From assembly GCF_003605575.1 (NCBI RefSeq), contig NZ_QKNY01000007.1, forward strand, positions 80,637 through 144,636: a DNA stretch of 64,000 bases, in the 5' to 3' direction. How positions within the stretch are numbered: position 1 is the stretch's first letter; each line of letters begins with the position of its first letter. Both the position numbers and the translations under genes were made by a program. The notes under the pieces were generated by a model. The model worked only from the letters and a program-made list of their open reading frames with translations, did no database searches and was not told the DNA's origin. The stretch is from Halonotius aquaticus (GTDB lineage: Archaea; Halobacteriota; Halobacteria; Halobacteriales; Haloferacaceae). Shown here in pieces: positions 1-64,000 of the stretch.

Positions 1-1
1 C

Positions 2-382
2 ACCTCATGGTTCATCTCTCGCGGCGGGCCTGATGGCGCAATGGCGGCTGACGGCGACGCCCTTGGTGTTGAGAGAACACTTGAGCCCGAATGCTACGAG
101 GTGACGTTCTTTGTGATCTACGATCCCCGAACCGACCTTTGTTACAAGGTCGAAGCCCCCTACGCGGTCAGTCGTGACCCGGAGACGCGCCAGCAGCTTC
201 AAACGCAGATTCTTTCGGAGGTAGCCGCTGAACGCGGGCCGCCGACGGCCGTGGATAAAGCCGACGAACTCGCCAAAATCAGTGCCTCGGAGAAGGCAGC
301 CCTCCGCAGGAAGTTCGAAACCATCCTCCACAGCGAACAACAGGCAACCCACGACAAACGCCGCTGGGGAGACGAATATTAG
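2..382 (+). CDS. C-terminal part of a NurA-like nuclease (5' end outside or at window edge)
   Basis: The frame is open from base 2 to a TAG at 380-382, so the gene may begin before the window; the first ATG inside is at 41. The protein ends with a run of acidic and basic residues (LRRKFE near its last 25 residues, then RRWGDEY). This, with the segment GPPTAVDKADELA, resembles the C-terminus of haloarchaeal NurA, the 5'-3' nuclease that works with HerA in DNA end resection. The catalytic N-terminal half is not visible, so the call rests on recall of the C-terminal pattern. The stop codon overlaps the stop of the convergent gene by 3-4 bases. Confidence 0.45.
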   Translation, partial: TSWFISRGGPDGAMAADGDALGVERTLEPECYEVTFFVIYDPRTDLCYKVEAPYAVSRDPETRQQLQTQILSEVAAERGPPTAVDKADELAKISASEKAALRRKFETILHSEQQATHDKRRWGDEY

Positions 383-720
383 TCGACTGTTGGTTCGGCG
401 GATTCGACCTCGACATCGACGGTGTCGCTGTCGACGCCGATGCGGACGAACTGCGTGACGACGTGTTCTTTGGCCGCCTCGACGGCCTGCTCTTTTGTCT
501 CGAAGCCGCGCGGCATCGGCGACTCGAAGGCGATCCGCACCTCCTCGCCGTCGACCTCGATCGGCGAGCCACCGCTCTCGACCGCATAAAAGGAGTCACA
601 GACCCAGACGTAGGGCGCGTCGGCGTTGGGGGTGCCCTTGTAGCTCGGTGGCTCCTCGCCGCGCTCGAAGACCGTGCCCGTGAGATCCGTCCCGCCGCCG
701 TGACCGCGCACGAGTAGCAT
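379..720 (-). CDS. conserved hypothetical protein, 113 aa
   Basis: I do not recognise the family. The protein is acidic, has no membrane segment and ends in an Asp/Glu/Val-rich tail. A longer frame opens at 774. I chose the ATG at 718-720 because a TTTTTA box sits 24-29 bases upstream, as expected for a leaderless haloarchaeal transcript. The central motif APYVWVCDSFYAVESGG looks like a compact beta domain. The gene converges on the NurA-like fragment. Confidence 0.6.
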   Translation of the reverse strand: MLLVRGHGGGTDLTGTVFERGEEPPSYKGTPNADAPYVWVCDSFYAVESGGSPIEVDGEEVRIAFESPMPRGFETKEQAVEAAKEHVVTQFVRIGVDSDTVDVEVESAEPTVD

Positions 721-743
721 ACCCGATGTTACGGGCTCAACTG

Positions 744-749
744 TAAAAA
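744..749 (-). promoter_or_regulatory. TATA box for the 113-aa gene
   Basis: TTTTTA on the minus strand, 24-29 bases before the ATG at 720. It supports the short start over the upstream alternative start at 774. Confidence 0.45.
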
Positions 750-782
750 GCAGGCCGTCGGCGACTGTGTTCACACCGACCG

Positions 783-1691
783 CTACATCGTCGCATCGAG
801 ATGTGCCAGCAACGCTTCGGTCGTTTCTTCAGGTCGCTCATGCAGTACCCAATGCGTCGCCGACGGAAACGTCACCAACTGCCCCGAATCACAGTAGTTC
901 AGACTCTCCTCGGCCATCGTCGATTCCAGAAACTCGTCTTGCTGTCCCCACATGACGAGCGTCGGCACCGACACCTGCTGCTGTGGCGGCCGCGGTCGAT
1001 ACCGCCCCATCGCCCGATACCAGTTGATCATCGCGGTTACCGCCCCCGACTGTGTCCACGCCTCGCGGTATCGCCGAAGATCCGTCGCCGAGAACGTGCC
1101 GGGGCGACTGCTTTCTGTCAGTCCGCGCTGCAGTGCCCGACAGTCGTTGGCCGTCGCAATCGTCTCCGGCAGCACCGGGAGCTGAAACGCAAACATGTAC
1201 CAGCTTTTCCGCAGTTGTGAGAGACTGCGCCGGAGTGTGTCCTCCATCACCGTCGGGTGCGGTACGTTGACCGCGGTCAGCGACGCGATCCGCGCAGGAT
1301 AGCTGAGCGCGAGCCACCAGGCGACGGCCGCCCCCCAGTCGTGGCCCGCGACCGCCGCAGTCTCACGGTCGGCATCGTCGATAAGGCCGATCACATCGGC
1401 GGCCAGCTCCTCGATGTGGTAGCTGGCGACGCCGTCAGGTTTGTCGCTGCGGTTGTAGCCGCGCTGGTCGGGGACGATAACACGGTAGCCGGCATCGGCC
1501 AGCGGCTCGATCTGGCGGTGCCAGCCGTCCCAAAACTCCGGAAACCCATGGAGCAAAATCACGAGCGGCCCGTCTTCGGGGCCGGCCTGTCGTGTGTGGA
1601 GCCGAATCCCGTTGGTCTCGACGACGACCGATTCGCCCGGCCGGTCGTCACCTCTGGCGGTTGCTGCGTCCGACGGTACAGAAGCGTCCAT
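783..1691 (-). CDS. alpha/beta hydrolase, epoxide-hydrolase type
   Basis: 302 residues with the alpha/beta-hydrolase layout. HGFPEFW at 48-54 is the oxyanion-hole motif of epoxide hydrolases. The nucleophile is Asp118 in GHDWG (116-120), which points to an epoxide hydrolase or haloalkane-dehalogenase-like enzyme rather than a Ser esterase. The acid is probably Asp252 and the catalytic His is His280 in the segment ATHWVLHE. The lid region (about 150-210) is helical. There is no signal peptide, so it is cytoplasmic. The substrate cannot be read from sequence. It stands alone between two hypothetical genes. Confidence 0.85.
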   Translation of the reverse strand: MDASVPSDAATARGDDRPGESVVVETNGIRLHTRQAGPEDGPLVILLHGFPEFWDGWHRQIEPLADAGYRVIVPDQRGYNRSDKPDGVASYHIEELAADVIGLIDDADRETAAVAGHDWGAAVAWWLALSYPARIASLTAVNVPHPTVMEDTLRRSLSQLRKSWYMFAFQLPVLPETIATANDCRALQRGLTESSRPGTFSATDLRRYREAWTQSGAVTAMINWYRAMGRYRPRPPQQQVSVPTLVMWGQQDEFLESTMAEESLNYCDSGQLVTFPSATHWVLHERPEETTEALLAHLDATM

Positions 1692-1745
1692 ACGATACCA
1701 ACGGGCTGGACTGCGTAATACCTGCTGCCGGCGTGCGTCAGTGAC

Positions 1746-2234
1746 TCACTCCGACGATGGCGTCAACAGTTCCTCGGCATCGAACTTCTGTTTCTCATAG
1801 AAGCCGCGACCCTTCAGCCGCGGGACGGTGTGGGTGTGCAGCGTTTCGCTGTCGAGATCATACAGCAGCGGAAAGACGTTTGTTCGTCGGTTGGCGACAG
1901 TGAACTCCTCGGTGGCAAACTCGATCAACTCCGCGTCGGGTGAGGCCCGTGGGTAGACGATGTAGCCAAAGAGATTCTGGAAGGAGCCGTCGGTCGGCGG
2001 CGAGGCCGAGCCGACAAGCGTTCGGAAGGATTCGGTCGTCGTCTCGACGGTCTCAGGATCAAGCTCAAGATCCTCGTTGATCGTCACGTAGACCTTTGTT
2101 CGGCCGATCGTCGGATCTTCGTCTTCCTTGTACCATACCGGATCGAACGGGTTTGCCTCTTCGGGCGGCAGTGGGTCGTACTCGTGATCTACCACCTGCG
2201 CTTCGACGTGATCACGATACTCGTCGATGTCCAT
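1746..2234 (-). CDS. conserved haloarchaeal protein of unknown function, 162 aa
   Basis: Soluble, acidic protein with no recognisable motif. It starts MDIDEYRDHVEAQV and ends EELLTPSSE. The middle has beta-rich segments (TKVYVTINEDLEL, FGYIVYPR). No Cys pairs or nucleotide-binding loop are seen. The 3' end lies 54 bp from the start of the hydrolase gene on the same strand, so the two may be co-transcribed. Confidence 0.65.
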   Translation of the reverse strand: MDIDEYRDHVEAQVVDHEYDPLPPEEANPFDPVWYKEDEDPTIGRTKVYVTINEDLELDPETVETTTESFRTLVGSASPPTDGSFQNLFGYIVYPRASPDAELIEFATEEFTVANRRTNVFPLLYDLDSETLHTHTVPRLKGRGFYEKQKFDAEELLTPSSE

Positions 2235-2324
2235 GTGACGTACTCTGTGGGTCGTTGTATATGTTATTCGGTATCCGAGTGCGGCCCACCCAGATGCGGA
2301 TTAGCTCACGTCCCCCTCGCGTGT

Positions 2325-2633
2325 TCAGGCGGCCGCCCGCATCGACCATACAGCCAACAACCCGAGTAGTACCGCCGGTACCAGCGGGAGGATCAGAAAT
2401 GTCGCAAAGAACGGCAACCCCGCGGCAGCCGGGATGGCTGGCCGGAGATAGATGAGTCCAGGTACAACTAAGAAACAGGCCACGACACCGGCGACCAGCA
2501 CCCAGCCGTGTCGATCGAACCCCTCGCCGTCTGGTTCTTCGTCTGCGCCTACCTGCGTCACATCGCCATCGGGCGCATCCGACTGGCGGACTGGATCGTC
2601 GGCCGTGTCGTCCCCACCGGCTTCGGAACTCAC
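2325..2633 (-). CDS. small two-helix membrane protein, 102 aa
   Basis: The N-terminal 40 residues are acidic and likely disordered. Two hydrophobic helices follow (HGWVLVAGVVACFLVVPGLI, and the final segment FFATFLILPLVPAVLLGLLA). The segment GLPFF between the helices recalls small solute-symporter accessory proteins of the DUF3311 type, but no symporter gene is adjacent. The frame is open to 2684; I chose the GTG at 2631-2633 because the upstream extension is Arg/Cys-rich and unlike a haloarchaeal protein. Confidence 0.6.
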   Translation of the reverse strand: MSSEAGGDDTADDPVRQSDAPDGDVTQVGADEEPDGEGFDRHGWVLVAGVVACFLVVPGLIYLRPAIPAAAGLPFFATFLILPLVPAVLLGLLAVWSMRAAA

Positions 2634-2697
2634 TGTTTGTCGTTTTTGCCCGGCGGGCAAAGCCCTCACGGTTCGACACCACACCGCATGCGAGCAG

Positions 2698-2703
2698 TTT
2701 TAA
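2698..2703 (+). promoter_or_regulatory. TATA box of ilvD
   Basis: TTTTAA 25-30 bases before the ilvD ATG at 2728, which fits a leaderless transcript. Confidence 0.5.
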
Positions 2704-2727
2704 CACATCCAGGGGCTACGAGAGCGT

Positions 2728-4473
2728 ATGAGCAAACAGGAACCCAAAGCAGAGTCGGGGAAAGACCCTGAGTTGCGGAGCAGCGAAGTCACCGAGGGCG
2801 TCGATCAGGCTCCCTCGCGGGCGATGTTCCGCGCGATGGGATACGACGACGCGGATCTCTCCTCGCCGATGGTCGGCATCGCCAACCCGGCCGCCGACAT
2901 CACGCCCTGTAACGTCCACCTCGATGATGTCGCCGACGCAGCCTACGAGGGTGTCGACGACGGCGACGGCATGCCGATCGAGTTCGGGACGATCACGATC
3001 TCTGATGCCGTCTCGATGGGGACTGAGGGCATGAAGGCCTCGCTCATCTCCCGGGAGATGATCGCCGACAGCGTCGAACTCGTCTCCTTCGGCGAGCGGA
3101 TGGACGGCCTCGTCACCATCGGTGGCTGTGACAAGAACATGCCGGGGATGATGATGGCCTCGATCCGAACCGACCTCCCGAGTGTCTTCCTCTACGGCGG
3201 GTCGATCATGCCCGGCGAGCATGACGGTCGGGAGATTACCATCCAGAACGTCTTCGAGGGCGTCGGCGCGGTTGCCCAAGGCGAGATGGAGGAAGACGAA
3301 CTCGACGAGATGGAACGCCACGCCTGTCCCGGTGCGGGCTCCTGTGGCGGCATGTTCACCGCCAACACGATGGCATCGGTTTCCGAAGCCTTGGGCCTCG
3401 CGCCGCTCGGCTCGGCCGCGGCCCCCGCCGAACACGAGGAACGCTACGAGATCGCCGAACGCGCCGGCGAGATCGCCGTCGACGCCATCGAAAACGACCG
3501 CCGACCCTCCGACATCCTCTCGAAGAAGAGCTTCGAGAACGCCATCGCCCTGCAGGTCGCCACCGGCGGCTCGACGAACGCGGTGCTGCACATCCTGGCG
3601 ATGGCCGCCGAGGCTGGCATCGACCTCGACATCACGGAGTTCGACGAGATCTCCCGGCGCACACCAAAGATCGCCAACCTCCAGCCCGGCGGCGAGCGCG
3701 TCATGAACGATCTCTTCGAGATCGGCGGCGTCCCGGTCGTCCTCCGTCGCCTGCTTGAAGCCGATCTGATCCACGGCGACGCGATGACCGTCACCGGTCG
3801 CACGATCGCCGAGGAACTCGCCCATCTTGAAGAGGAAGGACGAATTCCCGACGACGACGAGATAGAGGCCGACTACCTCTACACCGTCGACGACCCTTAT
3901 CAGGAGGAGGGCGCGATCAAGATCCTGACGGGCAATCTCGCCCCCGACGGCGGCGTCCTCAAGGTGACCGGCGACGACAAGTTCCACCACGAAGGCCCCG
4001 CTCGCGTCTTCGAAAACGAGGAAGACGCGATGGCCTACGTCCAGGAGGGCCACATCGAATCTGGCGACGTGATCGTCATCCGCAACGAGGGGCCGAGCGG
4101 CGGCCCCGGCATGCGGGAGATGCTCGGCGTCACCGCCGCGGTCGTCGGCGCGGGCCACGAGGACGACGTGGCCCTGCTGACCGATGGTCGTTTCTCGGGT
4201 GCGACTCGCGGCCCGATGATCGGCCACGTCGCGCCCGAAGCCGCCGACGGCGGCCCCATCGCGCTGCTCGAAGAGGGTGACACTGTCACCGTCGATATCC
4301 CCGAACGAGAGCTGTCAGTCGACTGCTCTGAGGAGGAACTCGACGCCCGCCGCGAGGCGTGGGAACCACGCGATCCAGCTTACACCAGCGGCGTTCTCGG
4401 CAAGTACGCTCGCGACTTCGGCTCAGCCGCGAAGGGTGCAGTGACGAACCCCGGACTCGTCGACAACGACTGA
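2728..4473 (+). CDS. ilvD: dihydroxy-acid dehydratase
   Basis: 581 residues, full length for IlvD/Edd. It dehydrates 2,3-dihydroxy-isovalerate and its homologue to the 2-keto acids in valine, isoleucine and leucine synthesis. Fe-S ligand cysteines are visible at Cys61 (ADITPCN), Cys134 in the signature CDKNMPG, and Cys206 in [15 protein letters not shown]. The C-terminal half carries the glycine-rich signature region near [10 protein letters not shown] and [13 protein letters not shown]. The protein is cytoplasmic. The gene stands alone with its own promoter and ends in a stem-loop; no ilvBNC genes are in the window. Confidence 0.97.
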
Positions 4474-4485
4474 GTCGGTCGTTGT
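4463..4485 (+). terminator. stem-loop overlapping the ilvD stop codon
   Basis: ACAACGAC (4463-4470) and GTCGTTGT (4478-4485) form a perfect 8-bp stem with a 7-base loop that contains the TGA stop. It lies between two convergent genes, so it could end or stabilise either transcript. Archaeal intrinsic termination depends mainly on T-runs, and none is strong here, so the role is uncertain. Confidence 0.4.
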
Positions 4486-4499
4486 GTTTGCTGGATCGA

Positions 4500-5408
4500 T
4501 CAGGCACGGTGGGCGTGCATGAGCGCGAAGTGTGCGACGATCGCGGAGGGGCCAACAGCGATCGCCAGAAGCGCACCTTCCCCAAGCAGGATGTACAGCA
4601 GTGGGCCCATCAACAACATCGACGCGCCAACCCCACCGATAATGAGCCGCTCGCTGCGATCGATCCGATCGGGGGTGCCGTTCTCCGCAGCCATCCTTCG
4701 GAGCCGCGGTGCAACTTCCGGAGCGACCGCCGCGGGCACGGCAAGCAGATGTGGGCCTTTGTACCACTGTTTTCCCCGGTTTGCGAAGACAAACAGGCTT
4801 CGACCGAACAGCTCACCCCTCCGAATCTTCACCGTGTTGTCGAGTGAACGACGCTTCGTTCGGTTCGGTTGCTCCCGTTCGATAACGCCAGCTTCCGGAT
4901 CGACTGTCGTGGTCGTCCCCCGGTTGTTCTGGACGAGCAGCGATGCAAACACCACCGTCAGCTGTATCGCGTAGAGTCGTTCTTGTATACCGGTGAAGAC
5001 CCACAGGACTCCGCCACCGATGGCAGCACCACATCCGACCCAGCCAAGCCGAACCGACGACCACTCCAACTGTTGACGTAGTTGATGGGTATCGGGATCG
5101 ACTTCCTCAGCAGCCCAGTCCCGCGCGTGAATGATAAACGGCGTCAACACGAACAGCACCACTCCAAGGGTCAACACGACATCAACCGATATTTCGCCAA
5201 CGAGAGCTGGCAGCGATCGGCCAATCAGCAGACATCCGACGCCACCGAGCCCGAGTAGTCCCCCGATCCCGACTGATCGGAGACGATTCCAGTTGCCGGC
5301 CGTCGTTTCCCACGAGATCGCGCTGTCGGCTTCGGCGTGTCGGTCGGCCGGCTGCTCATCCGCTGTGGTAATTGTGCTCTCGCCGGAGTCCGACGCGACT
5401 GAACGCAT
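4500..5408 (-). CDS. membrane protein of unknown function, 302 aa
   Basis: About six hydrophobic segments in three pairs: residues about 48-85 (IGGLLGLGGVGCLLIG and following), about 123-160, and about 265-300 (ASMLLMGPLLYILLGEGALL). Between the second and third pairs lies a cytoplasmic domain of about 100 residues with the conserved-looking string TVKIRRGELFGRSLFVFANRGK, which resembles a PH-like (bPH2) beta domain. The N-terminal 40 residues are polar. No transport motif is recognised. It converges on ilvD. Confidence 0.65.
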   Translation of the reverse strand: MRSVASDSGESTITTADEQPADRHAEADSAISWETTAGNWNRLRSVGIGGLLGLGGVGCLLIGRSLPALVGEISVDVVLTLGVVLFVLTPFIIHARDWAAEEVDPDTHQLRQQLEWSSVRLGWVGCGAAIGGGVLWVFTGIQERLYAIQLTVVFASLLVQNNRGTTTTVDPEAGVIEREQPNRTKRRSLDNTVKIRRGELFGRSLFVFANRGKQWYKGPHLLAVPAAVAPEVAPRLRRMAAENGTPDRIDRSERLIIGGVGASMLLMGPLLYILLGEGALLAIAVGPSAIVAHFALMHAHRA

Positions 5409-5501
5409 TCGCGGTATGCTATCGTGTTATCCGTCAAGTAAGTTCGGTTGGCGACCGTTGCTGCAGACGGGTCGCCGTCACCATGCGGCTACTCGTTGCC
5501 C

Positions 5502-7028
5502 TCACCACGTTGCAAACGAGTCGTGTTGGTGAGACAGCCGGTTGTACGTCGTCTGCATTTCGGTAATCGCCGCGGCCAGCGACGCGCCGTCTGATAGTGC
5601 GTCCGCCACCTGTGTTTTTTTCCACTGGCTCGGTGTCATCTGTTGCTCCCAGCGAGCCCGAATCGGTGCGATGCGGTCGGCGGCCTCGGTATCGCTGAGC
5701 CCCTGTTCGCGAAGCCCACGCTCGGCGAGTGTGAATACCTCACTGTAGATCACATCGTGGTCGGTCGTTTTCTCGCCGTCGGCGGTCACCCAGTGTAACT
5801 CGGCATCGAGCCCATTGTCAACCGCATCGTAGAAGCTGGTTTCTGCCGCGTCCCACTGCAACGTCGTCAGTGGGTGGTCGGCGGCAACGAGTCCGCGCAG
5901 CAGGCCGACGACCAGCCAGTGCAGCGCGAGGGTGTCCTCGACGGTCGGTTGTGTTGGCAGCGGGCGGTATTCGATCCGAAGCGTCCCCTCGCTGGCCGAA
6001 CTCTCGCCGGTCTGCGTGCTGGCGTCGTCGCCAACGATCCCACGCACCCACCGCCAGTAGGTGCCGTATTTGTGTTGAAACTCCCAGTAGGGGTCATCAC
6101 GGGTCGTATGCTCCCATTCGTGGAGAAACGGCCCACATGTCCAGTCGTCGACAACGCGATCGATGATGTCGGTCGGTGTGTCAATATCGGCTGGACAGCC
6201 GGCCTTCTGATAGCCGGCACTGTTGACTGTTCCCTCGAAGACCGGCACCCGGAGTTCGTGTGGTGTGGTTTCGATCAGTTCCTCGGGGTCGTCGACCGCG
6301 GTGTACAGATCGGCTGGGAGAAACGGTGAGTTGGTTGCCAGTGCCACTACCGGCCCGAGCGTCCGGATGGCGGCGTTGAAATACGCTGGAAACGCTGCCG
6401 CCGCGGGAATCTGAAGATGCGGCTGGATCGAGGTCGTCAGCGATTCGACGAGGATTGTTGGAAATGACGCGTCGGTGCCGGGGACGGACAGCGGGATTGT
6501 ACCGCCAGCCTGCTCGATGAGTGCGTTATCGATCGCCTGGTACCGTGGCTTTGGCTGCATATTCTCAGCAATAACCAGTCCGTCGTCTTCGCTGACAGCG
6601 CCAAGATACGCTTGACTCCCTTCGATCGGTGGGATCGTCCACATCCCATCGAGTATAATTTGATGGTCGGCGTCGCCAGCGGCCGCCTCGTCGCGAATGT
6701 CGTCGATAGCTGTCCGCAACTCGGTGGCCTGTGCGGTGAGTCCTGCGGGATCGAATGGCTGTGGTGTGCTGTTGAGTTCGATGTTGTGCCGGCCGATCTC
6801 CCGGGTGCGACCCGAAGTCGCAAACAGCGTTTCGGGCACCGTTGTTAGCTTTCCGTCATCATCGACGGCGTAGCATTCCACCTCAAGCCCGACTGCGAAC
6901 CCCTCGCCATCGAAGTCGCCATCGTGGATCGCCGCCCGGAGCGCCGCCGCCTGCTCGTCTACCCGCCGGTCGAACGTCTCGCGGGTGTCGGCAGCAAGTG
7001 CCTGTCGAACCATCGCCCGGTCGTCCAT
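5502..7028 (-). CDS. glutamate-cysteine ligase family protein (GCS2-like)
   Basis: 508 residues. The N-terminal segment GFAVGLEVECYAVDDDGK carries the Glu-x-Glu metal/ATP-binding motif of the carboxylate-amine ligase/GCS2 fold, followed by IGRHNIELNSTPQPF, a typical E-x-N strand. Later segments LRIEYRPLPTQPT and VGLLRGLVAADHPLTTL fit the C-terminal core. Haloarchaea make gamma-glutamylcysteine as their main thiol with a shorter GshA; this longer protein is more likely a paralogue, so substrate and product are not certain. It is soluble, has its own promoter and is not in an obvious operon. Confidence 0.7.
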   Translation of the reverse strand: MDDRAMVRQALAADTRETFDRRVDEQAAALRAAIHDGDFDGEGFAVGLEVECYAVDDDGKLTTVPETLFATSGRTREIGRHNIELNSTPQPFDPAGLTAQATELRTAIDDIRDEAAAGDADHQIILDGMWTIPPIEGSQAYLGAVSEDDGLVIAENMQPKPRYQAIDNALIEQAGGTIPLSVPGTDASFPTILVESLTTSIQPHLQIPAAAAFPAYFNAAIRTLGPVVALATNSPFLPADLYTAVDDPEELIETTPHELRVPVFEGTVNSAGYQKAGCPADIDTPTDIIDRVVDDWTCGPFLHEWEHTTRDDPYWEFQHKYGTYWRWVRGIVGDDASTQTGESSASEGTLRIEYRPLPTQPTVEDTLALHWLVVGLLRGLVAADHPLTTLQWDAAETSFYDAVDNGLDAELHWVTADGEKTTDHDVIYSEVFTLAERGLREQGLSDTEAADRIAPIRARWEQQMTPSQWKKTQVADALSDGASLAAAITEMQTTYNRLSHQHDSFATW

Positions 7029-7052
7029 ACCCGGTGGTTCGTGGCTCGACTG

Positions 7053-7430
7053 TTAGGTGTTTGGTCGCCGCTCCGCGCTCGTCGTTGTCGTGCTATCGTA
7101 GACTGCTGCCAACAGCAGGATGGCGATCAGGGCGTCAAGCCCGTGTTCGAGAAAATGATGGCTGCCGGGCGACAGCAGTCCGCGAAGGGTCAGCAATCCG
7201 GCGATCGATCGGGAGAGCAACGCCGCTAGCGTCGCACTCACAAGGAAGTACCGGCGGCTTCGACGGCGGTATGCGACGATCAGACTCAGTCCGAACAGCA
7301 CGGTCGTCACCCCTGCGGCGGTGAGCAAGACCCACGAGAGCACCTGCTCGCCACTACCAGCATGCAACAGCGGTGGCGACGCCAGCGACGGGGTCGATGC
7401 AGGCGACACACCCACCGGTATCCAACCCAT
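7053..7430 (-). CDS. small membrane protein divergent from a wHTH regulator, 125 aa
   Basis: Three probable membrane helices: about 30-53 (VLSWVLLTAAGVTTVLFGLS), about 62-84 and about 93-112 (ALIAILLLAAVYDS). The short N-terminal extension is outside or periplasmic and the tail is polar. I do not recognise the family. It is divergent from the wHTH gene at 7574, and such pairs often share one regulatory region, so it may be the regulator's target. Its start lies 24 codons after any conserved feature, so the N-terminus is uncertain. Confidence 0.6.
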   Translation of the reverse strand: MGWIPVGVSPASTPSLASPPLLHAGSGEQVLSWVLLTAAGVTTVLFGLSLIVAYRRRSRRYFLVSATLAALLSRSIAGLLTLRGLLSPGSHHFLEHGLDALIAILLLAAVYDSTTTTSAERRPNT

Positions 7431-7532
7431 TAGGGTCGTTTACCGTTGCTGTCTTCAAATCGGTTGTGGCTGGATCATGAAATGTTGGTGGCGATCGCTG
7501 TTCTCACTCAGTGGGAAGCTATCTGGTATACT

Positions 7533-7551
7533 TGTAGTCGTACCAACTACA
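7533..7551. promoter_or_regulatory. inverted repeat upstream of the wHTH gene (candidate operator)
   Basis: TGTAGT (7533-7538) and ACTACA (7546-7551) form a perfect 6-bp inverted repeat with a 7-base spacer, 23 bp before the wHTH start and just after a GGTATACT box. The position suits autoregulation of the divergent pair. Confidence 0.4.
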
Positions 7552-7573
7552 GTGTTGTGAGGCGAACACACCC

Positions 7574-8083
7574 ATGACAACCACGCGGGAGCAGATCAAA
7601 ACCCACGTCACCGAGCATCCCGGCGTCCACTTCAATGAGATCGGCCGGGCCCTCGACATCGCAACCGGACAGACACAGTATCACCTCCGCCGGCTGATGA
7701 ATGATGACGCGATCGACTCCCAGTCACTTGTGGGACGCACCCACTACTATCCTGCCGGCTACGAGCCTTGGGAGCAACGCGCCCTCGCATTGCTGCGCCG
7801 GGAGACGGCCCGCGAGATTCTCCTGACACTGCTGGAAACCGGGACGCAATCCGCCCCAGCACTCACCGACGAGATCGGGATCGCCCGCAGCACGCTCTCG
7901 TGGCATCTCTCAAATCTTGAGGACGCCGACCTGATCGAAACTGAGACCGTCGACGGCGAGGTTCGCGTCACCCCGCGTCGCCCGGAGCGACTCGCCGACC
8001 TTGCTCGCACTGTCTCGCCGTCGCTGCCGAGTCGGTTTGTCGATCGGTTCGAACGCCTTGTCGACGACGCCCTGGTCGGCTGA
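7574..8083 (+). CDS. transcription regulator with two winged-helix domains
   Basis: 169 residues. The first wHTH (about 5-60) contains HPGVHFNEIGRALDIATGQTQYHLRRL; the second (about 75-135) contains SAPALTDEIGIARSTLSWHLSNL. This tandem arrangement is common among haloarchaeal ArsR/MarR-like regulators that appear next to membrane proteins. No ligand domain or Cys cluster is seen. It is divergent from the three-helix membrane protein at 7053-7430 and has an inverted repeat in the shared intergenic region. The stop codon directly abuts the stop of the convergent gene at 8084. Confidence 0.85.
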   Translation: MTTTREQIKTHVTEHPGVHFNEIGRALDIATGQTQYHLRRLMNDDAIDSQSLVGRTHYYPAGYEPWEQRALALLRRETAREILLTLLETGTQSAPALTDEIGIARSTLSWHLSNLEDADLIETETVDGEVRVTPRRPERLADLARTVSPSLPSRFVDRFERLVDDALVG

Positions 8084-8347
8084 CTACTCGTGGGTAAAGA
8101 GGAACGCCCGATCGTCGTCGCTGACGGAGACACAGAGATCCATCACCTCATCCAACGACAGACTGCTCTCGGGGCCTTTTGAGGCGATGAGGTAATCGAA
8201 GGGCTCCTCACAGACGGGACAGGCGATCGCGGTGGTGTTCTGGTAGGTGGCGATCATCTCGTTGTCCCGCCGCGGCGTGAGGTAGTTGACGAGTTCGGTC
8301 AGTGGTTCGTCGGACGGATCGTCTGGATCGGCGGGCTCACTGTCCAT
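8084..8347 (-). CDS. small zinc-ribbon-like protein, 87 aa
   Basis: One CPVC pair (in TTAIACPVCEEPFD) sits in a short protein that also has a conserved-looking N-terminal helix (LTELVNYLTPRRDNEM) and a C-terminal FLFTHE. Families like this are annotated near archaellum genes in other haloarchaea, but no archaellum genes are here, so I assign no function. The frame is open to 8389; the ATG at 8345-8347 is preferred because a TTTATTTT box lies 23-30 bases upstream. Confidence 0.65.
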   Translation of the reverse strand: MDSEPADPDDPSDEPLTELVNYLTPRRDNEMIATYQNTTAIACPVCEEPFDYLIASKGPESSLSLDEVMDLCVSVSDDDRAFLFTHE

Positions 8348-8369
8348 GCGAGTACTAGCCACGGCCGCG

Positions 8370-8377
8370 AAAATAAA
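8370..8377 (-). promoter_or_regulatory. TATA box of the 87-aa gene
   Basis: TTTATTTT on the minus strand, inside the gap after thiR, 23-30 bases before the ATG at 8347. It suggests this gene is transcribed on its own and not only as read-through from thiR. Confidence 0.5.
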
Positions 8378-8385
8378 GACTCCGC

Positions 8386-9318
8386 TCACTCCGATGAATC
8401 GGGAGTTGCTGTTACCACCGCACGTAGCGTCGTCACCGCATCGGTCGCGTCGTCGCCGAAGACGTAGGTGATCGGTTCGATCCCGAAGGCCCCCTCGTGG
8501 TAGAGCACCTCGGGGGTCGGCTCCGTCGACGCTAACAGATCGGTGAGTCGCTCGTATCGATCCTCGTAGCCGGCCTCAAATTCGGCTGTCGACAGCCCGG
8601 CCGCGGTGAGGGCATCCAACAGCGCGTCACTCGTTTTGAGGTTGAGCGCGCCCCGTCGCTCGGGGGCGACGGTGCCCATCGCCAACACAGTGGTCGCAAC
8701 GTGTTCCGAGGCGCCGAACTCTGGGTCGGCTGGGACGTTCGCCTGCCCACCCATGGCGTGAATCCGGCCTGGGACGGCCGCCACATCTGTTGTTCCCTCA
8801 GCGTCGGGCATCGCCATGGCGATGTTGGTGCCGACGTTTGGGATGTGGTCGACGACCGCCGCCGTGTTGGCAAACGTTCGCACCGCGCCCCGGACGTTTC
8901 GCAACACCTCGCGTTCGGTTTCGACGCGGGGATCCTGACCGCGCACACAGAGATCACAGCCCAGTCCTTGGAGGGCTGGCATCTCCTCCTCGTGCACTGC
9001 ACAGATCGGGCCGCGATCCTCGAAGGATTCGATCAGTTCGAGCAGCTCGGCGAGGGCCTCGTACTCATCGACGCTGCCGTCGGCGAAGCCGCTGGCGATA
9101 TACTCGATGGTCGCCTGCATCTCGGCGTTGTCGGCGAACCGCGGGTCGCCGGACTGCTCGCCGCTGAGATACTTGCTGACGGCCGCCTGTGAGAGGCCGA
9201 GCTTGTCGGCGATCGTCTGCTGGGAGCAGCCCTCAGCGGCGAGTTCTCTTGCCAACATCGCGCGGGCGGTCGGCAGAAACCGCTCGACGACGATCTCGCT
9301 GGGCAGCTGCAGCGTCAC
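8386..9318 (-). CDS. thiR: ThiR: thiamine biosynthesis repressor (HTH plus ThiN domain)
   Basis: 310 residues. An N-terminal HTH lies at about 25-60 (GCSQQTIADKLGLSQAAVSKYL). A helical linker follows with a CDLC motif near residue 127 and Cys104. The C-terminal domain (about 140-300) is ThiN, the archaeal thiamine-phosphate synthase domain, seen from NVGTNIAMAMPDAEGTTDVAAVPGRIHAMG to the closing EPITYVFG. In archaea this HTH-ThiN fusion senses thiamine phosphates and represses thi genes, and usually lacks synthase activity; that role is family knowledge. No thi gene or obvious operator is adjacent. Confidence 0.88.
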   Translation of the reverse strand: MTLQLPSEIVVERFLPTARAMLARELAAEGCSQQTIADKLGLSQAAVSKYLSGEQSGDPRFADNAEMQATIEYIASGFADGSVDEYEALAELLELIESFEDRGPICAVHEEEMPALQGLGCDLCVRGQDPRVETEREVLRNVRGAVRTFANTAAVVDHIPNVGTNIAMAMPDAEGTTDVAAVPGRIHAMGGQANVPADPEFGASEHVATTVLAMGTVAPERRGALNLKTSDALLDALTAAGLSTAEFEAGYEDRYERLTDLLASTEPTPEVLYHEGAFGIEPITYVFGDDATDAVTTLRAVVTATPDSSE

Positions 9319-9857
9319 GGCGGCCCCACCCGCCGATCGGCGTCATCTCTGCGTATCATAGCTAACCATTCCGGGCAACGGCGTATGTAGCTTTGGCGAT
9401 CATGACATGGCGTCGATGTCTGTTGCTGTGGTTGTGTCCGATCCGAATCTTGGTACCGTTCACTCTGTCTGGGTGTCGAGACCGCGTATAACGCACCTGT
9501 CACACCACGCAATACAATATTCCTGTCCGAGGGGTATTACTACATGTTCCGCGACACAGACACCCCATACTGTCTACGCGGGACGTATCATAGTCATCAC
9601 ACCGTCTGGATCACTGGCCACCGTTCCACCGTGGCCTTTCAGGTAACTCCGATAGCGACTGCTCTTCGTCGGTGGACTGCTGGCGATGTCAACATGGATA
9701 CGGTACCGACACACAGCTCCCAGTAAATCGTCAATCCTGCTTGTCAGGCCTCATACAACCGCATACCCGACAGACTGGCATCGATTCACAAGCGGGTGTG
9801 GAGAATCAGCAGTCGAGCCACTAGTTTGCGCGATGAACCTCTGAAACTGATAGGTGG
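9319..9857. other. 539-bp stretch with no supported gene
   Basis: Base composition changes from GC-rich to mixed here. I find no frame with haloarchaeal codon bias and no tRNA-like fold. Short scattered frames on both strands break often. It may be the degraded left edge of the AT-richer island or hold regulatory DNA for thiR, but I see no specific signal. Confidence 0.4.
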
Positions 9858-10049
9858 CTACTCAACCAGTATCGGGGCTACTGTCTCGCCTTCATCGGTT
9901 TCAGTAACTGCCAGCACCCTCCCGCACTCACAGCTCACCCGTTTGTGTTGTGTATCTGCGTCGAGCCACCTGCCACAGCCGCACTGTACGTGGATCGTCG
10001 TCGCCGCAGATTCGGGATCGGCTTCGGATTGTGGCTGTTCTGTTCCCAT
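9858..10049 (-). CDS. small zinc-finger-like protein, 63 aa
   Basis: Four cysteines are arranged as CGCG, then CECGR about 17 residues later, which could bind one zinc. The N-terminus is polar and acidic. Haloarchaea encode many such mini zinc-finger proteins. An ATG start follows a short AT-rich leader. Support is limited to the Cys pattern and acidic composition. Confidence 0.45.
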   Translation of the reverse strand: MGTEQPQSEADPESAATTIHVQCGCGRWLDADTQHKRVSCECGRVLAVTETDEGETVAPILVE

Positions 10050-10230
10050 ACTAGTACCACTAACCGTTCACAGGGATGAGACTATGCGCTTGTCTACCAA
10101 GCTGCTTATGTCACCTGAGCCGAGGGCGGAAACGTCGATAGCAAACGCGTCTGAATCGCGCTCACATCCTCTTGAGGCTCTTGCCTAGCTGAGCAACAAG
10201 GGTCAGATAAGCGATATTGTGACTAATTAG

Positions 10231-10262
10231 CGTGCAAGATGGAGCGCGCATATCTTGCACAG
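10231..10262. repeat. imperfect palindrome, left copy of a repeat flanking the AT-rich island
   Basis: GTGCAAGAT (10232-10240) and ATCTTGCAC (10252-10260) form a perfect 9-bp stem with an 11-base loop. Its right arm belongs to the 13-mer ATATCTTGCACAG (10250-10262), which recurs in the same orientation at 15289-15301. The hairpin is followed by a T-run, so it could also act as a terminator. Confidence 0.5.
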
Positions 10263-10387
10263 AAGCTTTTTTGAAAACCAGTTGGCTGTGTCGGTCAATA
10301 CAGTGGACTCACGTATCGCTACGTACGAGCGATGAATACAGCACTCTATACCAATGGTTAATTAGCTTAGTAACAGTATGATTAGAT

Positions 10388-11803
10388 ATGAAAAATGATT
10401 CAACGGAGAACTATTCGAAAATCAGTAGACGGCGGGCTTTGCGGGGGGTCGGGGGTCTTACTGCGCTCGGTGTTACCAGTATTGTGTCCTCCAATACGGC
10501 TGCTGCTGCTGATCCCGGTACCCAACTGTGGTCTTTCGAAACTGAAGGTAGTATTGAATCATCGCCGACGATAGTTGATGGGACTGTCTTTGTTGGGTGC
10601 AATGGGAGTGCGTACCATAGTGAGAGTTCGTTCAAGAGTGGGAGTTTCTACGCGGTGAACGCAGAGACAGGCCAAGAGGAGTGGAGTTTTGAAGCTGGAC
10701 AAGGGTTTGACTCGTCGGCAACGGTAGCCGATGGAAGAGTATTTTTTGGTAGTTTCGACGACAACCTGTATGCCTTAGATACTGAAACTGGCCGAAAAGA
10801 GTGGGTCTTCGATGCTCACGGTATTGGTTCATCCCCCACGGTGTTTGAAGGTACAGTCTTCATTGGGAGTTATAATAATCTGTATGCGGTGGATGCTGAA
10901 ACAGGCGATCAAGAGTGGGTTTTTGAGACCGACATTGCTTCCTCACCTACAGTGAGTAGCGGGACAGTCTTCGTTGGAAGTGGTGATAATAATTTGTATG
11001 CGGTGGATGCTGAAACAGGTGATCAGCAGTGGGTTTTTGAGACCGGTGATAGCGTTTATTCGTCACCCACCGTAGCTAATGGAACCGTCTTTGTCGGGAG
11101 TAGAGATAATAATCTCTACGCCGTCGATACAGAGACAGGCCAAGAGGAGTGGGCTTTCGAGACTGGGGGAGTTGTTGACTGTTCGCCGACCGTATCTGAT
11201 AATGTAGTCTTTTTCGGTAGTGGAGATGAAAGATTCTATGCATTGGATGCGGAGACAGGTCAAGAGGAGTGGGTTTCATATGTCCCATATCCTGTTCGTT
11301 CGTCGCCAACAGTGGCCGATGGGACTCTCTTCATAGCTGCCGACAACGAGCCTAATAGCTTGACACTGGCTGAAACTAGTGATGACGGCATCATAGGCGC
11401 ACTAGATCTCGAGACAGGCGAACCGAAATGGAGTTTGAACATAGGAATTGATTTTTCGTCGCCGACAGTGGCCAACGGGACGCTCTTTATTGGTAGTAGT
11501 AATGATACTGACGGCAATATCGAAGGTGGAAAGCTAGTTGCGGTGGATACGGACGTTACCGGTTCTAGTGATGGGTCTCGTGCGAAGTTAGGAACACTTG
11601 GTCATCACGGTGACCGAAAAAATGCTGGTCAGGCAACAACTACACTCGAAAATTTGGGATTACCTGAAAGTCTTTCCTTATCTGGGGTGCCCACACCTGC
11701 AGTAATCGCAGCCGGAGGTGGAACCATTGGAGTAGGGATATATGCTTACCGCCGCTGGCGTCGATCAGACGATACAGAATCAAACGATACCGAAGAAAAC
11801 TGA
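10388..11803 (+). CDS. Tat-exported PQQ-like beta-propeller surface protein
   Basis: 471 residues. A Tat signal is seen at the N-terminus: twin Arg at 14-16 (SRRRALRG), a hydrophobic stretch, and an Ala-rich cleavage region near 40. Residues about 45-385 are eight or so propeller blades of about 40 residues with the recurring pattern SSPTV-x-GTVFVGS, LYAVDAETG, WxFET. A single C-terminal helix (about 436-455) before RRWRRSDD anchors it in the membrane with the propeller outside. The fold matches PQQ-type or BamB-like propellers, but no enzymatic residues can be assigned. Composition is more AT-rich than the neighbours, suggesting transfer. Confidence 0.85.
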   Translation: MKNDSTENYSKISRRRALRGVGGLTALGVTSIVSSNTAAAADPGTQLWSFETEGSIESSPTIVDGTVFVGCNGSAYHSESSFKSGSFYAVNAETGQEEWSFEAGQGFDSSATVADGRVFFGSFDDNLYALDTETGRKEWVFDAHGIGSSPTVFEGTVFIGSYNNLYAVDAETGDQEWVFETDIASSPTVSSGTVFVGSGDNNLYAVDAETGDQQWVFETGDSVYSSPTVANGTVFVGSRDNNLYAVDTETGQEEWAFETGGVVDCSPTVSDNVVFFGSGDERFYALDAETGQEEWVSYVPYPVRSSPTVADGTLFIAADNEPNSLTLAETSDDGIIGALDLETGEPKWSLNIGIDFSSPTVANGTLFIGSSNDTDGNIEGGKLVAVDTDVTGSSDGSRAKLGTLGHHGDRKNAGQATTTLENLGLPESLSLSGVPTPAVIAAGGGTIGVGIYAYRRWRRSDDTESNDTEEN

Positions 11804-11806
11804 CAC

Positions 11807-11844
11807 CAATCCAACGGCATACACCTGACAATCTGATTGGATTG
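11807..11844. terminator. stem-loop between two convergent genes
   Basis: CAATCCAA (11807-11814) and TTGGATTG (11837-11844) are perfectly complementary with a 22-base loop, placed between the stops of the propeller gene and the convergent GLUG gene. It is a possible bidirectional terminator or RNA-stability element. Confidence 0.35.
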
Positions 11845-11871
11845 CATACGAGTGCGAGTGTCGTTGGCAAT

Positions 11872-13410
11872 CTAGTCTCTATTCAGCTGCCGTTTAAGTA
11901 CGTAACCAGCAGCACCGATTGCAGCAATACTACCTGTTATTACGAATCCAGGGGTTGAGTCACTAGATGTATCATCTGTTGCCTCCTGTTGGGTGGACTC
12001 ATTTACAGTCCCAGATCGCTGATTTCCTGACCCGTTGAGTTCCTCTGAATCTAGCCCGGAAGATTGACTGTTATCATCTGCTTGCTGTTCGGTTGATTCA
12101 TCGTCCATATAGGATTGATCTTGTAGGTATTGAATTTCTCTGTTATCCATTAAGACCGATAACACGGGATAGTCAGCCGGATCCGTAACGACCTCCCATG
12201 TCCCGTCGAAATCAAGTGCCGACATATTGTCCTCGGCCCCTTCACCCTGCATTTTTGTAGTTGTCAACCCAGTAATATCGTTACTGTCGCCATTCTGTCG
12301 ACCAATACTTTCAGATTGATCATTGACGGTTGAGTCCCAGTAGCTCGCTGTTACCTGCCCAGAATTACTTCATATGAACCCGCCAATCTGTTGGTCTCCA
12401 GTGACGTTACCACACGAGAAGGAGGTGCGTATTGTATTTCTGTTATATCCAGCAAAGCCGCCCACATATTCCGTACCAGTGACCTGACCAAGAGCCACAG
12501 AATTTGTAATTATTGTACTGGCACCAATTGAGCCGATAAGCCCCCCGACCTCAGATTCACCAGTTATCGCACCGCTTGCTGCTGACTTCATAATTTCACC
12601 GTTCAAATCGTTATGGAAGCTATCACCCACAAGACCGCCAACGGCACTGTCTCCGTCAACATCACCACTGGCCCATGACTCTATTATCGTCCCCGGCGTG
12701 AAACCTGTATAATTGAGGAGTCCAACAAGACCACCAACACTTGATTCGCCAGTGACCTTACCAGTAGCCCACGAATTTCTGATTTTATTATCGTTTTTGC
12801 CTACAAGCCCGCCGACATTTGATTCACCAGTGATCGTGACACCAGCTGCTGAGTCTCTTATTATGGCCTTCCTATTTCTGCCAACAATACCACCGACATT
12901 ACGCCTGCCAGAAACGGCACCAGTAACCGCTGAGGTGTTAATAGTACCATTGCTACCACCGATGAGAGCTCCGACATCGTAATCGCCAGTGATTTCGACA
13001 TCGACAAGTGTGATATTTTCTATAATTGCCCCGTCACCAGCTAACCCGAACAGACCGACGAGTTCGCTATCTGGTTTTTCGATTACTAAGTCTCGAATTT
13101 CATTTCCTTGGCCGTCGAATGTTCCGGTGAACTCTGTCTGAGTTTTCCCAATCGGTTCGAACCCAGTTTCGGGATCAGCGACGTACTCCTCATATCCGGC
13201 AGTGCTCTCGTCAAGATCGGTGGTCAATATATATTCACCGTCGAGACCATCCCGTATCGCATGGAGATCATTCCAATCGGTGATTTGTTGTGTTTCTGAT
13301 TGGGCATTAACTGTCCCAGTTCCGAGGCCTCCTACGATCCCAATCGTACCAATCGTCTTCACGACTCCTCGCCGACCCGGTTTTAGTAGATTTTGTCTTC
13401 CGTTACCCAT
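11872..13410 (-). pseudogene. Tat-exported GLUG-repeat surface protein interrupted by one in-frame TGA
   Basis: One continuous reading frame of 513 codons runs from 13410 to 11872 except for a TGA at 12370-12372. The first part (346 aa) has a twin-Arg signal (GRRGVVKTIGTIG), then from about residue 140 a run of GLUG-type repeats with pattern VGGLVG-x-N and TGES. The second part starts with SNSGQVTASYWDS, the usual continuation of such repeats, and includes SALDFDGTWEVVTDPADYP, a Ser/Gln/Glu/Asp-rich stalk and a C-terminal membrane helix (FVITGSIAAIGAAGYVLKR). GGA to TGA is one base, and Gly is expected there. It is either a recent nonsense mutation or a read-through or sequence error. Without read-through the product loses its anchor. 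Confidence 0.8.
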
Positions 13411-13446
13411 AACATGAATTTAATTTACCATTTGAAAACAACTTTG

Positions 13447-13650
13447 CAATCGACTCGGGGCAGTCCCGCGGCAGCTGTACACACCGATGTCGAGGATGCA
13501 CTTCAAGTCCGTGTCAATGGCTGAGGAGAGACATTTTGCTTCGCCAGTAACCTCGGTTTGTATCTTGCCAACAGCGATTCGGGGCGGTTCCACCGTTGGC
13601 GGGTCGAGTTGTATTTCGGCAAGATCGTGTGTCCAGTTTCACACAGCCTC
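13447..13650 (-). mobile_element. decayed remnant of an IS6-like transposase
   Basis: On the minus strand this frame reads a broken transposase core: a WTHDLAE segment, then DPPTVEPPRIAV where the first catalytic Asp motif (AVDE) should be but reads AVGK, then AIDTDLKC and GVYSCRGTAP, resembling AIDTDSK and VYSRRGTDPA of haloarchaeal IS6-type enzymes. A TGA at 13639-13641 replaces an expected Trp, and both ends are missing. The match is from memory of the family. The element is dead and marks past insertion within the island. Confidence 0.6.
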
Positions 13651-13680
13651 ACCAGAAATAATTAGTGTGAGTCGGGGCTC

Positions 13681-15048
13681 TCAATCATCCGATTGTCGTC
13701 GTCGGTTGAGCATGTAACCAGCCCCACCAAGTGTGGCGATCGCTCCACCAATTCCGAGCCAAGGTAGCGTTTCGTTATTCTGGGTTTCACTGGATTGGTC
13801 TTGAGTGTCTTGTGCCTCCGTCGGGTCAGTACTACTTTGTTCTTCAGGAAGTTGAATATCGAGCTCTTGATCGGCATACTCCCAATTTGCGTGATGCCCA
13901 AGCGTTCCAAGCGTAGTGCGAGATCCATCACTGGAGCCCTCGTTAGTAGTAGTAATCGCATAGAGATTTCCATCACCACTACCAACGAAGATGGTTCCAT
14001 CTATGACCGTTGGGGAAGAATATATTTCGCCATCTGTCTCAAAGACCCACTGTTCAGTTCCTGTGTCAGCATCGAGTGCATACAGATTGTTGTCATTACT
14101 TCCTACGAAGACAGTATTCCCGACAGTGGTTGGCGATGATTGAATCCCATCGTTTGTTTCGAATGTCCATACTTCTTCACCACTTTCTGCATCTACAGCA
14201 TAAAACGTACTATTAGTACTGCCGACAAAGACTGTCCCATCAGATACTGTGGGAGATGATTCGATCTCAGAACCCGGACCAAAATCAGCCGCATTTGAGA
14301 AAACCCATCGTTCTGTTCCATCTTCGGTATTCAGAGCAGACAAAGAGCCATCATCACTGCCGATGAAAACCGTGTCGTCGACGACGGTAGGAGAAGATTT
14401 GATATAAAATCCGGTGCGATAATCCCACAGTTTGTCTCCAGTTTCAGCATCAAATGCGAATATTTTATCATTGTGATTACCCACAAAAACCGTCCCATCA
14501 ACTACAGTTGGAGAAGATTCTACACGAGTTGCGGTATCGTAAGCCCATTTTTGTTCACCCGTTTCAGCATTGAGAGCATATAGATTGTTATAGTTTTCCC
14601 CAACAAACACAGTTCCATTAACCACCGTTGGTGAGGATTTAATCGACGAATTCCCCTCGAACTTCCAGAGTTCCTCACCTGTAGTCATATCAATCGCATA
14701 GACGAAATTATCTAAACTGCCGACGAAAACCACTCCATCGACAACTGTTGGTGACGAAACAACACGGCCATTGGTTTCAAATGCCCACTTTTCAGTCCCA
14801 GTTGAAGCATCAATTGCGTAGAGTGAGTTGTCATCGCTTCCAACATAGACTGTCTCATTTACAACGGTTGGTGATGATTGCACGCTGTCTCCTGTTTCAA
14901 AGACCCACTCTTCATTGGAATCTTGTTGGCTGGTTACAGGGGCAGTAAAAGCGTTTGCCGCCACAATACCAGTTAGACTCAATTTGAGTGCTGTTCGTCG
15001 AGTAACACTGGACTCATCTCCTTGAAAACAACCATAGTCAAACGGCAT
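13681..15048 (-). CDS. second Tat-exported PQQ-like beta-propeller surface protein
   Basis: 455 residues from the ATG at 15046-15048; a TTG start at 15060 is less likely. The signal has RR in TRRTALKLSLTG and an Ala-rich hydrophobic stretch. Eight or nine blades of about 40 residues follow with SSPTVVDGTVFVGS, LYAIDA and WVFET patterns. After a Thr/Gln/Ser-rich stalk, one C-terminal helix (LGIGGAIATLGGAGYMLNRR) anchors it. It is a paralogue of the product at 10388-11803, and the blade cores are nearly the same. AT-rich codon use matches its partner and not the rest of the window. Substrate unknown. Confidence 0.85.
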   Translation of the reverse strand: MPFDYGCFQGDESSVTRRTALKLSLTGIVAANAFTAPVTSQQDSNEEWVFETGDSVQSSPTVVNETVYVGSDDNSLYAIDASTGTEKWAFETNGRVVSSPTVVDGVVFVGSLDNFVYAIDMTTGEELWKFEGNSSIKSSPTVVNGTVFVGENYNNLYALNAETGEQKWAYDTATRVESSPTVVDGTVFVGNHNDKIFAFDAETGDKLWDYRTGFYIKSSPTVVDDTVFIGSDDGSLSALNTEDGTERWVFSNAADFGPGSEIESSPTVSDGTVFVGSTNSTFYAVDAESGEEVWTFETNDGIQSSPTTVGNTVFVGSNDNNLYALDADTGTEQWVFETDGEIYSSPTVIDGTIFVGSGDGNLYAITTTNEGSSDGSRTTLGTLGHHANWEYADQELDIQLPEEQSSTDPTEAQDTQDQSSETQNNETLPWLGIGGAIATLGGAGYMLNRRRQSDD

Positions 15049-15407
15049 AGCCAATAACAATAATTAACCAATAAAAGCATATTGATATGTAAGTAAGATC
15101 GTCGATACGCTTTTGTTTTATATAATACCGTTTTCGATAACTGGGTAAGTGAGTCCGATTGTTACCATCGACGACTCCTCATGCAGAATTCTAACTTTCT
15201 GATTGAAAATCGGTGTCGCTAGTTCACTGAGTGGATAACTTGTAGGGAAATATACGAAGCAAAGGTTGCTGTGCTGCATACAATCTCTATATCTTGCACA
15301 GCGTGATCTCCCAGCTTCGAGATAGATCCCGCTGTTTCACTGTTTTCAGGAGGAGCCATCCGTCATTGTCGCCGCAGGGCTCGTTGTCGACGACAAGTCA
15401 TCGGCTA
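15049..15407. other. AT-rich intergenic stretch closing the island
   Basis: No gene is seen between the propeller start and the promoter of RNase J. The first 100 bp hold the propeller promoter (several AT runs near 15060-15130). The right copy of the 13-bp repeat lies at 15289-15301. A 13-base odd palindrome TTGTCGACGACAA lies just upstream of the RNase J TATA box. Confidence 0.45.
15268..15302. repeat. imperfect palindrome, right copy of the island-flanking repeat
   Basis: GCTGTGC (15268-15274) and GCACAGC (15296-15302) form a 7-bp stem. The right arm contains the 13-mer ATATCTTGCACAG (15289-15301) identical to 10250-10262. The two copies lie 5.04 kb apart in the same orientation. Confidence 0.5.
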
Positions 15408-15413
15408 TTTATA
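15408..15413 (+). promoter_or_regulatory. TATA box giving RNase J a long leader
   Basis: TTTATA inside CTATTTATATC. Transcription from it would begin near 15437, about 130 bases before the RNase J ATG. That is unusual for a haloarchaeal gene, where most transcripts are leaderless. Confidence 0.45.
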
Positions 15414-15444
15414 TCTCGGGCCCAGCTATTCGGATAACCAACGC

Positions 15445-15553
15445 GCTGTTCCCTGTGCGTCGGTGCGTTCGCTTCGGCTGTCGCTCCCTGCGGTGCGGAC
15501 GGTTCCGCTGGTTTGACACGGCCGGGCGTCGCCCGCGCCACCGGCGGAACAGC
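15445..15553 (+). ncRNA. GC-rich structured 5' leader of the RNase J gene (candidate regulatory RNA)
   Basis: GCTGTTCC (15445-15452) and GGAACAGC (15546-15553) are perfect 8-base complements that would close a 109-nt domain. Inside lie shorter self-complementary GC segments such as GGGCG/CGCCC near 15525-15540. The closing stem ends 17 bases before the ATG. It could be an autoregulatory leader cleaved or bound by RNase J, or a separate small RNA. Evidence is complementarity and promoter position only. Confidence 0.4.
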
Positions 15554-15570
15554 TCTTGTTTGGACTACCT

Positions 15571-16914
15571 ATGGAAATCGAAATTGCAACCGTCGGCGGC
15601 TACGAAGAGGTTGGACGACAGATGACGGCCGTGCGGATGGACGACGAGATCGTCGTCTTCGATATGGGCCTCAACCTCTCGCAGGTACTGATTCACGACA
15701 ACGTCCAGACCGAGACCATGCACAGTCTCGATCTGATCGATATGGGTGCGATCCCCGACGACCGCATCATGAGCGAGCTTGATGGCGAGGTCACGGCCAT
15801 CGTCCCCACCCACGGCCACCTCGACCACATCGGCGCGATCCCGAAGCTCGCCCACCGCTACGACGCGCCGGTCGTCGCCACGCCGTTCACGATCGAACTC
15901 GTTCGCGACCAGATCGCCGACGAGGACAAGTTCGATGTCGACATCGACCTGCAGGTCATGAACGCCGGCGAGCAGATGCGGATCAGCGATCAGGTGCAGA
16001 TGGAGTTTGTCAACGTGACGCACTCCACGATCGACGCCATCAACCCGGTGCTGCACACGCCGGAGGGCGCGATCGTCTACGGGCTGGACAAACGCCTCGA
16101 TCACGACCCCGTCCTCGGCGACCCGATCGATATGAAACGGTTCCGCGAGATCGGCCGCGAGGGCGACGGCGTCCTCTGTTACATCGAGGACTGTACGAAC
16201 GCCAACCAGAAGGGCCGAACCCCCTCGGAGTCGGTCGCCCGCAAAGAGCTCCACGACACAATGTTGAGCCTCGAAGATTACGACGGCGGGATGGTGGCGA
16301 CGACGTTCGCGAGCCACATCGCCCGCGTGTCGAGTCTGCTTGAGTTCGCCGAGGAGATCGGCCGCGAGCCGATTCTACTGGGTCGCTCGATGGAGAAATA
16401 CACCGGTACTGCGACCAATCTCGATGTCGCGCTGCCGGACAACATCGAGATGTATGGCCACCGGCGCGCCATTGACCAGAGCCTCGAACGGATCATGGAG
16501 GACGGCAAGGAAAACTTCCTGCCGATCGTGACGGGCCACCAGGGCGAGCCGCGCGCGCTGCTCACCCGGATGGGCCGCGGCGAGACCAACTACGACTTCG
16601 ACAACGGCGATAAGGTGATCTTCTCGGCCGGCATCATCCCCGAGCCGACCAACGAGGGCAACCGGTATCAGTCCGAACGCCTCCTCAAAATGCAGGGTGC
16701 CCGCATCTACGACGACATCCACGTCTCCGGCCACCTGAGCCAGGAGGGTCACTACCAGATGCTTGAGGCACTTCAGCCCCAGCAGGTCATTCCGGCTCAC
16801 CAGGATCTGAAAGGGCTGTCGGGCTACGTCAACACGGCCAACGCCTTCGGCTACGAGGTCGGCCGCGACCTCCATCTCACCCGGAACGGAAACATCATCC
16901 AGCTGACCGAGTAA
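15571..16914 (+). CDS. rnj: archaeal ribonuclease J
   Basis: 447 residues from the ATG at 15571. The metallo-beta-lactamase motif HGHLDHIGA is at 81-89, the beta-CASP region is in the middle, and the late motifs ([13 protein letters not shown] and VIPAHQ) complete the metal site. It is the 5'-3' exoribonuclease of euryarchaeal mRNA and rRNA turnover, cytoplasmic. Length is right for aRNase J, which lacks the bacterial C-terminal domain. A structured leader precedes it. In many haloarchaea idsA or lipid genes are nearby; here it is alone. Confidence 0.93.
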
Positions 16915-16943
16915 CGCCCGCAGTTCTCCCCCAGGGCTCGCTG

Positions 16944-19900
16944 TTATTCTGCTGTTTCGTCACTGTCGACAGCGATAGCACCCTCATTCTCACTGTCGAC
17001 AGCGAGATCATCCTTGTCGACCGCGGTAGCGTCAGCCTCGCTGTTGGTGTCGACGAGCGGCAGTTCGATCACGACGCTCGCGCCGTCGCCGTCGACCTGG
17101 CGATCAAGCGTCCCGCCGTAGCCTTCGACCACCCAGCGGACGAGCCACAGCCCGAGGCCGCTGCCGTGTTCCAGCTGTGAGATCTCGGCGTCGCCGGTGA
17201 CGATCGCCCACTCCGCGGCCGGCACTCCCGCGCCGTTGTCGCTGACGGTGATCGAGGCCGTGTCTGCGTCGGCCGCGACGGTAATCTCGACGCTCGGGGT
17301 CGCTGCCGTGGTGTGTTCGATCCCGTTTTCGATTAGTTCGCCGACGGCGGTTGCGAGGTGGTCGCCCGCCTCGACCGTGATCGGTGTCGACTGCGAGAGC
17401 GTGACTGTTGCCTCGGGATTGTCGGCTTGGTAGTCCGTGATTGTCGGCTCCAAGAGCGCGCCCAACTCGACCGAGGTGCGATCGAGACTCCCATGGCCTG
17501 CAACGGCCTCGATCGTTTTTGCGGTCTCGCTGAGCTCGATCAGCGCGCTGGTGTTTGTGACGATCCGGTCGGCGAAATCGCGGTGTCGCTCTCCCTCAAG
17601 TTCGGCCGCAAGGATCTCCGCGAACCCGGAGACCACGTTGAGATCGTTTCGAAGATTGTGTCGCAGCAAGCGATGGAGCACCTGCAGCTGAAGCTCCCGC
17701 TGTTTGAGCGTCGTGATATCGGTGTACAGCTCGAAGCGACGGCGCTCATCGTTGAGTTCGTAGGGCACCTGTCGGAAGAGGAAGTATCGGATCCCATCCT
17801 CTGTCCGCAGTTTGAGCTCCCGGTCGCCATCCTGTCGTTGCCCCGGCGTGTCGGTGTCGACGATCCGGTCGGCGTCGATCGCCAGCGGCTGTGGCGTCTC
17901 GCTGTCCGGGATCGCCCCCTCAACCGTCGGCTCGCCGAACAGCCGCCGGAACGCGCCGTTGACGGTCTCGACCCTCGGCTCTCGACCCCCGATATCGATC
18001 TCGTTGATCGGATCGGTGAGATTCTCGAACAGATAGCTGAACCGCTCGCGTTCGGCGGCGGCCGCCTGCTTGGCCGACAACAGCTCCGAGCGGTCGTGAA
18101 TCGTAATGATGACCTCGCCCTCCCCACCGGCTTGGGTGAGTCGAGCCGCCTCGATCGTCACCGGAAGCGATTCGCCGTCGCTCGGTGTCAGCGTCGTATC
18201 GATGGTGATCGTTTCGTCGTCGCCGAGTTCCTGGAAGGCATCGGTCACACGCTGTTGTTCTTCGTCGGCAACGAACTCGATGGCGGGCTCACCGAGCAGC
18301 CCAGCCCGGCTGTGACCGAGGCGATCGGCCAGCGGCTCGGTGAGCAGCTTAAACCGGCCGTCGGCGTCGATGACACACAGCATCTCCCGGACGGTTTCGA
18401 CGATCGACTCGTAGCGACGCAGGCTCTGTTGGCGGTCGGTACGGGCGAAGGCGGCCTCGGCGTTGGTCGTCACCAGTTGGATCAGCTGTCGTGTCTGCTG
18501 GGAACACTCCTCGGGATCTGGGACACCAACGACGAGGACGGCCGTTTCGCCGATCGGCACCGCCGACAGCGTTGCGGCCTCGCCGGCGTCAGTGCCTTCG
18601 CCGACGGGCTCACAGACGGTGGCCTCGCCACTTGCAAACGCCTTCCCGACCAGCCCGTCGCCGGGGGCGATCGGCTCACGCGGGTCGGTTTCGGCTGCTA
18701 GCCGTTCCGATGTGGCTGCCGGCACCAACTGCTCGGTCTCGTCGTCGTACCACCGAACCATCGCCCGCTCGAAGCCGAGGGCTTCGGTCACCGTCTCAAC
18801 GACCGTTTCAGCGACCGACGCCGGCGTTTCGGCGACCATCAGCTCCTGAGTTCTGGTCAGCAGTTCGTTGAGCGTTGCCTCGCGTTCGACCTGGTCGCTC
18901 ACATCTCGGATCGTCCCGACACTGCCGCGGAACTCCTCCTCAAACGGCAGCAGTGCGATGTGATCCTGACACGGCACCTCCCGATCGTCAGCGGTCTCGA
19001 CGGTGAGGTCGATCTCGGTTTCGCCGTCACCGTCGCCGGTTCGTTGCTCGTGGAACGCCTCGGTGACCGCTTCGCGGGCACTCTCGATGGTTGATTCGCT
19101 TTTGAATATCCCGATATGGGAGCCAACCAACTCCTCGCGGTCGTAGCCGGTGAGATCGGCCAGTCCATCGTTAACGTAGGTGAACTGTTCGTCCTCGTTG
19201 AGCGCGTAGACGCCATCGGAGACGGTATCAAGGATCTGCTCGTAGCGTTCGAGTTCGTCACGCCGCTGTTTGCGGTCGGTGACATCCCGAAAGTACACTG
19301 ACAGCCCGTCGTCGTCGGGGTAGGCGGTGACCTCGAACCACGCATCCAGCGGCTCGAAGGGGGCCTCAAAGGAGACCGACTCCTGGCTGTCGACGGCGCG
19401 GGTGTATTGCTCCTCGAAGATGCTGCCCTTGGCGGCCGGGAAGGCATCCCAGACGATCTCGCCGACAACCGCCTCAGCGTCGATACCGAGCAGTGATTCC
19501 GCCCGATCGTTGACGTAGACAAATCGCCAGTCGTCATCAAGCGCGAAGAAGGCGTCGTCGACCCGGCTGAACACCGCTTGAAGCTCGTTCTGTGTCGCCC
19601 GAAGCTCCTCTTTCTGGAGGTGGTGTTGGAGCTCGTAGGTCACTAACTGGGCCATAAACTCAACGAGCAGTTGATCGTCGTCGGTGAGCGATGGGCCGTC
19701 GGTGTCGGTGCCGTGGAAACACAGCGTTCCGTACGTTGCGCCGTCGATCTGGATCGGGGTGCCGATATACTGGACGCTGCCGTAGGTCTCGGCGGCCGCG
19801 AGATCAGTCAACTCCGGGGCGTCGACGTGGACGTTGTCGATCCGGTAGGTCGCCTCCCGATCCAGCGTCCGGTCGCAGTAGGTCTCCGACAGCGGGATCG

Positions 19901-20630
19901 CTGTCCCGGTGGGGATCGAGCCGAACAGTTCGTCGTCGCTGTCGATGATCTCGACGCGGTAGCTGTCGTCGCTCACCGAGGCGACGATGCCGGCGTCCAT
20001 CCCAAGATACGTTTGGCCGACATCGAGCATCGCCTCGACGCGATCCTCGAAGGTGCCGCTGGTCTCGGTCAGGGTTCGGTGGAGCGCAGCAAACGGATCG
20101 GTGTCTGCGTCTGTCACCGGTGGTGTCGCATCGTCGGGGGCGGCGGCCTCAGTCGAGTTGCTGGTCGCCGCCTCGTGGCTTGCGCCTTGTTCATCGGTCG
20201 ACTCTCGCTCACTGACTGCTCGAAGCCGATCCAGGAGGGCGACCGTGTCGTCTTCGGTGGCTGCATGGCGGAGATGAGCGTCGACGACGCCGCGATCACG
20301 CGCCGCTGACAGTGCCGTCGCCGACTCACAGTAAGCCACACAGGGAGCACCCGCGTCAGTGGCGACGCGCTCACAGGCGGTCGCGGCTGCCTCGGATTCC
20401 CCGTAGGGCACGACGACGCAGTCGACGCCCGCCGCGTTTGCGGCTGCTATGAGTTCTTCGGGGTCGGTGATCACGGTGAGATCGACGGTCGCTGTTGCGG
20501 CGAGGTGATCGAACACGTCGGGGCTTCCGTGGTCGTCGTCGGCACCGCTTGCTGCATACCCGAGGACAGCGAGTGGCGCTCCTGTTGTCTCGGTGGCCGC
20601 ATTCTGCCCGGTCATGTCGCTTCCCTCCAT
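16944..20630 (-). CDS. large soluble PAS/GAF sensor histidine kinase, 1228 aa
   Basis: Domain order as read: an N-terminal response-regulator-like domain without a clear phospho-Asp pocket (about 20-145), GAF (about 180-340), two PAS domains (about 345-585), GAF (about 600-740), two further PAS domains (about 745-1000), HisKA with the H-box LLRHNLRND, and a HATPase domain with ENGIEHT, DNGAGV and GSGLGLW. There is no membrane segment, so it senses cytoplasmic signals. The tail is acidic with the repeat AVDSENEG/AVDSDE. No cognate receiver gene is adjacent, as is usual for haloarchaea. A TTTAAC box and the palindrome ACGTGTCACGT (20635-20645) lie just upstream. Confidence 0.9.
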   Translation of the reverse strand: MEGSDMTGQNAATETTGAPLAVLGYAASGADDDHGSPDVFDHLAATATVDLTVITDPEELIAAANAAGVDCVVVPYGESEAAATACERVATDAGAPCVAYCESATALSAARDRGVVDAHLRHAATEDDTVALLDRLRAVSERESTDEQGASHEAATSNSTEAAAPDDATPPVTDADTDPFAALHRTLTETSGTFEDRVEAMLDVGQTYLGMDAGIVASVSDDSYRVEIIDSDDELFGSIPTGTAIPLSETYCDRTLDREATYRIDNVHVDAPELTDLAAAETYGSVQYIGTPIQIDGATYGTLCFHGTDTDGPSLTDDDQLLVEFMAQLVTYELQHHLQKEELRATQNELQAVFSRVDDAFFALDDDWRFVYVNDRAESLLGIDAEAVVGEIVWDAFPAAKGSIFEEQYTRAVDSQESVSFEAPFEPLDAWFEVTAYPDDDGLSVYFRDVTDRKQRRDELERYEQILDTVSDGVYALNEDEQFTYVNDGLADLTGYDREELVGSHIGIFKSESTIESAREAVTEAFHEQRTGDGDGETEIDLTVETADDREVPCQDHIALLPFEEEFRGSVGTIRDVSDQVEREATLNELLTRTQELMVAETPASVAETVVETVTEALGFERAMVRWYDDETEQLVPAATSERLAAETDPREPIAPGDGLVGKAFASGEATVCEPVGEGTDAGEAATLSAVPIGETAVLVVGVPDPEECSQQTRQLIQLVTTNAEAAFARTDRQQSLRRYESIVETVREMLCVIDADGRFKLLTEPLADRLGHSRAGLLGEPAIEFVADEEQQRVTDAFQELGDDETITIDTTLTPSDGESLPVTIEAARLTQAGGEGEVIITIHDRSELLSAKQAAAAERERFSYLFENLTDPINEIDIGGREPRVETVNGAFRRLFGEPTVEGAIPDSETPQPLAIDADRIVDTDTPGQRQDGDRELKLRTEDGIRYFLFRQVPYELNDERRRFELYTDITTLKQRELQLQVLHRLLRHNLRNDLNVVSGFAEILAAELEGERHRDFADRIVTNTSALIELSETAKTIEAVAGHGSLDRTSVELGALLEPTITDYQADNPEATVTLSQSTPITVEAGDHLATAVGELIENGIEHTTAATPSVEITVAADADTASITVSDNGAGVPAAEWAIVTGDAEISQLEHGSGLGLWLVRWVVEGYGGTLDRQVDGDGASVVIELPLVDTNSEADATAVDKDDLAVDSENEGAIAVDSDETAE

Positions 20631-20737
20631 CTACACGTGTCACGTAGTTAAACTTCGCTCTGAATATCACGGGTGGGAATCGGTGGCCGCTGATCTCTCG
20701 CCACAGCGGTTTTGGGAGTCTGGGTGCCACCCTTGGT

Positions 20738-21214
20738 ATGCATCCCCCACTCTGTATCGTCGGCCCCAGCGATGCCGGCAAGACCACGCTGCTGGAATCG
20801 CTGGTCGCCGAACTCGCCGACGCCGGCCGGGTCGGAACGATCAAATCCATCCACCACGACATCGAGATCGACACGCCCGGAAAGGACACCCACCGCCACC
20901 GCACCGCCGGGGCCGACACGGTCGTCGGGCTGACGCCGTCGCTGTCGTTCGAGATCACCCCCGGTGGAAAGGACGCCGCCGACAGCGAGGTCGATCTGCT
21001 GGAATCGACAGTCGACGATCTCCGAGCGGCCGGCTACGAGTTCGTTCTCATCGAGGGCTTCCACAGTGCACCCTACCCAAAACTCGTCGTCGGCGACCGC
21101 CCGGTTGCTCCGCCGGTCGTCGCTCGCGGCCCGCCGACGGCCTTCGACGTCGCGGCGCTTGCGACCGCGATGATCGAGGGGACGCTCGTCGACGTCGACG
21201 CCGACTCGGTGTGA
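20738..21214 (+). CDS. mobB: molybdopterin-guanine dinucleotide biosynthesis protein MobB
   Basis: 158 residues. The Walker A loop GPSDAGKTT is at 9-17; later IKSIHHD and the Walker-B-like FVLIEGFHSAPYPKLVV are typical of MobB. The protein binds GTP and assists attachment of GMP to molybdopterin in the cytoplasm. No mobA or moa gene is adjacent. The C-terminus ends with the region VDVDADSV. It is divergent from the large kinase and upstream of the RNase P genes on the same strand. Confidence 0.9.
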   Translation: MHPPLCIVGPSDAGKTTLLESLVAELADAGRVGTIKSIHHDIEIDTPGKDTHRHRTAGADTVVGLTPSLSFEITPGGKDAADSEVDLLESTVDDLRAAGYEFVLIEGFHSAPYPKLVVGDRPVAPPVVARGPPTAFDVAALATAMIEGTLVDVDADSV

Positions 21215-21264
21215 CCGCGGCCCCGACCGGAACGCCCAAACCACCCAGCCGCCAACACGGGCGC

Positions 21265-21954
21265 ATGTACGAGGCGGTCGCGGCCTATCCTGCGGGTGAC
21301 AGCACCGTCAGCCGGCAGGCGCGGACGGCCGCCGACTACGGCTACGACGGCCTTGTCGTCCGCACCCGCGAAGCCGACTTCGATGCCGAGGCGATCAGCG
21401 ACCGCTACGGGATCGAGGTCGTCCGCGGGATCGAGGTCGACGCCGCCGATCCCCAATCCGCGGCGGGGGCGGTCGGCAACTACCGCCCGGAGTGTTCCGT
21501 TCTCCTCGTTCGCGGCGGCACCGACGTGCTCAACAGATACGCTGTCGAAACCGACCGAATCGACGTGTTAACGCGCCCGATGGTTGGTGACGGCGATTTT
21601 AATCATGTGCTCGCTCGCGCCGCGAAGACCCACCGCGTTCACGTGGAGTTCGATTTTGGCCCGGTGCTGCGAGCGAGTGGCGGCCCCCGCGTGCAGGCCC
21701 TCCAGGAGCTCCGGAAGCTTCGTGAACTCGTCGAGCAGTACGACGTACCCTTCGTCGTCAGCGTGACCGCCGACTCCCACCGGCAGCTTCGTGCCCCACG
21801 CGAGCTGCGGGCGGTCGGCGAACAGATCGGGTTTAGTCCCGACCAGCTCACCGCGGGCCTCGACGCGTGGGGTGAGATCGTCGCTCGCAACCGTGAGCGC
21901 GCCGATGAGCGCTTCATCGAACCCGGCGTTCGGCGGGGGCCATATGAGCAATGA
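21265..21954 (+). CDS. rnp3: RNase P protein component 3 (Rpp30)
   Basis: 229 residues from the ATG at 21265; the same frame is open far upstream but that extension is shadow of mobB. The TIM-barrel strands GYDGLVVRTRE, VVRGIEVDA, VLLVRGG and HVEFDFGPVLR are visible, and the end has the PFVVSVTADS strand. It is the Rpp30 homologue that, with Pop5, Rpp21 and Rpp29, supports the RNA subunit in tRNA 5' processing. It overlaps pop5 by 4 bases (ATGA) and both lie just upstream of psmA, the conserved archaeal order. Confidence 0.92.
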   Translation: MYEAVAAYPAGDSTVSRQARTAADYGYDGLVVRTREADFDAEAISDRYGIEVVRGIEVDAADPQSAAGAVGNYRPECSVLLVRGGTDVLNRYAVETDRIDVLTRPMVGDGDFNHVLARAAKTHRVHVEFDFGPVLRASGGPRVQALQELRKLRELVEQYDVPFVVSVTADSHRQLRAPRELRAVGEQIGFSPDQLTAGLDAWGEIVARNRERADERFIEPGVRRGPYEQ

Positions 21955-22430
21955 AGCATCTTCCAAAACACATCCGGCCGCGGTGGCGGTATCTCGCTGT
22001 CGAGATCGAGGCCGCACCCGACGCCGACATCGACCGTGGGGCGTTTCAGCGCGCGCTGTGGTATGCCGCCGGCAATCTGCTTGGCGACGCCGGGAGTGCC
22101 GACGCCGACCTGACGGTGTTCGGCTTCGAGTACGCCGACGGTATCGGCGAGGCGATCGTCCGCGCTCGCCGCGAGGAGACGGCTGCCGCCCGAGCCGCTC
22201 TGGCCTGTATCGACAGTGTCGACGGTGACTCGATTGGGCTTGTCGTTCGCGGGATCTCCGGGACGGTACGTGCCTGTGAAGAAAGCTATTTACGCGACCG
22301 GAGCCCAGATTTGACAGAGGAATCCGTCGCGTTTGCGGACGACCAACGGCCGGCGATTCGCCGTGACGATGTCGCCGAACTCTCGCTGCCCGAGGGGTTC
22401 GTGGCGGCGACGGAACTCGATTTCCACTAG
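21951..22430 (+). CDS. rnp2: RNase P protein component 2 (Pop5)
   Basis: 159 residues, ATG overlapping the rnp3 stop. The start MKHLPKHIRPRWRYLAVEIE is the Pop5 signature strand that contacts the RNase P RNA. Segments LWYAAGNLLGDAG and GIGEAIVRARREE follow. The last 40 residues are a haloarchaeal acidic extension. It pairs with Rpp30 in the catalytic half of the complex. The stop is followed after one base by the psmA start. Confidence 0.92.
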   Translation: MKHLPKHIRPRWRYLAVEIEAAPDADIDRGAFQRALWYAAGNLLGDAGSADADLTVFGFEYADGIGEAIVRARREETAAARAALACIDSVDGDSIGLVVRGISGTVRACEESYLRDRSPDLTEESVAFADDQRPAIRRDDVAELSLPEGFVAATELDFH

Positions 22431-22431
22431 T

Positions 22432-23166
22432 ATGCAGGGACAACAACAGCAGGCCTACGACCGTGGCACCACGATCTTCTCGCCGGACGGCCGGCTCTAC
22501 CAAGTCGAATACGCCCGCGAAGCCGTCAAACGCGGGTCGGCATCGATCGGCGTCCGAACGCCGGAGGGCGTCGTGTTGCTCGCCGACAAACAGAGTCACT
22601 CGCCGCTCCTTGAGCCGTCCAGCGTCGAAAAGCTGCATAAGGCCGACGACCACGTCGGGATGGCCTCTGCGGGCCACGTTGCCGACGCCCGCCAACTCAT
22701 CGATTTTGCCCGCCGACAAGCACAGGTCAACCGCCTCCGGTTCGGCGAGGTGATGGGCGTTGAGACGTTGACGAAGACGGTTACCGACTTCATCCAGCGA
22801 TACACGCAGGTCGGCGGAGCCCGCCCGTTCGGTGTCGCCCTCGTTGTCGGTGGGATCGAAAACGGTGAACCGCGGCTCTTCGAGACCGACCCCTCGGGAA
22901 CACCCTACGAGTGGGAGGCCCTCGCTATCGGCGAGAGTCGGGATACGATTCAGGACTACTTCGAGGAGCACTACGAGCCGGATCTCTCGCTGGAGGAGGG
23001 GATCGAACTCGCGCTTCGCGCACTGGCGTCTGTTAGCGACGATGGAATCGAGGCTGCTGGCCTGGGCTTGGCGACGATCGATGTCGACACCGAACAGTAC
23101 CACCAGTACTCACTCGACGAACTTGACGACGTCCTCGCTGAACACGAGCTGTTAGCCGACGACTAA
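22432..23166 (+). CDS. psmA: 20S proteasome alpha subunit
   Basis: 244 residues. The alpha-subunit signature AYDRGTTIFSPDGRLYQVEYAREAV spans residues 8-32 (only key parts quoted: GRLYQVEYA). It lacks a propeptide and catalytic Thr, as alpha subunits do. It forms the outer rings of the 20S core that gate entry of unfolded proteins. The start is 1 base after the rnp2 stop, so the three genes are one operon. Psm beta is not in the window. Glutamine run at 3-6 is normal for haloarchaea. Confidence 0.96.
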   Translation: MQGQQQQAYDRGTTIFSPDGRLYQVEYAREAVKRGSASIGVRTPEGVVLLADKQSHSPLLEPSSVEKLHKADDHVGMASAGHVADARQLIDFARRQAQVNRLRFGEVMGVETLTKTVTDFIQRYTQVGGARPFGVALVVGGIENGEPRLFETDPSGTPYEWEALAIGESRDTIQDYFEEHYEPDLSLEEGIELALRALASVSDDGIEAAGLGLATIDVDTEQYHQYSLDELDDVLAEHELLADD

Positions 23167-23272
23167 TATCGCCCGGCTCCGTTTGCTCACCGTCTGTTGT
23201 TTTTCGCTGTCTGCTCCCGTGTGAGTCGCCGTCGAAGCGAATCCTGAAAGGAGCCGCCGACCACGTTGCGGT

Positions 23273-23497
23273 ATGGACTACGAGCAGACGACCGACACCG
23301 ACGAGTTCACCGAATGGGAGCGCGACGACGGCCATGCCACGATCCGCCTCCGCAAGCGCGCTGATGGCCAGTTTGCGGTGCGATACGATCAGTTGCATCA
23401 GGCCGACGCTGGGCGGGCCTACGCCTACGAAACCGTCGAGAGCCGCGAGGCCGCCGAGGCGTTGGTCGCCGAGTGGCGGAACGATTCCCCTGCCTAA
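23273..23497 (+). CDS. conserved small haloarchaeal protein, 74 aa
   Basis: Soluble, charged protein with a central beta strand pattern (HATIRLRKRADGQFAVRYDQL) and a C-terminal helix (EAAEALVAEWRN). It resembles small single-domain proteins found near proteasome and RNase P genes in haloarchaea, but I cannot name the family. It starts 106 bp after psmA, with its own AT-rich leader. Confidence 0.6.
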   Translation: MDYEQTTDTDEFTEWERDDGHATIRLRKRADGQFAVRYDQLHQADAGRAYAYETVESREAAEALVAEWRNDSPA

Positions 23498-23536
23498 CTC
23501 CCGGGAGTTTTACTTGTCGCCGTTGTCGCCATCTGT

Positions 23537-23932
23537 ATGACCAGATTTGACGCCACCGAGGCCGAGAGCCGCAAAGAGTTGTTCGCGGCGACCGTCACGG
23601 CCCACCGTGAGCGCGGCAGCGAATTCTGTACGCTCGAACCCGATGAAACACCACCTGACAGCGACGACGACCTGGTGCCGTGGATTCAGTTCGGCGGCAC
23701 CACAGTTGCTCTTGATTGCACTGACTGCGAACTTGATCGCCTGAAAGAACTCCTCGGTGAGTATCCCGATTTTCGTATCGACGATCTCGAAAGTCCCGAG
23801 GAAGCTGAGGGCACCCACGTCAACATCACGACCCATTCCGACGCAGAGCGGCTGGCTGAGTTTTTCGATGCTGTGTTTCAGCAAGCCTTCGGCTACCCCG
23901 CGGACTACCGAGCCTGGGCGGTGTCGATATAG
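23537..23932 (+). CDS. conserved hypothetical protein, 131 aa
   Basis: Soluble, acidic protein. Segments WIQFGGTTVALDCTDCELDRLKELL and HVNITTHSDAERLAEFFDAVF suggest an alpha/beta fold. Two Cys close together (DCTDCE) might bind a metal. Codon bias is normal for the window. Function unknown. Confidence 0.6.
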   Translation: MTRFDATEAESRKELFAATVTAHRERGSEFCTLEPDETPPDSDDDLVPWIQFGGTTVALDCTDCELDRLKELLGEYPDFRIDDLESPEEAEGTHVNITTHSDAERLAEFFDAVFQQAFGYPADYRAWAVSI

Positions 23933-23947
23933 CAGTCAGCTGCTTGC

Positions 23948-24343
23948 TTACCCATCGGATTCGGCGTTGTCCGGTTCCAGTGGTCGTCGGTCGGGATCGA
24001 CTTCCTCGTAGGCACCGTCGGATGACTGAATCGGAAGCCCGCGTGTTTCGGCGGTCGCAGCGTGGAACGCATCAAACGGTGTCAGCCCCTCCTCGAAGTA
24101 CGTCACTGCCTTCAGCACCACCTGTCGCTCCTCGTCATCACTAACAGGAACAAGATCAAGGAGGTTGGCGAACAGCCGTGCGTAGTCGAACTGATGGCGT
24201 TCCAACACGAGAAGCAATTCGAGATACGCCAACGGCGACGTAACGACTTCTTTGGACGCCAAAACTGACTCGGCGCTTTGCTGTAACCAATCATCGTCCT
24301 TTGCGAGCGCGAGCAGGAAATCGGTCTCAACGAAGACCGTCAT
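23948..24343 (-). CDS. PIN-domain toxin (VapC-like)
   Basis: 131 residues. Acidic active-site residues of a PIN RNase are visible: Asp8 (VETDFLLALAKDDDW), Glu42 (SPLAYLELLL), Asp91 (TPFDAFHAATAE) and Asp109. VapC-type enzymes cut tRNA or rRNA with Mg2+. The gene follows the antitoxin-like gene with an ATGA overlap, the usual VapBC order. The C-terminal tail is long and acidic. Whether it is an active toxin is not provable from sequence. Confidence 0.85.
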   Translation of the reverse strand: MTVFVETDFLLALAKDDDWLQQSAESVLASKEVVTSPLAYLELLLVLERHQFDYARLFANLLDLVPVSDDEERQVVLKAVTYFEEGLTPFDAFHAATAETRGLPIQSSDGAYEEVDPDRRPLEPDNAESDG

Positions 24344-24624
24344 TTAGTGGGCTCCGTCGCACCCTCAGAAACGTCCCGAGCATCGCCGACATCGTCGATG
24401 GCTTCGGCTTTTGCTGCACTGTGTGCAGCCTCACGAAGGTCAGCTCTCGACTGGCCGTCGAGGGCATCCCCGATCTCCTCGCGGATCGCAGCCAACGGGT
24501 CATCCGCAATCGGGATGAGTTCGATCCGATCCTCGTATTCGACGACGTGAAACTTCTCGCCGTACTTTTGGCGCAGTGTCGCCGGTAAATAGAGCCGACC
24601 GTTGGCGTCCGTTTCGACTGACAT
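24340..24624 (-). CDS. AbrB/MazE-type antitoxin (VapB-like)
   Basis: 94 residues from the ATG at 24622-24624. A swapped-hairpin AbrB domain lies at about 1-48 (VETDANGRLYLPATLRQKYGEKF then RIELIPI). The helical C-terminus would cover the toxin. The upstream frame is open to 24651 but the shorter start fits the AbrB family. It probably binds the promoter of its own operon with the VapC partner. The pair lies directly upstream of geranylgeranyl reductase, divergently. Confidence 0.85.
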   Translation of the reverse strand: MSVETDANGRLYLPATLRQKYGEKFHVVEYEDRIELIPIADDPLAAIREEIGDALDGQSRADLREAAHSAAKAEAIDDVGDARDVSEGATEPTK

Positions 24625-24810
24625 AGCAGTTCGTTTGTATGGAACGAACAAAGATATTTCCCATAGATATCAAATTCATACCACAACACTGTCGCCGAAC
24701 CCGACGCTGGAACTGTTTCGGAACGACCTGGCTGACGCTGCTGACAGTGCTGTGGACTGACCAGTCTGTCGAAATAAAGAGTTTTCGCCCTCGGGTGTTC
24801 AGTCGTCACA

Positions 24811-26181
24811 ATGACGACTCACGAGTACGACGTTGCCATCGTCGGCGCGGGTACCTCCGGCTGTTATGCGGCGGCGACCATCGCCAACGCAGGCCTCGAT
24901 GCCGTTATCATCGAGCGTAAAGACGCCGAGGAGGCCGGCCATATCGCCTGTGGTGACGCGCTGAAAGGGGCGGATAAGTTCCCGAGTGCGATCCCGAAAT
25001 CAAAGATCGAACCCGCCTTCACGAACACGGGCGTCGATCACGGTCGCTTCGAGATCCCGAGCCACGACACGGTACTGGAGATCCCTGTCCCGGGTGAACT
25101 CGCGGTTATCGACCGCCTCAAATACGGCAAGCTCCTGATCGAAGGCGCTGAGGAGGCCGGCGCGGAGCTCCACTACGACACCGTCGTCAACGATGTGAAA
25201 CAGACCGACGACGGCCAGGTCACGGGCGTCGTCGGCAAGCGAAAAGGCGACCCCGTCGAGTACGACGCCGAGGTCATCATCGACGGCGCGGGCGCGCTTT
25301 CACTCTTGCAAGACAAAGCCGACTTTGAGGACGCCACCTTCGACACCAACGTCCGGTACTCGCAGTTCTGTTCGGCCTACCGAGAGATCGTCGAGGTCGA
25401 CGAGGAAGTTGAGTGGGACGACGCCCTCGTGTTCAAACCGACCGAGCGCGCCGCGGGCTACCTCTGGTATTTCCCGCGTACGTCGACGGAGATCAACGCC
25501 GGACTGGGCTTCCAGATGAACGAGGAGCCGATGCAGATGATCGACGACCTCAAAGACGACCTCCGCGACCGCGAGGAGTTCGAAAACGCCGAGGTCACCG
25601 ACAAACTCGGCGCGGCCCTGCCGACCCGCCGCACCTACGACTCGGCGGTCGCACCGGGCTACATGGCCGTCGGCGACGCCGCCGCCCACGTCAACCCGAC
25701 GACCGGCGGTGGGATCGCCGGCGCAGCCTACGCCGGCCAGTACGCCGCCGAGCAGGCCGTCGAGGCCATCGAAGACGGCGACGTGAGCGAGGACGCGCTC
25801 TGGCACTACAACGAGCGCGTTATGGAGCACTTCGGCGCGCGCTACGCCGGCCTCGACGTGTACAACATCCTCTCGACGGCGGTCGATGTCGACGACCTGA
25901 TGGGCCTCCTTGCCGCGCTGCCGGGCAAGAAACTGGCCGAGGCGCTCTACGATGGCAAGACCTCAATGGGCCCGCTGCTGGCAGCCCGAACCGCGATCAA
26001 CAGCTTTGGCTACTGGCGACAGATTCTCGATTTCTACAAGGTCAAACAGGTCGCCGAGCAGGTGATCGATCACTACGAGCGATACCCATCCAGCCCTGAC
26101 GCGCTCGAAGCCTGGCAACGACAGCGCGACGAACTCATGGAGACAGTCTACGACGTGACGGGCGCGGAGCCGAAGTACTGA
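24811..26181 (+). CDS. digeranylgeranylglycerophospholipid reductase (GGR family)
   Basis: 456 residues. The FAD-binding Rossmann motif GAGTSGCYAA is at 12-21, the second FAD motif (GYMAVGDAAAHVNPTTGGGI) lies near 287-306, and an active-site YxWxFP-like stretch is seen at AGYLWYFPRTSTEINAGLGF. The enzyme hydrogenates the isoprenoid chains of archaeal membrane lipids, using FAD and a reductant. Length fits archaeal GGR (about 400-460). No lipid genes flank it. An AATAAAG promoter is just upstream. Confidence 0.9.
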   Translation: MTTHEYDVAIVGAGTSGCYAAATIANAGLDAVIIERKDAEEAGHIACGDALKGADKFPSAIPKSKIEPAFTNTGVDHGRFEIPSHDTVLEIPVPGELAVIDRLKYGKLLIEGAEEAGAELHYDTVVNDVKQTDDGQVTGVVGKRKGDPVEYDAEVIIDGAGALSLLQDKADFEDATFDTNVRYSQFCSAYREIVEVDEEVEWDDALVFKPTERAAGYLWYFPRTSTEINAGLGFQMNEEPMQMIDDLKDDLRDREEFENAEVTDKLGAALPTRRTYDSAVAPGYMAVGDAAAHVNPTTGGGIAGAAYAGQYAAEQAVEAIEDGDVSEDALWHYNERVMEHFGARYAGLDVYNILSTAVDVDDLMGLLAALPGKKLAEALYDGKTSMGPLLAARTAINSFGYWRQILDFYKVKQVAEQVIDHYERYPSSPDALEAWQRQRDELMETVYDVTGAEPKY

Positions 26182-26203
26182 GATCGACCGGCTATTTTCT
26201 GAT

Positions 26204-26836
26204 CTACGTGTCGTTGTCGACGTGCCGAGTATCGTTCTCGCGTTGAACCGCTAACCTCCCGCTCTCTGTATCGACCTCGATCTCGTTGATCGCGCAGTTG
26301 CCCTGTTCTTGTTCCATGATCGTCGCCACGATATCGAGGTTTTTGATCCATCCCAGTAGCAGATACAGCGGCCCGCCGTGGGTGACAACGACGACGGTTT
26401 CGTCGCTGTCCATATCGTCGACGAGAGTGGTCAGCGCGTCGATGATGCGGTCGCGCTGCTCGATGAGACTCTCGCCGCCCTCAGGGCGTGCCTCTGCGGC
26501 TGTGTACCCAACCTCAGTGAGGGCAAACTCAGGATAGCCGAGAAACAGTTCGCCGTAGCTGAGCCCTTGGAGAACGCCAAAATCCCGCTCTCGCCAGCGA
26601 CGATCCGGCGTCGGTTCACAGTCGACGGCTCGACCCAGTGGCCGCGCGGTCTCTAGTGTTCGCCGGAGATCAGAGCTTATCAGCCGGTCGACCGCGTACT
26701 GATCGGTAACAGTTGCCGCGAGCGCGTCGGCTTGACGGCGACCCGTCTCTGTTAGGGCGACCGGTGCCCATCCTTGCACCCGCTGTTCGCGGTTCCACAT
26801 CGTCTCGCCGTGCCGAACGGCAACCAGCGTCGCCAT
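26204..26836 (-). CDS. histidine phosphatase superfamily protein (phosphoglycerate-mutase-like)
   Basis: 210 residues from the ATG at 26834-26836; a longer frame to 26944 is a shadow of the divergent gene. RHGET (8-12) gives catalytic His9; the second His is His153 in TVVVVTHGGP. The Arg pair in SSDLRRTLETARPL and the acid Glu in WRERDFGVLQG complete the branch-1 pattern. Substrate is not determined: mutases, sugar or nucleotide phosphatases share this fold. Cytoplasmic. Confidence 0.85.
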   Translation of the reverse strand: MATLVAVRHGETMWNREQRVQGWAPVALTETGRRQADALAATVTDQYAVDRLISSDLRRTLETARPLGRAVDCEPTPDRRWRERDFGVLQGLSYGELFLGYPEFALTEVGYTAAEARPEGGESLIEQRDRIIDALTTLVDDMDSDETVVVVTHGGPLYLLLGWIKNLDIVATIMEQEQGNCAINEIEVDTESGRLAVQRENDTRHVDNDT

Positions 26837-26896
26837 ACCACCGCTCGCGGCCGACGAGTCGTAACGTTTGCTACCCTCCCTGCCCTCTGGGTCGCT

Positions 26897-27181
26897 ATGA
26901 GCGATCCGGTCGAGATGACGGTCTACAGCCGCGAGAACTGTCACCTTTGTGCGTCAGCCATGGAGACGATCGACCGCGTCGTCGACGATACCGATGTCGC
27001 CGTGACGGTCGAGGAGATCGATGTCGACGCCGATGCGGAGCTAGCCGACACCTACGGCGACCGCGTACCACACATTCTGATCGACGGCGAGGACGCCTTC
27101 AGCTATCGTGTCCACGCCGCTGAACTCCGAACGAAACTCCGGGCGGCCGCAGACTCTGTTGATTCATCACCAACAGAATAG
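26897..27181 (+). CDS. glutaredoxin-like protein
   Basis: 94 residues from MSDP at 26897. The active-site motif CHLC (15-18) follows TVYSRENC, and the Pro-rich strand DRVPHILIDGEDAFSY is the cis-Pro and substrate-binding part. It is a thioredoxin-fold thiol-disulphide protein that probably acts with gamma-glutamylcysteine or thioredoxin reductase. The frame opens earlier, but the upstream segment is not conserved. The start sits 60 bp after the divergent phosphatase start. Confidence 0.85.
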   Translation: MSDPVEMTVYSRENCHLCASAMETIDRVVDDTDVAVTVEEIDVDADAELADTYGDRVPHILIDGEDAFSYRVHAAELRTKLRAAADSVDSSPTE

Positions 27182-27248
27182 TGAATTCATAGGTCAGCTC
27201 GCTTACGACCTGCTTTATGTGGATGGTGGTGTAATCCTTGGCTGTCTG

Positions 27249-29141
27249 ATGTTTCGTCCGATCCGGGTGCTCCATGTTGATGACAGACCGGAGTACGGTG
27301 AGATCGTCACCGCCTATCTTGCGGAGCACGACGAGCCGTTTACCGTCGTCACCAAGACCACCCCGAACGCCGCCCTGGAAACTCTCGCCGAGGAGCCCTT
27401 TGACTGTCTGGTGACTGATTATGAGATGCCGGAGATGGACGGGCTTGAACTGCTTTCGGTGGTACAACGCCGCTATCCCGACCTGCCGGTGATACTGCTG
27501 ACCGCAAAGGGCAACGAATCGATCGCCAGCGACGCGATCGCCGCCGGCGTCACAGACTACATTCCGAAAGACGACCTCACTGAGAGCCCCGCTGTCTTGG
27601 CGAAACGCATCACCAACGCGGTCGAACGGCAAGCCTACAGCCGCCAGTTTGAGACGCTTGTCGAGACGCTACCCGGGGTTGTCTACCGCACCCGGGAGAC
27701 CCCCGAGTGGGACACTGAGTTTGTCGGCGGCAACTGCGAATCCTTGATCGGCTACCCGGCTGACGCGCTCGTCGCCGGGGAGGTCACCTGGGGCTCGGAC
27801 ATCATCCACCCTGACGACCGGGCGGCTGTCCGCGAGGCGGTCGATTCCCAACTCGAAGATGGTGACACCTTCGAGTTGACCTACCGGATTGTCACCGCTG
27901 ACGGCGACGAGAAGTGGGTCAACGAGCACGGCCAGCAGGTCGCCATCGAGGACGGCGAGGGCATCTTCGAGGGGTTCATCACCGATGTGACCGCCCTCAA
28001 AGAGAATGAACGCCGGTTGGCGAAGTACACCGTCACCCTCGAAGGACTCCAGCGAACCACCCGGCGGCTGTTGGAGGCGACGACGTCGGAAGCCGCCGCG
28101 GAGATTGTCGTCGACGGCCTTGAGTCTGCCTTCGCGTTCGATACCGCCGGCGTCTGGCTGGCGACTGACGACCAGCTTGAACCGATCGCACAGACCGAAC
28201 GCGGCCAGTCATTGATCGACGAGCCACCGACGTACTCGCCGGATACGGAGTCGCTGTCGTGGACGGCCTTCGAGGAGGGGGCGACCAAGCGGATCACCAC
28301 GATGGCCGACCACCCCGACCGGGCGAACCCGGAGACACCGATCAGCAGCGAACTGATCGTCCCGCTGGGTGAGTACGCGCTGATAAATATCGGCTCGACG
28401 GAGCCCGACGCGTTCAGCGAGGCCGACGCCGAGCGCGTCCAACTGTGGGCCGACACCGTCACCGAGGCCTTCACCCGGATCGACCAACTCCAGCGGCTCA
28501 AAGCCCGCGAGGACGAACTCACTCGCCAACGGGATCGCCTCGACCAGTTCGCCAGCGTCGTCTCCCATGACCTCCGCAATCCGATCAACGTTGCCAGCGG
28601 GCGGCTCAAACTCGCTGCCGACGACTGCGACAGCGATCAACTCGACGTCATCGACCGCGCACTCACCCGCATGGAGGAACTCATCGACGACGCGCTACTG
28701 TTGGCGCGGCAGGGCCAGACCGTCGGTGAGACCGAACCTGTCGCCCTGGCTGACCTCGTCAGCCAGTGTTGGGGAACGGTTGCGACTGCCGACGCGACAA
28801 TCGAGGCGGATTGTGACGTCACGTTTCAGGCCGATCCCAGCCGGCTGGCTGATGTCTTCGAGAATCTGTTTCGGAACGCGGTCGAACACGGTGACGAGAA
28901 CGCGTCGATCACCGTCGCGACGACCGACGACGGCTTCTACATCGCCGACGATGGCTCGGGGATCCCCGAAGACAAACGCGAGCAGATCTTCGAAACCGGT
29001 TACTCGACCAACCGGGATGGCACCGGCTTCGGGCTAGCGATCGTCCGGGAGATCATCGAAGCCCACGGCTGGGAGATCAGCGTCGGCGACAGTGAGACTG
29101 GTGGTGCCCGATTCGATATTACCGGCGTCGCGTTCGAGTGA
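27249..29141 (+). CDS. hybrid response-regulator, PAS, GAF histidine kinase
   Basis: 630 residues from the ATG at 27249-27251. A receiver lies at 1-125 with acid pocket Asp11-Asp12, phospho-acceptor Asp57 (VTDYEMP) and Lys107. A PAS domain (about 135-250, RDTVYRT-like) and GAF (about 265-400) follow. HisKA has the H-box FASVVSHDLRNP, and the HATPase has ENLFRNAVEH and DDGSGIP. It is soluble. An N-terminal receiver with a C-terminal kinase is common in haloarchaea. A TTTATG box is 32-37 bases upstream. Confidence 0.9.
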   Translation: MFRPIRVLHVDDRPEYGEIVTAYLAEHDEPFTVVTKTTPNAALETLAEEPFDCLVTDYEMPEMDGLELLSVVQRRYPDLPVILLTAKGNESIASDAIAAGVTDYIPKDDLTESPAVLAKRITNAVERQAYSRQFETLVETLPGVVYRTRETPEWDTEFVGGNCESLIGYPADALVAGEVTWGSDIIHPDDRAAVREAVDSQLEDGDTFELTYRIVTADGDEKWVNEHGQQVAIEDGEGIFEGFITDVTALKENERRLAKYTVTLEGLQRTTRRLLEATTSEAAAEIVVDGLESAFAFDTAGVWLATDDQLEPIAQTERGQSLIDEPPTYSPDTESLSWTAFEEGATKRITTMADHPDRANPETPISSELIVPLGEYALINIGSTEPDAFSEADAERVQLWADTVTEAFTRIDQLQRLKAREDELTRQRDRLDQFASVVSHDLRNPINVASGRLKLAADDCDSDQLDVIDRALTRMEELIDDALLLARQGQTVGETEPVALADLVSQCWGTVATADATIEADCDVTFQADPSRLADVFENLFRNAVEHGDENASITVATTDDGFYIADDGSGIPEDKREQIFETGYSTNRDGTGFGLAIVREIIEAHGWEISVGDSETGGARFDITGVAFE

Positions 29142-29164
29142 GCGCTGACACGTCCGGTCGCCGC

Positions 29165-30175
29165 TCAGTTGCCCGTCCACCGGAGCAACGCCAGGGTGCC
29201 CTCAAACAGGACAACCATCGTGAGCGCGACGATGATCGGTGCCATCCCGGTCGGATCTGGGCTGAAGAGGAACGCGATCCCGAGGAACGAGCCCCAAAAT
29301 ATGAGTCGCTTGGCCTCAAGCCACTGTCGAGTCACGAGGTTCATCATGATCGCCAACATGATAAACAGCGGAATCTGGAAGATGATCGCCATCCACCCCA
29401 TCAACACCAAGATCAGGTTGAACGTCTCTTGGAGTCCGAAGGCGATGACGGCGGCCTCGGCGGTGTAGGTCGTAAAGTACGCGAAGACGAACGGAAGGAC
29501 GACAAAGTGGGCGAACAACACGCCGAGTGTTCCTAACACGAGGCTCGTCGGCACGGCTGCGAGGTAGTAGCGTCGCTCAGTCGGATACAGCCCGGGCCGC
29601 ATGAAGCGGTAGGTCTGATAGACAAACATCGGGAGTCCGACGATCAACCCGGCGAGCCCGGCGACCTTGAGCTTCGTGAGGATGAACTCCAGTGGCCCAT
29701 ACAGCCGCGGGCGATTTGTCACCGGTTCGGGGATATGCACCGACCACAGATAGTTGACGAGATCGCCCGCAAACGGGTAGGCGATCGCCAAGGCGATGCC
29801 GCCGATGAGGAACACGAGCCCCAACCGCCGCATCATCTCTTCGATGTGGTCGGCCAGCGGCATCTCCTCGTCGGTGGCCGGCCCCTCACCGGTGAGGCCC
29901 TCCTCGACGGTCGCATCGCCGGCCGTGGCTGGCGGCTGGTCGGCGGCAACCGAGTTGCCGGTGCCGCCGTCGGCGGCCGGGTTCGCTGGTGGTGTCGCCT
30001 CAGCAGTCGACGCTGCAGCCGCCTCGTCGGTGGTTTCTACCTCGTCGCCCTCGGCGGTAGCATCGGCAGTATCGGCAGCGTTGCCGTCAGCCGCGGGCGC
30101 CGACGGCTCACCGTCCGCTGGTGGTGACTCCTCGCGGTCGGGTGGATCATCGCTGCCATCCGGCGACTCGGCCAT
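29165..30175 (-). CDS. tatC: Tat translocase subunit TatC
   Basis: 336 residues from the ATG at 30173-30175. An acidic disordered N-terminus of about 115 residues (rich in Ala, Thr, Pro, Asp, Glu) precedes six membrane helices, with DHIEEMMRRLGLVFLIGG as the conserved TatC start, and FLFSPDPTGMAP near the end. It recognises twin-Arg signals; haloarchaea export most proteins through Tat, so it is central. It is divergent from the double-TatC gene at 30301, and the two probably work together. Long acidic N-terminus is a halophile adaptation. Confidence 0.93.
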   Translation of the reverse strand: MAESPDGSDDPPDREESPPADGEPSAPAADGNAADTADATAEGDEVETTDEAAAASTAEATPPANPAADGGTGNSVAADQPPATAGDATVEEGLTGEGPATDEEMPLADHIEEMMRRLGLVFLIGGIALAIAYPFAGDLVNYLWSVHIPEPVTNRPRLYGPLEFILTKLKVAGLAGLIVGLPMFVYQTYRFMRPGLYPTERRYYLAAVPTSLVLGTLGVLFAHFVVLPFVFAYFTTYTAEAAVIAFGLQETFNLILVLMGWMAIIFQIPLFIMLAIMMNLVTRQWLEAKRLIFWGSFLGIAFLFSPDPTGMAPIIVALTMVVLFEGTLALLRWTGN

Positions 30176-30300
30176 ACGACTAGGCAAGGCTTCCCTGTGG
30201 GTATATGCCTTTTCGGATTCGGCTGGCGGTGGTTGTTGTCGCTGACCACTGCTCGCGCCGAGAGACAACGTTGATAACGCCGACCCGACTGGGTTCCGGT

Positions 30301-32517
30301 ATGGCAAGCGCGCTCGACGACGACACCCAACGCGCGCTCGGCGAGGCGACCGCAACCGGGCGGGCGATGTTGCGGTCGGCCCAGAAGGATCTCCAGAAGG
30401 TCTTTATCGTCTTCCTTCTCGGCTTCCTCGGCACGTTCTATGCCCTGCGGCTCTACATCTGGGATTTTCTCCGCACCGTCACCGAATCCCGCATGCGGGC
30501 AGAGGTCGGTGAGAGCTTCGAGATCATCGCCCAAACCCCGTTTGATGTGATTCTCCTGCAGGCGAAGATCGGCCTTGTTGTCGGGTTGATCGTCGCCCTA
30601 CCAGCATTTTTGTACTTCGCCCGCGACGCGCTCAAGCGACGGGGTGTTTGGCGACAACTGCCGGCGGCCCGCTGGAAGGTGGCCACGGTTGTTGGCTTTG
30701 CGGCCGCGTTGTTCATTGGCGGGGCAGCCTACGGCTACGCTGTCTTCTTCCCGGTGATGTTCAGCTTTCTGGCGGAGTTTGGCTTCGAGGCCGGCTTCGC
30801 GCCGCGGTACTCGATCGTGTTGTGGACGGAGTTTATCGTCCTGTTGACGCTGTCGTTTGGCCTCGCGGCGCAGATGCCGCTGGCGATCACTGGCCTCTCC
30901 TACGCCGAGATCGTTCGATATGAGACGTTCCGCGACAAGTGGCGACACGCCGTCGTCGGCATCTTCGTCTTCGGAGCGGTCTTCTCGCCGCCTGACCCGT
31001 TCACCCAGATCATGTGGGCGATCCCGCTGGTCATTCTCTACGGACTCAGCCTCTATCTAGCGAAGGTGATTGTCACGACCAAACGCGGCAGCGACCAGAT
31101 CGACATCCGAGCGACGCTTCGTGCCCATTGGAACGTCCTTGCCGGGCTCGCTGTCGTCGGCGCGATCCTGCCGTATGCGTTCTACATCTACGGCGGCCGC
31201 GGCGCGGTCAACGCCGTGTTATCGTATCCGCTGATCGACAGCCGCTACCGGGTTCTCCCGCCTGGCGCGGGCCTCGGCGTCGACCCACAGACAGCGATGG
31301 CGATCTACGGGGGAATCGTCGCCGTGCTCCTCGCGGTCGGCGGTCTCGCCGCCCTGATCTACGCCGGGCTTGAGGTTGATCCCGATGGCGAGTTCGGCGA
31401 TCCGACCGCGATAGATCTGACGACGCTGGATGCTGGTGGGATCAAGGCGGCCCCGCCTGAGGCGTTTATCGAACTCAGCGAAGACGAGGCGATGCGGTAC
31501 GCCAGCGAGGCCATCGACGAGGGCGACGAGGCCAAAGCCCAGGCGATCCTCGATCGCTTCGACGAAACGGCAGAGGCCCGACAGGCAGCCCAGGACGACG
31601 GCGAGGGTAGTGGCGATGCGGACGGCGGCGATGGGGCGGATGACGCTGCCGCTGAACCGGGACTAGGTGATCGCGCCAGCCGCGCCGGCGATTCGTTCCT
31701 CAGTGAACTCACCGACGGCGAGCAGGACGCCGACGACATCGGCGGCTACTACACCGATATCGCCTTCGTCGCCGGCAGCTTGCGATCAAAATCCTTCCGG
31801 CTGGTAGCGACGTTTATGATCGTGCTGGTGGCGACGTTTACCTGGTTCTACATCGGCGGACTGGGGGCCGTCCGCGAGAACTTCCTGAGTCGACTCCCGC
31901 CGGAACTTGTCGGCGAAACTGCCTTAGAGATCATCACGCTCCATCCGGTCGAAGCCCTGCTGTTCATGGTGAAGTTCTCGGTGCTGGCCGGGGCCGTTGC
32001 CGTAGTGCCGATGGTCGCCTACTACGCCTGGCCCGCACTGCGGGAAATCGGTGCGGTGCGCGGCCGCCAATCGGTGGTCTTCCTGTGGGTTGGCTCGTTG
32101 ACCGCCGGTCTGCTCGGCGGTCTCGCGCTCGGGTACTTCTACATCGCGCCGGCGATCATCTCCTATCTTGTCGCCGATGCGCGGGCCTACGACATGCTGC
32201 TTACCTACCGCATCAACGACTTCTTTTGGCTCATCTTGTTCACGACCGTCGGGATCGGGCTGCTGGCTGACGTACCGATTCTGATGCTCCTGCTCAATCG
32301 AGCCGGTATCCCCTACCGGGCGATGCGAACGCGCTGGCGGGAGGTCACCGTCGGGATGCTCACCGTCGGCGCGCTCATGACTCCGGCCGACATCGTGACG
32401 ATGTTCCTTGTGACGGTGCCGCTGATGGCGGCCTACGGCGTTGGCCTGCTCGTGTTGTTCCTGGTGACGGGTGGCGGCCGGCGGAACCTCGCGCCGCCGG
32501 CTGATATCGTCAGCTGA
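30301..32517 (+). CDS. double TatC-domain fusion protein (haloarchaeal TatCt)
   Basis: 738 residues. The first TatC domain spans about 25-290 and the second about 510-735; each ends with a KAxP/DP segment (SPPDPFTQIMW; LMTPADIVTMF). Between them lies an extra pair of membrane helices (about 285-385) and a long acidic loop (about 390-500). This fused twin TatC is known only from haloarchaea. It shares a 126-bp divergent promoter region with tatC. It sits in the cytoplasmic membrane. No TatA is in this window. Confidence 0.9.
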   Translation: MASALDDDTQRALGEATATGRAMLRSAQKDLQKVFIVFLLGFLGTFYALRLYIWDFLRTVTESRMRAEVGESFEIIAQTPFDVILLQAKIGLVVGLIVALPAFLYFARDALKRRGVWRQLPAARWKVATVVGFAAALFIGGAAYGYAVFFPVMFSFLAEFGFEAGFAPRYSIVLWTEFIVLLTLSFGLAAQMPLAITGLSYAEIVRYETFRDKWRHAVVGIFVFGAVFSPPDPFTQIMWAIPLVILYGLSLYLAKVIVTTKRGSDQIDIRATLRAHWNVLAGLAVVGAILPYAFYIYGGRGAVNAVLSYPLIDSRYRVLPPGAGLGVDPQTAMAIYGGIVAVLLAVGGLAALIYAGLEVDPDGEFGDPTAIDLTTLDAGGIKAAPPEAFIELSEDEAMRYASEAIDEGDEAKAQAILDRFDETAEARQAAQDDGEGSGDADGGDGADDAAAEPGLGDRASRAGDSFLSELTDGEQDADDIGGYYTDIAFVAGSLRSKSFRLVATFMIVLVATFTWFYIGGLGAVRENFLSRLPPELVGETALEIITLHPVEALLFMVKFSVLAGAVAVVPMVAYYAWPALREIGAVRGRQSVVFLWVGSLTAGLLGGLALGYFYIAPAIISYLVADARAYDMLLTYRINDFFWLILFTTVGIGLLADVPILMLLLNRAGIPYRAMRTRWREVTVGMLTVGALMTPADIVTMFLVTVPLMAAYGVGLLVLFLVTGGGRRNLAPPADIVS

Positions 32518-32539
32518 TCGGTGGCGTCGATTCGGTTGA

Positions 32540-33413
32540 TCAGCCGATCGAGACGAGCACCACACCTACAACCGCCAACCCGCCGGCCAGCAGCCGTAGT
32601 CTCGGATGTGGTTCTCCGAGTAGCAGGCTTCCGAGCACGACCGCGATGACGGCCTGGGTGTTCACGACCGGCGAGACAACGCTGGCCGGCAGCGCGACGA
32701 AGGCCACCGAAACGAGGTGTTGACCCGCTGCGAGGACGCCACCAGCAAGGAGGAGTTTCCAGCGGTCGCCGCGAAGGCCCCCCGCCTCGCCGGCGGAGAG
32801 CCCACGGCAGCAACGCGATCGGGACGATCGCCAGCGTCAGGATCACAAACGCACGGGCGGGGACGGCCAACTCCTGCATGCTTACCCGTTTACCGACATC
32901 GACAACGCCGAAAACGGCCGCGCTGGCGAGCGCAAGCAGCGCGTCACGCCGCCGAACCACCGTTCGAAGCGGTGCCAGCAGCGACCCGCCGCGGTAGTTA
33001 GCAACATACACCGCAGTCGTGGCGACGAGGACGCCGATGACCTGTACCCCCGAGAGGCGCTGGCCGAGCAACAGCACCTCAAGCGGCAGCACAAAGACGG
33101 GGACGATCTTGCTGATCGGCGCGACATACGACACGTCGCCGATCGCTAAGGCGTGATAAAAGGCCGCCAGCGCGACCGCAATGAGGCCGACCGTGCCGAC
33201 GACCAACCCCGTCTCGGCTGCCGTCAGAGGCGGCAAAAGGTCGTCGACACCGCCCGTTGCGACGACGATCGGAAGATACCAACAGAGCCCGACAGCATGA
33301 ACGACAGCGAGATACAGTGTTGGCGGATAGTGACTGAAATACCGCTTGACGCCGACGAGATAGCTGCCCAGCAGCACCGCCGCGGCGACGGCGGCGACGA
33401 GACCGCCCGTCAT
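32540..33413 (-). pseudogene. EamA/DMT-family transporter with a one-base frameshift
   Basis: The first 210 residues are ten-helix DMT-type membrane protein (first EamA repeat about 1-130 with GVKRYFSHYPP, then the second from about 150). At a run of six C (32778-32783, plus strand) the reading frame shifts. Downstream of it another frame encodes the missing end: LLLAGGVLAAGQHLVS, LPASVVSPVVNTQAVIAVVLGSLLLGE and the final ALVGVVLVSIG-like helix, ending at 32540. Removing one C restores a 290-residue protein. This could be a real lesion, slippery phase variation, or a sequencing error in a homopolymer. Substrate unknown. Confidence 0.75.
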
Positions 33414-33446
33414 CGGGGCGGCGACCTGCGACTCCGGGTCACGTGA

Positions 33447-34112
33447 TTACAGGTGCTCGCCCAGCGCGGTCAACGAGTCGATCGTGGCGCGTGGCTCGAC
33501 CGGCAGCGACACGTCGCCGTTGTGCGGTCGGCGAATAAAGATCGCGTCCAACCCCGCCCGCCGTGCGGCCATCACATCGGTCGCGCGGTCGCCAACATAG
33601 ACGCCGTCGGTGCCGCCGAGAGCTTCCCGGCCGGCCAGCAGATAGTGCGGATTCGGTTTACGCCGATAGAAACCACCGACGCCGGGTTCGCGGCCGCGGG
33701 CGTAGGCAAACCCATCGAGGTCGTAGTGGTCGACGACGAATTCGACGACGGCGTCGTAGTTGTTGCTGATGAGCCCGAGGGTGTAGTCGTCGGTGAACCC
33801 ATCGAGCGCGTCGCTGTCGGGATACAGCGTTCGATCGCCGGCCGCAAGCCGATCGATCGTGTGGCTCGCGCTGTGACGCTCCCGCCGGCGATAGAAGGCG
33901 ACGGGATCAATCCCGAGACGCTCACAGCCGCGGACAAACTCGGTGTCGTACTTGTAGCCGGCCAACAGCGATCGCGTATCGTCGTCGACGCCGAGTCCGG
34001 CTTCGGCGATCGCCTCGTCGAGTGCGTCGTCGTGGACAGCCGGATCGGTGCCGTGGCCCTCCAGGATGACGCCATCCATATCGAACAACAGGAGCTGGTC
34101 GCCGTCGGTCAT
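33447..34112 (-). CDS. HAD-superfamily phosphatase
   Basis: 221 residues from the ATG at 34110-34112. Motif I is FDMDGV (Asp11, Asp13), motif II near TLGLISNNYD, motif III the Lys in RRKPNPHYLL, and motif IV DGVYVGDRATDVMAARRAGL. The cap is a helical C1 type. It sits 47 bp after phnE on the same strand, so it may act on a phosphate ester or phosphonate breakdown product; that is inference. An earlier ATG at 34157 overlaps the preceding stop region but adds only a low-complexity stretch. Confidence 0.85.
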   Translation of the reverse strand: MTDGDQLLLFDMDGVILEGHGTDPAVHDDALDEAIAEAGLGVDDDTRSLLAGYKYDTEFVRGCERLGIDPVAFYRRRERHSASHTIDRLAAGDRTLYPDSDALDGFTDDYTLGLISNNYDAVVEFVVDHYDLDGFAYARGREPGVGGFYRRKPNPHYLLAGREALGGTDGVYVGDRATDVMAARRAGLDAIFIRRPHNGDVSLPVEPRATIDSLTALGEHL

Positions 34113-34158
34113 ATCGGGTGCTGGGGTGGCGGCCGCATCTACCTGTCGGTGGGCCATC

Positions 34159-34953
34159 TCAGCGCACCAACCCCCGCGTGTAGGCTGACAGCCCCTCGGT
34201 GACGACGACAACGCCGAGGATGATCAGGAGGATCATGGCGGTCGACTGCCAGGCGAAGGCGTTGACCGACTGGAACAGCTGGACGCCGATCCCGCCGGCA
34301 CCGACGAAGCCAAGCACCGTCGAATCCCGGATGTTGATATCCCACCGGTAGATCGCCAGACCGATCAGCGCAGGCTTGACCTGCGGTAAGATGCCGTACA
34401 AGAGGAGTTGCAGCGACGAGGCCCCGGTCGCCCGGACGGCTTCAACTTGGCCAAAGTCGATCTCCTCGATCTCCTCGCCGAGCAGTTTGCCGAGGAAGCC
34501 GACCGATCGGAAGGCGATGGCGACCGCGCCGGCCAGCGGCCCGGAGCCAAATGTTACCACGAAGATCAACGCCCAGATGATCGTGTTGACCGAGCGGCTG
34601 ACGGTGACGATCAGCTTTCCCAGCCAGAAGGTCGCCGCGTTCGGCGTGGTGTTTTCGGCGGCCAACAGCGCGACCGGGATCGACAACACCAGCGCGCCGA
34701 CCGTTCCGAGCGCGGCGATATGGATCGTCTCGATCAGCGGCCCGATGATCTGGGGTGTGTATGCGACATCCGGTGGATACATCCGCGTCAGGAGGTCGGC
34801 GATCTCCCGTGGGACGGTGTTGGGGTCGACGACACCGATATCCATGAACTGCCAGGAGGCGATCACGACGACGGCGGCGGTAAGCACCGCAATGAACCGG
34901 CCGAGTCGGCGGCGACGGTCGAACCGTTCCCAACTGGGTTGTTCCGTCGACAT
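34159..34953 (-). CDS. phnE: phosphonate-type ABC transporter permease (second PhnE)
   Basis: 264 residues, about six membrane helices. The ABC permease EAA-like loop is seen around VEAVRATGASSLQLLLYGILPQVKPAL. It overlaps the upstream phnE by one base (TAATG), the sign of translational coupling. Together with its partner it forms the channel of a Phn-type importer for phosphate, phosphite or phosphonate esters; the ligand is not readable. A conserved GFVGAGGIGVQLFQS segment lies near the end. Confidence 0.9.
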   Translation of the reverse strand: MSTEQPSWERFDRRRRLGRFIAVLTAAVVVIASWQFMDIGVVDPNTVPREIADLLTRMYPPDVAYTPQIIGPLIETIHIAALGTVGALVLSIPVALLAAENTTPNAATFWLGKLIVTVSRSVNTIIWALIFVVTFGSGPLAGAVAIAFRSVGFLGKLLGEEIEEIDFGQVEAVRATGASSLQLLLYGILPQVKPALIGLAIYRWDINIRDSTVLGFVGAGGIGVQLFQSVNAFAWQSTAMILLIILGVVVVTEGLSAYTRGLVR

Positions 34954-35753
34954 TATTGGTACCTCCGTCTGACAACCGCGCTGACGCCCTCAGCGAACAA
35001 CACGACGACGATGATCGACAGCAGGATCGCCGAGACGTACTGGTAGTCATAGCGGTTGAACGCTGTCAACAGCACCGAGCCGATGCCGCCCGCGCCGACG
35101 ATGCCGATCACCGTTGAGGTGCGGATGTTGATATCCCAGCGGTACACAGACAAACCGGCAAACCGCGGGATGATCTGGGGCACAACACCGTACAGCAGCG
35201 TTTGGATCGGCGACGACCCCGTGGCTCGCACGGCGTCGACCGCGCCCATATCGATATCCTCGATATCCTCGGCCAACAGCTTCGAGAAGAAGCCGACTGT
35301 TTTGAATGTGATCGTGATAATGCCGGCCAGCGGGCCGAAGCCGACGGCCTTGACCGCGAGGATGGCGACGATGATCGCGTTGAACGCCCGGGAGATCGAG
35401 ATGAAGCCGCGGTTGAGCGCGTACAGCGGTTTCGGCGAGATGTTCTCGGCAGCCATGAACGCGATGGGGATGCTGACGGCGATCCCGGTGACGGTAGCGA
35501 CCATCGCCATCGCCACGCTTTCGAGCATCTTGGCGATGATGCGGTCGAACTCGCGGGCGGTCGCATCCGGCGGCAGGAAGTCGCCGATGAGTACCGCCGT
35601 GTTACCGATCCCCTGCAGCACCCGGCTTGGGTCGAACCCGATGCCAACCGCTGACCACGCGAAAAACGCGAGCAAGCCGGCGTAGACGGCCCACTTGACG
35701 CGCCGGGTGCGGAAGATCGTCGGCCGCTGCCACGTCCGTTCACCCGTCGCCAC
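34953..35753 (-). CDS. phnE: phosphonate-type ABC transporter permease (first PhnE)
   Basis: 266 residues, about six helices; the EAA-like loop reads VDAVRATGSSPIQTLLYGVVPQIIPRF and the later GIVGAGGIGSVLLTAFN matches PhnE. It is a paralogue of the next gene, so the permease is probably a heterodimer. It begins 2 bases after the phnC stop. Start MATGERTWQRPT has a cytoplasmic basic N-terminus. Confidence 0.9.
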   Translation of the reverse strand: MATGERTWQRPTIFRTRRVKWAVYAGLLAFFAWSAVGIGFDPSRVLQGIGNTAVLIGDFLPPDATAREFDRIIAKMLESVAMAMVATVTGIAVSIPIAFMAAENISPKPLYALNRGFISISRAFNAIIVAILAVKAVGFGPLAGIITITFKTVGFFSKLLAEDIEDIDMGAVDAVRATGSSPIQTLLYGVVPQIIPRFAGLSVYRWDINIRTSTVIGIVGAGGIGSVLLTAFNRYDYQYVSAILLSIIVVVLFAEGVSAVVRRRYQ

Positions 35754-35754
35754 G

Positions 35755-36588
35755 TCAGACGCCTCCCGCCGCCGATCCGGTGGTCGTCAGCGGCACCTCT
35801 TGATCGTCTGTCTCAGTTGGCTTCTCGCCATCAGTTGTCGTATCGGGGACATCCGCTCCGCGGTAGACGCGATCCAGAGCTTCCTCATCAAGATCGTCGG
35901 GTGTCCCCTCGAAGACGAGTTCGCCGTCATGGAGGCCGACGATGCGGTCGGCGTGATCGAGCGCAAGGTTCACCTCATGGATGTTGATCAACACCGGGAT
36001 CGACCGATCGGCGGCGATGTCGGTCAGCAGCTGCATGACGGTGTTTGAGGTTTCGGGATCGAGACTGGAGGTCGGCTCATCGACCAGCAGGATCTTCGGC
36101 TCTTGGATCACCGCGCGTGCGATGCCGACCCGCTGGCGTTGGCCTCCAGAGAGCTCATCGACGCGTTTGTCGGCCATCTCACCGAGGCCAACCTGCTCAA
36201 GGATCTCGTAGGCGCGCTCGATATCCGCCGGCGGGAACGACCGCCGAAACGCCTGCCACGCCGAAACGTAGCCCAGTCGGCCCGAAAGCACGTTTTCCAT
36301 AACGGTGAGCCGCTCGATGAGATTGTACTCCTGGAAGATCATCCCGATATCCCGGCGGGCGGCTCGCAGGTCGTCGGTGTCGAGCGCCGTTAGCTCCGTG
36401 CCGTCGAGGTCGATCTCGCCACCGCTGGGCTCGGTGAGTCGATTGACACAGCGGATGAAGGTGCTTTTACCGGCTCCGCTTGGGCCGATCATCGCGACGG
36501 TTTCGCTGCCTTCGACCGATGTGGTGACACCGCGCAGCGCCTCGTCGCCGGTGTCGTAGGTCTTCTGTAGGTTGGTGACGTGGAGCAT
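35755..36588 (-). CDS. phnC: phosphonate-type ABC transporter ATPase
   Basis: 277 residues. Walker [10 protein letters not shown] is at 35-43, Q-loop in IFQEYNL (85-90), signature LSGGQRQ (146-152), Walker [13 protein letters not shown] (166-177), H-loop in INIHEVNLA. It powers the importer from inside. It overlaps the phnD stop by one base. The C-terminal 25 residues are an acidic tail. Confidence 0.95.
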
Positions 36589-37742
36589 TATTCTCCCAGC
36601 GCGCTTTGGGTGTAGTTGACGTCGTTGTACCGCTGGATGACCATGATGTCCTTCCAGTGTTTGCGGTAGGTGATCGGGACGAACTGATTGTACCCCGTCC
36701 GGTCGGCATAGGCGGTTCCGGAGTAATCAGTGTCGAGCCATGCCGCTTCGATCCCCTCGACGATGTCTGGATGGAGGTTGTATCGGTAGGCGATGGGGCC
36801 GTTCGGGAACGGTGCAGAAGCCCACACAACCTTGAAATCGTCGTACGAGAGGCTGCTGTTCGCATCGACTGTGTCCTTGAAACAGGTCGAACAGATCGGG
36901 CCGGCGTCGTAGTCGCCGTTGGCGATCCCACGGGTCGTGTTGCCGTGCCCGCCCGAGAAGTTCACCTCATAATCCTCGGTAGGTGTCACATCGAAGTACT
37001 GATCGAACAGTGCCGACGGGGCTTGATGGCCGGAGTTTGAGGCCGGCTCGGAGTGGCCGATTGTCACGTCGTCGCGGCCGAAGTCCTCCACACTCTGGAT
37101 GCTGTTGGCGTCGGCTCGGGTCGTCGCAAACAGCCGATAGCCGAAGGCTCCGTCAGCGGTGAGCCCGGCCGCAAACGGGACGGCGCCGGCGAGGTTGACC
37201 GCAAACGCCGTTGTCCCCGTCGAGAAGTTGGCGATATGGGCGCGCTCCGAGCGCATCGCCTCGACGGAGGCGGCGTAGCTGTTGACCTTGTTGAACTCGA
37301 CTTCCTTGCCGGTCTCCTCGCGGATGCTCTCGAACAGCGCCGCGAAATCATCCTCGTAGCGCCCCTGGACGTCCTCGCTTGGGCTGACGGTGAACACGAG
37401 GGTGTCGGGATCGAGGAACTCGCCCTCGTCGCTGGGGGCCTCCCGAACCGGATCGCCGTGCGGTACTTCCTCGACCTCACGGTTCCCCATGTTTTCGAGA
37501 TCGGCTTCCGAACCGCGTTCATACCCCTTGTCGACCAACGGCGTCGAGAGGTAGTTGTTCTCCTCCCATTGGGGGTTTGCAGGGTCGAACGAGCTGGCGT
37601 CTGCCAGTAACGGATCCTCGCCACCACCACTCGATCCGTCATCGGTACTTGTCGATTGGGAGCCGGTACAGCCGGCAACAGCGATCGTCAGTGCGGCGGC
37701 CGAACCTTTCAGGAACTGTCGTCGTCGATCGTTGGGTGCCAT
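36588..37742 (-). CDS. phnD: phosphonate-type ABC transporter substrate-binding lipoprotein
   Basis: 384 residues from the ATG at 37740-37742. The N-terminus is a Tat lipoprotein signal: RRRQ at 6-9, hydrophobic stretch, and lipobox AVAGC with Cys25. The mature part is a two-lobe binding protein of the PhnD/phosphite type ([20 protein letters not shown] near the start; [22 protein letters not shown] for the ligand pocket). It is the first gene of phnDCEE. A TATATAAC-like box lies about 40 bases upstream. No C-P lyase genes are nearby, so the ligand may be phosphite or phosphate. Confidence 0.9.
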
Positions 37743-37866
37743 CAGGTGGGGTAAACAGCTTCTCGCCCTTGAACTATCGTAATAGTTATATGTTGGCCGA
37801 TAGAGTGATTTCAACCGCTGGGTAGCGATAGCTACCGCTACAGCAACGCTATAGTGGACTAGCTAT

Positions 37867-38028
37867 CACAATAGATCTATATACGGGACAGCGACGGGTG
37901 GGCGTGTCGTGGCACGTCTGGAAGACGACGGACAGCGGGAGCAAGCGGTGAGATGACACGCCCACTGACGCCGTTCAGCAGTGAGAGACAAAAACGTCGC
38001 TATGAGTGATATATACTGATCTATTGTG
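37867..38028. mobile_element. MITE-like nested inverted-repeat element, 162 bp
   Basis: The outer arms CACAATAGATC (37867-37877) and GATCTATTGTG (38018-38028) are perfect 11-bp complements. A second pair, GCGACG (37891-37896) and CGTCGC (37995-38000), is nearly symmetrical inside, and an inner pair GTGGGCGTGTC (37898-37908) and GACACGCCCAC (37955-37965) is again perfect for 11 bp. No coding frame of note. I see no clear target-site duplication. It may be a non-autonomous element or a large RNA hairpin. Confidence 0.5.
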
Positions 38029-38054
38029 GTTCTGGCACTGACGCGCCGAGGTCG

Positions 38055-38072
38055 GAACGTACAAATATGTTC
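38055..38072. promoter_or_regulatory. quasi-palindrome over the RHH gene's TATA box (candidate operator)
   Basis: GAACGTACAAATATGTTC has matching ends (GAAC/GTTC) with six of nine base pairs, and contains the AAATAT box 22-28 bases before the ATG at 38091. A repressor bound here would block TBP, so autoregulation by the RHH protein is plausible. Confidence 0.4.
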
Positions 38073-38090
38073 TTGGGATATTACCCAGCG

Positions 38091-38264
38091 ATGACCAAGA
38101 TAAGCGTGGAGGTGCCAGATGAGCTGCTTGCGGATCTCGACGCCCATGTCGGTGAGGGCAAGAAGTTCGTCAATCGGAGTGAAGCGGTACGGGCCTCGAT
38201 CCGAAAGACGCTGGATCAGCTTGATGAGATTGACGCCAGACAGGGGCGGATCGACGATGAGTAA
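38091..38264 (+). CDS. ribbon-helix-helix (CopG-type) regulator
   Basis: 57 residues from the ATG at 38091. The strand KISVEVPDELLADLDAHV and the helix NRSEAVRASIRKTL form a RHH DNA-binding fold. The C-terminal acidic tail is short. The stop overlaps the start of the transporter gene by 8 bases, so the two are translated together. It probably controls its own promoter (see operator) and so the transporter. Confidence 0.85.
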   Translation: MTKISVEVPDELLADLDAHVGEGKKFVNRSEAVRASIRKTLDQLDEIDARQGRIDDE

Positions 38265-38997
38265 TGCTGCTGCGCCCGGCGGTGGCACCGACCGGCAAGC
38301 AGTCGGCCAGGTTGCCTTGCTTGGGTTGTTCGTCACCGCATTGGTGACCGCACAGGTGACTGCCGCGAAGCTGTTAGCCCTCCCGCTGCCGTTTGGGCTG
38401 GAGCTACCGGTCGTCGGAGCTTCTATTACCCTTCCTGGCGCGGCACTTGCGTATGCATTGACATTCTTTGCCTCGGACTGCTACTCAGAGCTCTATGGTC
38501 GCCGGGCCGCCCAGATCATGGTCAATGTTGGCTTCGCACTCAACTTTGTCGTCCTGCTGTTGGTGTTTTCAACGCTTGAAGCACCCGGGGTCATTCCGAA
38601 GGTGAACCAAGCGTTCAGTACCGCTCTCGCCCCTAGTGCCAACATCGTCTTGGGGAGCCTGCTAGCGTATCTTGTTAGTCAAAATTGGGACGTGATCCTC
38701 TTTCATAAGATACGTGAGTTCACCGGACAGGGGCATCTCTGGCTGCGAAATATTGCCTCAACGGCGAGCAGTCAGGCCATCGATACCGTGATTTTCATCG
38801 GGATCGCTTTCTATCTCGCGCCTATGCTACTGGGGATCGGCCGCGTGGAGGATCCGAATTTCTTGATTGGACTCATCGTCGGTCAATACCTGCTGAAACT
38901 GCTGATCGCCCTGCTCGACACGCCGGTCGTCTATCTGGTCGTTCGGCTGGTCGGCCGCGTGAGGGATAAACCGAACCCCGCTGCGTTCGGGAACTGA
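38257..38997 (+). CDS. VUT-family transporter (queuosine/archaeosine precursor type)
   Basis: 246 residues, about six membrane helices. The signature region FFASDCYSELYGRRAAQIMVNVGF is typical of YhhQ/DUF165, which imports preQ0 or preQ1 in bacteria. In archaea the precursor would feed archaeosine synthesis. Later segments NIVLGSLLAYLVSQNWDV and TASSQAIDTVIFIGIAF also fit. The gene is translationally coupled to a RHH regulator. The ligand assignment is family inference. Confidence 0.8.
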   Translation: MSNAAAPGGGTDRQAVGQVALLGLFVTALVTAQVTAAKLLALPLPFGLELPVVGASITLPGAALAYALTFFASDCYSELYGRRAAQIMVNVGFALNFVVLLLVFSTLEAPGVIPKVNQAFSTALAPSANIVLGSLLAYLVSQNWDVILFHKIREFTGQGHLWLRNIASTASSQAIDTVIFIGIAFYLAPMLLGIGRVEDPNFLIGLIVGQYLLKLLIALLDTPVVYLVVRLVGRVRDKPNPAAFGN

Positions 38998-39038
38998 TCG
39001 ACACCGGCAGAGCAAAACAGCGATCGGCTCGCTGCCGA

Positions 39039-39914
39039 CTACCGCTGTTCCGGCGGTCGTGTTTTCCGCTCCTGTTCAGGATGCTTGATGAAGACCGTCG
39101 TGTGATCTGGCACGTCATCGGTCACCCACGCGTTGGCCTCGATGCTCACGTGATCACCGATGGTGATCGGGCCGAGGAGCTTGCTTCCGGCCCCAAGGAC
39201 GACGTTGTCGCCGATCGTCGGATGACGTTTGTACCCTTTCTTGAGTGCGTGTTCGTCGTTTTCATCCTCCTCAAAGTGAAGCGCCCCGAGGGTTACCTCC
39301 TGATAGATGCGCGCCCAGTCGCCAACCTCGGCGGTTTCGCCGATGACGACGCCGCTGCCGTGATCGATAAAGAAGTACTCGCCGAGCTCCGCACCGGGAT
39401 GGATGTCGATCCCGCTGACGCTTTTGGCGGCCTCCGAGAGCTCCCGAGCGTAGACGCCCTCGCCTTCCTCGTAGATCGCATGCGCAACGCGGTGTACCAT
39501 CGTTGCATGAAAGCCCGGGTACGAGCGGATGATCTCGACGTAGCTCTTGGCGGCGGGATCGCCCTTGTAGGCGGCCTCGACGTCGCGTTTGAGGAGCTCC
39601 CGGATCGTCGGCAATTGATCGAGGACGTTGGTGACGACCGTTGCCAGACACTGGTTGGCATACGGCTGAATCCCCTGACAGAACCGTTGGCCTAACTGAT
39701 CGAGCGTTTCGCTGACCGCGTCGGCGTCGCCAACGAGCTCTGACCCGTTCCAACAGCCCGGAAACAGCAGCTGGCGGAGCAAACCGATCTCCTCGACTGT
39801 CGCCGCTCGCTCGGGAAACGCTGACTGCTGGTGTGTCCGGAACCGGTCGTCATCGTCGGCCGCGTAGGCCTCAACCAACGACTCGTGGGCGGTACCGGTA
39901 TACGTGTACTCCAT
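39039..39914 (-). CDS. cysE: serine O-acetyltransferase (EpsC/CysE type)
   Basis: 291 residues. The N-terminal helical domain (about 1-140) has RSYPGFHATMVHRVAHAIYEEGEGVYARELSE; the C-terminal left-handed beta-helix has HPGAELGEYFFIDHGSGVVIGETAEVGDW and RHPTIGDNVVLGAGSKLLGPI, with the His pair HP and DHG. It makes O-acetylserine from serine and acetyl-CoA for cysteine synthesis. The last residues are polar. No cysK neighbour is seen. Cytoplasmic. Confidence 0.92.
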   Translation of the reverse strand: MEYTYTGTAHESLVEAYAADDDDRFRTHQQSAFPERAATVEEIGLLRQLLFPGCWNGSELVGDADAVSETLDQLGQRFCQGIQPYANQCLATVVTNVLDQLPTIRELLKRDVEAAYKGDPAAKSYVEIIRSYPGFHATMVHRVAHAIYEEGEGVYARELSEAAKSVSGIDIHPGAELGEYFFIDHGSGVVIGETAEVGDWARIYQEVTLGALHFEEDENDEHALKKGYKRHPTIGDNVVLGAGSKLLGPITIGDHVSIEANAWVTDDVPDHTTVFIKHPEQERKTRPPEQR

Positions 39915-39994
39915 TGGCTGATAGTTGCGCTCTGAGAACTTTAGTACCTCGCGTTCGTGCGACAGCCGAGCACAGCGAGTCGCCCGCCGCGATG

Positions 39995-41569
39995 TTATCG
40001 ATTGAACTTCACGCCGGATTTTGTCAGCGAGTGCCTGATAAATCGGTGTTCGACAACCTTCTCGACCTCACCGCGGCGTGAACAGACCTCAAGTTCCTTG
40101 AAATCGTATTCCTGTTGGATTCGTTTGCCGTACTTGTAGGCCTTTTTCGCGCTTGGCGCGGAGGCGAAGGCGAACCGGTCGGTCGACGGCACGACGAGCC
40201 ACGACGAAAGGAAATCGCTGTACTCGACCCGCAGGGACTCGAAGTGCTCGTTCCAGTAGATGTCGCCGACGCTGTTTGGGGTATCCCACCGCAGCGTGCA
40301 GGGATGGTGGTCGCTGGTCAGCTGTTTCGAGGCGGTTCGCATTGCCATCATCCGCCGGTCATGGCGGGAAAACACCGTTGCCTCGCTTGGATTCCGGCGG
40401 TACTCTCGGACGAGATAGCCATCGTCGCTGGCGATAACCTCAAGCGGCTGTCTCGATGGCGGCAGATCGATCGTCCCGATCGCCTTCGGGATCGGCCCGG
40501 TTCGTTCCTCAAGCTCACCCTCGGACTCGCCGCCGGGCACTGTCGGCCCCGATGGCCCGGTTGGGCCGCCGATGCCGCCGGGCTGACCCCCGCCGACCGG
40601 CGACGCGCGATCGGTTGTCACACCGGTATCGGCTGGCCGGCCGCCGTCGGCTGGCTGTACCGTTGGATCCGGGACATCGGCGATCGCGGCAGCAAGATCA
40701 CGGATGGTTCTGAATCGATCCTGTTTGTCCGGGGCCATCGCCCGTTCGATCACCTGATCGAGTTCGGTCGGAAGCTCGGGACGGTGCTCGCTTGGCGGGG
40801 TCGGTCCGTCGACGACCGCCTGTGAGATCTCGATTTGGCTCCCCTCGTAGGGTGGCTCGCCGACCGCTAGCGTGTAGATGATCGCCCCGACCTGGTAGAT
40901 GTCAGTCATCGAGTCCGGCTCGCCGAACTGGTCGGGATGGAACTGCTCGGGTGCGCTGAAGGCGACCGAGACGCCGCTGTCGGTGCTGCCCTCTAAGGGC
41001 CGCGAGGAGGTGCCCCAGTCGGCGATCTTAGCGACATCCCACATGCCGGCCTCGGTCGTCCGGAACAACACGTTCTCCGGCTTGAGATCGAGATGCGAGA
41101 TCCCCTCGTAGTGGGCGAGTTCAACCCCGCGGGCAATGCAGTCGATGATCCACTGCAACTCTGGGATCTCGTATGGCTCGCTTCGGCTCGCCAGCCGGTC
41201 GCCGAGCGAGCCGCCGTCCATGTACTCCATGGCGATCCACGGCAACTCCTCGCCGGTGTCGATAACGCCGACAAGGTGTTCGTAGTCGGTGTAGAGCTGT
41301 TTTTCACGCTCTCGGGTATCGAGCTTCCGCCACGTCTGGGCCTCGCGAATAAACTCCTTGGCAGCCGACGCCGGCAGTGTTCGCTCCTCGTGGGTCGGCT
41401 CCTTGACCGCGACCACCCGCGGCTCAGCGTGTGTCGTCACCCTCGCCTTGTAGACGGTGGCGTGGCCGCCGCCACCAAGCCGGTCGACGATCTGGAGATC
41501 GTCGTACGTCAGCGACCGGCGTGGCGGACTCGCCACGGACGAGACATCCGGGCGACGCGACGGTGGCAT
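39995..41569 (-). CDS. Ser/Thr protein kinase with a novel C-terminal domain
   Basis: 524 residues. The kinase domain (about 22-290) has the Gly loop LGGGGHATVY (31-40), Lys56 in VAVKEP, Glu76, a catalytic loop HLDLKPEN (159-166) with Leu in place of the usual Arg, and DWG (184-186) in place of DFG. The activation segment is short and the kinase ends near 295. A Gly/Pro-rich linker (about 300-355) leads to an unknown basic and aromatic domain (about 370-524) with DGYLVREYRRNPSEA and WNEHFESLRVEYSDF. It is the last gene of the four-gene operon, so it may phosphorylate the coiled-coil, AAA or FHA proteins. Confidence 0.85.
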   Translation of the reverse strand: MPPSRRPDVSSVASPPRRSLTYDDLQIVDRLGGGGHATVYKARVTTHAEPRVVAVKEPTHEERTLPASAAKEFIREAQTWRKLDTREREKQLYTDYEHLVGVIDTGEELPWIAMEYMDGGSLGDRLASRSEPYEIPELQWIIDCIARGVELAHYEGISHLDLKPENVLFRTTEAGMWDVAKIADWGTSSRPLEGSTDSGVSVAFSAPEQFHPDQFGEPDSMTDIYQVGAIIYTLAVGEPPYEGSQIEISQAVVDGPTPPSEHRPELPTELDQVIERAMAPDKQDRFRTIRDLAAAIADVPDPTVQPADGGRPADTGVTTDRASPVGGGQPGGIGGPTGPSGPTVPGGESEGELEERTGPIPKAIGTIDLPPSRQPLEVIASDDGYLVREYRRNPSEATVFSRHDRRMMAMRTASKQLTSDHHPCTLRWDTPNSVGDIYWNEHFESLRVEYSDFLSSWLVVPSTDRFAFASAPSAKKAYKYGKRIQQEYDFKELEVCSRRGEVEKVVEHRFIRHSLTKSGVKFNR

Positions 41570-41619
41570 GCCTCAACCTTAGGACTGGATTCGTATAGAG
41601 GTTAGCACTCCGACAGTGT

Positions 41620-42327
41620 TCAGCCCGACGCTCGGGCATAGAGCCCCTCGATCCGGTCGCTGAGAGCAGCCAGTTCCGCCTGCCACTCTTCGTCTAACTC
41701 CTCTGTGTGGTGGAGGCCGCCCGCCTTGCTGTCGAGGCGTCGCTCGATTTGTTCGACACGGGCGTTGATCTCCTTGTAGTCTGACGAGTCCAGCGGGTGT
41801 GAGGCAAGAAACGACTGGAGTTCGGCGATAACGCTCCGGCTTTCGGCAACCGAGTCCGTGCTGGCGGCTCGCAACGCGTTGGCTAGCGTTCTGGCGTGGG
41901 CGGCCGGGCTGACGCCAGCGGCCTGCTCGGCTGCTGGACTGCGTTGAGAGCCCTCACGCTCGACAGTAGCCTGCAGCGTGAGACTGATGCCGATTGTCAG
42001 CCGACAGTCGTCGGTGATCGCGGCGGCGTCACCCGCCGTCAGCGTGTGGGTTCGGAGATTGGTGCTGAGGCTGACCGGATTCGTGCTCCCGTGGTTGCGG
42101 ACGCTGATCCCGCGTGAGATCGGCGAGAGTTCAACCGGGGGTCGGCCCTCCGTCTTTCGTGAGACGGTTGCATCACGGACGCCGAGGTCGACGCGCTGGC
42201 CGTCGGTTTCGGCTACGATCGTCTTACTGCCGTCGCCGAGCCGGTAGATCCCCACCCGCGAGTCGATCGGCACGCGGGTCGGGGTTGCGTCCTCGCTGGC
42301 CGGATCCGACAACAGATATCGCTTCAT
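41620..42327 (-). CDS. FHA-domain protein with a helical C-terminus
   Basis: 235 residues from the ATG at 42325-42327. An FHA-like domain (about 1-125) has the phospho-Thr-binding elements Arg51, VSRK near 55-58 and NHGSTNP (78-84), close to the FHA core S-R-x-H ... N-x-GS-x-N. The middle is Ala-rich and the C-terminal 100 residues form coiled-coil-like helices. FHA domains bind phospho-Thr, which fits a kinase encoded next to it. It overlaps the AAA gene's stop by 4 bases (ATGA), so translation is coupled. Confidence 0.75.
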   Translation of the reverse strand: MKRYLLSDPASEDATPTRVPIDSRVGIYRLGDGSKTIVAETDGQRVDLGVRDATVSRKTEGRPPVELSPISRGISVRNHGSTNPVSLSTNLRTHTLTAGDAAAITDDCRLTIGISLTLQATVEREGSQRSPAAEQAAGVSPAAHARTLANALRAASTDSVAESRSVIAELQSFLASHPLDSSDYKEINARVEQIERRLDSKAGGLHHTEELDEEWQAELAALSDRIEGLYARASG

Positions 42328-43481
42328 CCCCCATCCCACGCGTCCAAACTCGGGTCGGTTGCCTCGATGGCGGCTGTCAGGTGGGCCTGTGAGATCGGGA
42401 CGACCGAGTCGGCATCCCGGGCCTGCTTCAGGGCGTTGCGTGCGGCTGTCGAGGCGATGATCTCGAGGTCGCTGGCAACGTAGCCATCGGTCTGTACTTT
42501 GATCTCCTCCCAATCGATCTCGTCGGTGACGACCGGTCGATCCCGGAGGTGAATCCGCAGGATGGCCGCCCGCGCCGTCGCATCCGGCGGTGGCACCTCG
42601 ATGCGCTCGTCGAACCGCCGCCAGGCCGCGCCGTCGAGTTCCTCCGGCAGGTTTGTTGCGCCAACGACCACCACATCCTCGCCTTTCGTTTCAGACATCT
42701 CGGTGAGGAACTGGGTGATCATCTGGCTCTCGCTCATCGTTTTGTTTGTCGATCCACTGCGTTCGGCGGCGATGGCGTCGATCTCATCGAGAAAGAGCAG
42801 ACAGGGCTGGTTGTCGCGGGCGACCGCGAACAGGTCGGCCATGTTGTCGGCGGCCTCCCCGACCAGCGAGCTGGTGATATCTGAGGCTTGGGCGATGACA
42901 ACGTTGTACCCCAACTCGCCAGCCAGTGCCTCCGTGATGTACGTCTTGCCGGTGCCCGGCGGGCCGTGTAGGAGGACGCCGTTGACGACGCCGAGATCGT
43001 ACTCCTCGTACAACTCAGGCCGTTGCAGCGGGTCGATGACCTGATCTTTCAGCGTCTCCTTGAGGTCGGTCATCCCGCCAACGTCGCTGAAATCCATCTC
43101 CGGTGGGGGTTCGAGAAACGTTTCGGGATCGGTGCCGGTGTCGTCGGCGTCGCCCCGTTGGTCGGCTGTGGTGCCGTCGCCGGTGGCTGTCGTCGTGGTC
43201 GCCGAACCACCGGTGCTGCCACCGCCCTCGTCGACAAGCGGCTTGTCGCTTTCGAGCCGTTCGGCCGCGGTTGCAAGATTGGCCGCCAACTCCTTGCGCT
43301 CGGTGGCCAGCCGTGGGTTGGTTTCGAGGTCAGCGAGATCCTCAAGCACGCCGACACACTGCCGGTAGTAGCGGGCGGCCGCCGACGGCTGGCCCTCCTC
43401 GCGGGCGGCCTCGGCGTGGCTCCGGTAGCGCTCGTACTCGGATTCGAGATGGCTCTTCTGGGCACTCCGCTTCAGCGACAT
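42324..43481 (-). CDS. Vps4/Cdc48-type AAA ATPase with an MIT-like N-terminus
   Basis: 385 residues. The N-terminal three-helix part (about 10-78: SEYERYRSHAEAAREEG, AARYYRQCVGVLEDLADL, ERKELAANLATAAERL) resembles an MIT domain in spacing and Tyr/Ala pattern. After a Thr/Asp-rich linker (about 85-125) a single AAA domain follows: Walker A GPPGTGKT (173-180), pore region ITSSLVGE (202-209), Walker B LLFLDEIDAI (228-237), sensor 1 GATN (274-277), Arg fingers in RRFDERI (288-294) and a PSLDAW tail (377-382). MIT plus one AAA is the Vps4 layout. The pore lacks the aromatic residue of Vps4 and resembles Cdc48 D1. Translation is coupled to the next gene. Confidence 0.88.
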   Translation of the reverse strand: MSLKRSAQKSHLESEYERYRSHAEAAREEGQPSAAARYYRQCVGVLEDLADLETNPRLATERKELAANLATAAERLESDKPLVDEGGGSTGGSATTTTATGDGTTADQRGDADDTGTDPETFLEPPPEMDFSDVGGMTDLKETLKDQVIDPLQRPELYEEYDLGVVNGVLLHGPPGTGKTYITEALAGELGYNVVIAQASDITSSLVGEAADNMADLFAVARDNQPCLLFLDEIDAIAAERSGSTNKTMSESQMITQFLTEMSETKGEDVVVVGATNLPEELDGAAWRRFDERIEVPPPDATARAAILRIHLRDRPVVTDEIDWEEIKVQTDGYVASDLEIIASTAARNALKQARDADSVVPISQAHLTAAIEATDPSLDAWDGG

Positions 43482-43484
43482 GGG

Positions 43485-44141
43485 TTAGAGGCTTGGCTCG
43501 CCGTCCTCGATGTCGACATCGAAGTCATCCGGTTCGACCTCGACGGTGTCGTCGATATCGACCTGTTCGTGGTTGATGTCGCCGGCGGCCATCTCCTCCA
43601 TGAGCTCTAGTTCCTCGTCGGCTCCGGTCTCCAGATCTTGATCGAGGATTTCCACGTCGAGGGCCTCCTGCACCTGCTTCATATCCTCGATCTCAAGCCC
43701 GAATTCGGCCATCTGATCCATCACCTCTCGTTGGAGTTCTTGGGCGTTGAGTTCGTCATCGAAGAGGTGATCGAGTTCGTATGACTCGCCGTCGCCGTTG
43801 TGCATCGCCAATACCTCACGCATCCCCTCGATAGAGATGACGGTGCCGAGCTTGATGCTGTTGGTTTTGTGTTTTTTCTTTTTGACCTCGTATTTTTTCT
43901 TCTCGAATTTGGCCTTCTGGGCGTACTGCTGGCGGCGGAACTCATCGGCCTCCGCGCCCTTCTGGAGCAGCTTTTGATACCGCTCGGCGTGTTTGTCCAT
44001 CTCGGATTCGATCTGTCTGAGGCTCTGTTCGAGTTTCGTCTTATCCTTCCGGAGCTCAGTCCGACTGTAGACGCTTTCATCGAGTAGCGTTGCCGTGTCG
44101 GCGGTGCCGAACCGCTCTTGTACCCACGATCGAATGTCCAT
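43485..44141 (-). CDS. basic-then-acidic coiled-coil protein with ESCRT-III-like layout
   Basis: 218 residues, no membrane helix. Residues about 25-100 form long charged helices (ELRKDKTKLEQSLRQIES, then KGAEADEFRRQ, then KFEKKKYEVKKKKHK), strongly basic near 75-95. Residues about 120-218 are acidic with a helix at 135-162 (REVMDQMAEFGLEIEDMKQV) and a fully acidic tail (EELELMEEMA, EVEPDDFDVDIEDGE). Basic N-terminal helical hairpin plus acidic C-terminal helix is the ESCRT-III/Snf7 layout, and a Vps4-like AAA gene follows 3 bp later. Homology is not shown. First gene of the operon. Otherwise it could be a generic filament protein. Confidence 0.7.
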   Translation of the reverse strand: MDIRSWVQERFGTADTATLLDESVYSRTELRKDKTKLEQSLRQIESEMDKHAERYQKLLQKGAEADEFRRQQYAQKAKFEKKKYEVKKKKHKTNSIKLGTVISIEGMREVLAMHNGDGESYELDHLFDDELNAQELQREVMDQMAEFGLEIEDMKQVQEALDVEILDQDLETGADEELELMEEMAAGDINHEQVDIDDTVEVEPDDFDVDIEDGEPSL

Positions 44142-44162
44142 TATCTTCCTCTATGGATTCGA

Positions 44163-44170
44163 GGTATAAT
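44163..44170 (-). promoter_or_regulatory. TATA box of the leftward AAA/kinase operon
   Basis: ATTATACC on the minus strand lies 22-29 bases before the ATG at 44139-44141, consistent with a leaderless transcript of the four-gene operon. Confidence 0.5.
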
Positions 44171-44294
44171 GCCTTTTGCCCATGGGTAAGGGGTTAGCGG
44201 GTCGCGCATGCTGCTATATCGGGATCTCAGTCGTTGTGATGGCGTGATGGCCAGCTCATGGCACACCTGGAGTATCGTCTGGCATCCGCAACTG

Positions 44295-44310
44295 GTTGGA
44301 GCGCTCCAAC
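44295..44310. promoter_or_regulatory. perfect 16-bp palindrome (candidate operator)
   Basis: GTTGGAGCGCTCCAAC is identical to its reverse complement. It lies in the divergent intergenic region, about 130 bp from the operon promoter and 30 bp before the TTTATG box facing right. Confidence 0.5.
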
Positions 44311-44342
44311 AGTGAACCTATTAGTGAGGAAAACATACATTT

Positions 44343-44364
44343 ATGAGACTATCAGGCGTCTCAT
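44343..44364. promoter_or_regulatory. inverted repeat near the rightward promoter
   Basis: ATGAGAC (44343-44349) and GTCTCAT (44358-44364) are perfect complements with an 8-base loop, immediately after the TTTATG box. It may be an operator or an RNA hairpin at the start of the transcript. Confidence 0.4.
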
Positions 44365-44526
44365 GATCTTCCCCTCGACTCCCCTGTTGGTTCAGGGACG
44401 GCCGTCGTCGCCGCCATCGACAGCGGCGCGTGGGGGATCGTCGGCGACACCGCCGGCGGGGACGCCCCAAGCTACCCTCCATTCGCGGCTGCTGGTCGTC
44501 CGGCCGGCCGCTCCTACCGCTTTCGT

Positions 44527-46101
44527 ATGACCGACTGTCAAGACTGGCTCACCGAGCTCACTCACGCCGCCGATCGCATCCTCAACGAGGATCTCGCCGC
44601 CCTCCAGCGGATGCCGGAGCTTGCCAGACTCGACCGGTATGAATCGATCACACGCGACGAGGAGGCTCTCCGCTGGGAGTTCACCAAGGAGTGCAACGGG
44701 TTTCTGACCAGCAGCGAAGAGGATCGATTGCGCGGCGAACTCCGCCTCGCGCGGTTGCTGTTGGCGGCGAGCTTCTACGCCGAGGGCGAGGTGCCGGAAT
44801 CGATCGCTGACGACTTCATCGAGCCGGAACTCCAGGCTGTCGTCGACTTCGATCGCTTCAAACGGTTCGATACGCTGGATGAATCGCAACTCGAAGCGCG
44901 TATCCAGCGATTAGACGGGGAGGTGACCGAGTTGCTGGAGACGTACGCCGACTCGACGGTCGCCAACATCGACGCCCTGCTGGAAAACCCGGATGTCCAA
45001 CAGGATGTGATCGACCGCCTGCTCGACCGGTATGAGGAACGTCGCGAGCGTGTTCGCCAGGCGATCTTCCTCTATGCTGAGACTCACGGCCTCGACACCC
45101 TTGGCGGTGACCTCGCACTCGACGACGTCGAGCAACCCGCGGAACCCGGCGGTCGCCCGACCGATGCCGCCGGCGGGGCAGGCGCTGCTGCCCTCGCTGC
45201 CGACGCCAGTGATCAATCAGCCGACAGCACCGGTAGTTCGCCGACTGACACCCGGACTGCGGCTACGGCCGCCGACAGCGATACCGTCACCGCCGCGACC
45301 GCCCGGCTTTTCGAGTTGGATTATCTCGGCCGCTTCGAGACCTCGATGCAGGAGGCAGACGTGATCCACTTGCCTGATGGGTCGTTTTCGGTTCCTGATG
45401 GCTACTGGGCGGGTCGTTGTAGCCGCCGAAACGAACGTGATCGCATGGCTGACCTCCTCGATACGAACGGTGGCGACGTGGCGGCCCATCCGGTCAACCC
45501 GACGGCGCGCTACGCGATCACCGACTCGAAGTACTTCGGCCTCACCAGCGAGACGCGGATGGTCATCGAGGCGACGGTCTACTCCCACCTCACCCAGCAC
45601 GCCAGCGAAGGCGTCGATGCAACCCCGGCCGGCGTCGATGACCTCGTCGCCATCGTCGGTGAGACGGTCGATGAGGCAGCCGACCGCGCAGCCCCGTCCC
45701 TGCTTGGGATCGCCTCGCCAACCGGCTGGACAGATCGTGTTATTAGCCACGTGCAGGACGATGATCTCAGCCGAACACATTACGGCCCCCACGTGAGCGT
45801 CTGCCTGATCGATCTCCAGCGCGGCGACCTCATCTACGATTCGACCGATTCTGTCGTCAGCGAAAACGCCGATCTGTTTGAGCGCGCGGTTCAGGCAGAC
45901 GCTGTCGCCGACTGCGTTGACACTCTCCGGGCCCAGTATCTGGAGGGACTTGGCCGAGAAACGCTTCTACTTACTGCTGCCACCGAGGAGACGGGGTATG
46001 ACCGCCACGTCGTCAGACAGGCTTTCTCCCGGTTGGAAGCCGACGACGAGGGCGAAGTGTTCTCGATCGACGAGGACGGCGTTGCCTTCGAGTTCCGGTA
46101 G
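44527..46101 (+). CDS. unknown 524-residue protein divergent from the AAA/kinase operon
   Basis: No known domain recognised. Residues 1-185 are helical and acidic. A Gly/Ala/Thr/Asp low-complexity linker follows (about 190-255). Residues 256-524 form an alpha/beta domain with FELDYLGRFETSMQEADVIH, YWAGRCSRRNERDR, THYGPHVSVCLIDLQRG and a C-terminal part (about 470-524, ETLLLTAATEETGYDRHVV) that looks like a winged helix. The ATG at 44527 is the first start, but the frame is open and coding-like upstream to 44346 without a start codon. It may be the target or regulator of the neighbouring kinase module. Confidence 0.7.
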   Translation: MTDCQDWLTELTHAADRILNEDLAALQRMPELARLDRYESITRDEEALRWEFTKECNGFLTSSEEDRLRGELRLARLLLAASFYAEGEVPESIADDFIEPELQAVVDFDRFKRFDTLDESQLEARIQRLDGEVTELLETYADSTVANIDALLENPDVQQDVIDRLLDRYEERRERVRQAIFLYAETHGLDTLGGDLALDDVEQPAEPGGRPTDAAGGAGAAALAADASDQSADSTGSSPTDTRTAATAADSDTVTAATARLFELDYLGRFETSMQEADVIHLPDGSFSVPDGYWAGRCSRRNERDRMADLLDTNGGDVAAHPVNPTARYAITDSKYFGLTSETRMVIEATVYSHLTQHASEGVDATPAGVDDLVAIVGETVDEAADRAAPSLLGIASPTGWTDRVISHVQDDDLSRTHYGPHVSVCLIDLQRGDLIYDSTDSVVSENADLFERAVQADAVADCVDTLRAQYLEGLGRETLLLTAATEETGYDRHVVRQAFSRLEADDEGEVFSIDEDGVAFEFR

Positions 46102-46127
46102 CGGTCAGCGTACCCTCCGTCGAACGA

Positions 46128-48500
46128 CTACGCTTCGCTATCAGTGTCGTCGTTGTTCTCGGTATCGTTGTTGCTGTCCGTGCTGTCGTCATCGACTCCA
46201 TCAGCTGGGTCGCTGTCGTCGATCCCGTTGTTGTCGCTGTCAGCGTCCGCGATACGCTCGTCGCTGTTGTCGCCGAGTGTCGGTAGCTCGATCCGCACGG
46301 TCGTTCCGGCGTCGGTCTCGAAGGCAAGGTCGCCGTTGAGCGCGTCAACACCCCATTTGAGCTGCCACAGTCCCAGCCCCCGACCGTGCTGGAGGTCGGT
46401 TTCGGTGCCGGCCGCAAGCGAGTCGAGTTCTGCCGCCGGGATGCCCGGGCCATCGTCGCTGATGACGACACGACACCCCGCCGGCGTCGATGTGACCGAC
46501 ACCTGAACCGTCGAATCGGCGTACTTGACCGCGTTTTCCAGCGGACTCACCAGCGTCGTTCGGAGCGTTTCGGCGTCTGTTCGGAGCTCCGCGGTGGCTG
46601 GCAGCGTAGTTTCGATGGTGGTCTCATTCTCTTCGGTGTCTACACTCTCAAGCAACTCGTTGATGACGGCGACCACATCAACGGTGGTCGGATTGGGATC
46701 GCGTGCCACCAACTGATCGATTCGTCGGGCGCGACTTCCGAGGGTCGCCAGCCGATCGGCTGCGGTCAACACTGCCTCGGCGTGGTCGCCCTCGGTGTGG
46801 TCGGCCAGCCGCTCGGCGTGGCCCTTGATCACATCAAGCCGGTTCCGGAAGTTATGCCGGAGCAGTCGGTTAAACACCGTCAGCCGTTGCTCACGACGCT
46901 GTCGCTCGGTGATGTCGCGAGCGTTGATCAACACTGCCGGTTCGCCGTCGTGGATGATCTTTGAGCCGGTGGCTTCGATGCGGCGTCGCTGGCCGGTCTT
47001 CGTTTCGATATCGTGGACGTACTGATCGGCCGGGTTTGCATCGGTGAGCACGCGCTGGGCCTGCTCGTGGGCCCCAGCGAGATCCTCCTCGACAACGAGA
47101 TTGGCATACGACATGCCAACCAACTCTTCGCGGCTGTAGCCGGTGATGTCGGCCAATCGATCGTTGACGAAGACGAGTGATTCGCCGTGGACGACCGCGA
47201 TCCCGTCTTTGCTTTGTTCGACCAGCGTGGAGTATCGCTGGCGTTCAGTCTCCAGTTCGTCGATAAACCGCCGGAGATCGCCGCGCATGTCGGCCATCGC
47301 TGTCCCGATCCGGCCGGGGATCGCCGCCTCGAAGGCGTCGTCGTCGAACGCCTGCCGGGAGAGGGCGTCGGCTTGGCTGGCGATCGTTTCGATGTAGGCT
47401 TTCGTGTTGCGGAATGCTGTCCGGAGATCACCGATCTCATCAACGCGGCCCTCGTCTTCGATCTCGACAGCCAATTCCCCGTCGGCGATGGTGTCGGCCT
47501 GCCTCGCCAGCCGCTGGATCGAGCGGATCGGCCCGCGTTGGATCACCACGCCGATCAGCAGAAATCCAAGCAGGGTGATGCCGACGAGCGTCGTCAGATC
47601 GCCACGGATCGACTCGCTGACCGCAAGCGCGTTCTGCCGTGGGGCTTCCTTGACAACGACCCAATCGACAGCTTCGCCGGGAACACTGTGGTAGCCTTTA
47701 ACGCTGTTTTCGGTTAGTACAGAGCCGTTTAATTCGGCACCGGGGTCGGTATCGAGGATGCGGTTCCCGATCGTCGTATTCGCGCGGTCGCCCTCGTAGG
47801 GGGTGATGACGTTCGTCTCGTTTTCGTCAAACAGGACAAAGGCGGTAAAGCCACCCAGCACCTGCGTTTTGGTTCCGTCGATGACGCTGGTAAACGATTC
47901 GGCCTGTATGTCGGTTCGGTACTCGCCGACAAGGACGTGGTCGCCGTCGGGTGTTGGCGATGCGACGGCGACGAGTGCCGCATCATCCTCGTTGGTGTAC
48001 ACCCACGAAAGGATCACGTCATCAGTACTGTCGAAATTGAAGCCGACCGTCGGCTTCCAGTTGACATCGGTCACAGACAGCGATCGGCCGACGTAGGTCG
48101 GCTCCGTGCTGGCAAGGATCTGTTCGTCGGTGCCTTCCGAAAACGTCGCTGGGCTGCGTTCGACCACCGACAGCGTTGCCACCTCCGCCGACAACGCCTC
48201 GCGTTCACGCGCTAGGACGGCCGCCGTCTCCTCGGGTGCCGCCGGGTCGAGTCCCCGGTGACTTGAGAGGGCTCGAATCGTCTGTTGGTTGCCCTCGATC
48301 CACTGGGCGAGGGCGTTGGCCTCTAGTTCCGCGTTCGTCTCCATCGAGTACAGTTGCTCGTCTCTGACGTTGTCGGTCACGTCGATGACGGTCGTTGCAC
48401 TGAACGCGGTAATCAGCAGGCCGATGAGTAGCGCGCCGCCAAGCAGTTTCAGCGCGTATCGCGAGCGGATTGACTCGGGGAGCAACGATTCGATAGCCAT
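46128..48500 (-). CDS. membrane sensor histidine kinase (Cache, HAMP, PAS, kinase)
   Basis: 790 residues. Membrane helix about 13-35, then an extracellular domain of about 245 residues resembling a double Cache sensor (WVYTNEDDAALVAVASPTPDG), a second helix (about 285-305, LVGITLLGFLLIGVVIQRG), HAMP (about 305-360), a helical stretch, PAS (about 425-535), HisKA with H-box LLRHNFRNRLD, HATPase with ENAVKYAD, DDGPGIP and HGRGLGLW, and an acidic Asp/Asn tail. It senses an external ligand. It ends 26 bp from the convergent unknown gene. Kinase output partner not nearby. Confidence 0.9.
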   Translation of the reverse strand: MAIESLLPESIRSRYALKLLGGALLIGLLITAFSATTVIDVTDNVRDEQLYSMETNAELEANALAQWIEGNQQTIRALSSHRGLDPAAPEETAAVLAREREALSAEVATLSVVERSPATFSEGTDEQILASTEPTYVGRSLSVTDVNWKPTVGFNFDSTDDVILSWVYTNEDDAALVAVASPTPDGDHVLVGEYRTDIQAESFTSVIDGTKTQVLGGFTAFVLFDENETNVITPYEGDRANTTIGNRILDTDPGAELNGSVLTENSVKGYHSVPGEAVDWVVVKEAPRQNALAVSESIRGDLTTLVGITLLGFLLIGVVIQRGPIRSIQRLARQADTIADGELAVEIEDEGRVDEIGDLRTAFRNTKAYIETIASQADALSRQAFDDDAFEAAIPGRIGTAMADMRGDLRRFIDELETERQRYSTLVEQSKDGIAVVHGESLVFVNDRLADITGYSREELVGMSYANLVVEEDLAGAHEQAQRVLTDANPADQYVHDIETKTGQRRRIEATGSKIIHDGEPAVLINARDITERQRREQRLTVFNRLLRHNFRNRLDVIKGHAERLADHTEGDHAEAVLTAADRLATLGSRARRIDQLVARDPNPTTVDVVAVINELLESVDTEENETTIETTLPATAELRTDAETLRTTLVSPLENAVKYADSTVQVSVTSTPAGCRVVISDDGPGIPAAELDSLAAGTETDLQHGRGLGLWQLKWGVDALNGDLAFETDAGTTVRIELPTLGDNSDERIADADSDNNGIDDSDPADGVDDDSTDSNNDTENNDDTDSEA

Positions 48501-48640
48501 GCGGGGTTACGCGCCGGGTGGGGTGGATCTCCCCTCGGCGTCCATACGTCGTGTATCCGAACCCCACATCTTAACGCTTGGTCATGCCGACTCACTCGGC
48601 ACTACGCACTCATCGGTCTTAACTCGCTCACGACAGCAAT

Positions 48641-48710
48641 GCGCCGTCCGGGAATTGAACCCGGGCTAGAGCCTTGGGAAGGCTCTGTCCTACCACTGGA
48701 CCAACGGCGC
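48641..48710 (-). tRNA. tRNA-Gly (anticodon CCC)
   Basis: A 70-base cloverleaf on the minus strand. Acceptor GCGCCGT pairs with ACGGCGC; D-stem GTCC/GGAC; anticodon stem GAGCC/GGCTC with loop TTCCCAA, so anticodon CCC reads GGG; variable TAGC; T-stem CCGGG/CCCGG with loop TTCAATT. No encoded CCA. No intron. Confidence 0.93.
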
Positions 48711-48922
48711 GCTCGCTCCATCGCTACTGTGCGACGACTCATAAATCTCTTCTTTCACCGCTTCTGTGATCGCCTTCGAGCGGCGTGTAGAATAACGCAA
48801 TCTCGGCGGTCGCTGCGTTGCATTCGGCAGAAATTCTCCTGGAATCGATTGCCAGCAGCACACGTGTCCACAAACTGGGGGTAGTACAAGCCTATTTGAC
48901 GATGCCGACCAATACGTCTGAT

Positions 48923-49762
48923 ATGTCTACCACTCCCGCCCCTGTTTTGTCCGAGAGTGCGCCGCTCGACCTCCGGTTTTCGGCATCCGAACTCGACACC
49001 GTCAGCGAGACGCTCACCTCGTTTATCGAAGATACCGTCGACGACGCCAACGCCGAGGGTGCGACCCTCGGCCTCTCGGGTGGGATCGACTCGACGACAA
49101 CCGCCTACCTCGCGGTCGAAGCACTCGGAACTGATGGCCTCCACGGACTCGTTATGCCCAGTGAGGTCAACGACCCAGACAACATGAGCGACGCCGAGCG
49201 CGTCGCCGAGGAGTTGGGTATCGAATACGATGTCATCGAGATCCAACCGATCGCCGAGCAGGTCTTTGAGGCTGTGCCGACCGCGACCGAGGATCGGATG
49301 GCGATGGGCAACGTCTACGTTCGCACGCGAGCCGTACTCAACTATTTTGTCGCCAACGCCAACGATCGGGTTGTCCTCGGCACCGGCAACCGCGCGGAGG
49401 CGATGACCGGCTACTTCACGAAGTACGGCGACCAGGCCGTCGACTGTAATCCGATCGGCGGGCTCTACAAACAACAGGTGCGACAGCTCGCTGACTCCCT
49501 GGGTGTCCCCGCGGATCTCGTCGCGCAGACGCCAACCGCCGGCATGTGGGACGGCCAGACCGATGAGGAGGAACTCGGGATCGATTACGACACCGTGGAC
49601 GCAATTCTTGCACTCCACATCGATGGCCCGCTGTCGACGGCGGCGACGCTCCGCGCACTCGACGGCGTCGATCACGACCAGATCCGGCGTGTCAAATCGC
49701 TCGTCGAAGGCAGCAAACACAAGCGTTCCATGCCGCCGGCCCCCGATCCGCTTGGGGAGTAA
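48923..49762 (+). CDS. nadE: NAD synthetase (ammonia-dependent)
   Basis: 279 residues from the ATG at 48923; an upstream ATG at 48902 is possible but a CTATTTGA box lies about 24-31 bases before 48923. The ATP pyrophosphatase loop SGGIDSTTT (52-60), GTGNRAEAMTGYFTKYGD and the C-terminal KHKRSMPPAP are typical. It converts nicotinate adenine dinucleotide to NAD. There is no glutaminase domain, so it uses ammonia. Cytoplasmic. Confidence 0.93.
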   Translation: MSTTPAPVLSESAPLDLRFSASELDTVSETLTSFIEDTVDDANAEGATLGLSGGIDSTTTAYLAVEALGTDGLHGLVMPSEVNDPDNMSDAERVAEELGIEYDVIEIQPIAEQVFEAVPTATEDRMAMGNVYVRTRAVLNYFVANANDRVVLGTGNRAEAMTGYFTKYGDQAVDCNPIGGLYKQQVRQLADSLGVPADLVAQTPTAGMWDGQTDEEELGIDYDTVDAILALHIDGPLSTAATLRALDGVDHDQIRRVKSLVEGSKHKRSMPPAPDPLGE

Positions 49763-49870
49763 TCGCGCTGTTGGCGCCCCATGACGACTGCTGACGCACC
49801 GAACGTCCCAACGCGCTGGTAGATAGCGACGACGAAAGCGGTAAACCATCCCCTTGCTAATCGGCGGGCA

Positions 49871-50254
49871 ATGAAGGAGTACAAGATGCGCCGCGGGGAG
49901 CATCTCGATGATCGCATCCCCGACCTCAAGGCAACGATCGAATCGTACTTCGGCACCGTCGCCGGCACCGAAGAGCACAATGGCCACGAACTGTACGTTG
50001 TCGAGGAGCCAGACAACGCCGTCTTCGAGCGTATTCTCGCGGGGGCCGCCGAATACAGCAGCAAGAAGGACAAGATCGCCGTCCACTTCGAGGAGCGACC
50101 GGCCGAGGAGGTCATTGCTGCCGGTGAGGCCGACGCCGCCGAGGAGGCCGTCTCGCTGAAAAACGAGTTCCTGCTTGAGGCGACTGGCCGTGACGCGAAA
50201 TCCCGGCGTGAGTCGCTGAAACGAGAGGTCGAAGACGACGCCCCTGACTACTGA
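49871..50254 (+). CDS. conserved haloarchaeal protein, 127 aa
   Basis: Acidic soluble protein. The start MKEYKMRRGEHLDDRIPDLKATIESYFG and later ELYVVEEPDNAVFERILAG are distinctive for a haloarchaeal family of unknown function. The C-terminal third is helical and charged. It is between nadE and a ROK kinase on the same strand; no functional link is evident. Confidence 0.7.
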   Translation: MKEYKMRRGEHLDDRIPDLKATIESYFGTVAGTEEHNGHELYVVEEPDNAVFERILAGAAEYSSKKDKIAVHFEERPAEEVIAAGEADAAEEAVSLKNEFLLEATGRDAKSRRESLKREVEDDAPDY

Positions 50255-50340
50255 TCGCGCTTTGATGTGACGCGGCAGCGACCGACCCGCACAGAGCAAA
50301 AACACCCTAATTAAGTGCGGTCGCTCCCCGAAGTCAGGTG

Positions 50341-51309
50341 ATGGCCGTCTACGTGGGTGTCGACCTCGGGGCGACGAATATCCGGGCTGTTGTCGCCGAC
50401 GGCTCGGCGACTATCCTTGGGAGTGCCATGACCGAAACGCCGCGCGGGCCAACAGGCATCGCGGTCACCGAGGCGATTCTGGAGTTGATCCGGGAGGCCT
50501 GCGGGCAAGCCGGCGTCACACCCGGCACCGCGACCGCCTGCGGGATCGGCTCGATCGGGCCGCTTGATCTCGCCGCGGGCGTCGTCGAAAACCCGGCAAA
50601 CCTCCCGGATCGGATCGACCGCATTCCGCTCACCGGTCCGATCTCGAAACTGTTGGCGACCGACGACGTGTATCTTCACAATGACACGATCGCGGGTGTC
50701 ATCGGCGAGCGATTCCACAGCGAGCGCAACCCCGATGATATGGTGTATCTCACCATCTCTTCGGGGATCGGCGCGGGCGTCTGTGTCGACGGCACCGTCA
50801 TCGCCGGCTGGGACGGCAACGCCGGCGAGGTCGGACACATGACACTCGACCCGCAGGGATTCATGACCTGTGGCTGTGGCCACGACGGCCACTGGGAAGC
50901 CTACTGCTCAGGCAACAACATCCCTCGCTATGCCGAGCGCCTCCACGCCGAGGATCCGATCGAGACCGCTCTCCCGCTGGATGACCCTGATTTTTCCGCG
51001 GCTGAGCTCTTTGACCACGCTGGCGAGGACGAATTTGCCGATCACGTCATCGACCAACTTGGTCACTGGAACGCGATGGGCGTCGCCAACATCATCCACG
51101 CCTACGCGCCGCTGGTGATCAACGTCGGCGGCGCAGTCGCGCTCAACAACCCCGAGTTGGTGTTAGATCCTATCCGCGACCGCCTCGATGAGATGGTGAT
51201 GACGAACATCCCCGAGGTCAATCTCACCGATCTCGGCGACGATGTCGTTGTCAAGGGCGCGGTCGCAAGCGCGCTCACCGGCGGGACAGGCGACCGCTCG
51301 AAGCTCTGA
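50341..51309 (+). CDS. ROK-family sugar kinase (glucokinase-like)
   Basis: 322 residues from the ATG at 50341 (GTG at 50338 is one codon earlier). ATP loop DLGATN (8-13), catalytic Asp115 in HNDTIAG, GIGAGV (143-148), EVGHM (163-167), and the zinc motif [10 protein letters not shown] (177-186). The fourth ligand position, normally Cys, is His184, so zinc binding may differ. ROK enzymes phosphorylate glucose or other hexoses, here likely glucose in the halophile's sugar pathways. AT-rich promoter TAATTAAGT precedes it. Confidence 0.88.
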
Positions 51310-51392
51310 GCCGGAGTCGTTCACGATTATTCGCCGGTGTTGGAACTGCTGGAACCGCAACTTACCCATACATTGAGCCCATAGACGAAGCT

Positions 51393-51719
51393 ATGTCCGA
51401 CGAGAGCCTCAAATCCCGCGTTGAAACCTGGATGGTCAAACAGATGCCGATCATCCAGATGCATGGGGGGACAAGCATGGTTCGAGAGGCCGACCCCGAG
51501 ACCGGCCAGGTCGTCGTTGAACTCGGCGGCACCTGCTCTGGCTGTGGCATCTCGAATGTCACCGCCCAAAACATCAAACGCGATATGTATATGGAGTTCG
51601 AGGAGATCGAGGATGTGCAGGTCAAAGTCCCCTCCACCGGCGACACCGGTGCCGACACAGTCGAAGGCGGCCGCGGCGGCGACGTGCAGTACTCCAACGA
51701 GTCAGCCGGCCACTTCTGA
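51393..51719 (+). CDS. NifU C-terminal-domain-like protein
   Basis: 108 residues. The Cys pair in [10 protein letters not shown] (Cys48, Cys51) is the NfuA/NifU Fe-S cluster site, preceded by [11 protein letters not shown] and followed by a helix. It probably carries or transfers a [4Fe-4S] cluster. The last 30 residues are Gly/Asp-rich. It converges with the FAU-1-like gene; no suf genes are nearby. Confidence 0.8.
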
Positions 51720-51754
51720 GTCCTCTGCGGGTCGCCAGCAACTCCTCCAGATAG

Positions 51755-53221
51755 CTACGACAGCGATGTTTCCAACGCGGTCGCAACGGCTCTCGCTTTC
51801 TCAGCCAGTTCCTTGCTAATCTCCCCCGCGTCGACAGCCCCGTCGAGTTCGTCGTCGTCGACGCGCTCGACAGTGCCATCAGGGTATTTCAGCACGTCGA
51901 CATGGAGGTCGATGTAGCGAACGCCGTCCGGAAAACATTCCAGCGGCGTACAGACGTTGACATAGGTGCCGATGAGATCGTCCTCGCGGTCGCGATAGAC
52001 GGTCGGATACCACCAGCGGCCCTCTTGGAACGTTGTCGTCGCGGTGTCGCCGTCGGATCGCGGCACGTCGAGCCCATCGTAGCGGCCGCCGCCGGAAAGC
52101 TCGCGGACGAGCGTGATCGAGTCGGCGTCCCGTTCGGTCACGGTGCCAGAGCCGAGGCTAAACAGCCGCCCGTCGGGTTTGCCATGGTTGATGTCAATCT
52201 CGTCGCCGACGGCTGGCCCGAAGTTGTCGGCGACGACCCCAAAGGGAAATTCGGCGTCAGCGTCGCCGATATCGTCGGCCGAACAGAGCGATTCGACGAA
52301 GTCGACCGCCGCGCTCGCGCCGTCGCTGCCGGCTTTGATCCGGTGGTGGCCGGCCATCGTGTCGGTCACCTCGCGGCGAATCCCATCGAGGGCAAACCGT
52401 GACTCACGGCCGAACCAACACCACGTGCCGGCTCGCTGGCTGAACACTTCCTGCGGTGTAGCATTTCTATCTGCACCTCCAGCATCGCCACCAGTGTCGC
52501 CAGCCAGCTCCTCGGCGACTGTTTCGGCCTGTGCGGTCGCTGTCTCCAGTGCCGCCCGTAGCTCGTCCATCGACGCCTCGGTCGCGGCGTGCTGCCACTG
52601 AATCCGCCAGCCCTCGGGCGCGTCGATCTCCAGCAACTCGGCCATCCCGAGGAGTTCGCGGGCGGCAGCGTCGTCATGGCTGTCGACGGTCGGTGAGCCG
52701 TCCTCAGGAAGCAGGGTCACGAGATCAGTCGAGACCCGAATCCCGCCGCCAAGTTGGCGGCGACTGTCGCCCCACGGTGGTGTCGACTCCCGAACCTGTA
52801 CCCGAACCGTGTCACCGGTGTCGATGTGGTTTTCGACCGTCCCAAAGGGGAGATAGCCCTCGGTGGAACCAAGGTCGACGATCGCTCCACGACCTGTTGT
52901 ATCGGTGACCTGCCCGTCGAAGACCGCGCCAACCGGGGCCGGATCGCGCCACCAGCAGGTGTCGATACCGATGTCGGCGAGGCGGCTGGTTAGCGTCTCA
53001 ACCGCCGCGGGCGCGCCGGCAACGCCGACGCCCTGTCGGTCGGCTGTTGTCTCGATGGCGACATCGTGACCGCCGGCCTCGAAATCGGCGTCAAACCGAC
53101 GTTCGATCGGTGCCGAGGCGTCGACGACCGTCCAGCCGGCATCGAGCGCCAGCTTCGTCAGTGCTGTCGTGTAGATCCCGCGAATCCGGACGCGGAGGTC
53201 GTCTCCGGTCGCCTCACTCAT
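51755..53221 (-). CDS. FAU-1-like RNA-binding protein (DUF402 domain)
   Basis: 488 residues from the ATG at 53219-53221. The N-terminus (about 5-110) is an alpha/beta unit (RIRGIYTTALTKLALDAGWTVV); an S1-like segment (about 125-190, GAVFDGQVTDTTGRGAIVDLGSTEGYLPFG) follows; the C-terminal 150 residues carry DUF402 (YRDREDDLIGTYVNVCTPLECF, YIDLHVDVLKYPDG). This is the FAU-1 family, reported to bind AU-rich RNA and act in rRNA processing. Cytoplasmic. Upstream frame to 53365 is not supported. Confidence 0.85.
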   Translation of the reverse strand: MSEATGDDLRVRIRGIYTTALTKLALDAGWTVVDASAPIERRFDADFEAGGHDVAIETTADRQGVGVAGAPAAVETLTSRLADIGIDTCWWRDPAPVGAVFDGQVTDTTGRGAIVDLGSTEGYLPFGTVENHIDTGDTVRVQVRESTPPWGDSRRQLGGGIRVSTDLVTLLPEDGSPTVDSHDDAAARELLGMAELLEIDAPEGWRIQWQHAATEASMDELRAALETATAQAETVAEELAGDTGGDAGGADRNATPQEVFSQRAGTWCWFGRESRFALDGIRREVTDTMAGHHRIKAGSDGASAAVDFVESLCSADDIGDADAEFPFGVVADNFGPAVGDEIDINHGKPDGRLFSLGSGTVTERDADSITLVRELSGGGRYDGLDVPRSDGDTATTTFQEGRWWYPTVYRDREDDLIGTYVNVCTPLECFPDGVRYIDLHVDVLKYPDGTVERVDDDELDGAVDAGEISKELAEKARAVATALETSLS

Positions 53222-53354
53222 CGCTGCCTCCGGACGTGTGCATACCTGGCTTGTAGGTCGTGACGCCGTTTGAAATGTTGTTGGTTCCTGCCCGGTTCTC
53301 ACGGGGCGACACCACGGCCAAGTTATTATGTCCCGGCGTGGCGAACATTGAGGT

Positions 53355-53786
53355 ATGTACGACACAATCCTTGTTCCGACCGATGGCAGCGAGCCAGCCG
53401 GCGCGGCTGTCGATCACGCCGTCGATCTCGCCGCCAACTCCGGGGCAACGCTGCACGCGCTCTCGGTCGTCGATAGCTCGGCGTACGCCTCACTCGATGT
53501 GAGCTCCGAGCAGGTACTCGACAGTCTGGAAACGCGTGCTGGGGAGGCAACCGAAACCATCGCCGAGACCGCCGCCGACGCCGGTGTTGAGACCGTCACG
53601 GAGGTTTCGATCGGCTCGCCACACGAGCAGATCACCGATTACGCCGAGGCTGTCGATGCGGATCTCATCGTCATGGGCACCCACGGTCGCACCGGCCTTG
53701 ATCGCTTTCTGCTTGGAAGCGTGACCGAACGCGTCGTCCGCGCCGGGCCGTGTCCGGTGTTGACCGTGCGAGCCGCGGAGTCTTGA
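53355..53786 (+). CDS. universal stress protein (UspA type)
   Basis: 143 residues. ILVPTDGSEPA (4-14) and the ATP-binding G-x2-G-x9-G-S motif GTHGRTGLDRFLLGS near the end are clear. It is an ATP-binding Usp of unknown partner. A TTATTATG box is 22-29 bases before the ATG. Confidence 0.93.
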   Translation: MYDTILVPTDGSEPAGAAVDHAVDLAANSGATLHALSVVDSSAYASLDVSSEQVLDSLETRAGEATETIAETAADAGVETVTEVSIGSPHEQITDYAEAVDADLIVMGTHGRTGLDRFLLGSVTERVVRAGPCPVLTVRAAES

Positions 53787-53825
53787 GGATGCGGCTGTTC
53801 CCCGCTAGCCGATCGGTGATCAGTG

Positions 53826-55604
53826 ATGCGTGACTGGCTCTCCCACCGCGCGGCGGCAACCCCCGATGATCTCGCGGTGATCGACGCTGACACCGACACC
53901 CGGTGGTCATACAGCGGCCTTGACGCCGCTGTCGACGAAACCGCCGGCCGACTGGCCAACCTCGGGGTCGACGCCGGCGATCAGGTGGGTACCCTGCTGC
54001 CGCGCACCTTTCTTGGCGTCTGTCTCCTCCATGCGGCCCAGCGGCTGGGCGTCACACTTGTGCCGCTGAACCACCGGTTGACAGCCGAGGAGCTTGCCGC
54101 CCAAATCGACCAACTGGAGCTCACGCTCGTCGTCTGTGATATCGACACCGAACCGGCTGCCGTTGAGGCCGTTGAGGAGGTGCCGATCGCCTCGGTCGAT
54201 GAGCCACAGTGGGCGGCCGTCAAATCATTCAAGGATGTCGAGCCCGCGGCGATCGAGCCCGTCGAGTGGCAACGCGAGGAGCCACAGCTGATCGTTTTTA
54301 CCTCCGGTTCGACCGGTCGACCAAAGCCGGTCGTGTTAACCATGGGGAATCTGCTTTCGAGTGCGATCGCCTCGGCGTTCCGGCTCGGCGTCGACCCGGC
54401 CGATCGCTGGCTGCTGACGCTGTCGCTGTATCACGTCGGCGGGATCGCCCCGATCTTCCGGTCGACGCTGTACGGGACGGCCGTCGTGGTTCGCTCCGAC
54501 TTCGATCCCGGGCAGGCGGCCGACGATCTCGATCGCTACGACGTGACGGTGGTGTCGTTGGTTCCGACAATGCTCAAGCAAATGTTGGATCGTCGCGGGA
54601 CGCTCTCGGATTCCCTGCGGGTCGTCCTCCTTGGCGGCGCGCCGGCCGATGACGCGCTGTTGCAGCGGTGTGAGAACTACTCGGTGCCGGTGCATCCGAC
54701 CTACGGGATGACCGAAACCGCCTCCCAAGTAGCGACCGCTCGGCCAACCGACGCCTTCGACCGACCGGGGACTGTTGGCCGCCCGCTGCTGTGGACGGAG
54801 GTGACGGTGCTCGGTGACAACGACGAGCCAGTTGCGCCCGGCGAGTCGGGCGAACTCGTTGTTAGCGGGCCGACGGTGACCCCCGGCTACTACGGCGAGG
54901 ATGGCGAGGCATTCTGCCCGTATGGGCTCCGCACCGGCGATATCGGCTACCGAACCGAGGACGGCTCACTGTTCGTCGTCAACCGGATCGACGACCGGAT
55001 CACCAGCGGCGGCGAAACGATCGACCCCGGTGCGATCGTCGCTGTGCTCACCGACCACGCTGCGATCGAGGCGGCGGCGGTCGTCGGGGTTCCCGACGAG
55101 CAGTGGGGTGAACGCGTGACCGCACTTGTCGTATCCACTGACGACGACCTGTCCGCCGAGGCCGTCGACAGCCACTGCCGCGAACATCTTGCAGGGTTCA
55201 AATGTCCGAAAACGAGCGTCTTTGCCGACGAACTTCCCCGAACCGCCTCGGGATCGGTTGATCGGCCGGCTGTCCGCGAGGCCGTGACTGCAGCCATCGA
55301 GGATGCGTCGGTCGCAGCCGAACCGGATACTGATGTGGACGACGCCGATGAGACGGAACCCCCGATCGAGTCAGTAGATGCGGCCGCTGTCGACGATGAC
55401 GACGATGGCGAGCCAGGGATCGCCGATCGCCGGCCACCGTCGCCGATGTCACCAGCCGAGGAGCCGACCACGACACCAACCGACACCGAGCCTATCCCTG
55501 ACGCCGAATCCGATGCTGTCAACGACGATGCTGCATCCGGTGCCGACGACGACGCCGCACCCGATGTCGACGACGATGCTACTGACAACAGCGACGGCGA
55601 GTAA
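53826..55604 (+). CDS. menE: o-succinylbenzoate-CoA ligase (MenE-like) with an acidic tail
   Basis: 592 residues from the ATG at 53826. ANL-family motifs: TSGSTGRPK (159-167), YGMTET (293-298), and NRIDDRITSGGETIDP (386-401). At 472-480 the A10 motif reads PRTASGSVD with Ser477 where the conserved catalytic Lys is expected. The last 95 residues (about 495-592) are an Asp/Ala/Pro-rich disordered tail. It activates o-succinylbenzoate in menaquinone synthesis; that function is from overall similarity, and the Lys change leaves doubt. Confidence 0.8.
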   Translation: MRDWLSHRAAATPDDLAVIDADTDTRWSYSGLDAAVDETAGRLANLGVDAGDQVGTLLPRTFLGVCLLHAAQRLGVTLVPLNHRLTAEELAAQIDQLELTLVVCDIDTEPAAVEAVEEVPIASVDEPQWAAVKSFKDVEPAAIEPVEWQREEPQLIVFTSGSTGRPKPVVLTMGNLLSSAIASAFRLGVDPADRWLLTLSLYHVGGIAPIFRSTLYGTAVVVRSDFDPGQAADDLDRYDVTVVSLVPTMLKQMLDRRGTLSDSLRVVLLGGAPADDALLQRCENYSVPVHPTYGMTETASQVATARPTDAFDRPGTVGRPLLWTEVTVLGDNDEPVAPGESGELVVSGPTVTPGYYGEDGEAFCPYGLRTGDIGYRTEDGSLFVVNRIDDRITSGGETIDPGAIVAVLTDHAAIEAAAVVGVPDEQWGERVTALVVSTDDDLSAEAVDSHCREHLAGFKCPKTSVFADELPRTASGSVDRPAVREAVTAAIEDASVAAEPDTDVDDADETEPPIESVDAAAVDDDDDGEPGIADRRPPSPMSPAEEPTTTPTDTEPIPDAESDAVNDDAASGADDDAAPDVDDDATDNSDGE

Positions 55605-55655
55605 CCGCCAGCAGAAACCGAAACCCACACCCGCGGTCACCGACTGCGGTGGGAC

Positions 55656-56231
55656 ATGCAGGGTTCACAGGAGGTCGTCGTGCTCCGGTATGGACACCGC
55701 CCCGGCCGCGACGACCGGATGACGACACACGTCGGGTTGACTGCCCGCGCCCTCGGTGCGGATCGCGTGATCTTCCCCGACAACGCCACCCAGGGAGCCG
55801 AAACCGTCGCCGACATCACTGACCGCTTCGGTGGCCCCTTTGAGATCGAGCAAACCGACAGCCAGGCGGCGGTCGTCCGCAATTGGGATGGCCCGATTGT
55901 TCATCTCACGATGTACGGGCTGCCGATCCAGGATGTTGAGGGTGAGATCCGAGCGGCTGTCGACACCGACCCGTTGCTCGTCGTTGTCGGCGGCGAGAAA
56001 GTCCCCTTCGATCTCTATGAACACGCCGACTGGAACGTTGGGGTGACCAATCAGCCCCACTCGGAGGTCGCCGGGCTGGCGGTGTTTTTGGATCGGTTCT
56101 TCGAGGGCCGAGAGTTAGACGCCGAGTGGGCCGATGCCGAGCGCACGGTGATCCCGAAAGCGACGGGCAAAACGGTCGTTTCTGACGACGACGTGGCTCC
56201 TGACGCGACCGACACCGACGGCGAGTCGTAG
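55656..56231 (+). CDS. tRNA (cytidine-56-2'-O)-methyltransferase
   Basis: 191 residues. Trm56 motifs: RYGHRPGRDDRMTTHVGLTARALGA at the start, HLTMYGLPIQDV in the middle, and LVVVGGEKVPFDLYEHADWNVGVTNQPHSEVAGLAVFLDRFFEG, the SPOUT knot. It methylates C56 in archaeal tRNA T-loops. The last 40 residues are an acidic extension. It sits 52 bp after menE on the same strand and upstream of tfe. Confidence 0.93.
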   Translation: MQGSQEVVVLRYGHRPGRDDRMTTHVGLTARALGADRVIFPDNATQGAETVADITDRFGGPFEIEQTDSQAAVVRNWDGPIVHLTMYGLPIQDVEGEIRAAVDTDPLLVVVGGEKVPFDLYEHADWNVGVTNQPHSEVAGLAVFLDRFFEGRELDAEWADAERTVIPKATGKTVVSDDDVAPDATDTDGES

Positions 56232-56263
56232 CCGCGATCCCGGCGGGCTTCGATAGTCGGAGC

Positions 56264-56269
56264 TTTTAA
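56264..56269 (+). promoter_or_regulatory. TATA box of tfe
   Basis: TTTTAA 27-32 bases before the tfe ATG at 56296, within GCTTTTAACC. Confidence 0.5.
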
Positions 56270-56295
56270 CCGAGTTCACCGCCGATCATTCCCCA

Positions 56296-56829
56296 ATGGC
56301 TTTTGAGGAGTTACTGAACGATCCAGTCATCCAAAAATACCTCCACGAGCTGGTCGGCCCGGAAGGGATGCCGGTCGCCGCCGCGCCGCCGGAGGGTGAG
56401 GTGACCGACGAGGAGCTCGCCGAGGAACTCGATCTCGAACTCAACGACGTGCGCCGCGCGCTGTTTATTCTCTACGAGAACGACCTTGCTTCCTACCGCC
56501 GCGTCCGCGATGAGGACTCCGGCTGGCTCACCTATCTGTGGACCTTCCACTACGACAATATCCCCGAAAATCTCGAAGAGGAGATGGAACGCCTCCTGAC
56601 CGCAATCGAGGAACGCGAGGAGTACGAGCGCACCCACGAGTTCTACCTCTGTGAGGTCTGTTCGATCCGCTTTGAGTTCGGCGAGGCGATGGATCAGGGG
56701 TTCCAGTGTCCGGAGTGTGCCTCCCCGCTTGAATCGATGGACAACGACGCGCTTGTCGAGGCGATGGAGGAACGCGGCGCGGCCCTCCGTGAGGAACTGA
56801 ATGTCGACATCCACGCGGACGCCGACTAA
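56296..56829 (+). CDS. tfe: transcription initiation factor TFE, alpha subunit
   Basis: 177 residues. Winged helix at about 1-95 (VTDEELAEELDLELNDVRRALFIL), charged linker, and a zinc ribbon with Cys119, Cys122, Cys138 and Cys141. It helps RNA polymerase open promoters with TBP and TFB. The gene is followed directly by a gene starting at the base after its stop, so the two are coupled. Confidence 0.94.
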   Translation: MAFEELLNDPVIQKYLHELVGPEGMPVAAAPPEGEVTDEELAEELDLELNDVRRALFILYENDLASYRRVRDEDSGWLTYLWTFHYDNIPENLEEEMERLLTAIEEREEYERTHEFYLCEVCSIRFEFGEAMDQGFQCPECASPLESMDNDALVEAMEERGAALREELNVDIHADAD

Positions 56830-57501
56830 ATGGTCGTCTTAGCTACCAAATGCTACGTCGAGGGCGACGCCCGCCAGCGAGCCCTGAAGAGCCTCGGCTC
56901 ACTGCTCGACAACACTGTCGGCGACCTGCATGTCGATTACGAGATCGGCGTCCGCAGCGACGAGTTCGTCACGGTGACGGTCACCGGCGACGACGCGACC
57001 GCCGCCCGCAACGCCTTGCGGGCGGAGTGGGGTGAGATTACCGACCACTTCGAGGTCGGTGAAACCTACACCGGCACGCTCGAATCCTGGGACGACGATG
57101 GGATCACCCTCGACGCCGGCGAGCAGATCCACATCCCGGCCAGCGAACTCGGCCTCGGTCAGGGAACCCCCACTCAGATCCGCGAGCGGTTCGGTCTGGT
57201 TCAACATCTCCCAATGGAATTCGTCTACGGCGATCCCTCGCGGCTCGCCGACGATGAACGCGACCGCCTCTACGAGTGGCCGCGCGGCCCCGGTCGCGTC
57301 AACGTCAACAGCGCGACCCGCGGCGAGGTACGAGCAACCGTCAACCGCGCCGGCCACGCGCAAGATATCGTCACTGTCGAACGTCTCGGTCTGTTAGAGC
57401 AGTCAATCATCTGCGGTGAGGGCACCGATCCGCCAGGACTGCTGGCGGCGATCGGTGACTACCTCCCGGCGGAACTCCGGGCTGTGATCGGCGACGACTA
57501 A
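56830..57501 (+). CDS. DUF2110-family protein linked to tfe
   Basis: 223 residues starting immediately after the tfe stop. The family is conserved in haloarchaea beside tfe, and its function is not established. Segments DYEIGVRSDEFVTVTVTGDDATAARNALRAEWG, and DPSRLADDERDRLYEWPRGPGRVNVNSAT suggest a KH-like or alpha/beta domain followed by an OB-like segment (TGTLESWDDDGITLDAG). The tight link to tfe suggests a role in transcription or RNA. Confidence 0.75.
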   Translation: MVVLATKCYVEGDARQRALKSLGSLLDNTVGDLHVDYEIGVRSDEFVTVTVTGDDATAARNALRAEWGEITDHFEVGETYTGTLESWDDDGITLDAGEQIHIPASELGLGQGTPTQIRERFGLVQHLPMEFVYGDPSRLADDERDRLYEWPRGPGRVNVNSATRGEVRATVNRAGHAQDIVTVERLGLLEQSIICGEGTDPPGLLAAIGDYLPAELRAVIGDD

Positions 57502-57502
57502 C

Positions 57503-58252
57503 ATGAATCGACGCCTCGGCCTTGCCGTCCTCGCGGTGCTCACCCTCACGCTCACGGCCGGCTGTCTCGATTACGTTACCGATGGCGGCGAGATCAGCGA
57601 CGATGTCCTCGACGCCGAACCGGCTGACGCCTACGACTGGGAGACTGACCGCAACGTCAGCCTGACGCTGGATACCGGTTCGGAACTCCAAGCCGTCTAC
57701 AACGTCTCGGCCGGCCAGCGACTCCGGCTGTATCAGCCGACCAGCATCGGCCAAGAGGGGCCGCTCGATATCTCGGCCGTTCGGTTCCGCTATGCGAACG
57801 GCACCGTCATCTCCGGCACCGAACTTCGGGCCCGCGGCGAGATCGACCAGACGCCGGATGAGGTGTACGTCACCACCCCCGCCGACGGCCGACTCGCGTT
57901 TACCGCGGGGGCAACCCCCCGACGGCTGACGCTGCCCGTCTACATCGAGGGCTCCTACGAGGTTGTGCTCCCGGAGGGCAGCCGGATGGACTTCTTCCTC
58001 TTTAGCAACACCGTCCCCGCGGGGGCGACGACCGAACGGGTTGACAACCGCGTCCACGTAACCTGGGAGAACGTGGAGTCGAGTTCGATCCTGGTGCAGT
58101 ACTACAAGCAGAATGATCTCACGATCTTCGGGGCCATCATCGGGATTCTCTCGGCGATCGCCGTCGGTGGGCTCTACTACTACCGCCGGCAGATCGACCG
58201 GTTACACGAGACACGCGTCGAGATGGGGCTTGACGACGAGGACGAGCAATGA
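57503..58252 (+). CDS. lipoprotein with a C-terminal membrane helix
   Basis: 249 residues. The N-terminus RRLGLAVLAVLTLTLTAGC is a lipobox (TAGC, Cys21). A beta-rich exported domain follows. A second helix near the C-terminus (IIGILSAIAVGGLYYYRRQI, about 210-232) is unusual for a lipoprotein and would also anchor it, leaving a short cytoplasmic tail. Not recognised. It overlaps the next gene by 4 bases, so the products may be co-expressed. Confidence 0.75.
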   Translation: MNRRLGLAVLAVLTLTLTAGCLDYVTDGGEISDDVLDAEPADAYDWETDRNVSLTLDTGSELQAVYNVSAGQRLRLYQPTSIGQEGPLDISAVRFRYANGTVISGTELRARGEIDQTPDEVYVTTPADGRLAFTAGATPRRLTLPVYIEGSYEVVLPEGSRMDFFLFSNTVPAGATTERVDNRVHVTWENVESSSILVQYYKQNDLTIFGAIIGILSAIAVGGLYYYRRQIDRLHETRVEMGLDDEDEQ

Positions 58253-58959
58253 ACGTCGCCATCGTCACGGTCGGCGATGAACTGCTGGCCGGCGAGACCG
58301 TCGATACGAACAGCACGTGGCTGGCCTCGGAGTTGACTGATCGCGGCTGTACTGTCACCCGAATCACGACCGTTCCCGATCAGATCGAGGTGATCGCCGC
58401 CGTCGTCAACGAGTACCGGGCCGCCGCCGACGCGGTCATCGTCACCGGCGGGCTGGGGCCGACTCACGACGATCGCACGATGGAAGCGGTCGCCGCGGCG
58501 GTTGGCCGCGATCTTGAACACCACCCTGAGGCGGAAGCATGGCTCACCAGCGAGGGCGGCTACAGTGCCGACGAACTCGATGCAGGCACCACCGATCTGC
58601 CGGCTGGCGCGCGAATGTTACCCAACGAAGCCGGTGTCGCCCCCGGTGCGGTCATCGAGTCGATCTACGTGCTCCCGGGGGTGCCCACAGAGATGAAAGC
58701 GATGTTTGAGCACGTTGCCGCGGAGTTCAGCGGCGAGCCGATCTACACCGAGGTGGTCGTCGCCGACGAACCCGAAAGCGCGCTGCTCGACCGGCTTGAG
58801 ACGGTACAACAGCGGTTCGCTGTCGAGGTCGGCAGCTATCCGGGTGAGCACGTTCGCGTCAAGTTCCGCGGCGGCGACCTCGAGGCTGTCACGGCGGCGG
58901 CTGACTGGTTTGGCCAGCAGGTGACCGTCGCCGACAGCGACACCAGCGAGGAACCGTAG
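58249..58959 (+). CDS. CinA-like molybdopterin-binding domain protein
   Basis: 236 residues. The MoaB/MogA-like domain is shown by VTVGDELLAGETVDTNSTWLASEL, TGGLGPTHDDRTMEAVAAA and VLPGVPTEMKAMFEH. It lacks the C-terminal CinA amidohydrolase. Members hydrolyse ADP-ribose-type compounds or work with molybdopterin, so the role is uncertain. It overlaps the lipoprotein gene by 4 bases. Confidence 0.85.
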   Translation: MNVAIVTVGDELLAGETVDTNSTWLASELTDRGCTVTRITTVPDQIEVIAAVVNEYRAAADAVIVTGGLGPTHDDRTMEAVAAAVGRDLEHHPEAEAWLTSEGGYSADELDAGTTDLPAGARMLPNEAGVAPGAVIESIYVLPGVPTEMKAMFEHVAAEFSGEPIYTEVVVADEPESALLDRLETVQQRFAVEVGSYPGEHVRVKFRGGDLEAVTAAADWFGQQVTVADSDTSEEP

Positions 58960-58968
58960 CCCGGACGG

Positions 58969-59079
58969 CTACGACCGGAAAAGATGTGCCAGCCAGCCGA
59001 GGGTCAAGGCGATACTCGCAACCAACACGACGGCGGCCGTCTCGAAGATCGGCAGCGGCGCGGTCTCCAGTGGGGTCAT
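58969..59079 (-). CDS. single-helix small membrane protein, 36 aa
   Basis: This gene is short. It reads MTPLETAPLPIFETAA then a hydrophobic stretch (VVLVASIALTLGWLAHLF) and ends RS. One membrane helix fills most of the protein. A GAATTAAG box lies 27-34 bases upstream on the minus strand, and the start context is clean. It is antiparallel to CinA and divergent from the NAD kinase gene. I cannot assign a family. Confidence 0.45.
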   Translation of the reverse strand: MTPLETAPLPIFETAAVVLVASIALTLGWLAHLFRS

Positions 59080-59168
59080 TACTCGCCGGTAGCGTGCCGA
59101 CCGGCTTAATTCTTTGAGTCTTCGCGTCGGTGCAGGCCACTTTTTACCGCGCCCGCCGTCCGGTTGGT

Positions 59169-60269
59169 ATGCGCCTTGGGTTCCTCGTTAATCCGATCGC
59201 CGGTATGGGCGGGCGGGTCGGCCTGAAAGGAACCGACGGGAAGGTTGCCGATGCTGTCGCTCGTGGGGCTGAACCCCGCTCGCCGGCGCGTGCCCGTCGG
59301 GCACTGACGCGGCTGGCCGATCGCAACGTCGATATCGATCTCGTTACCGCTGGCGAGCCGATGGGGGCAGCCGAAGCGCGGGCTGCTGGATTTGAGCCAA
59401 CGATTGTGTGTGAGCCGGCTGTTGGTGGCAGTGAGACGGCGACCAATGGCGACAACGACGACGTGTCCACCACAACCGCCAGCGACACCGCCAGCAGCGT
59501 CGCCGCCTTCGTCGATCACGGGGTTGATCTCGTGGTCTTCGTCGGCGGCGACGGGACGGCGGTTGATGTCGCTGAGGGGTTGGCCGACACCCAGATTCCG
59601 ATGCTCGGTGTGCCCGCCGGCGTCAAGGTCTACTCCTCGGTGTTTGCGGTCTCTCCCGAGGCGGCCGCCGATATCGTCGCCGAATTCGACCGGACTGAAC
59701 AGCGGGAGGTCATGGATATCGACGAGGATGACTACCGGGCCGGCGAGGTCAGCCCCGAACTCCGAGCGATTGCGACAGTGCCGGTCGCCGATGGCCTCCA
59801 GTCGGCCAAACAGCGCGGTGGCGGAACGGTTGCGGCCCTTGCCGAAGGGATCGCCAGCAGCGTTGACCCCGAGACAACCTACGTGCTTGGCCCCGGGTCG
59901 ACGCTTGGGGCGATCAAAACGGCCCTCGGCTTCGAGGGCTCACCGCTTGGGGTTGATGTCTGGCGAGACGGACAGGTGCTCGCAGCCGACGCGAGCGAAG
60001 CCGAGATCTTAGATTCTCTCGGCGAAACCAACACCATCATCGTCTCGCCGATCGGCGGACAGGGGTTCGTTTTCGGACGCGGGAATCCCCAACTCTCACC
60101 GGCGGTCATCCGACAGGCGAGCGTTGCGATCGTCGCCTCGGGGGCAAAAATCGATGATTTGCGGGTGTTGCGTGTCGACACCGACGATCCGGAACTTGAC
60201 GCTGAACTTCGCGGCTGGCGGGAGGTTCGCGTCGGCCGATTCGAAACACGTATGCTCCGAATCGTCTAG
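59169..60269 (+). CDS. ATP-NAD/AcoX kinase-family protein
   Basis: 366 residues from the ATG at 59169, supported by a CTTTTTACC box 21-29 bases upstream. The kinase signature is NPIAGMGGRVGLKG at 8-21 and GGDGT at 126-130. A Ser/Asp/Thr-rich insertion (about 86-110) lies just before GGDGT and resembles a haloarchaeal insertion. Later NTIIVSPIGGQGFVFGRGN closes the fold. NAD kinase activity is not certain: this family includes sugar and diacylglycerol kinases. Confidence 0.8.
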   Translation: MRLGFLVNPIAGMGGRVGLKGTDGKVADAVARGAEPRSPARARRALTRLADRNVDIDLVTAGEPMGAAEARAAGFEPTIVCEPAVGGSETATNGDNDDVSTTTASDTASSVAAFVDHGVDLVVFVGGDGTAVDVAEGLADTQIPMLGVPAGVKVYSSVFAVSPEAAADIVAEFDRTEQREVMDIDEDDYRAGEVSPELRAIATVPVADGLQSAKQRGGGTVAALAEGIASSVDPETTYVLGPGSTLGAIKTALGFEGSPLGVDVWRDGQVLAADASEAEILDSLGETNTIIVSPIGGQGFVFGRGNPQLSPAVIRQASVAIVASGAKIDDLRVLRVDTDDPELDAELRGWREVRVGRFETRMLRIV

Positions 60270-60293
60270 CGTGGTACACAACCACATATTAAT

Positions 60294-60360
60294 ATATGCT
60301 GTAGTCAGCATATCAGTTCAACATTTGTTGTTCAATACACTGTGTATGCATACAATTAAG
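60294..60360. promoter_or_regulatory. phoU promoter with two inverted repeats
   Basis: ATATGCT/AGCATAT (60294-60300 and 60307-60313) and the perfect palindrome TGTATGCATACA (60343-60354) lie in an AT-rich region. The TATA-like AATTAAG (60354-60360) follows the second palindrome directly and is 24-30 bases before the ATG at 60384. The second palindrome therefore overlaps the BRE, a good site for a phosphate-responsive regulator. Confidence 0.5.
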
Positions 60361-60383
60361 ATGTCGCCACCCTGAGGAAGGGT

Positions 60384-61412
60384 ATGGAAACACGGAAGGT
60401 ACAGCGGTTAGGGCCCTCAACGCTAGCGATGACGCTGCCGGCGGAGTGGACGAAGGAACACTACGTCGAGAAAGGCGATGAGGTCTCGATTCGGATGGGT
60501 GGGAAGGGAACGCTCACCGTGCTCCCGGAGTCCGCCAGCACCGGCGAAAGCGAGGCGGTGATCCACGCCGACAATCTCGATGCTGGCTCTGTCGAGCGGG
60601 CGATCGTCGCCCAGTACGTGCTGGGCCGGCGGGTGATCCATGTTCAGATGGAATCTGACGCCCTCGATTCCGAACACATCAACGCGGTCTATCAGGCCGA
60701 AACGCAGCTGATGGGGCTGGGCGTCATCGAGGAGACCCCCGAACGCATTGCGATCCGGTGTTCGGCTGACCCCGAGGATTTCACCCTGGACAACCTCTTG
60801 GAGCGACTCGAAAACACCGGCAGCACCATGCGCGGGGAGGCTGTCAAGGCGTTGGCCCACGGCAACCGCGATCTCGCCGAGCGCGCGCTCAACCGCGAGC
60901 GACAGGCCAACAAGATCTTTGTCCTCCTGCTCCGACTCATCTTCACCGCCTACCAGAACCCAAACCTCTGTCGGGCGGTTGGCCTTGATTCGAGCTTCCC
61001 GCTGATCGGTTACCGATCGGTGGCGAAAAATCTCGAACTCACCGCCGACAACGCCGAGGATATCGCCGAGATCGTCGCCTCAGCCGACGAGCTGCCGGAC
61101 GTCGACAGCTCGACGATCCGCCGGATCCGGGAGTTTACCGACCAGATCGATGAGTTGACCGCGATGGCTGTCCGCTCGGTCGTCGAACGCGACTATGATC
61201 TGACGATCCGGTGTCGACACCTCTTCGGTGAGATCTCTGATCGCGAACAGGAGATTCTCAACGATCTCGAAGAGATGCCAAACGAGGAACTGCTCCAGAT
61301 CCGAGAGGTACTCGTCAGTCTCCAGCATACCGCCGAGTACGCGATGCGAAACGCCGAGATCGCCGCGAACCTCGCGCTCAACGAGGAGTCAGAACACGTC
61401 GATATCACCTGA
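60384..61412 (+). CDS. AbrB-PhoU fusion phosphate regulator
   Basis: 342 residues. The N-terminal 50 residues form a SpoVT/AbrB-type DNA-binding fold (GPSTLAMTLPAEWTKEHYVEKGDEVSI), and the rest is two PhoU-type three-helix domains (about 85-330) with acidic metal-site residues such as DRGDL/ENTGSTMRG and SLQHTAEYAMRNAEIAAN. PhoU-like proteins control Pst-type phosphate uptake. The fused DNA-binding part suggests a transcriptional regulator. A palindromic promoter precedes it. No pst genes in the window. Confidence 0.88.
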   Translation: METRKVQRLGPSTLAMTLPAEWTKEHYVEKGDEVSIRMGGKGTLTVLPESASTGESEAVIHADNLDAGSVERAIVAQYVLGRRVIHVQMESDALDSEHINAVYQAETQLMGLGVIEETPERIAIRCSADPEDFTLDNLLERLENTGSTMRGEAVKALAHGNRDLAERALNRERQANKIFVLLLRLIFTAYQNPNLCRAVGLDSSFPLIGYRSVAKNLELTADNAEDIAEIVASADELPDVDSSTIRRIREFTDQIDELTAMAVRSVVERDYDLTIRCRHLFGEISDREQEILNDLEEMPNEELLQIREVLVSLQHTAEYAMRNAEIAANLALNEESEHVDIT

Positions 61413-61487
61413 GGCGGTCACCGACGCCGCTGTTGGCCTGTTCCGGCGTTCGAATGAACTAAGCCATCCGGCAGGGAACACACTCGT

Positions 61488-61673
61488 ATGGCTACTCACG
61501 GAACGACGACGGACAAAGGACTCGGCGTTGCGATCGCCTGCGGGACGGTTGCGGTGCTTGGCGCCGGACTCATGTTTGCTGGCGGCACCCAACTCACGAA
61601 GGCCTGGGGCTTTGCGGCGGCTGTCATCGCTGCCGGGCTCTCGGTGGCTGCACTCCAACTGTACGACGCCTGA
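61488..61673 (+). CDS. small two-helix membrane protein, 61 aa
   Basis: Two hydrophobic helices, GVAIACGTVAVLGAGLMFAGG and AWGFAAAVIAAGLSVAALQLY, with a short polar N-terminus. The pattern is common in haloarchaea but unnamed. It is 75 bp after phoU. Confidence 0.6.
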   Translation: MATHGTTTDKGLGVAIACGTVAVLGAGLMFAGGTQLTKAWGFAAAVIAAGLSVAALQLYDA

Positions 61674-61736
61674 GCCCCGCCCGATTCGAGCGAGCCGACG
61701 TAATCATTAAGCCGGTCAGTCCCCTAGCTGTCGTAG

Positions 61737-61961
61737 ATGACACAGTATACCGAGGAGGAACAACGGATCGTCGCCTATCTCCGTGACAGCGTCGCCCGCG
61801 GTGAGCGATATTTCCGGGCGAAGACCATCGCCGAGGCGATCGGCCTCTCCTCGAAGCAGGTTGGTGTCCGCCTGCCGCAGCTCGCCGAGAAATCCGACGA
61901 TGTTGATATCGAAAAATGGAGTCGTGCCCGCTCGACGACGTGGCGTGTCACCCCTGAGTAA
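61737..61961 (+). CDS. small winged-helix-like protein, 74 aa
   Basis: HTH pattern RYFRAKTIAEAIGLSSKQVGVRLPQLAEKSDDV, then KWSRARSTTWRVT as a wing. Likely DNA-binding or an adaptor. An ATTAAG box is about 25-30 bases upstream. Unknown target. Confidence 0.7.
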   Translation: MTQYTEEEQRIVAYLRDSVARGERYFRAKTIAEAIGLSSKQVGVRLPQLAEKSDDVDIEKWSRARSTTWRVTPE

Positions 61962-62015
61962 CGATCGACCGCCGCTTCCGCGCCCTTTTTTACCCTGCCA
62001 CCCCACTACTCTGTA

Positions 62016-62435
62016 ATGACTGTCCGTGTCTCACGGACCTTCGAGTTCGACGTTCCCGGCGAGCAGATCTGGGCGTTTATCGCCGATCCCGAGCAACGCG
62101 CCGGCGCGATCAGCGTCGTCGACTCCTTCACGATTCACGACGACAACCGCGCGACGTGGCAGGTACGGCTGCCGATCCCCTTGCTCAACTCGACGGTCAC
62201 CGTCGAAACCGAGGAGTTGATCCGCGAGCCGCCAACCAGAGTGAAATTTGAGGGTCGCTCACGTGCCCTCCGGGTGACCGGCGAACACACGATCACCGAC
62301 ACCGAGGGCGGCTGTCAACTCCACAATGAGTTCGTCGTCGACGGTCAACTCCCCGGCGTCGAGCGATTCTTCAAGCGCAACCTCGATGCCGAACTCGACA
62401 ATCTTGAGGCCGCCCTCCGAGCGGATATCGACTGA
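62016..62435 (+). CDS. SRPBCC/START-type ligand-binding protein
   Basis: 139 residues. The start VSRTFEFDVPGEQIWAFIADPEQRAGAIS is typical of the SRPBCC (polyketide-cyclase/CoxG) fold, with the long C-terminal helix RFFKRNLDAELDNLEAAL. A hydrophobic pocket for a ligand is likely. The stop is 2 bases before the next gene, so the two are in an operon. A TTTTTTACC box is about 23-31 bases upstream. Confidence 0.8.
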   Translation: MTVRVSRTFEFDVPGEQIWAFIADPEQRAGAISVVDSFTIHDDNRATWQVRLPIPLLNSTVTVETEELIREPPTRVKFEGRSRALRVTGEHTITDTEGGCQLHNEFVVDGQLPGVERFFKRNLDAELDNLEAALRADID

Positions 62436-62437
62436 CG

Positions 62438-63250
62438 ATGCAGGTCGCTGCGATCCAACTCGACATCGAACCCGAGGCCGTCGAGGCAAATCTTGACCGC
62501 GCCCACGAGGCGGTCGCCGATGCCGCAGCAGCGGGTGCCGATCTCGCTGTCCTGCCCGAACAGTTCTACGTCGGCTTCTTTGCTTTCGACGCCTATCCGA
62601 CCCACGCCGCCGGGCTTGACGACCCTCTCTTCGATCGCCTTGCTGATCTGGCTGCCGACAACGATATTGCGCTTGTGGCGGGGAGCGTCGTTGAATCCCT
62701 TGCCGATAGCGCGGCTGCCGGCTACGACGTGCCGGCGACGGAGGGGTACGCCAACACGTCAGTCTTCTTTGACCGCGACGGCACGCGGCGCGGCATCTAC
62801 CGAAAACACCATCTCTTCGGCTACGAATCCGCGGAATCCGAGCTGTTGGTGCCCGGTGACTCGCTGTCAGTCGTCGACTTTGAGGGGTTGACGATCGGCA
62901 CAACGACCTGCTATGACCTCCGGTTTCCGTCGTTATACCGCCGGCTGCTTGACCGCGGTGTCGACTGTCTGGTCGTCCCGAGTGCGTGGCCCTATCCGCG
63001 GATCGAACACTGGGAAACACTGGGCCGGGCCCGGGCGATCGAAAACCTCAGCTACGTGATCGCGGTCAACGGCTCGGGCTCGTTCCCCGCGGCGGATGCA
63101 ACGCTCTGTGGCCGCTCGACGATCTACGATCCGTGGGGGACGGCCCGGGCCGCCGCTGGCGACGAGCCGACGACGCTCACCGCGACCGTCGAGCCCGCGG
63201 TCGTCGACCGAGTTCGATCCTCTTTCCCGGCGCTCGATGACCGCCGGTAG
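62438..63250 (+). CDS. carbon-nitrogen hydrolase (nitrilase superfamily)
   Basis: 270 residues. The catalytic triad is Glu41 (LPEQFY), Lys123 (RKHHLFGYE) and Cys158 (TTCYDLRFP). Members are amidases, ureidopropionases or omega-amidases; the substrate is unknown. Cytoplasmic. It is coupled to the SRPBCC protein. Confidence 0.9.
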   Translation: MQVAAIQLDIEPEAVEANLDRAHEAVADAAAAGADLAVLPEQFYVGFFAFDAYPTHAAGLDDPLFDRLADLAADNDIALVAGSVVESLADSAAAGYDVPATEGYANTSVFFDRDGTRRGIYRKHHLFGYESAESELLVPGDSLSVVDFEGLTIGTTTCYDLRFPSLYRRLLDRGVDCLVVPSAWPYPRIEHWETLGRARAIENLSYVIAVNGSGSFPAADATLCGRSTIYDPWGTARAAAGDEPTTLTATVEPAVVDRVRSSFPALDDRR

Positions 63251-64000
63251 GAACTCACGTCGTGCATCTGGGGGTCTGGCTGTACGCCGAGACGACGCGG
63301 ACGGTGGGTTTATACGCCGCACTGACATACGTTTCTCTGCCGACGTATTGACGCTTTTCTCGTCACTGTCGGCACACACAACTCGCCGCCACGCCCGTCG
63401 GCCGCCACGCGGCACGATCCACTCCGGGGATCGGGGGCGTCCTCGATCGGATCATCCGCCGCGCTCCTCGCCTTGTTGCAGTCAGTGAGTTTCCAACGAG
63501 ACACGTGTCGACCCTTCTATGGCGCTGTGGAGCTATACAGTTGCCAACAACACGCCGCCATACCCCGAGAGTATCACACAATATCAGCGAAAATTGATTT
63601 TTATGTAGCAAATATCAGGCTATTGCCGGGCACCGTACAGTATATATACATTCCAGCCCGTTAATTAAGGTAATGTTAATATCGGAGGTGACAGCCAACG
63701 GCGGTTGAGGCGGGACGCTGGGCTGTGAGCCAACAGTGTGCTCCGCCCGGCGTATCGTGGTTGGTCACCCCCACACTGCCAGTGGCTGTCGCTGTGACGG
63801 TCACTCTCCCACCGGGTGATGGATGTGCAACCACGGTGCCCAACGTACTGACGACCACCACACTCCACCCGCCTTCCACATCCAGGCGGCCACTCGTTTT
63901 CAGCGACCTACGTATTGTCGACAGCGGCGCCTCTCAGGTATGCGGAGACTGTCGCACGCTCGTCACACGGGATGCTTTTAGGCTACAGCACAAAATGGGG
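63251..64000. other. 750-bp stretch at the window end with no supported gene
   Basis: A TTTATAC box is at 63309-63315 with no gene after it, so a small RNA could start near 63340, but I see no compelling fold. The middle (63560-63680) is AT-rich and holds several TATA-like elements. A short minus-strand frame at 63676-63879 has a Val/Thr-rich beta pattern (VTVTATATG) but no start support and may be a degraded gene. A gene may begin at 63995. Confidence 0.4.

Follow-up and report, generated by a model that had tools for sequence, protein, structure and literature searches.

The window, by which we mean the whole stretch of 64,000 nucleotides analysed here, belongs to a Halonotius genome and carries on its forward strand a gene for RNase J whose product of 447 amino acids is 97% and 98% identical to the enzymes of H. 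pteroides and H. roseus, respectively. The protein passes the cut-off of the RNase J profile TIGR00649 (412.3 bits against 400), and no second RNase J copy was found in the 2.47-Mb assembly (98% complete). Just 5' of the promoter, between positions 10388 and 15060, lie genes which read as PQQ-type beta-propeller repeat proteins together with a repetitive secreted protein, and the segment from 20738 to 21954 holds, after a histidine-kinase-like gene, two frames which we take to be a MobB-like protein and a protein resembling the Rpp30 subunit of RNase P. The space in front of the RNase J gene is occupied by a predicted structured leader, whose parts are given below together with the gene (all coordinates refer to the window; H-type leaders are defined in the following paragraph).

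15408 to 15413, forward strand: TTTATA, the TATA-like box of the promoter of the RNase J gene, assigned from the sequence, its first T lying 30 nt before the first paired C
15436 to 15570, forward strand: predicted 5' leader of about 135 nt, delimited by the TATA spacing and the conserved leader edge and ending at the base before the ATG
15438 to 15443, forward strand: 5' strand of the putative outer helix P0, CCAACG, paired in 9 of 9 H-type leaders
15445 to 15452, forward strand: 5' strand of the inner stem P1, GCTGTTCC, a covarying helix with pair probability 0.92
15453 to 15545, forward strand: leader interior, weakly conserved outside the closest species, with further helices predicted for each single sequence
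15546 to 15553, forward strand: 3' strand of P1, GGAACAGC, a covarying helix with pair probability 0.92
15557 to 15563, forward strand: 3' strand of the putative P0, TGTTTGG, with a bulged T at 15561, 7 nt before the ATG
15571 to 16914, forward strand: RNase J gene (447 amino acids, TIGR00649)

For the comparison, 241 stretches upstream of RNase J genes were collected (152 plus 89 more), 203 of which are distinct. They were sorted into leader types by simple word patterns, which left 25 of the 203 unlabelled, many of them A-like by eye, and placed at least two loci (L009 and L049) under type C although they resemble type A. Leaders of the window's kind number 88, consisting of 9 of H-type from Halonotius, Halohasta and nearby metagenome assemblies, and 79 of B-type from other genera; no leader was obtained from L113, a gene fragment, or from L202, in which the start pattern was not found. 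Their anchors were found by short motifs, with a single candidate in 79 of the 88 cases, while for the other 9, with at least two candidates each, the one with a TATA-like box was preferred (that of L182 was set by eye). The B/H label follows the protein clade, as only 4 changes of label are needed on a tree of 133 proteins (those of the 203 loci with a frame of at least 430 amino acids), against 41 when the labels are shuffled. Of 392 genomes of the order, 70 contain the B-type pattern before the start codon in combination with an RNase J start, whereas its reversed control appears in none of the rows listed.

The TTTATA box which the sequence-only reading had placed about 160 bases upstream of the start codon is present, 163 bases before the ATG at 15571, and its position appears to be fixed among related genes. 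A TATA-like word stands 29 to 32 nt 5' of the first paired C of the leader in 80 of the 88 leaders, at exactly 30 nt in 56 of these 80, compared with a frequency of 0.18% at random interior positions; the remaining 8 lack the listed TATA words but, on inspection by eye, have an AT-rich word in the corresponding position. As judged from this spacing and the conserved leader edge, transcription would start at 15436 or 15437. The median leader length is 154.5 nt (n = 88), and a Shine-Dalgarno-like word occurs within the final 20 nt of just 2 of the 88. A leaderless start at the ATG, which the sequence-only reading had named as the outcome that would speak against a leader, was rejected, since a TATA-like box is suitably placed for it in only 1 of the 88. 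Two other ways in which a leader may act were likewise set aside: a conserved leader peptide is unlikely in the H-type, as the frames differ outside the three closest species (an ATG is present within 54 of the 88 leaders and 2 of the 9 H-type leaders), and attenuation by a terminator was rejected in view of the occurrence of five-T runs in just 2 of the 88 leaders.

The inner stem P1 corresponds to the perfect 8-bp stem of the sequence-only reading, which had its arms 109 nt apart; the stem itself stands, the 109 nt being its outer span, with 93 nt between the arms. When the 164 bases from 15408 to 15571 are shuffled with their dinucleotide content preserved, 46 of 300 shuffles also contain a perfect stem of at least 8 bp, and the fold energy of 15434 to 15600 is ordinary (z = -0.53, with 57 of 200 shuffles folding as well). 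Folding of the single sequence was rejected as proof, because it leaves the leader indistinguishable from shuffles, and since stem and fold energy alone are unconvincing, a comparative test was needed. Within the predicted leader, P1 is the dominant pairing, at 0.92 per pair as compared with 0.02 for a competing 11-nt repeat.

The comparison was made on alignment A1, which holds 86 of the 88 B/H leaders (L213 and L214, with leaders of 235 nt, were omitted). In these, 97.9% of the P1 cells are paired against 93.9 ± 0.4% in shuffled alignments (0 of 500), and 24 cells have changed on both sides against 3.6 ± 1.8 (0 of 500), although these cells count sequences rather than events and 8 of the 24 are H rows which may represent one event. 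Both-side changes are spread over 5 of the 6 pairs (2.6 ± 1.0 when shuffled, 8 of 500), and sliding the partner strand by 1 to 3 columns leaves at most 60.3% of the cells paired. The compensatory changes which had been proposed as a check on the stem are thus present. A test along the protein tree with 42 of the 77 type-B rows of A1 leads in the same direction, the P1 pair being kept on 29 of the 31 branches with a change (94%), while 200 permutations keep it at a mean of 75% and a maximum of 88%; this support consists mostly of one-sided G-U steps, and a simultaneous double change is found on 1 branch, which does not exceed the permutations (mean 0.66). G-U pairs as read on the sense strand are common, as expected of RNA. 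In type B, P1 reads GC-Y-GUCC / GGAC-Y-GC with a retained mismatch of two pyrimidines, and at this mismatch (columns 17 and 187 of A1) T or C stands on both sides in at least 67 of the 77 B rows. The mismatch represents a possible recognition or cleavage point.

Outside P1, a further helix, P0, was first suggested by folding the nine H-type leaders, and is a possible element which the sequence-only reading had missed while seeing the inner stem. P0 would join the bases at the predicted 5' end to those 8 to 14 nt upstream of the start codon. In the H-type, 5 of its 6 pairs are invariant and the sixth varies on one side; the pair probabilities in the window range from 0.26 to 0.84. P0 and P1 taken together are paired in 96.8% of the cells of the nine H-type leaders against 92.6 ± 1.4% when shuffled (5 of 500), with 4 cells changed on both sides against 1.4 ± 0.9 (5 of 500), but in this alignment the counts of pairs that changed on both sides (151 of 500) and of pair types (146 of 500) stay within the range of the shuffles. 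Over the B/H leaders of A1 the corresponding values are 97.6% against 94.3 ± 0.2%, and 33 both-side cells against 4.7 ± 1.9, with 17 of the 33 in H rows. When the ends of leaders are exchanged, own 5' and 3' ends pair at -20.94 kcal/mol and exchanged ones at -18.36 ± 0.28 kcal/mol (0 of 10,000 permutations), the own 3' end having a median rank of 25 of 88.

How these values are to be read depends on the selection of the rows. In the H rows only the 5' strand of P0 had been used as a motif for selection, the 3' strand being unconstrained, whereas in the B rows both strands entered the selection, through the anchor CCGAA or a similar one and the label ATCGG before the ATG; moreover, 57 of the 79 B rows came from pattern-search loci, most of them by a pattern containing ATCGG. 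Because the selection of B rows used P0 motifs, the invariance of P0 in type B says little. Of the 203 stretches, 77 contain both the 3' word and a stricter 5' motif, 3 contain the word without the motif, none contains the motif without the word, and 123 lack both, a co-occurrence which shared descent could also produce. By eye, P0-like matches may be found in the other types as well (CCGAG/CUCGG in C, AGC-GAAA/UUUC-GCU in A). A helix common to all leader types is nevertheless not supported by the end-exchange test, as exchanged ends pair at least as well as own ones in type A (z = +0.5) and better in type C (z = +2.2), where P0 barely varies and the test has low power. P0 is therefore considered likely for leaders of the window's kind alone.

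In the genomes searched, covariance models built from the leaders of the window's kind give strong matches at no gene other than RNase J. In the genome of the window, the B/H model gives the leader an E value of 4.3e-14 with the next match at 1.18, and the H model 2.1e-33 with the next at 2.02; model R2, which was built from nine leaders including that of the window, matches positions 15435 to 15585 with 5.4e-35. Among 60 related genomes, 35 contain a B/H-model match at E ≤ 0.05. All 14 matches below 1e-5 are located at RNase J starts, most of these strong matches being model-building sequences with three independent ones (in genomes G029, G191 and G021), and of the 27 weaker matches 22 are at RNase J and 5 elsewhere (the best at 0.002). 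Many of the R3 matches are likewise model-building sequences of R3 itself. Models R1 and R3 also extend into the gene by 15 and 9 bases, respectively, and are thereby biased towards RNase J sites. Searches of Rfam returned only a tRNA elsewhere in the window and, for the 18 RNase J loci searched out of 110, again just a tRNA; at a permissive threshold the leader gave one match of 16 bits against a cut-off of 59, hence below the gathering cut-off. The analysis thus provides covariance models for an RNA that Rfam 15 does not match.

The sequence-only reading had treated the leader as a case of one gene, which is too narrow, since leaders of similar length with a distal promoter precede many haloarchaeal RNase J genes, in many cases with a different sequence. 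Type A (67 labelled) contains a strongly covarying hairpin, in which 26 of 60 sequences have changed on both sides at one pair; the alignment A3 used for this holds 60 of the 67, three having been omitted for want of an anchor and four because of long inserts. A TATA-like word lies 20 to 38 nt before the type-A leader in 53 of 64 cases, and 24 to 38 nt before the ATG in 0 of 64. The type-A model has matches in 27 of 40 genomes, and 28 of its 29 matches are at RNase J, training sequences included. The type also shows a near-invariant core, CCGACG.GCTG.AAGACGCCGGGG (A3 columns 154 to 183; for example in L068 and L057), which could be a protein or ligand site. At one locus (L026, positions 2840 to 3320, minus strand) a type-A leader is split by about 200 nt of AT-rich, partly repetitive DNA, and both halves match the model. 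Type C is found in Haloarcula, Halosimplex and their relatives. In Halohasta and some Halonotius, additional or divergent copies of RNase J are preceded by A-like leaders (L147 to L151, L111 and L112), Halohasta having both H-type and A-like copies, while only the H-type was found in the genome of the window. In 20 genomes outside or at the edge of the haloarchaea, the distance from the end of a same-strand open frame of at least 100 codons to the RNase J start is at most 26 nt in 13, and at most 122 nt in all 20; the distances within the haloarchaea were set aside on account of spurious long frames in GC-rich DNA. Since RNase J has the appearance of a downstream gene outside the haloarchaea, the leaders look like a haloarchaeal gain.

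As judged from a promoter at fixed TATA spacing 5' of the structured stretch and on the strand of the gene, from the structure of P1 being retained through compensatory change, and from the consistent link to one gene, the presence of a conserved cis-regulatory leader on RNase J is well supported, and it is by comparison that the leader is raised above chance. Leaders tied to the gene of a single RNA-acting protein are a usual mark of self-control. Because the RNA is linked to one gene and the enzyme encoded there acts on RNA, RNase J itself would be the likeliest reader, and we assign a probability of roughly 0.5 to the reading, drawn as in the sequence-only reading by analogy with RNase E, that the folded leader of about 135 nt serves RNase J in controlling its own message. 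The mRNA would start at about 15436 with its 5' bases held in P0 and the covarying P1 inside, so that the fold, which would leave about two bases unpaired before P0, may make the 5' end inaccessible to 5'-to-3' decay. P0 would also bring the 5' end near the start codon, and the ribosome may load close to the 5' end. Whenever RNase J is plentiful, it would bind or cut its own leader and the message would be lost, whereas the message would survive when the enzyme is scarce. The amount of an enzyme which is both essential and dangerous would thereby stay at a fixed level, comparable to the control of RNase E through the rne leader in E. coli. The weaker case for P0 in type B leaves the odds of this reading unchanged, because it rests on P1, the promoter and the association with a single gene. 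The interior of the leader is poorly conserved, and consequently no protein-binding motif can be named for the window's type.

Among the alternatives, the leader may be a constant element for stability or translation, in which a paired 5' end protects the message against 5'-to-3' decay, with RNase J itself as the degrading enzyme, and sets translation without any feedback on the enzyme level. Structure alone would suffice for this, the predicted start leaves about two bases before P0, and the Sulfolobus ortholog of RNase J degrades RNA from 5' ends according to the available text of PMC10663502; however, a plain clamp should be present on many stable messages, and strong matches were found only at RNase J in the genomes searched, which makes this explanation rather unlikely. 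Riboswitches and leaders that bind proteins are frequent among long conserved leaders, and the RNA might also tune the translation of RNase J in response to temperature, salt, an ion, a metabolite or a different protein (a RecJ partner, for example). The near-invariant core of type A could be the corresponding binding site, but the interior of the window's type is devoid of a highly conserved ligand-like core and no Rfam match was obtained at the permissive threshold, and we regard such a sensor as improbable. The stretch may also be taken as the gene of a separate small RNA, given its single well-placed promoter and the more than 60% of Haloferax start sites that belong to likely non-coding transcripts, as given in the accessible part of PMC4983044. 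This is very improbable, as the 3' strands of P1 and P0 lie 8 to 25 nt before the ATG, so that the folded RNA would end at the gene, and five-T runs are as scarce as mentioned above, the strong matches being confined to RNase J. That the stem arose by chance in a GC-rich spacer, for which the shuffles with an equally long stem and the ordinary fold energy might be quoted, is hardly credible, as this is contradicted by the covariation, the fixed promoter spacing and the single-gene association.

If self-control by RNase J is retained as the preferred reading, a wider proposal can be put forward, which is clearly more tentative than the reading for the window and on balance improbable: haloarchaeal RNase J genes, in contrast to the operon-like copies in other archaea, would have gained their own promoters and structured leaders of at least three types unrelated in sequence, all serving as sensors of RNase J and representing the first self-controlling RNase messages known in archaea, with the 5' end of the window's type folded near the start codon and readable almost like that of a leaderless message. 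No report of an RNase J leader appeared among the literature matches listed (supplements and some subscription papers fell outside their scope), and the available portions of PMC10927574, PMC7237163, PMC8303175 and PMC6490895 contain no mention of one.

The known systems closest to the RNase J leader each share a part of its features. In the rne 5' UTR, the stem-loop hp2 serves as the sensor. The rne leader of RNase E in E. coli and its relatives is likewise a long structured cis leader on the gene of a major RNase and provides feedback via decay of the message, as described in the available text of PMC10989929, whereas the enzyme and the domain of life are different here, the window's leader has about 135 nt compared with 361 in rne, and feedback is proposed by analogy. 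A structured S15 leader has been proposed in Halobacteria (PMC7247131, available part) and resembles the present case in that it covaries and belongs, again in haloarchaea, to the gene of a protein which binds RNA; archaeal ribosomal-protein leaders are thought to bind the ribosomal protein by imitating rRNA, while the RNase J leader precedes the gene of a nuclease. With the leadered messages of Haloferax volcanii it has the 5' leader in common. The premise of the sequence-only reading that most haloarchaeal mRNAs are leaderless agrees with the value of 72% for protein-coding messages in Haloferax, where only 97 leaders are longer than 150 nt and regulation through structured leaders was considered atypical of haloarchaea, in so far as the text of that study is available (Babski 2016, PMC4983044). 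The leader described here, which is widespread, covaries and precedes the gene of an essential RNase, clearly departs from this leaderless habit. It also suggests a control circuit in a tractable archaeon, as RNase J of H. volcanii is essential, acts as an endonuclease in its homodimeric form and has been placed in a conditional, tryptophan-controlled rnj strain, according to the accessible part of PMC10470531. If RNase J indeed reads the leader, self-control of RNases through message leaders would exist in both prokaryotic domains and with unrelated enzymes.
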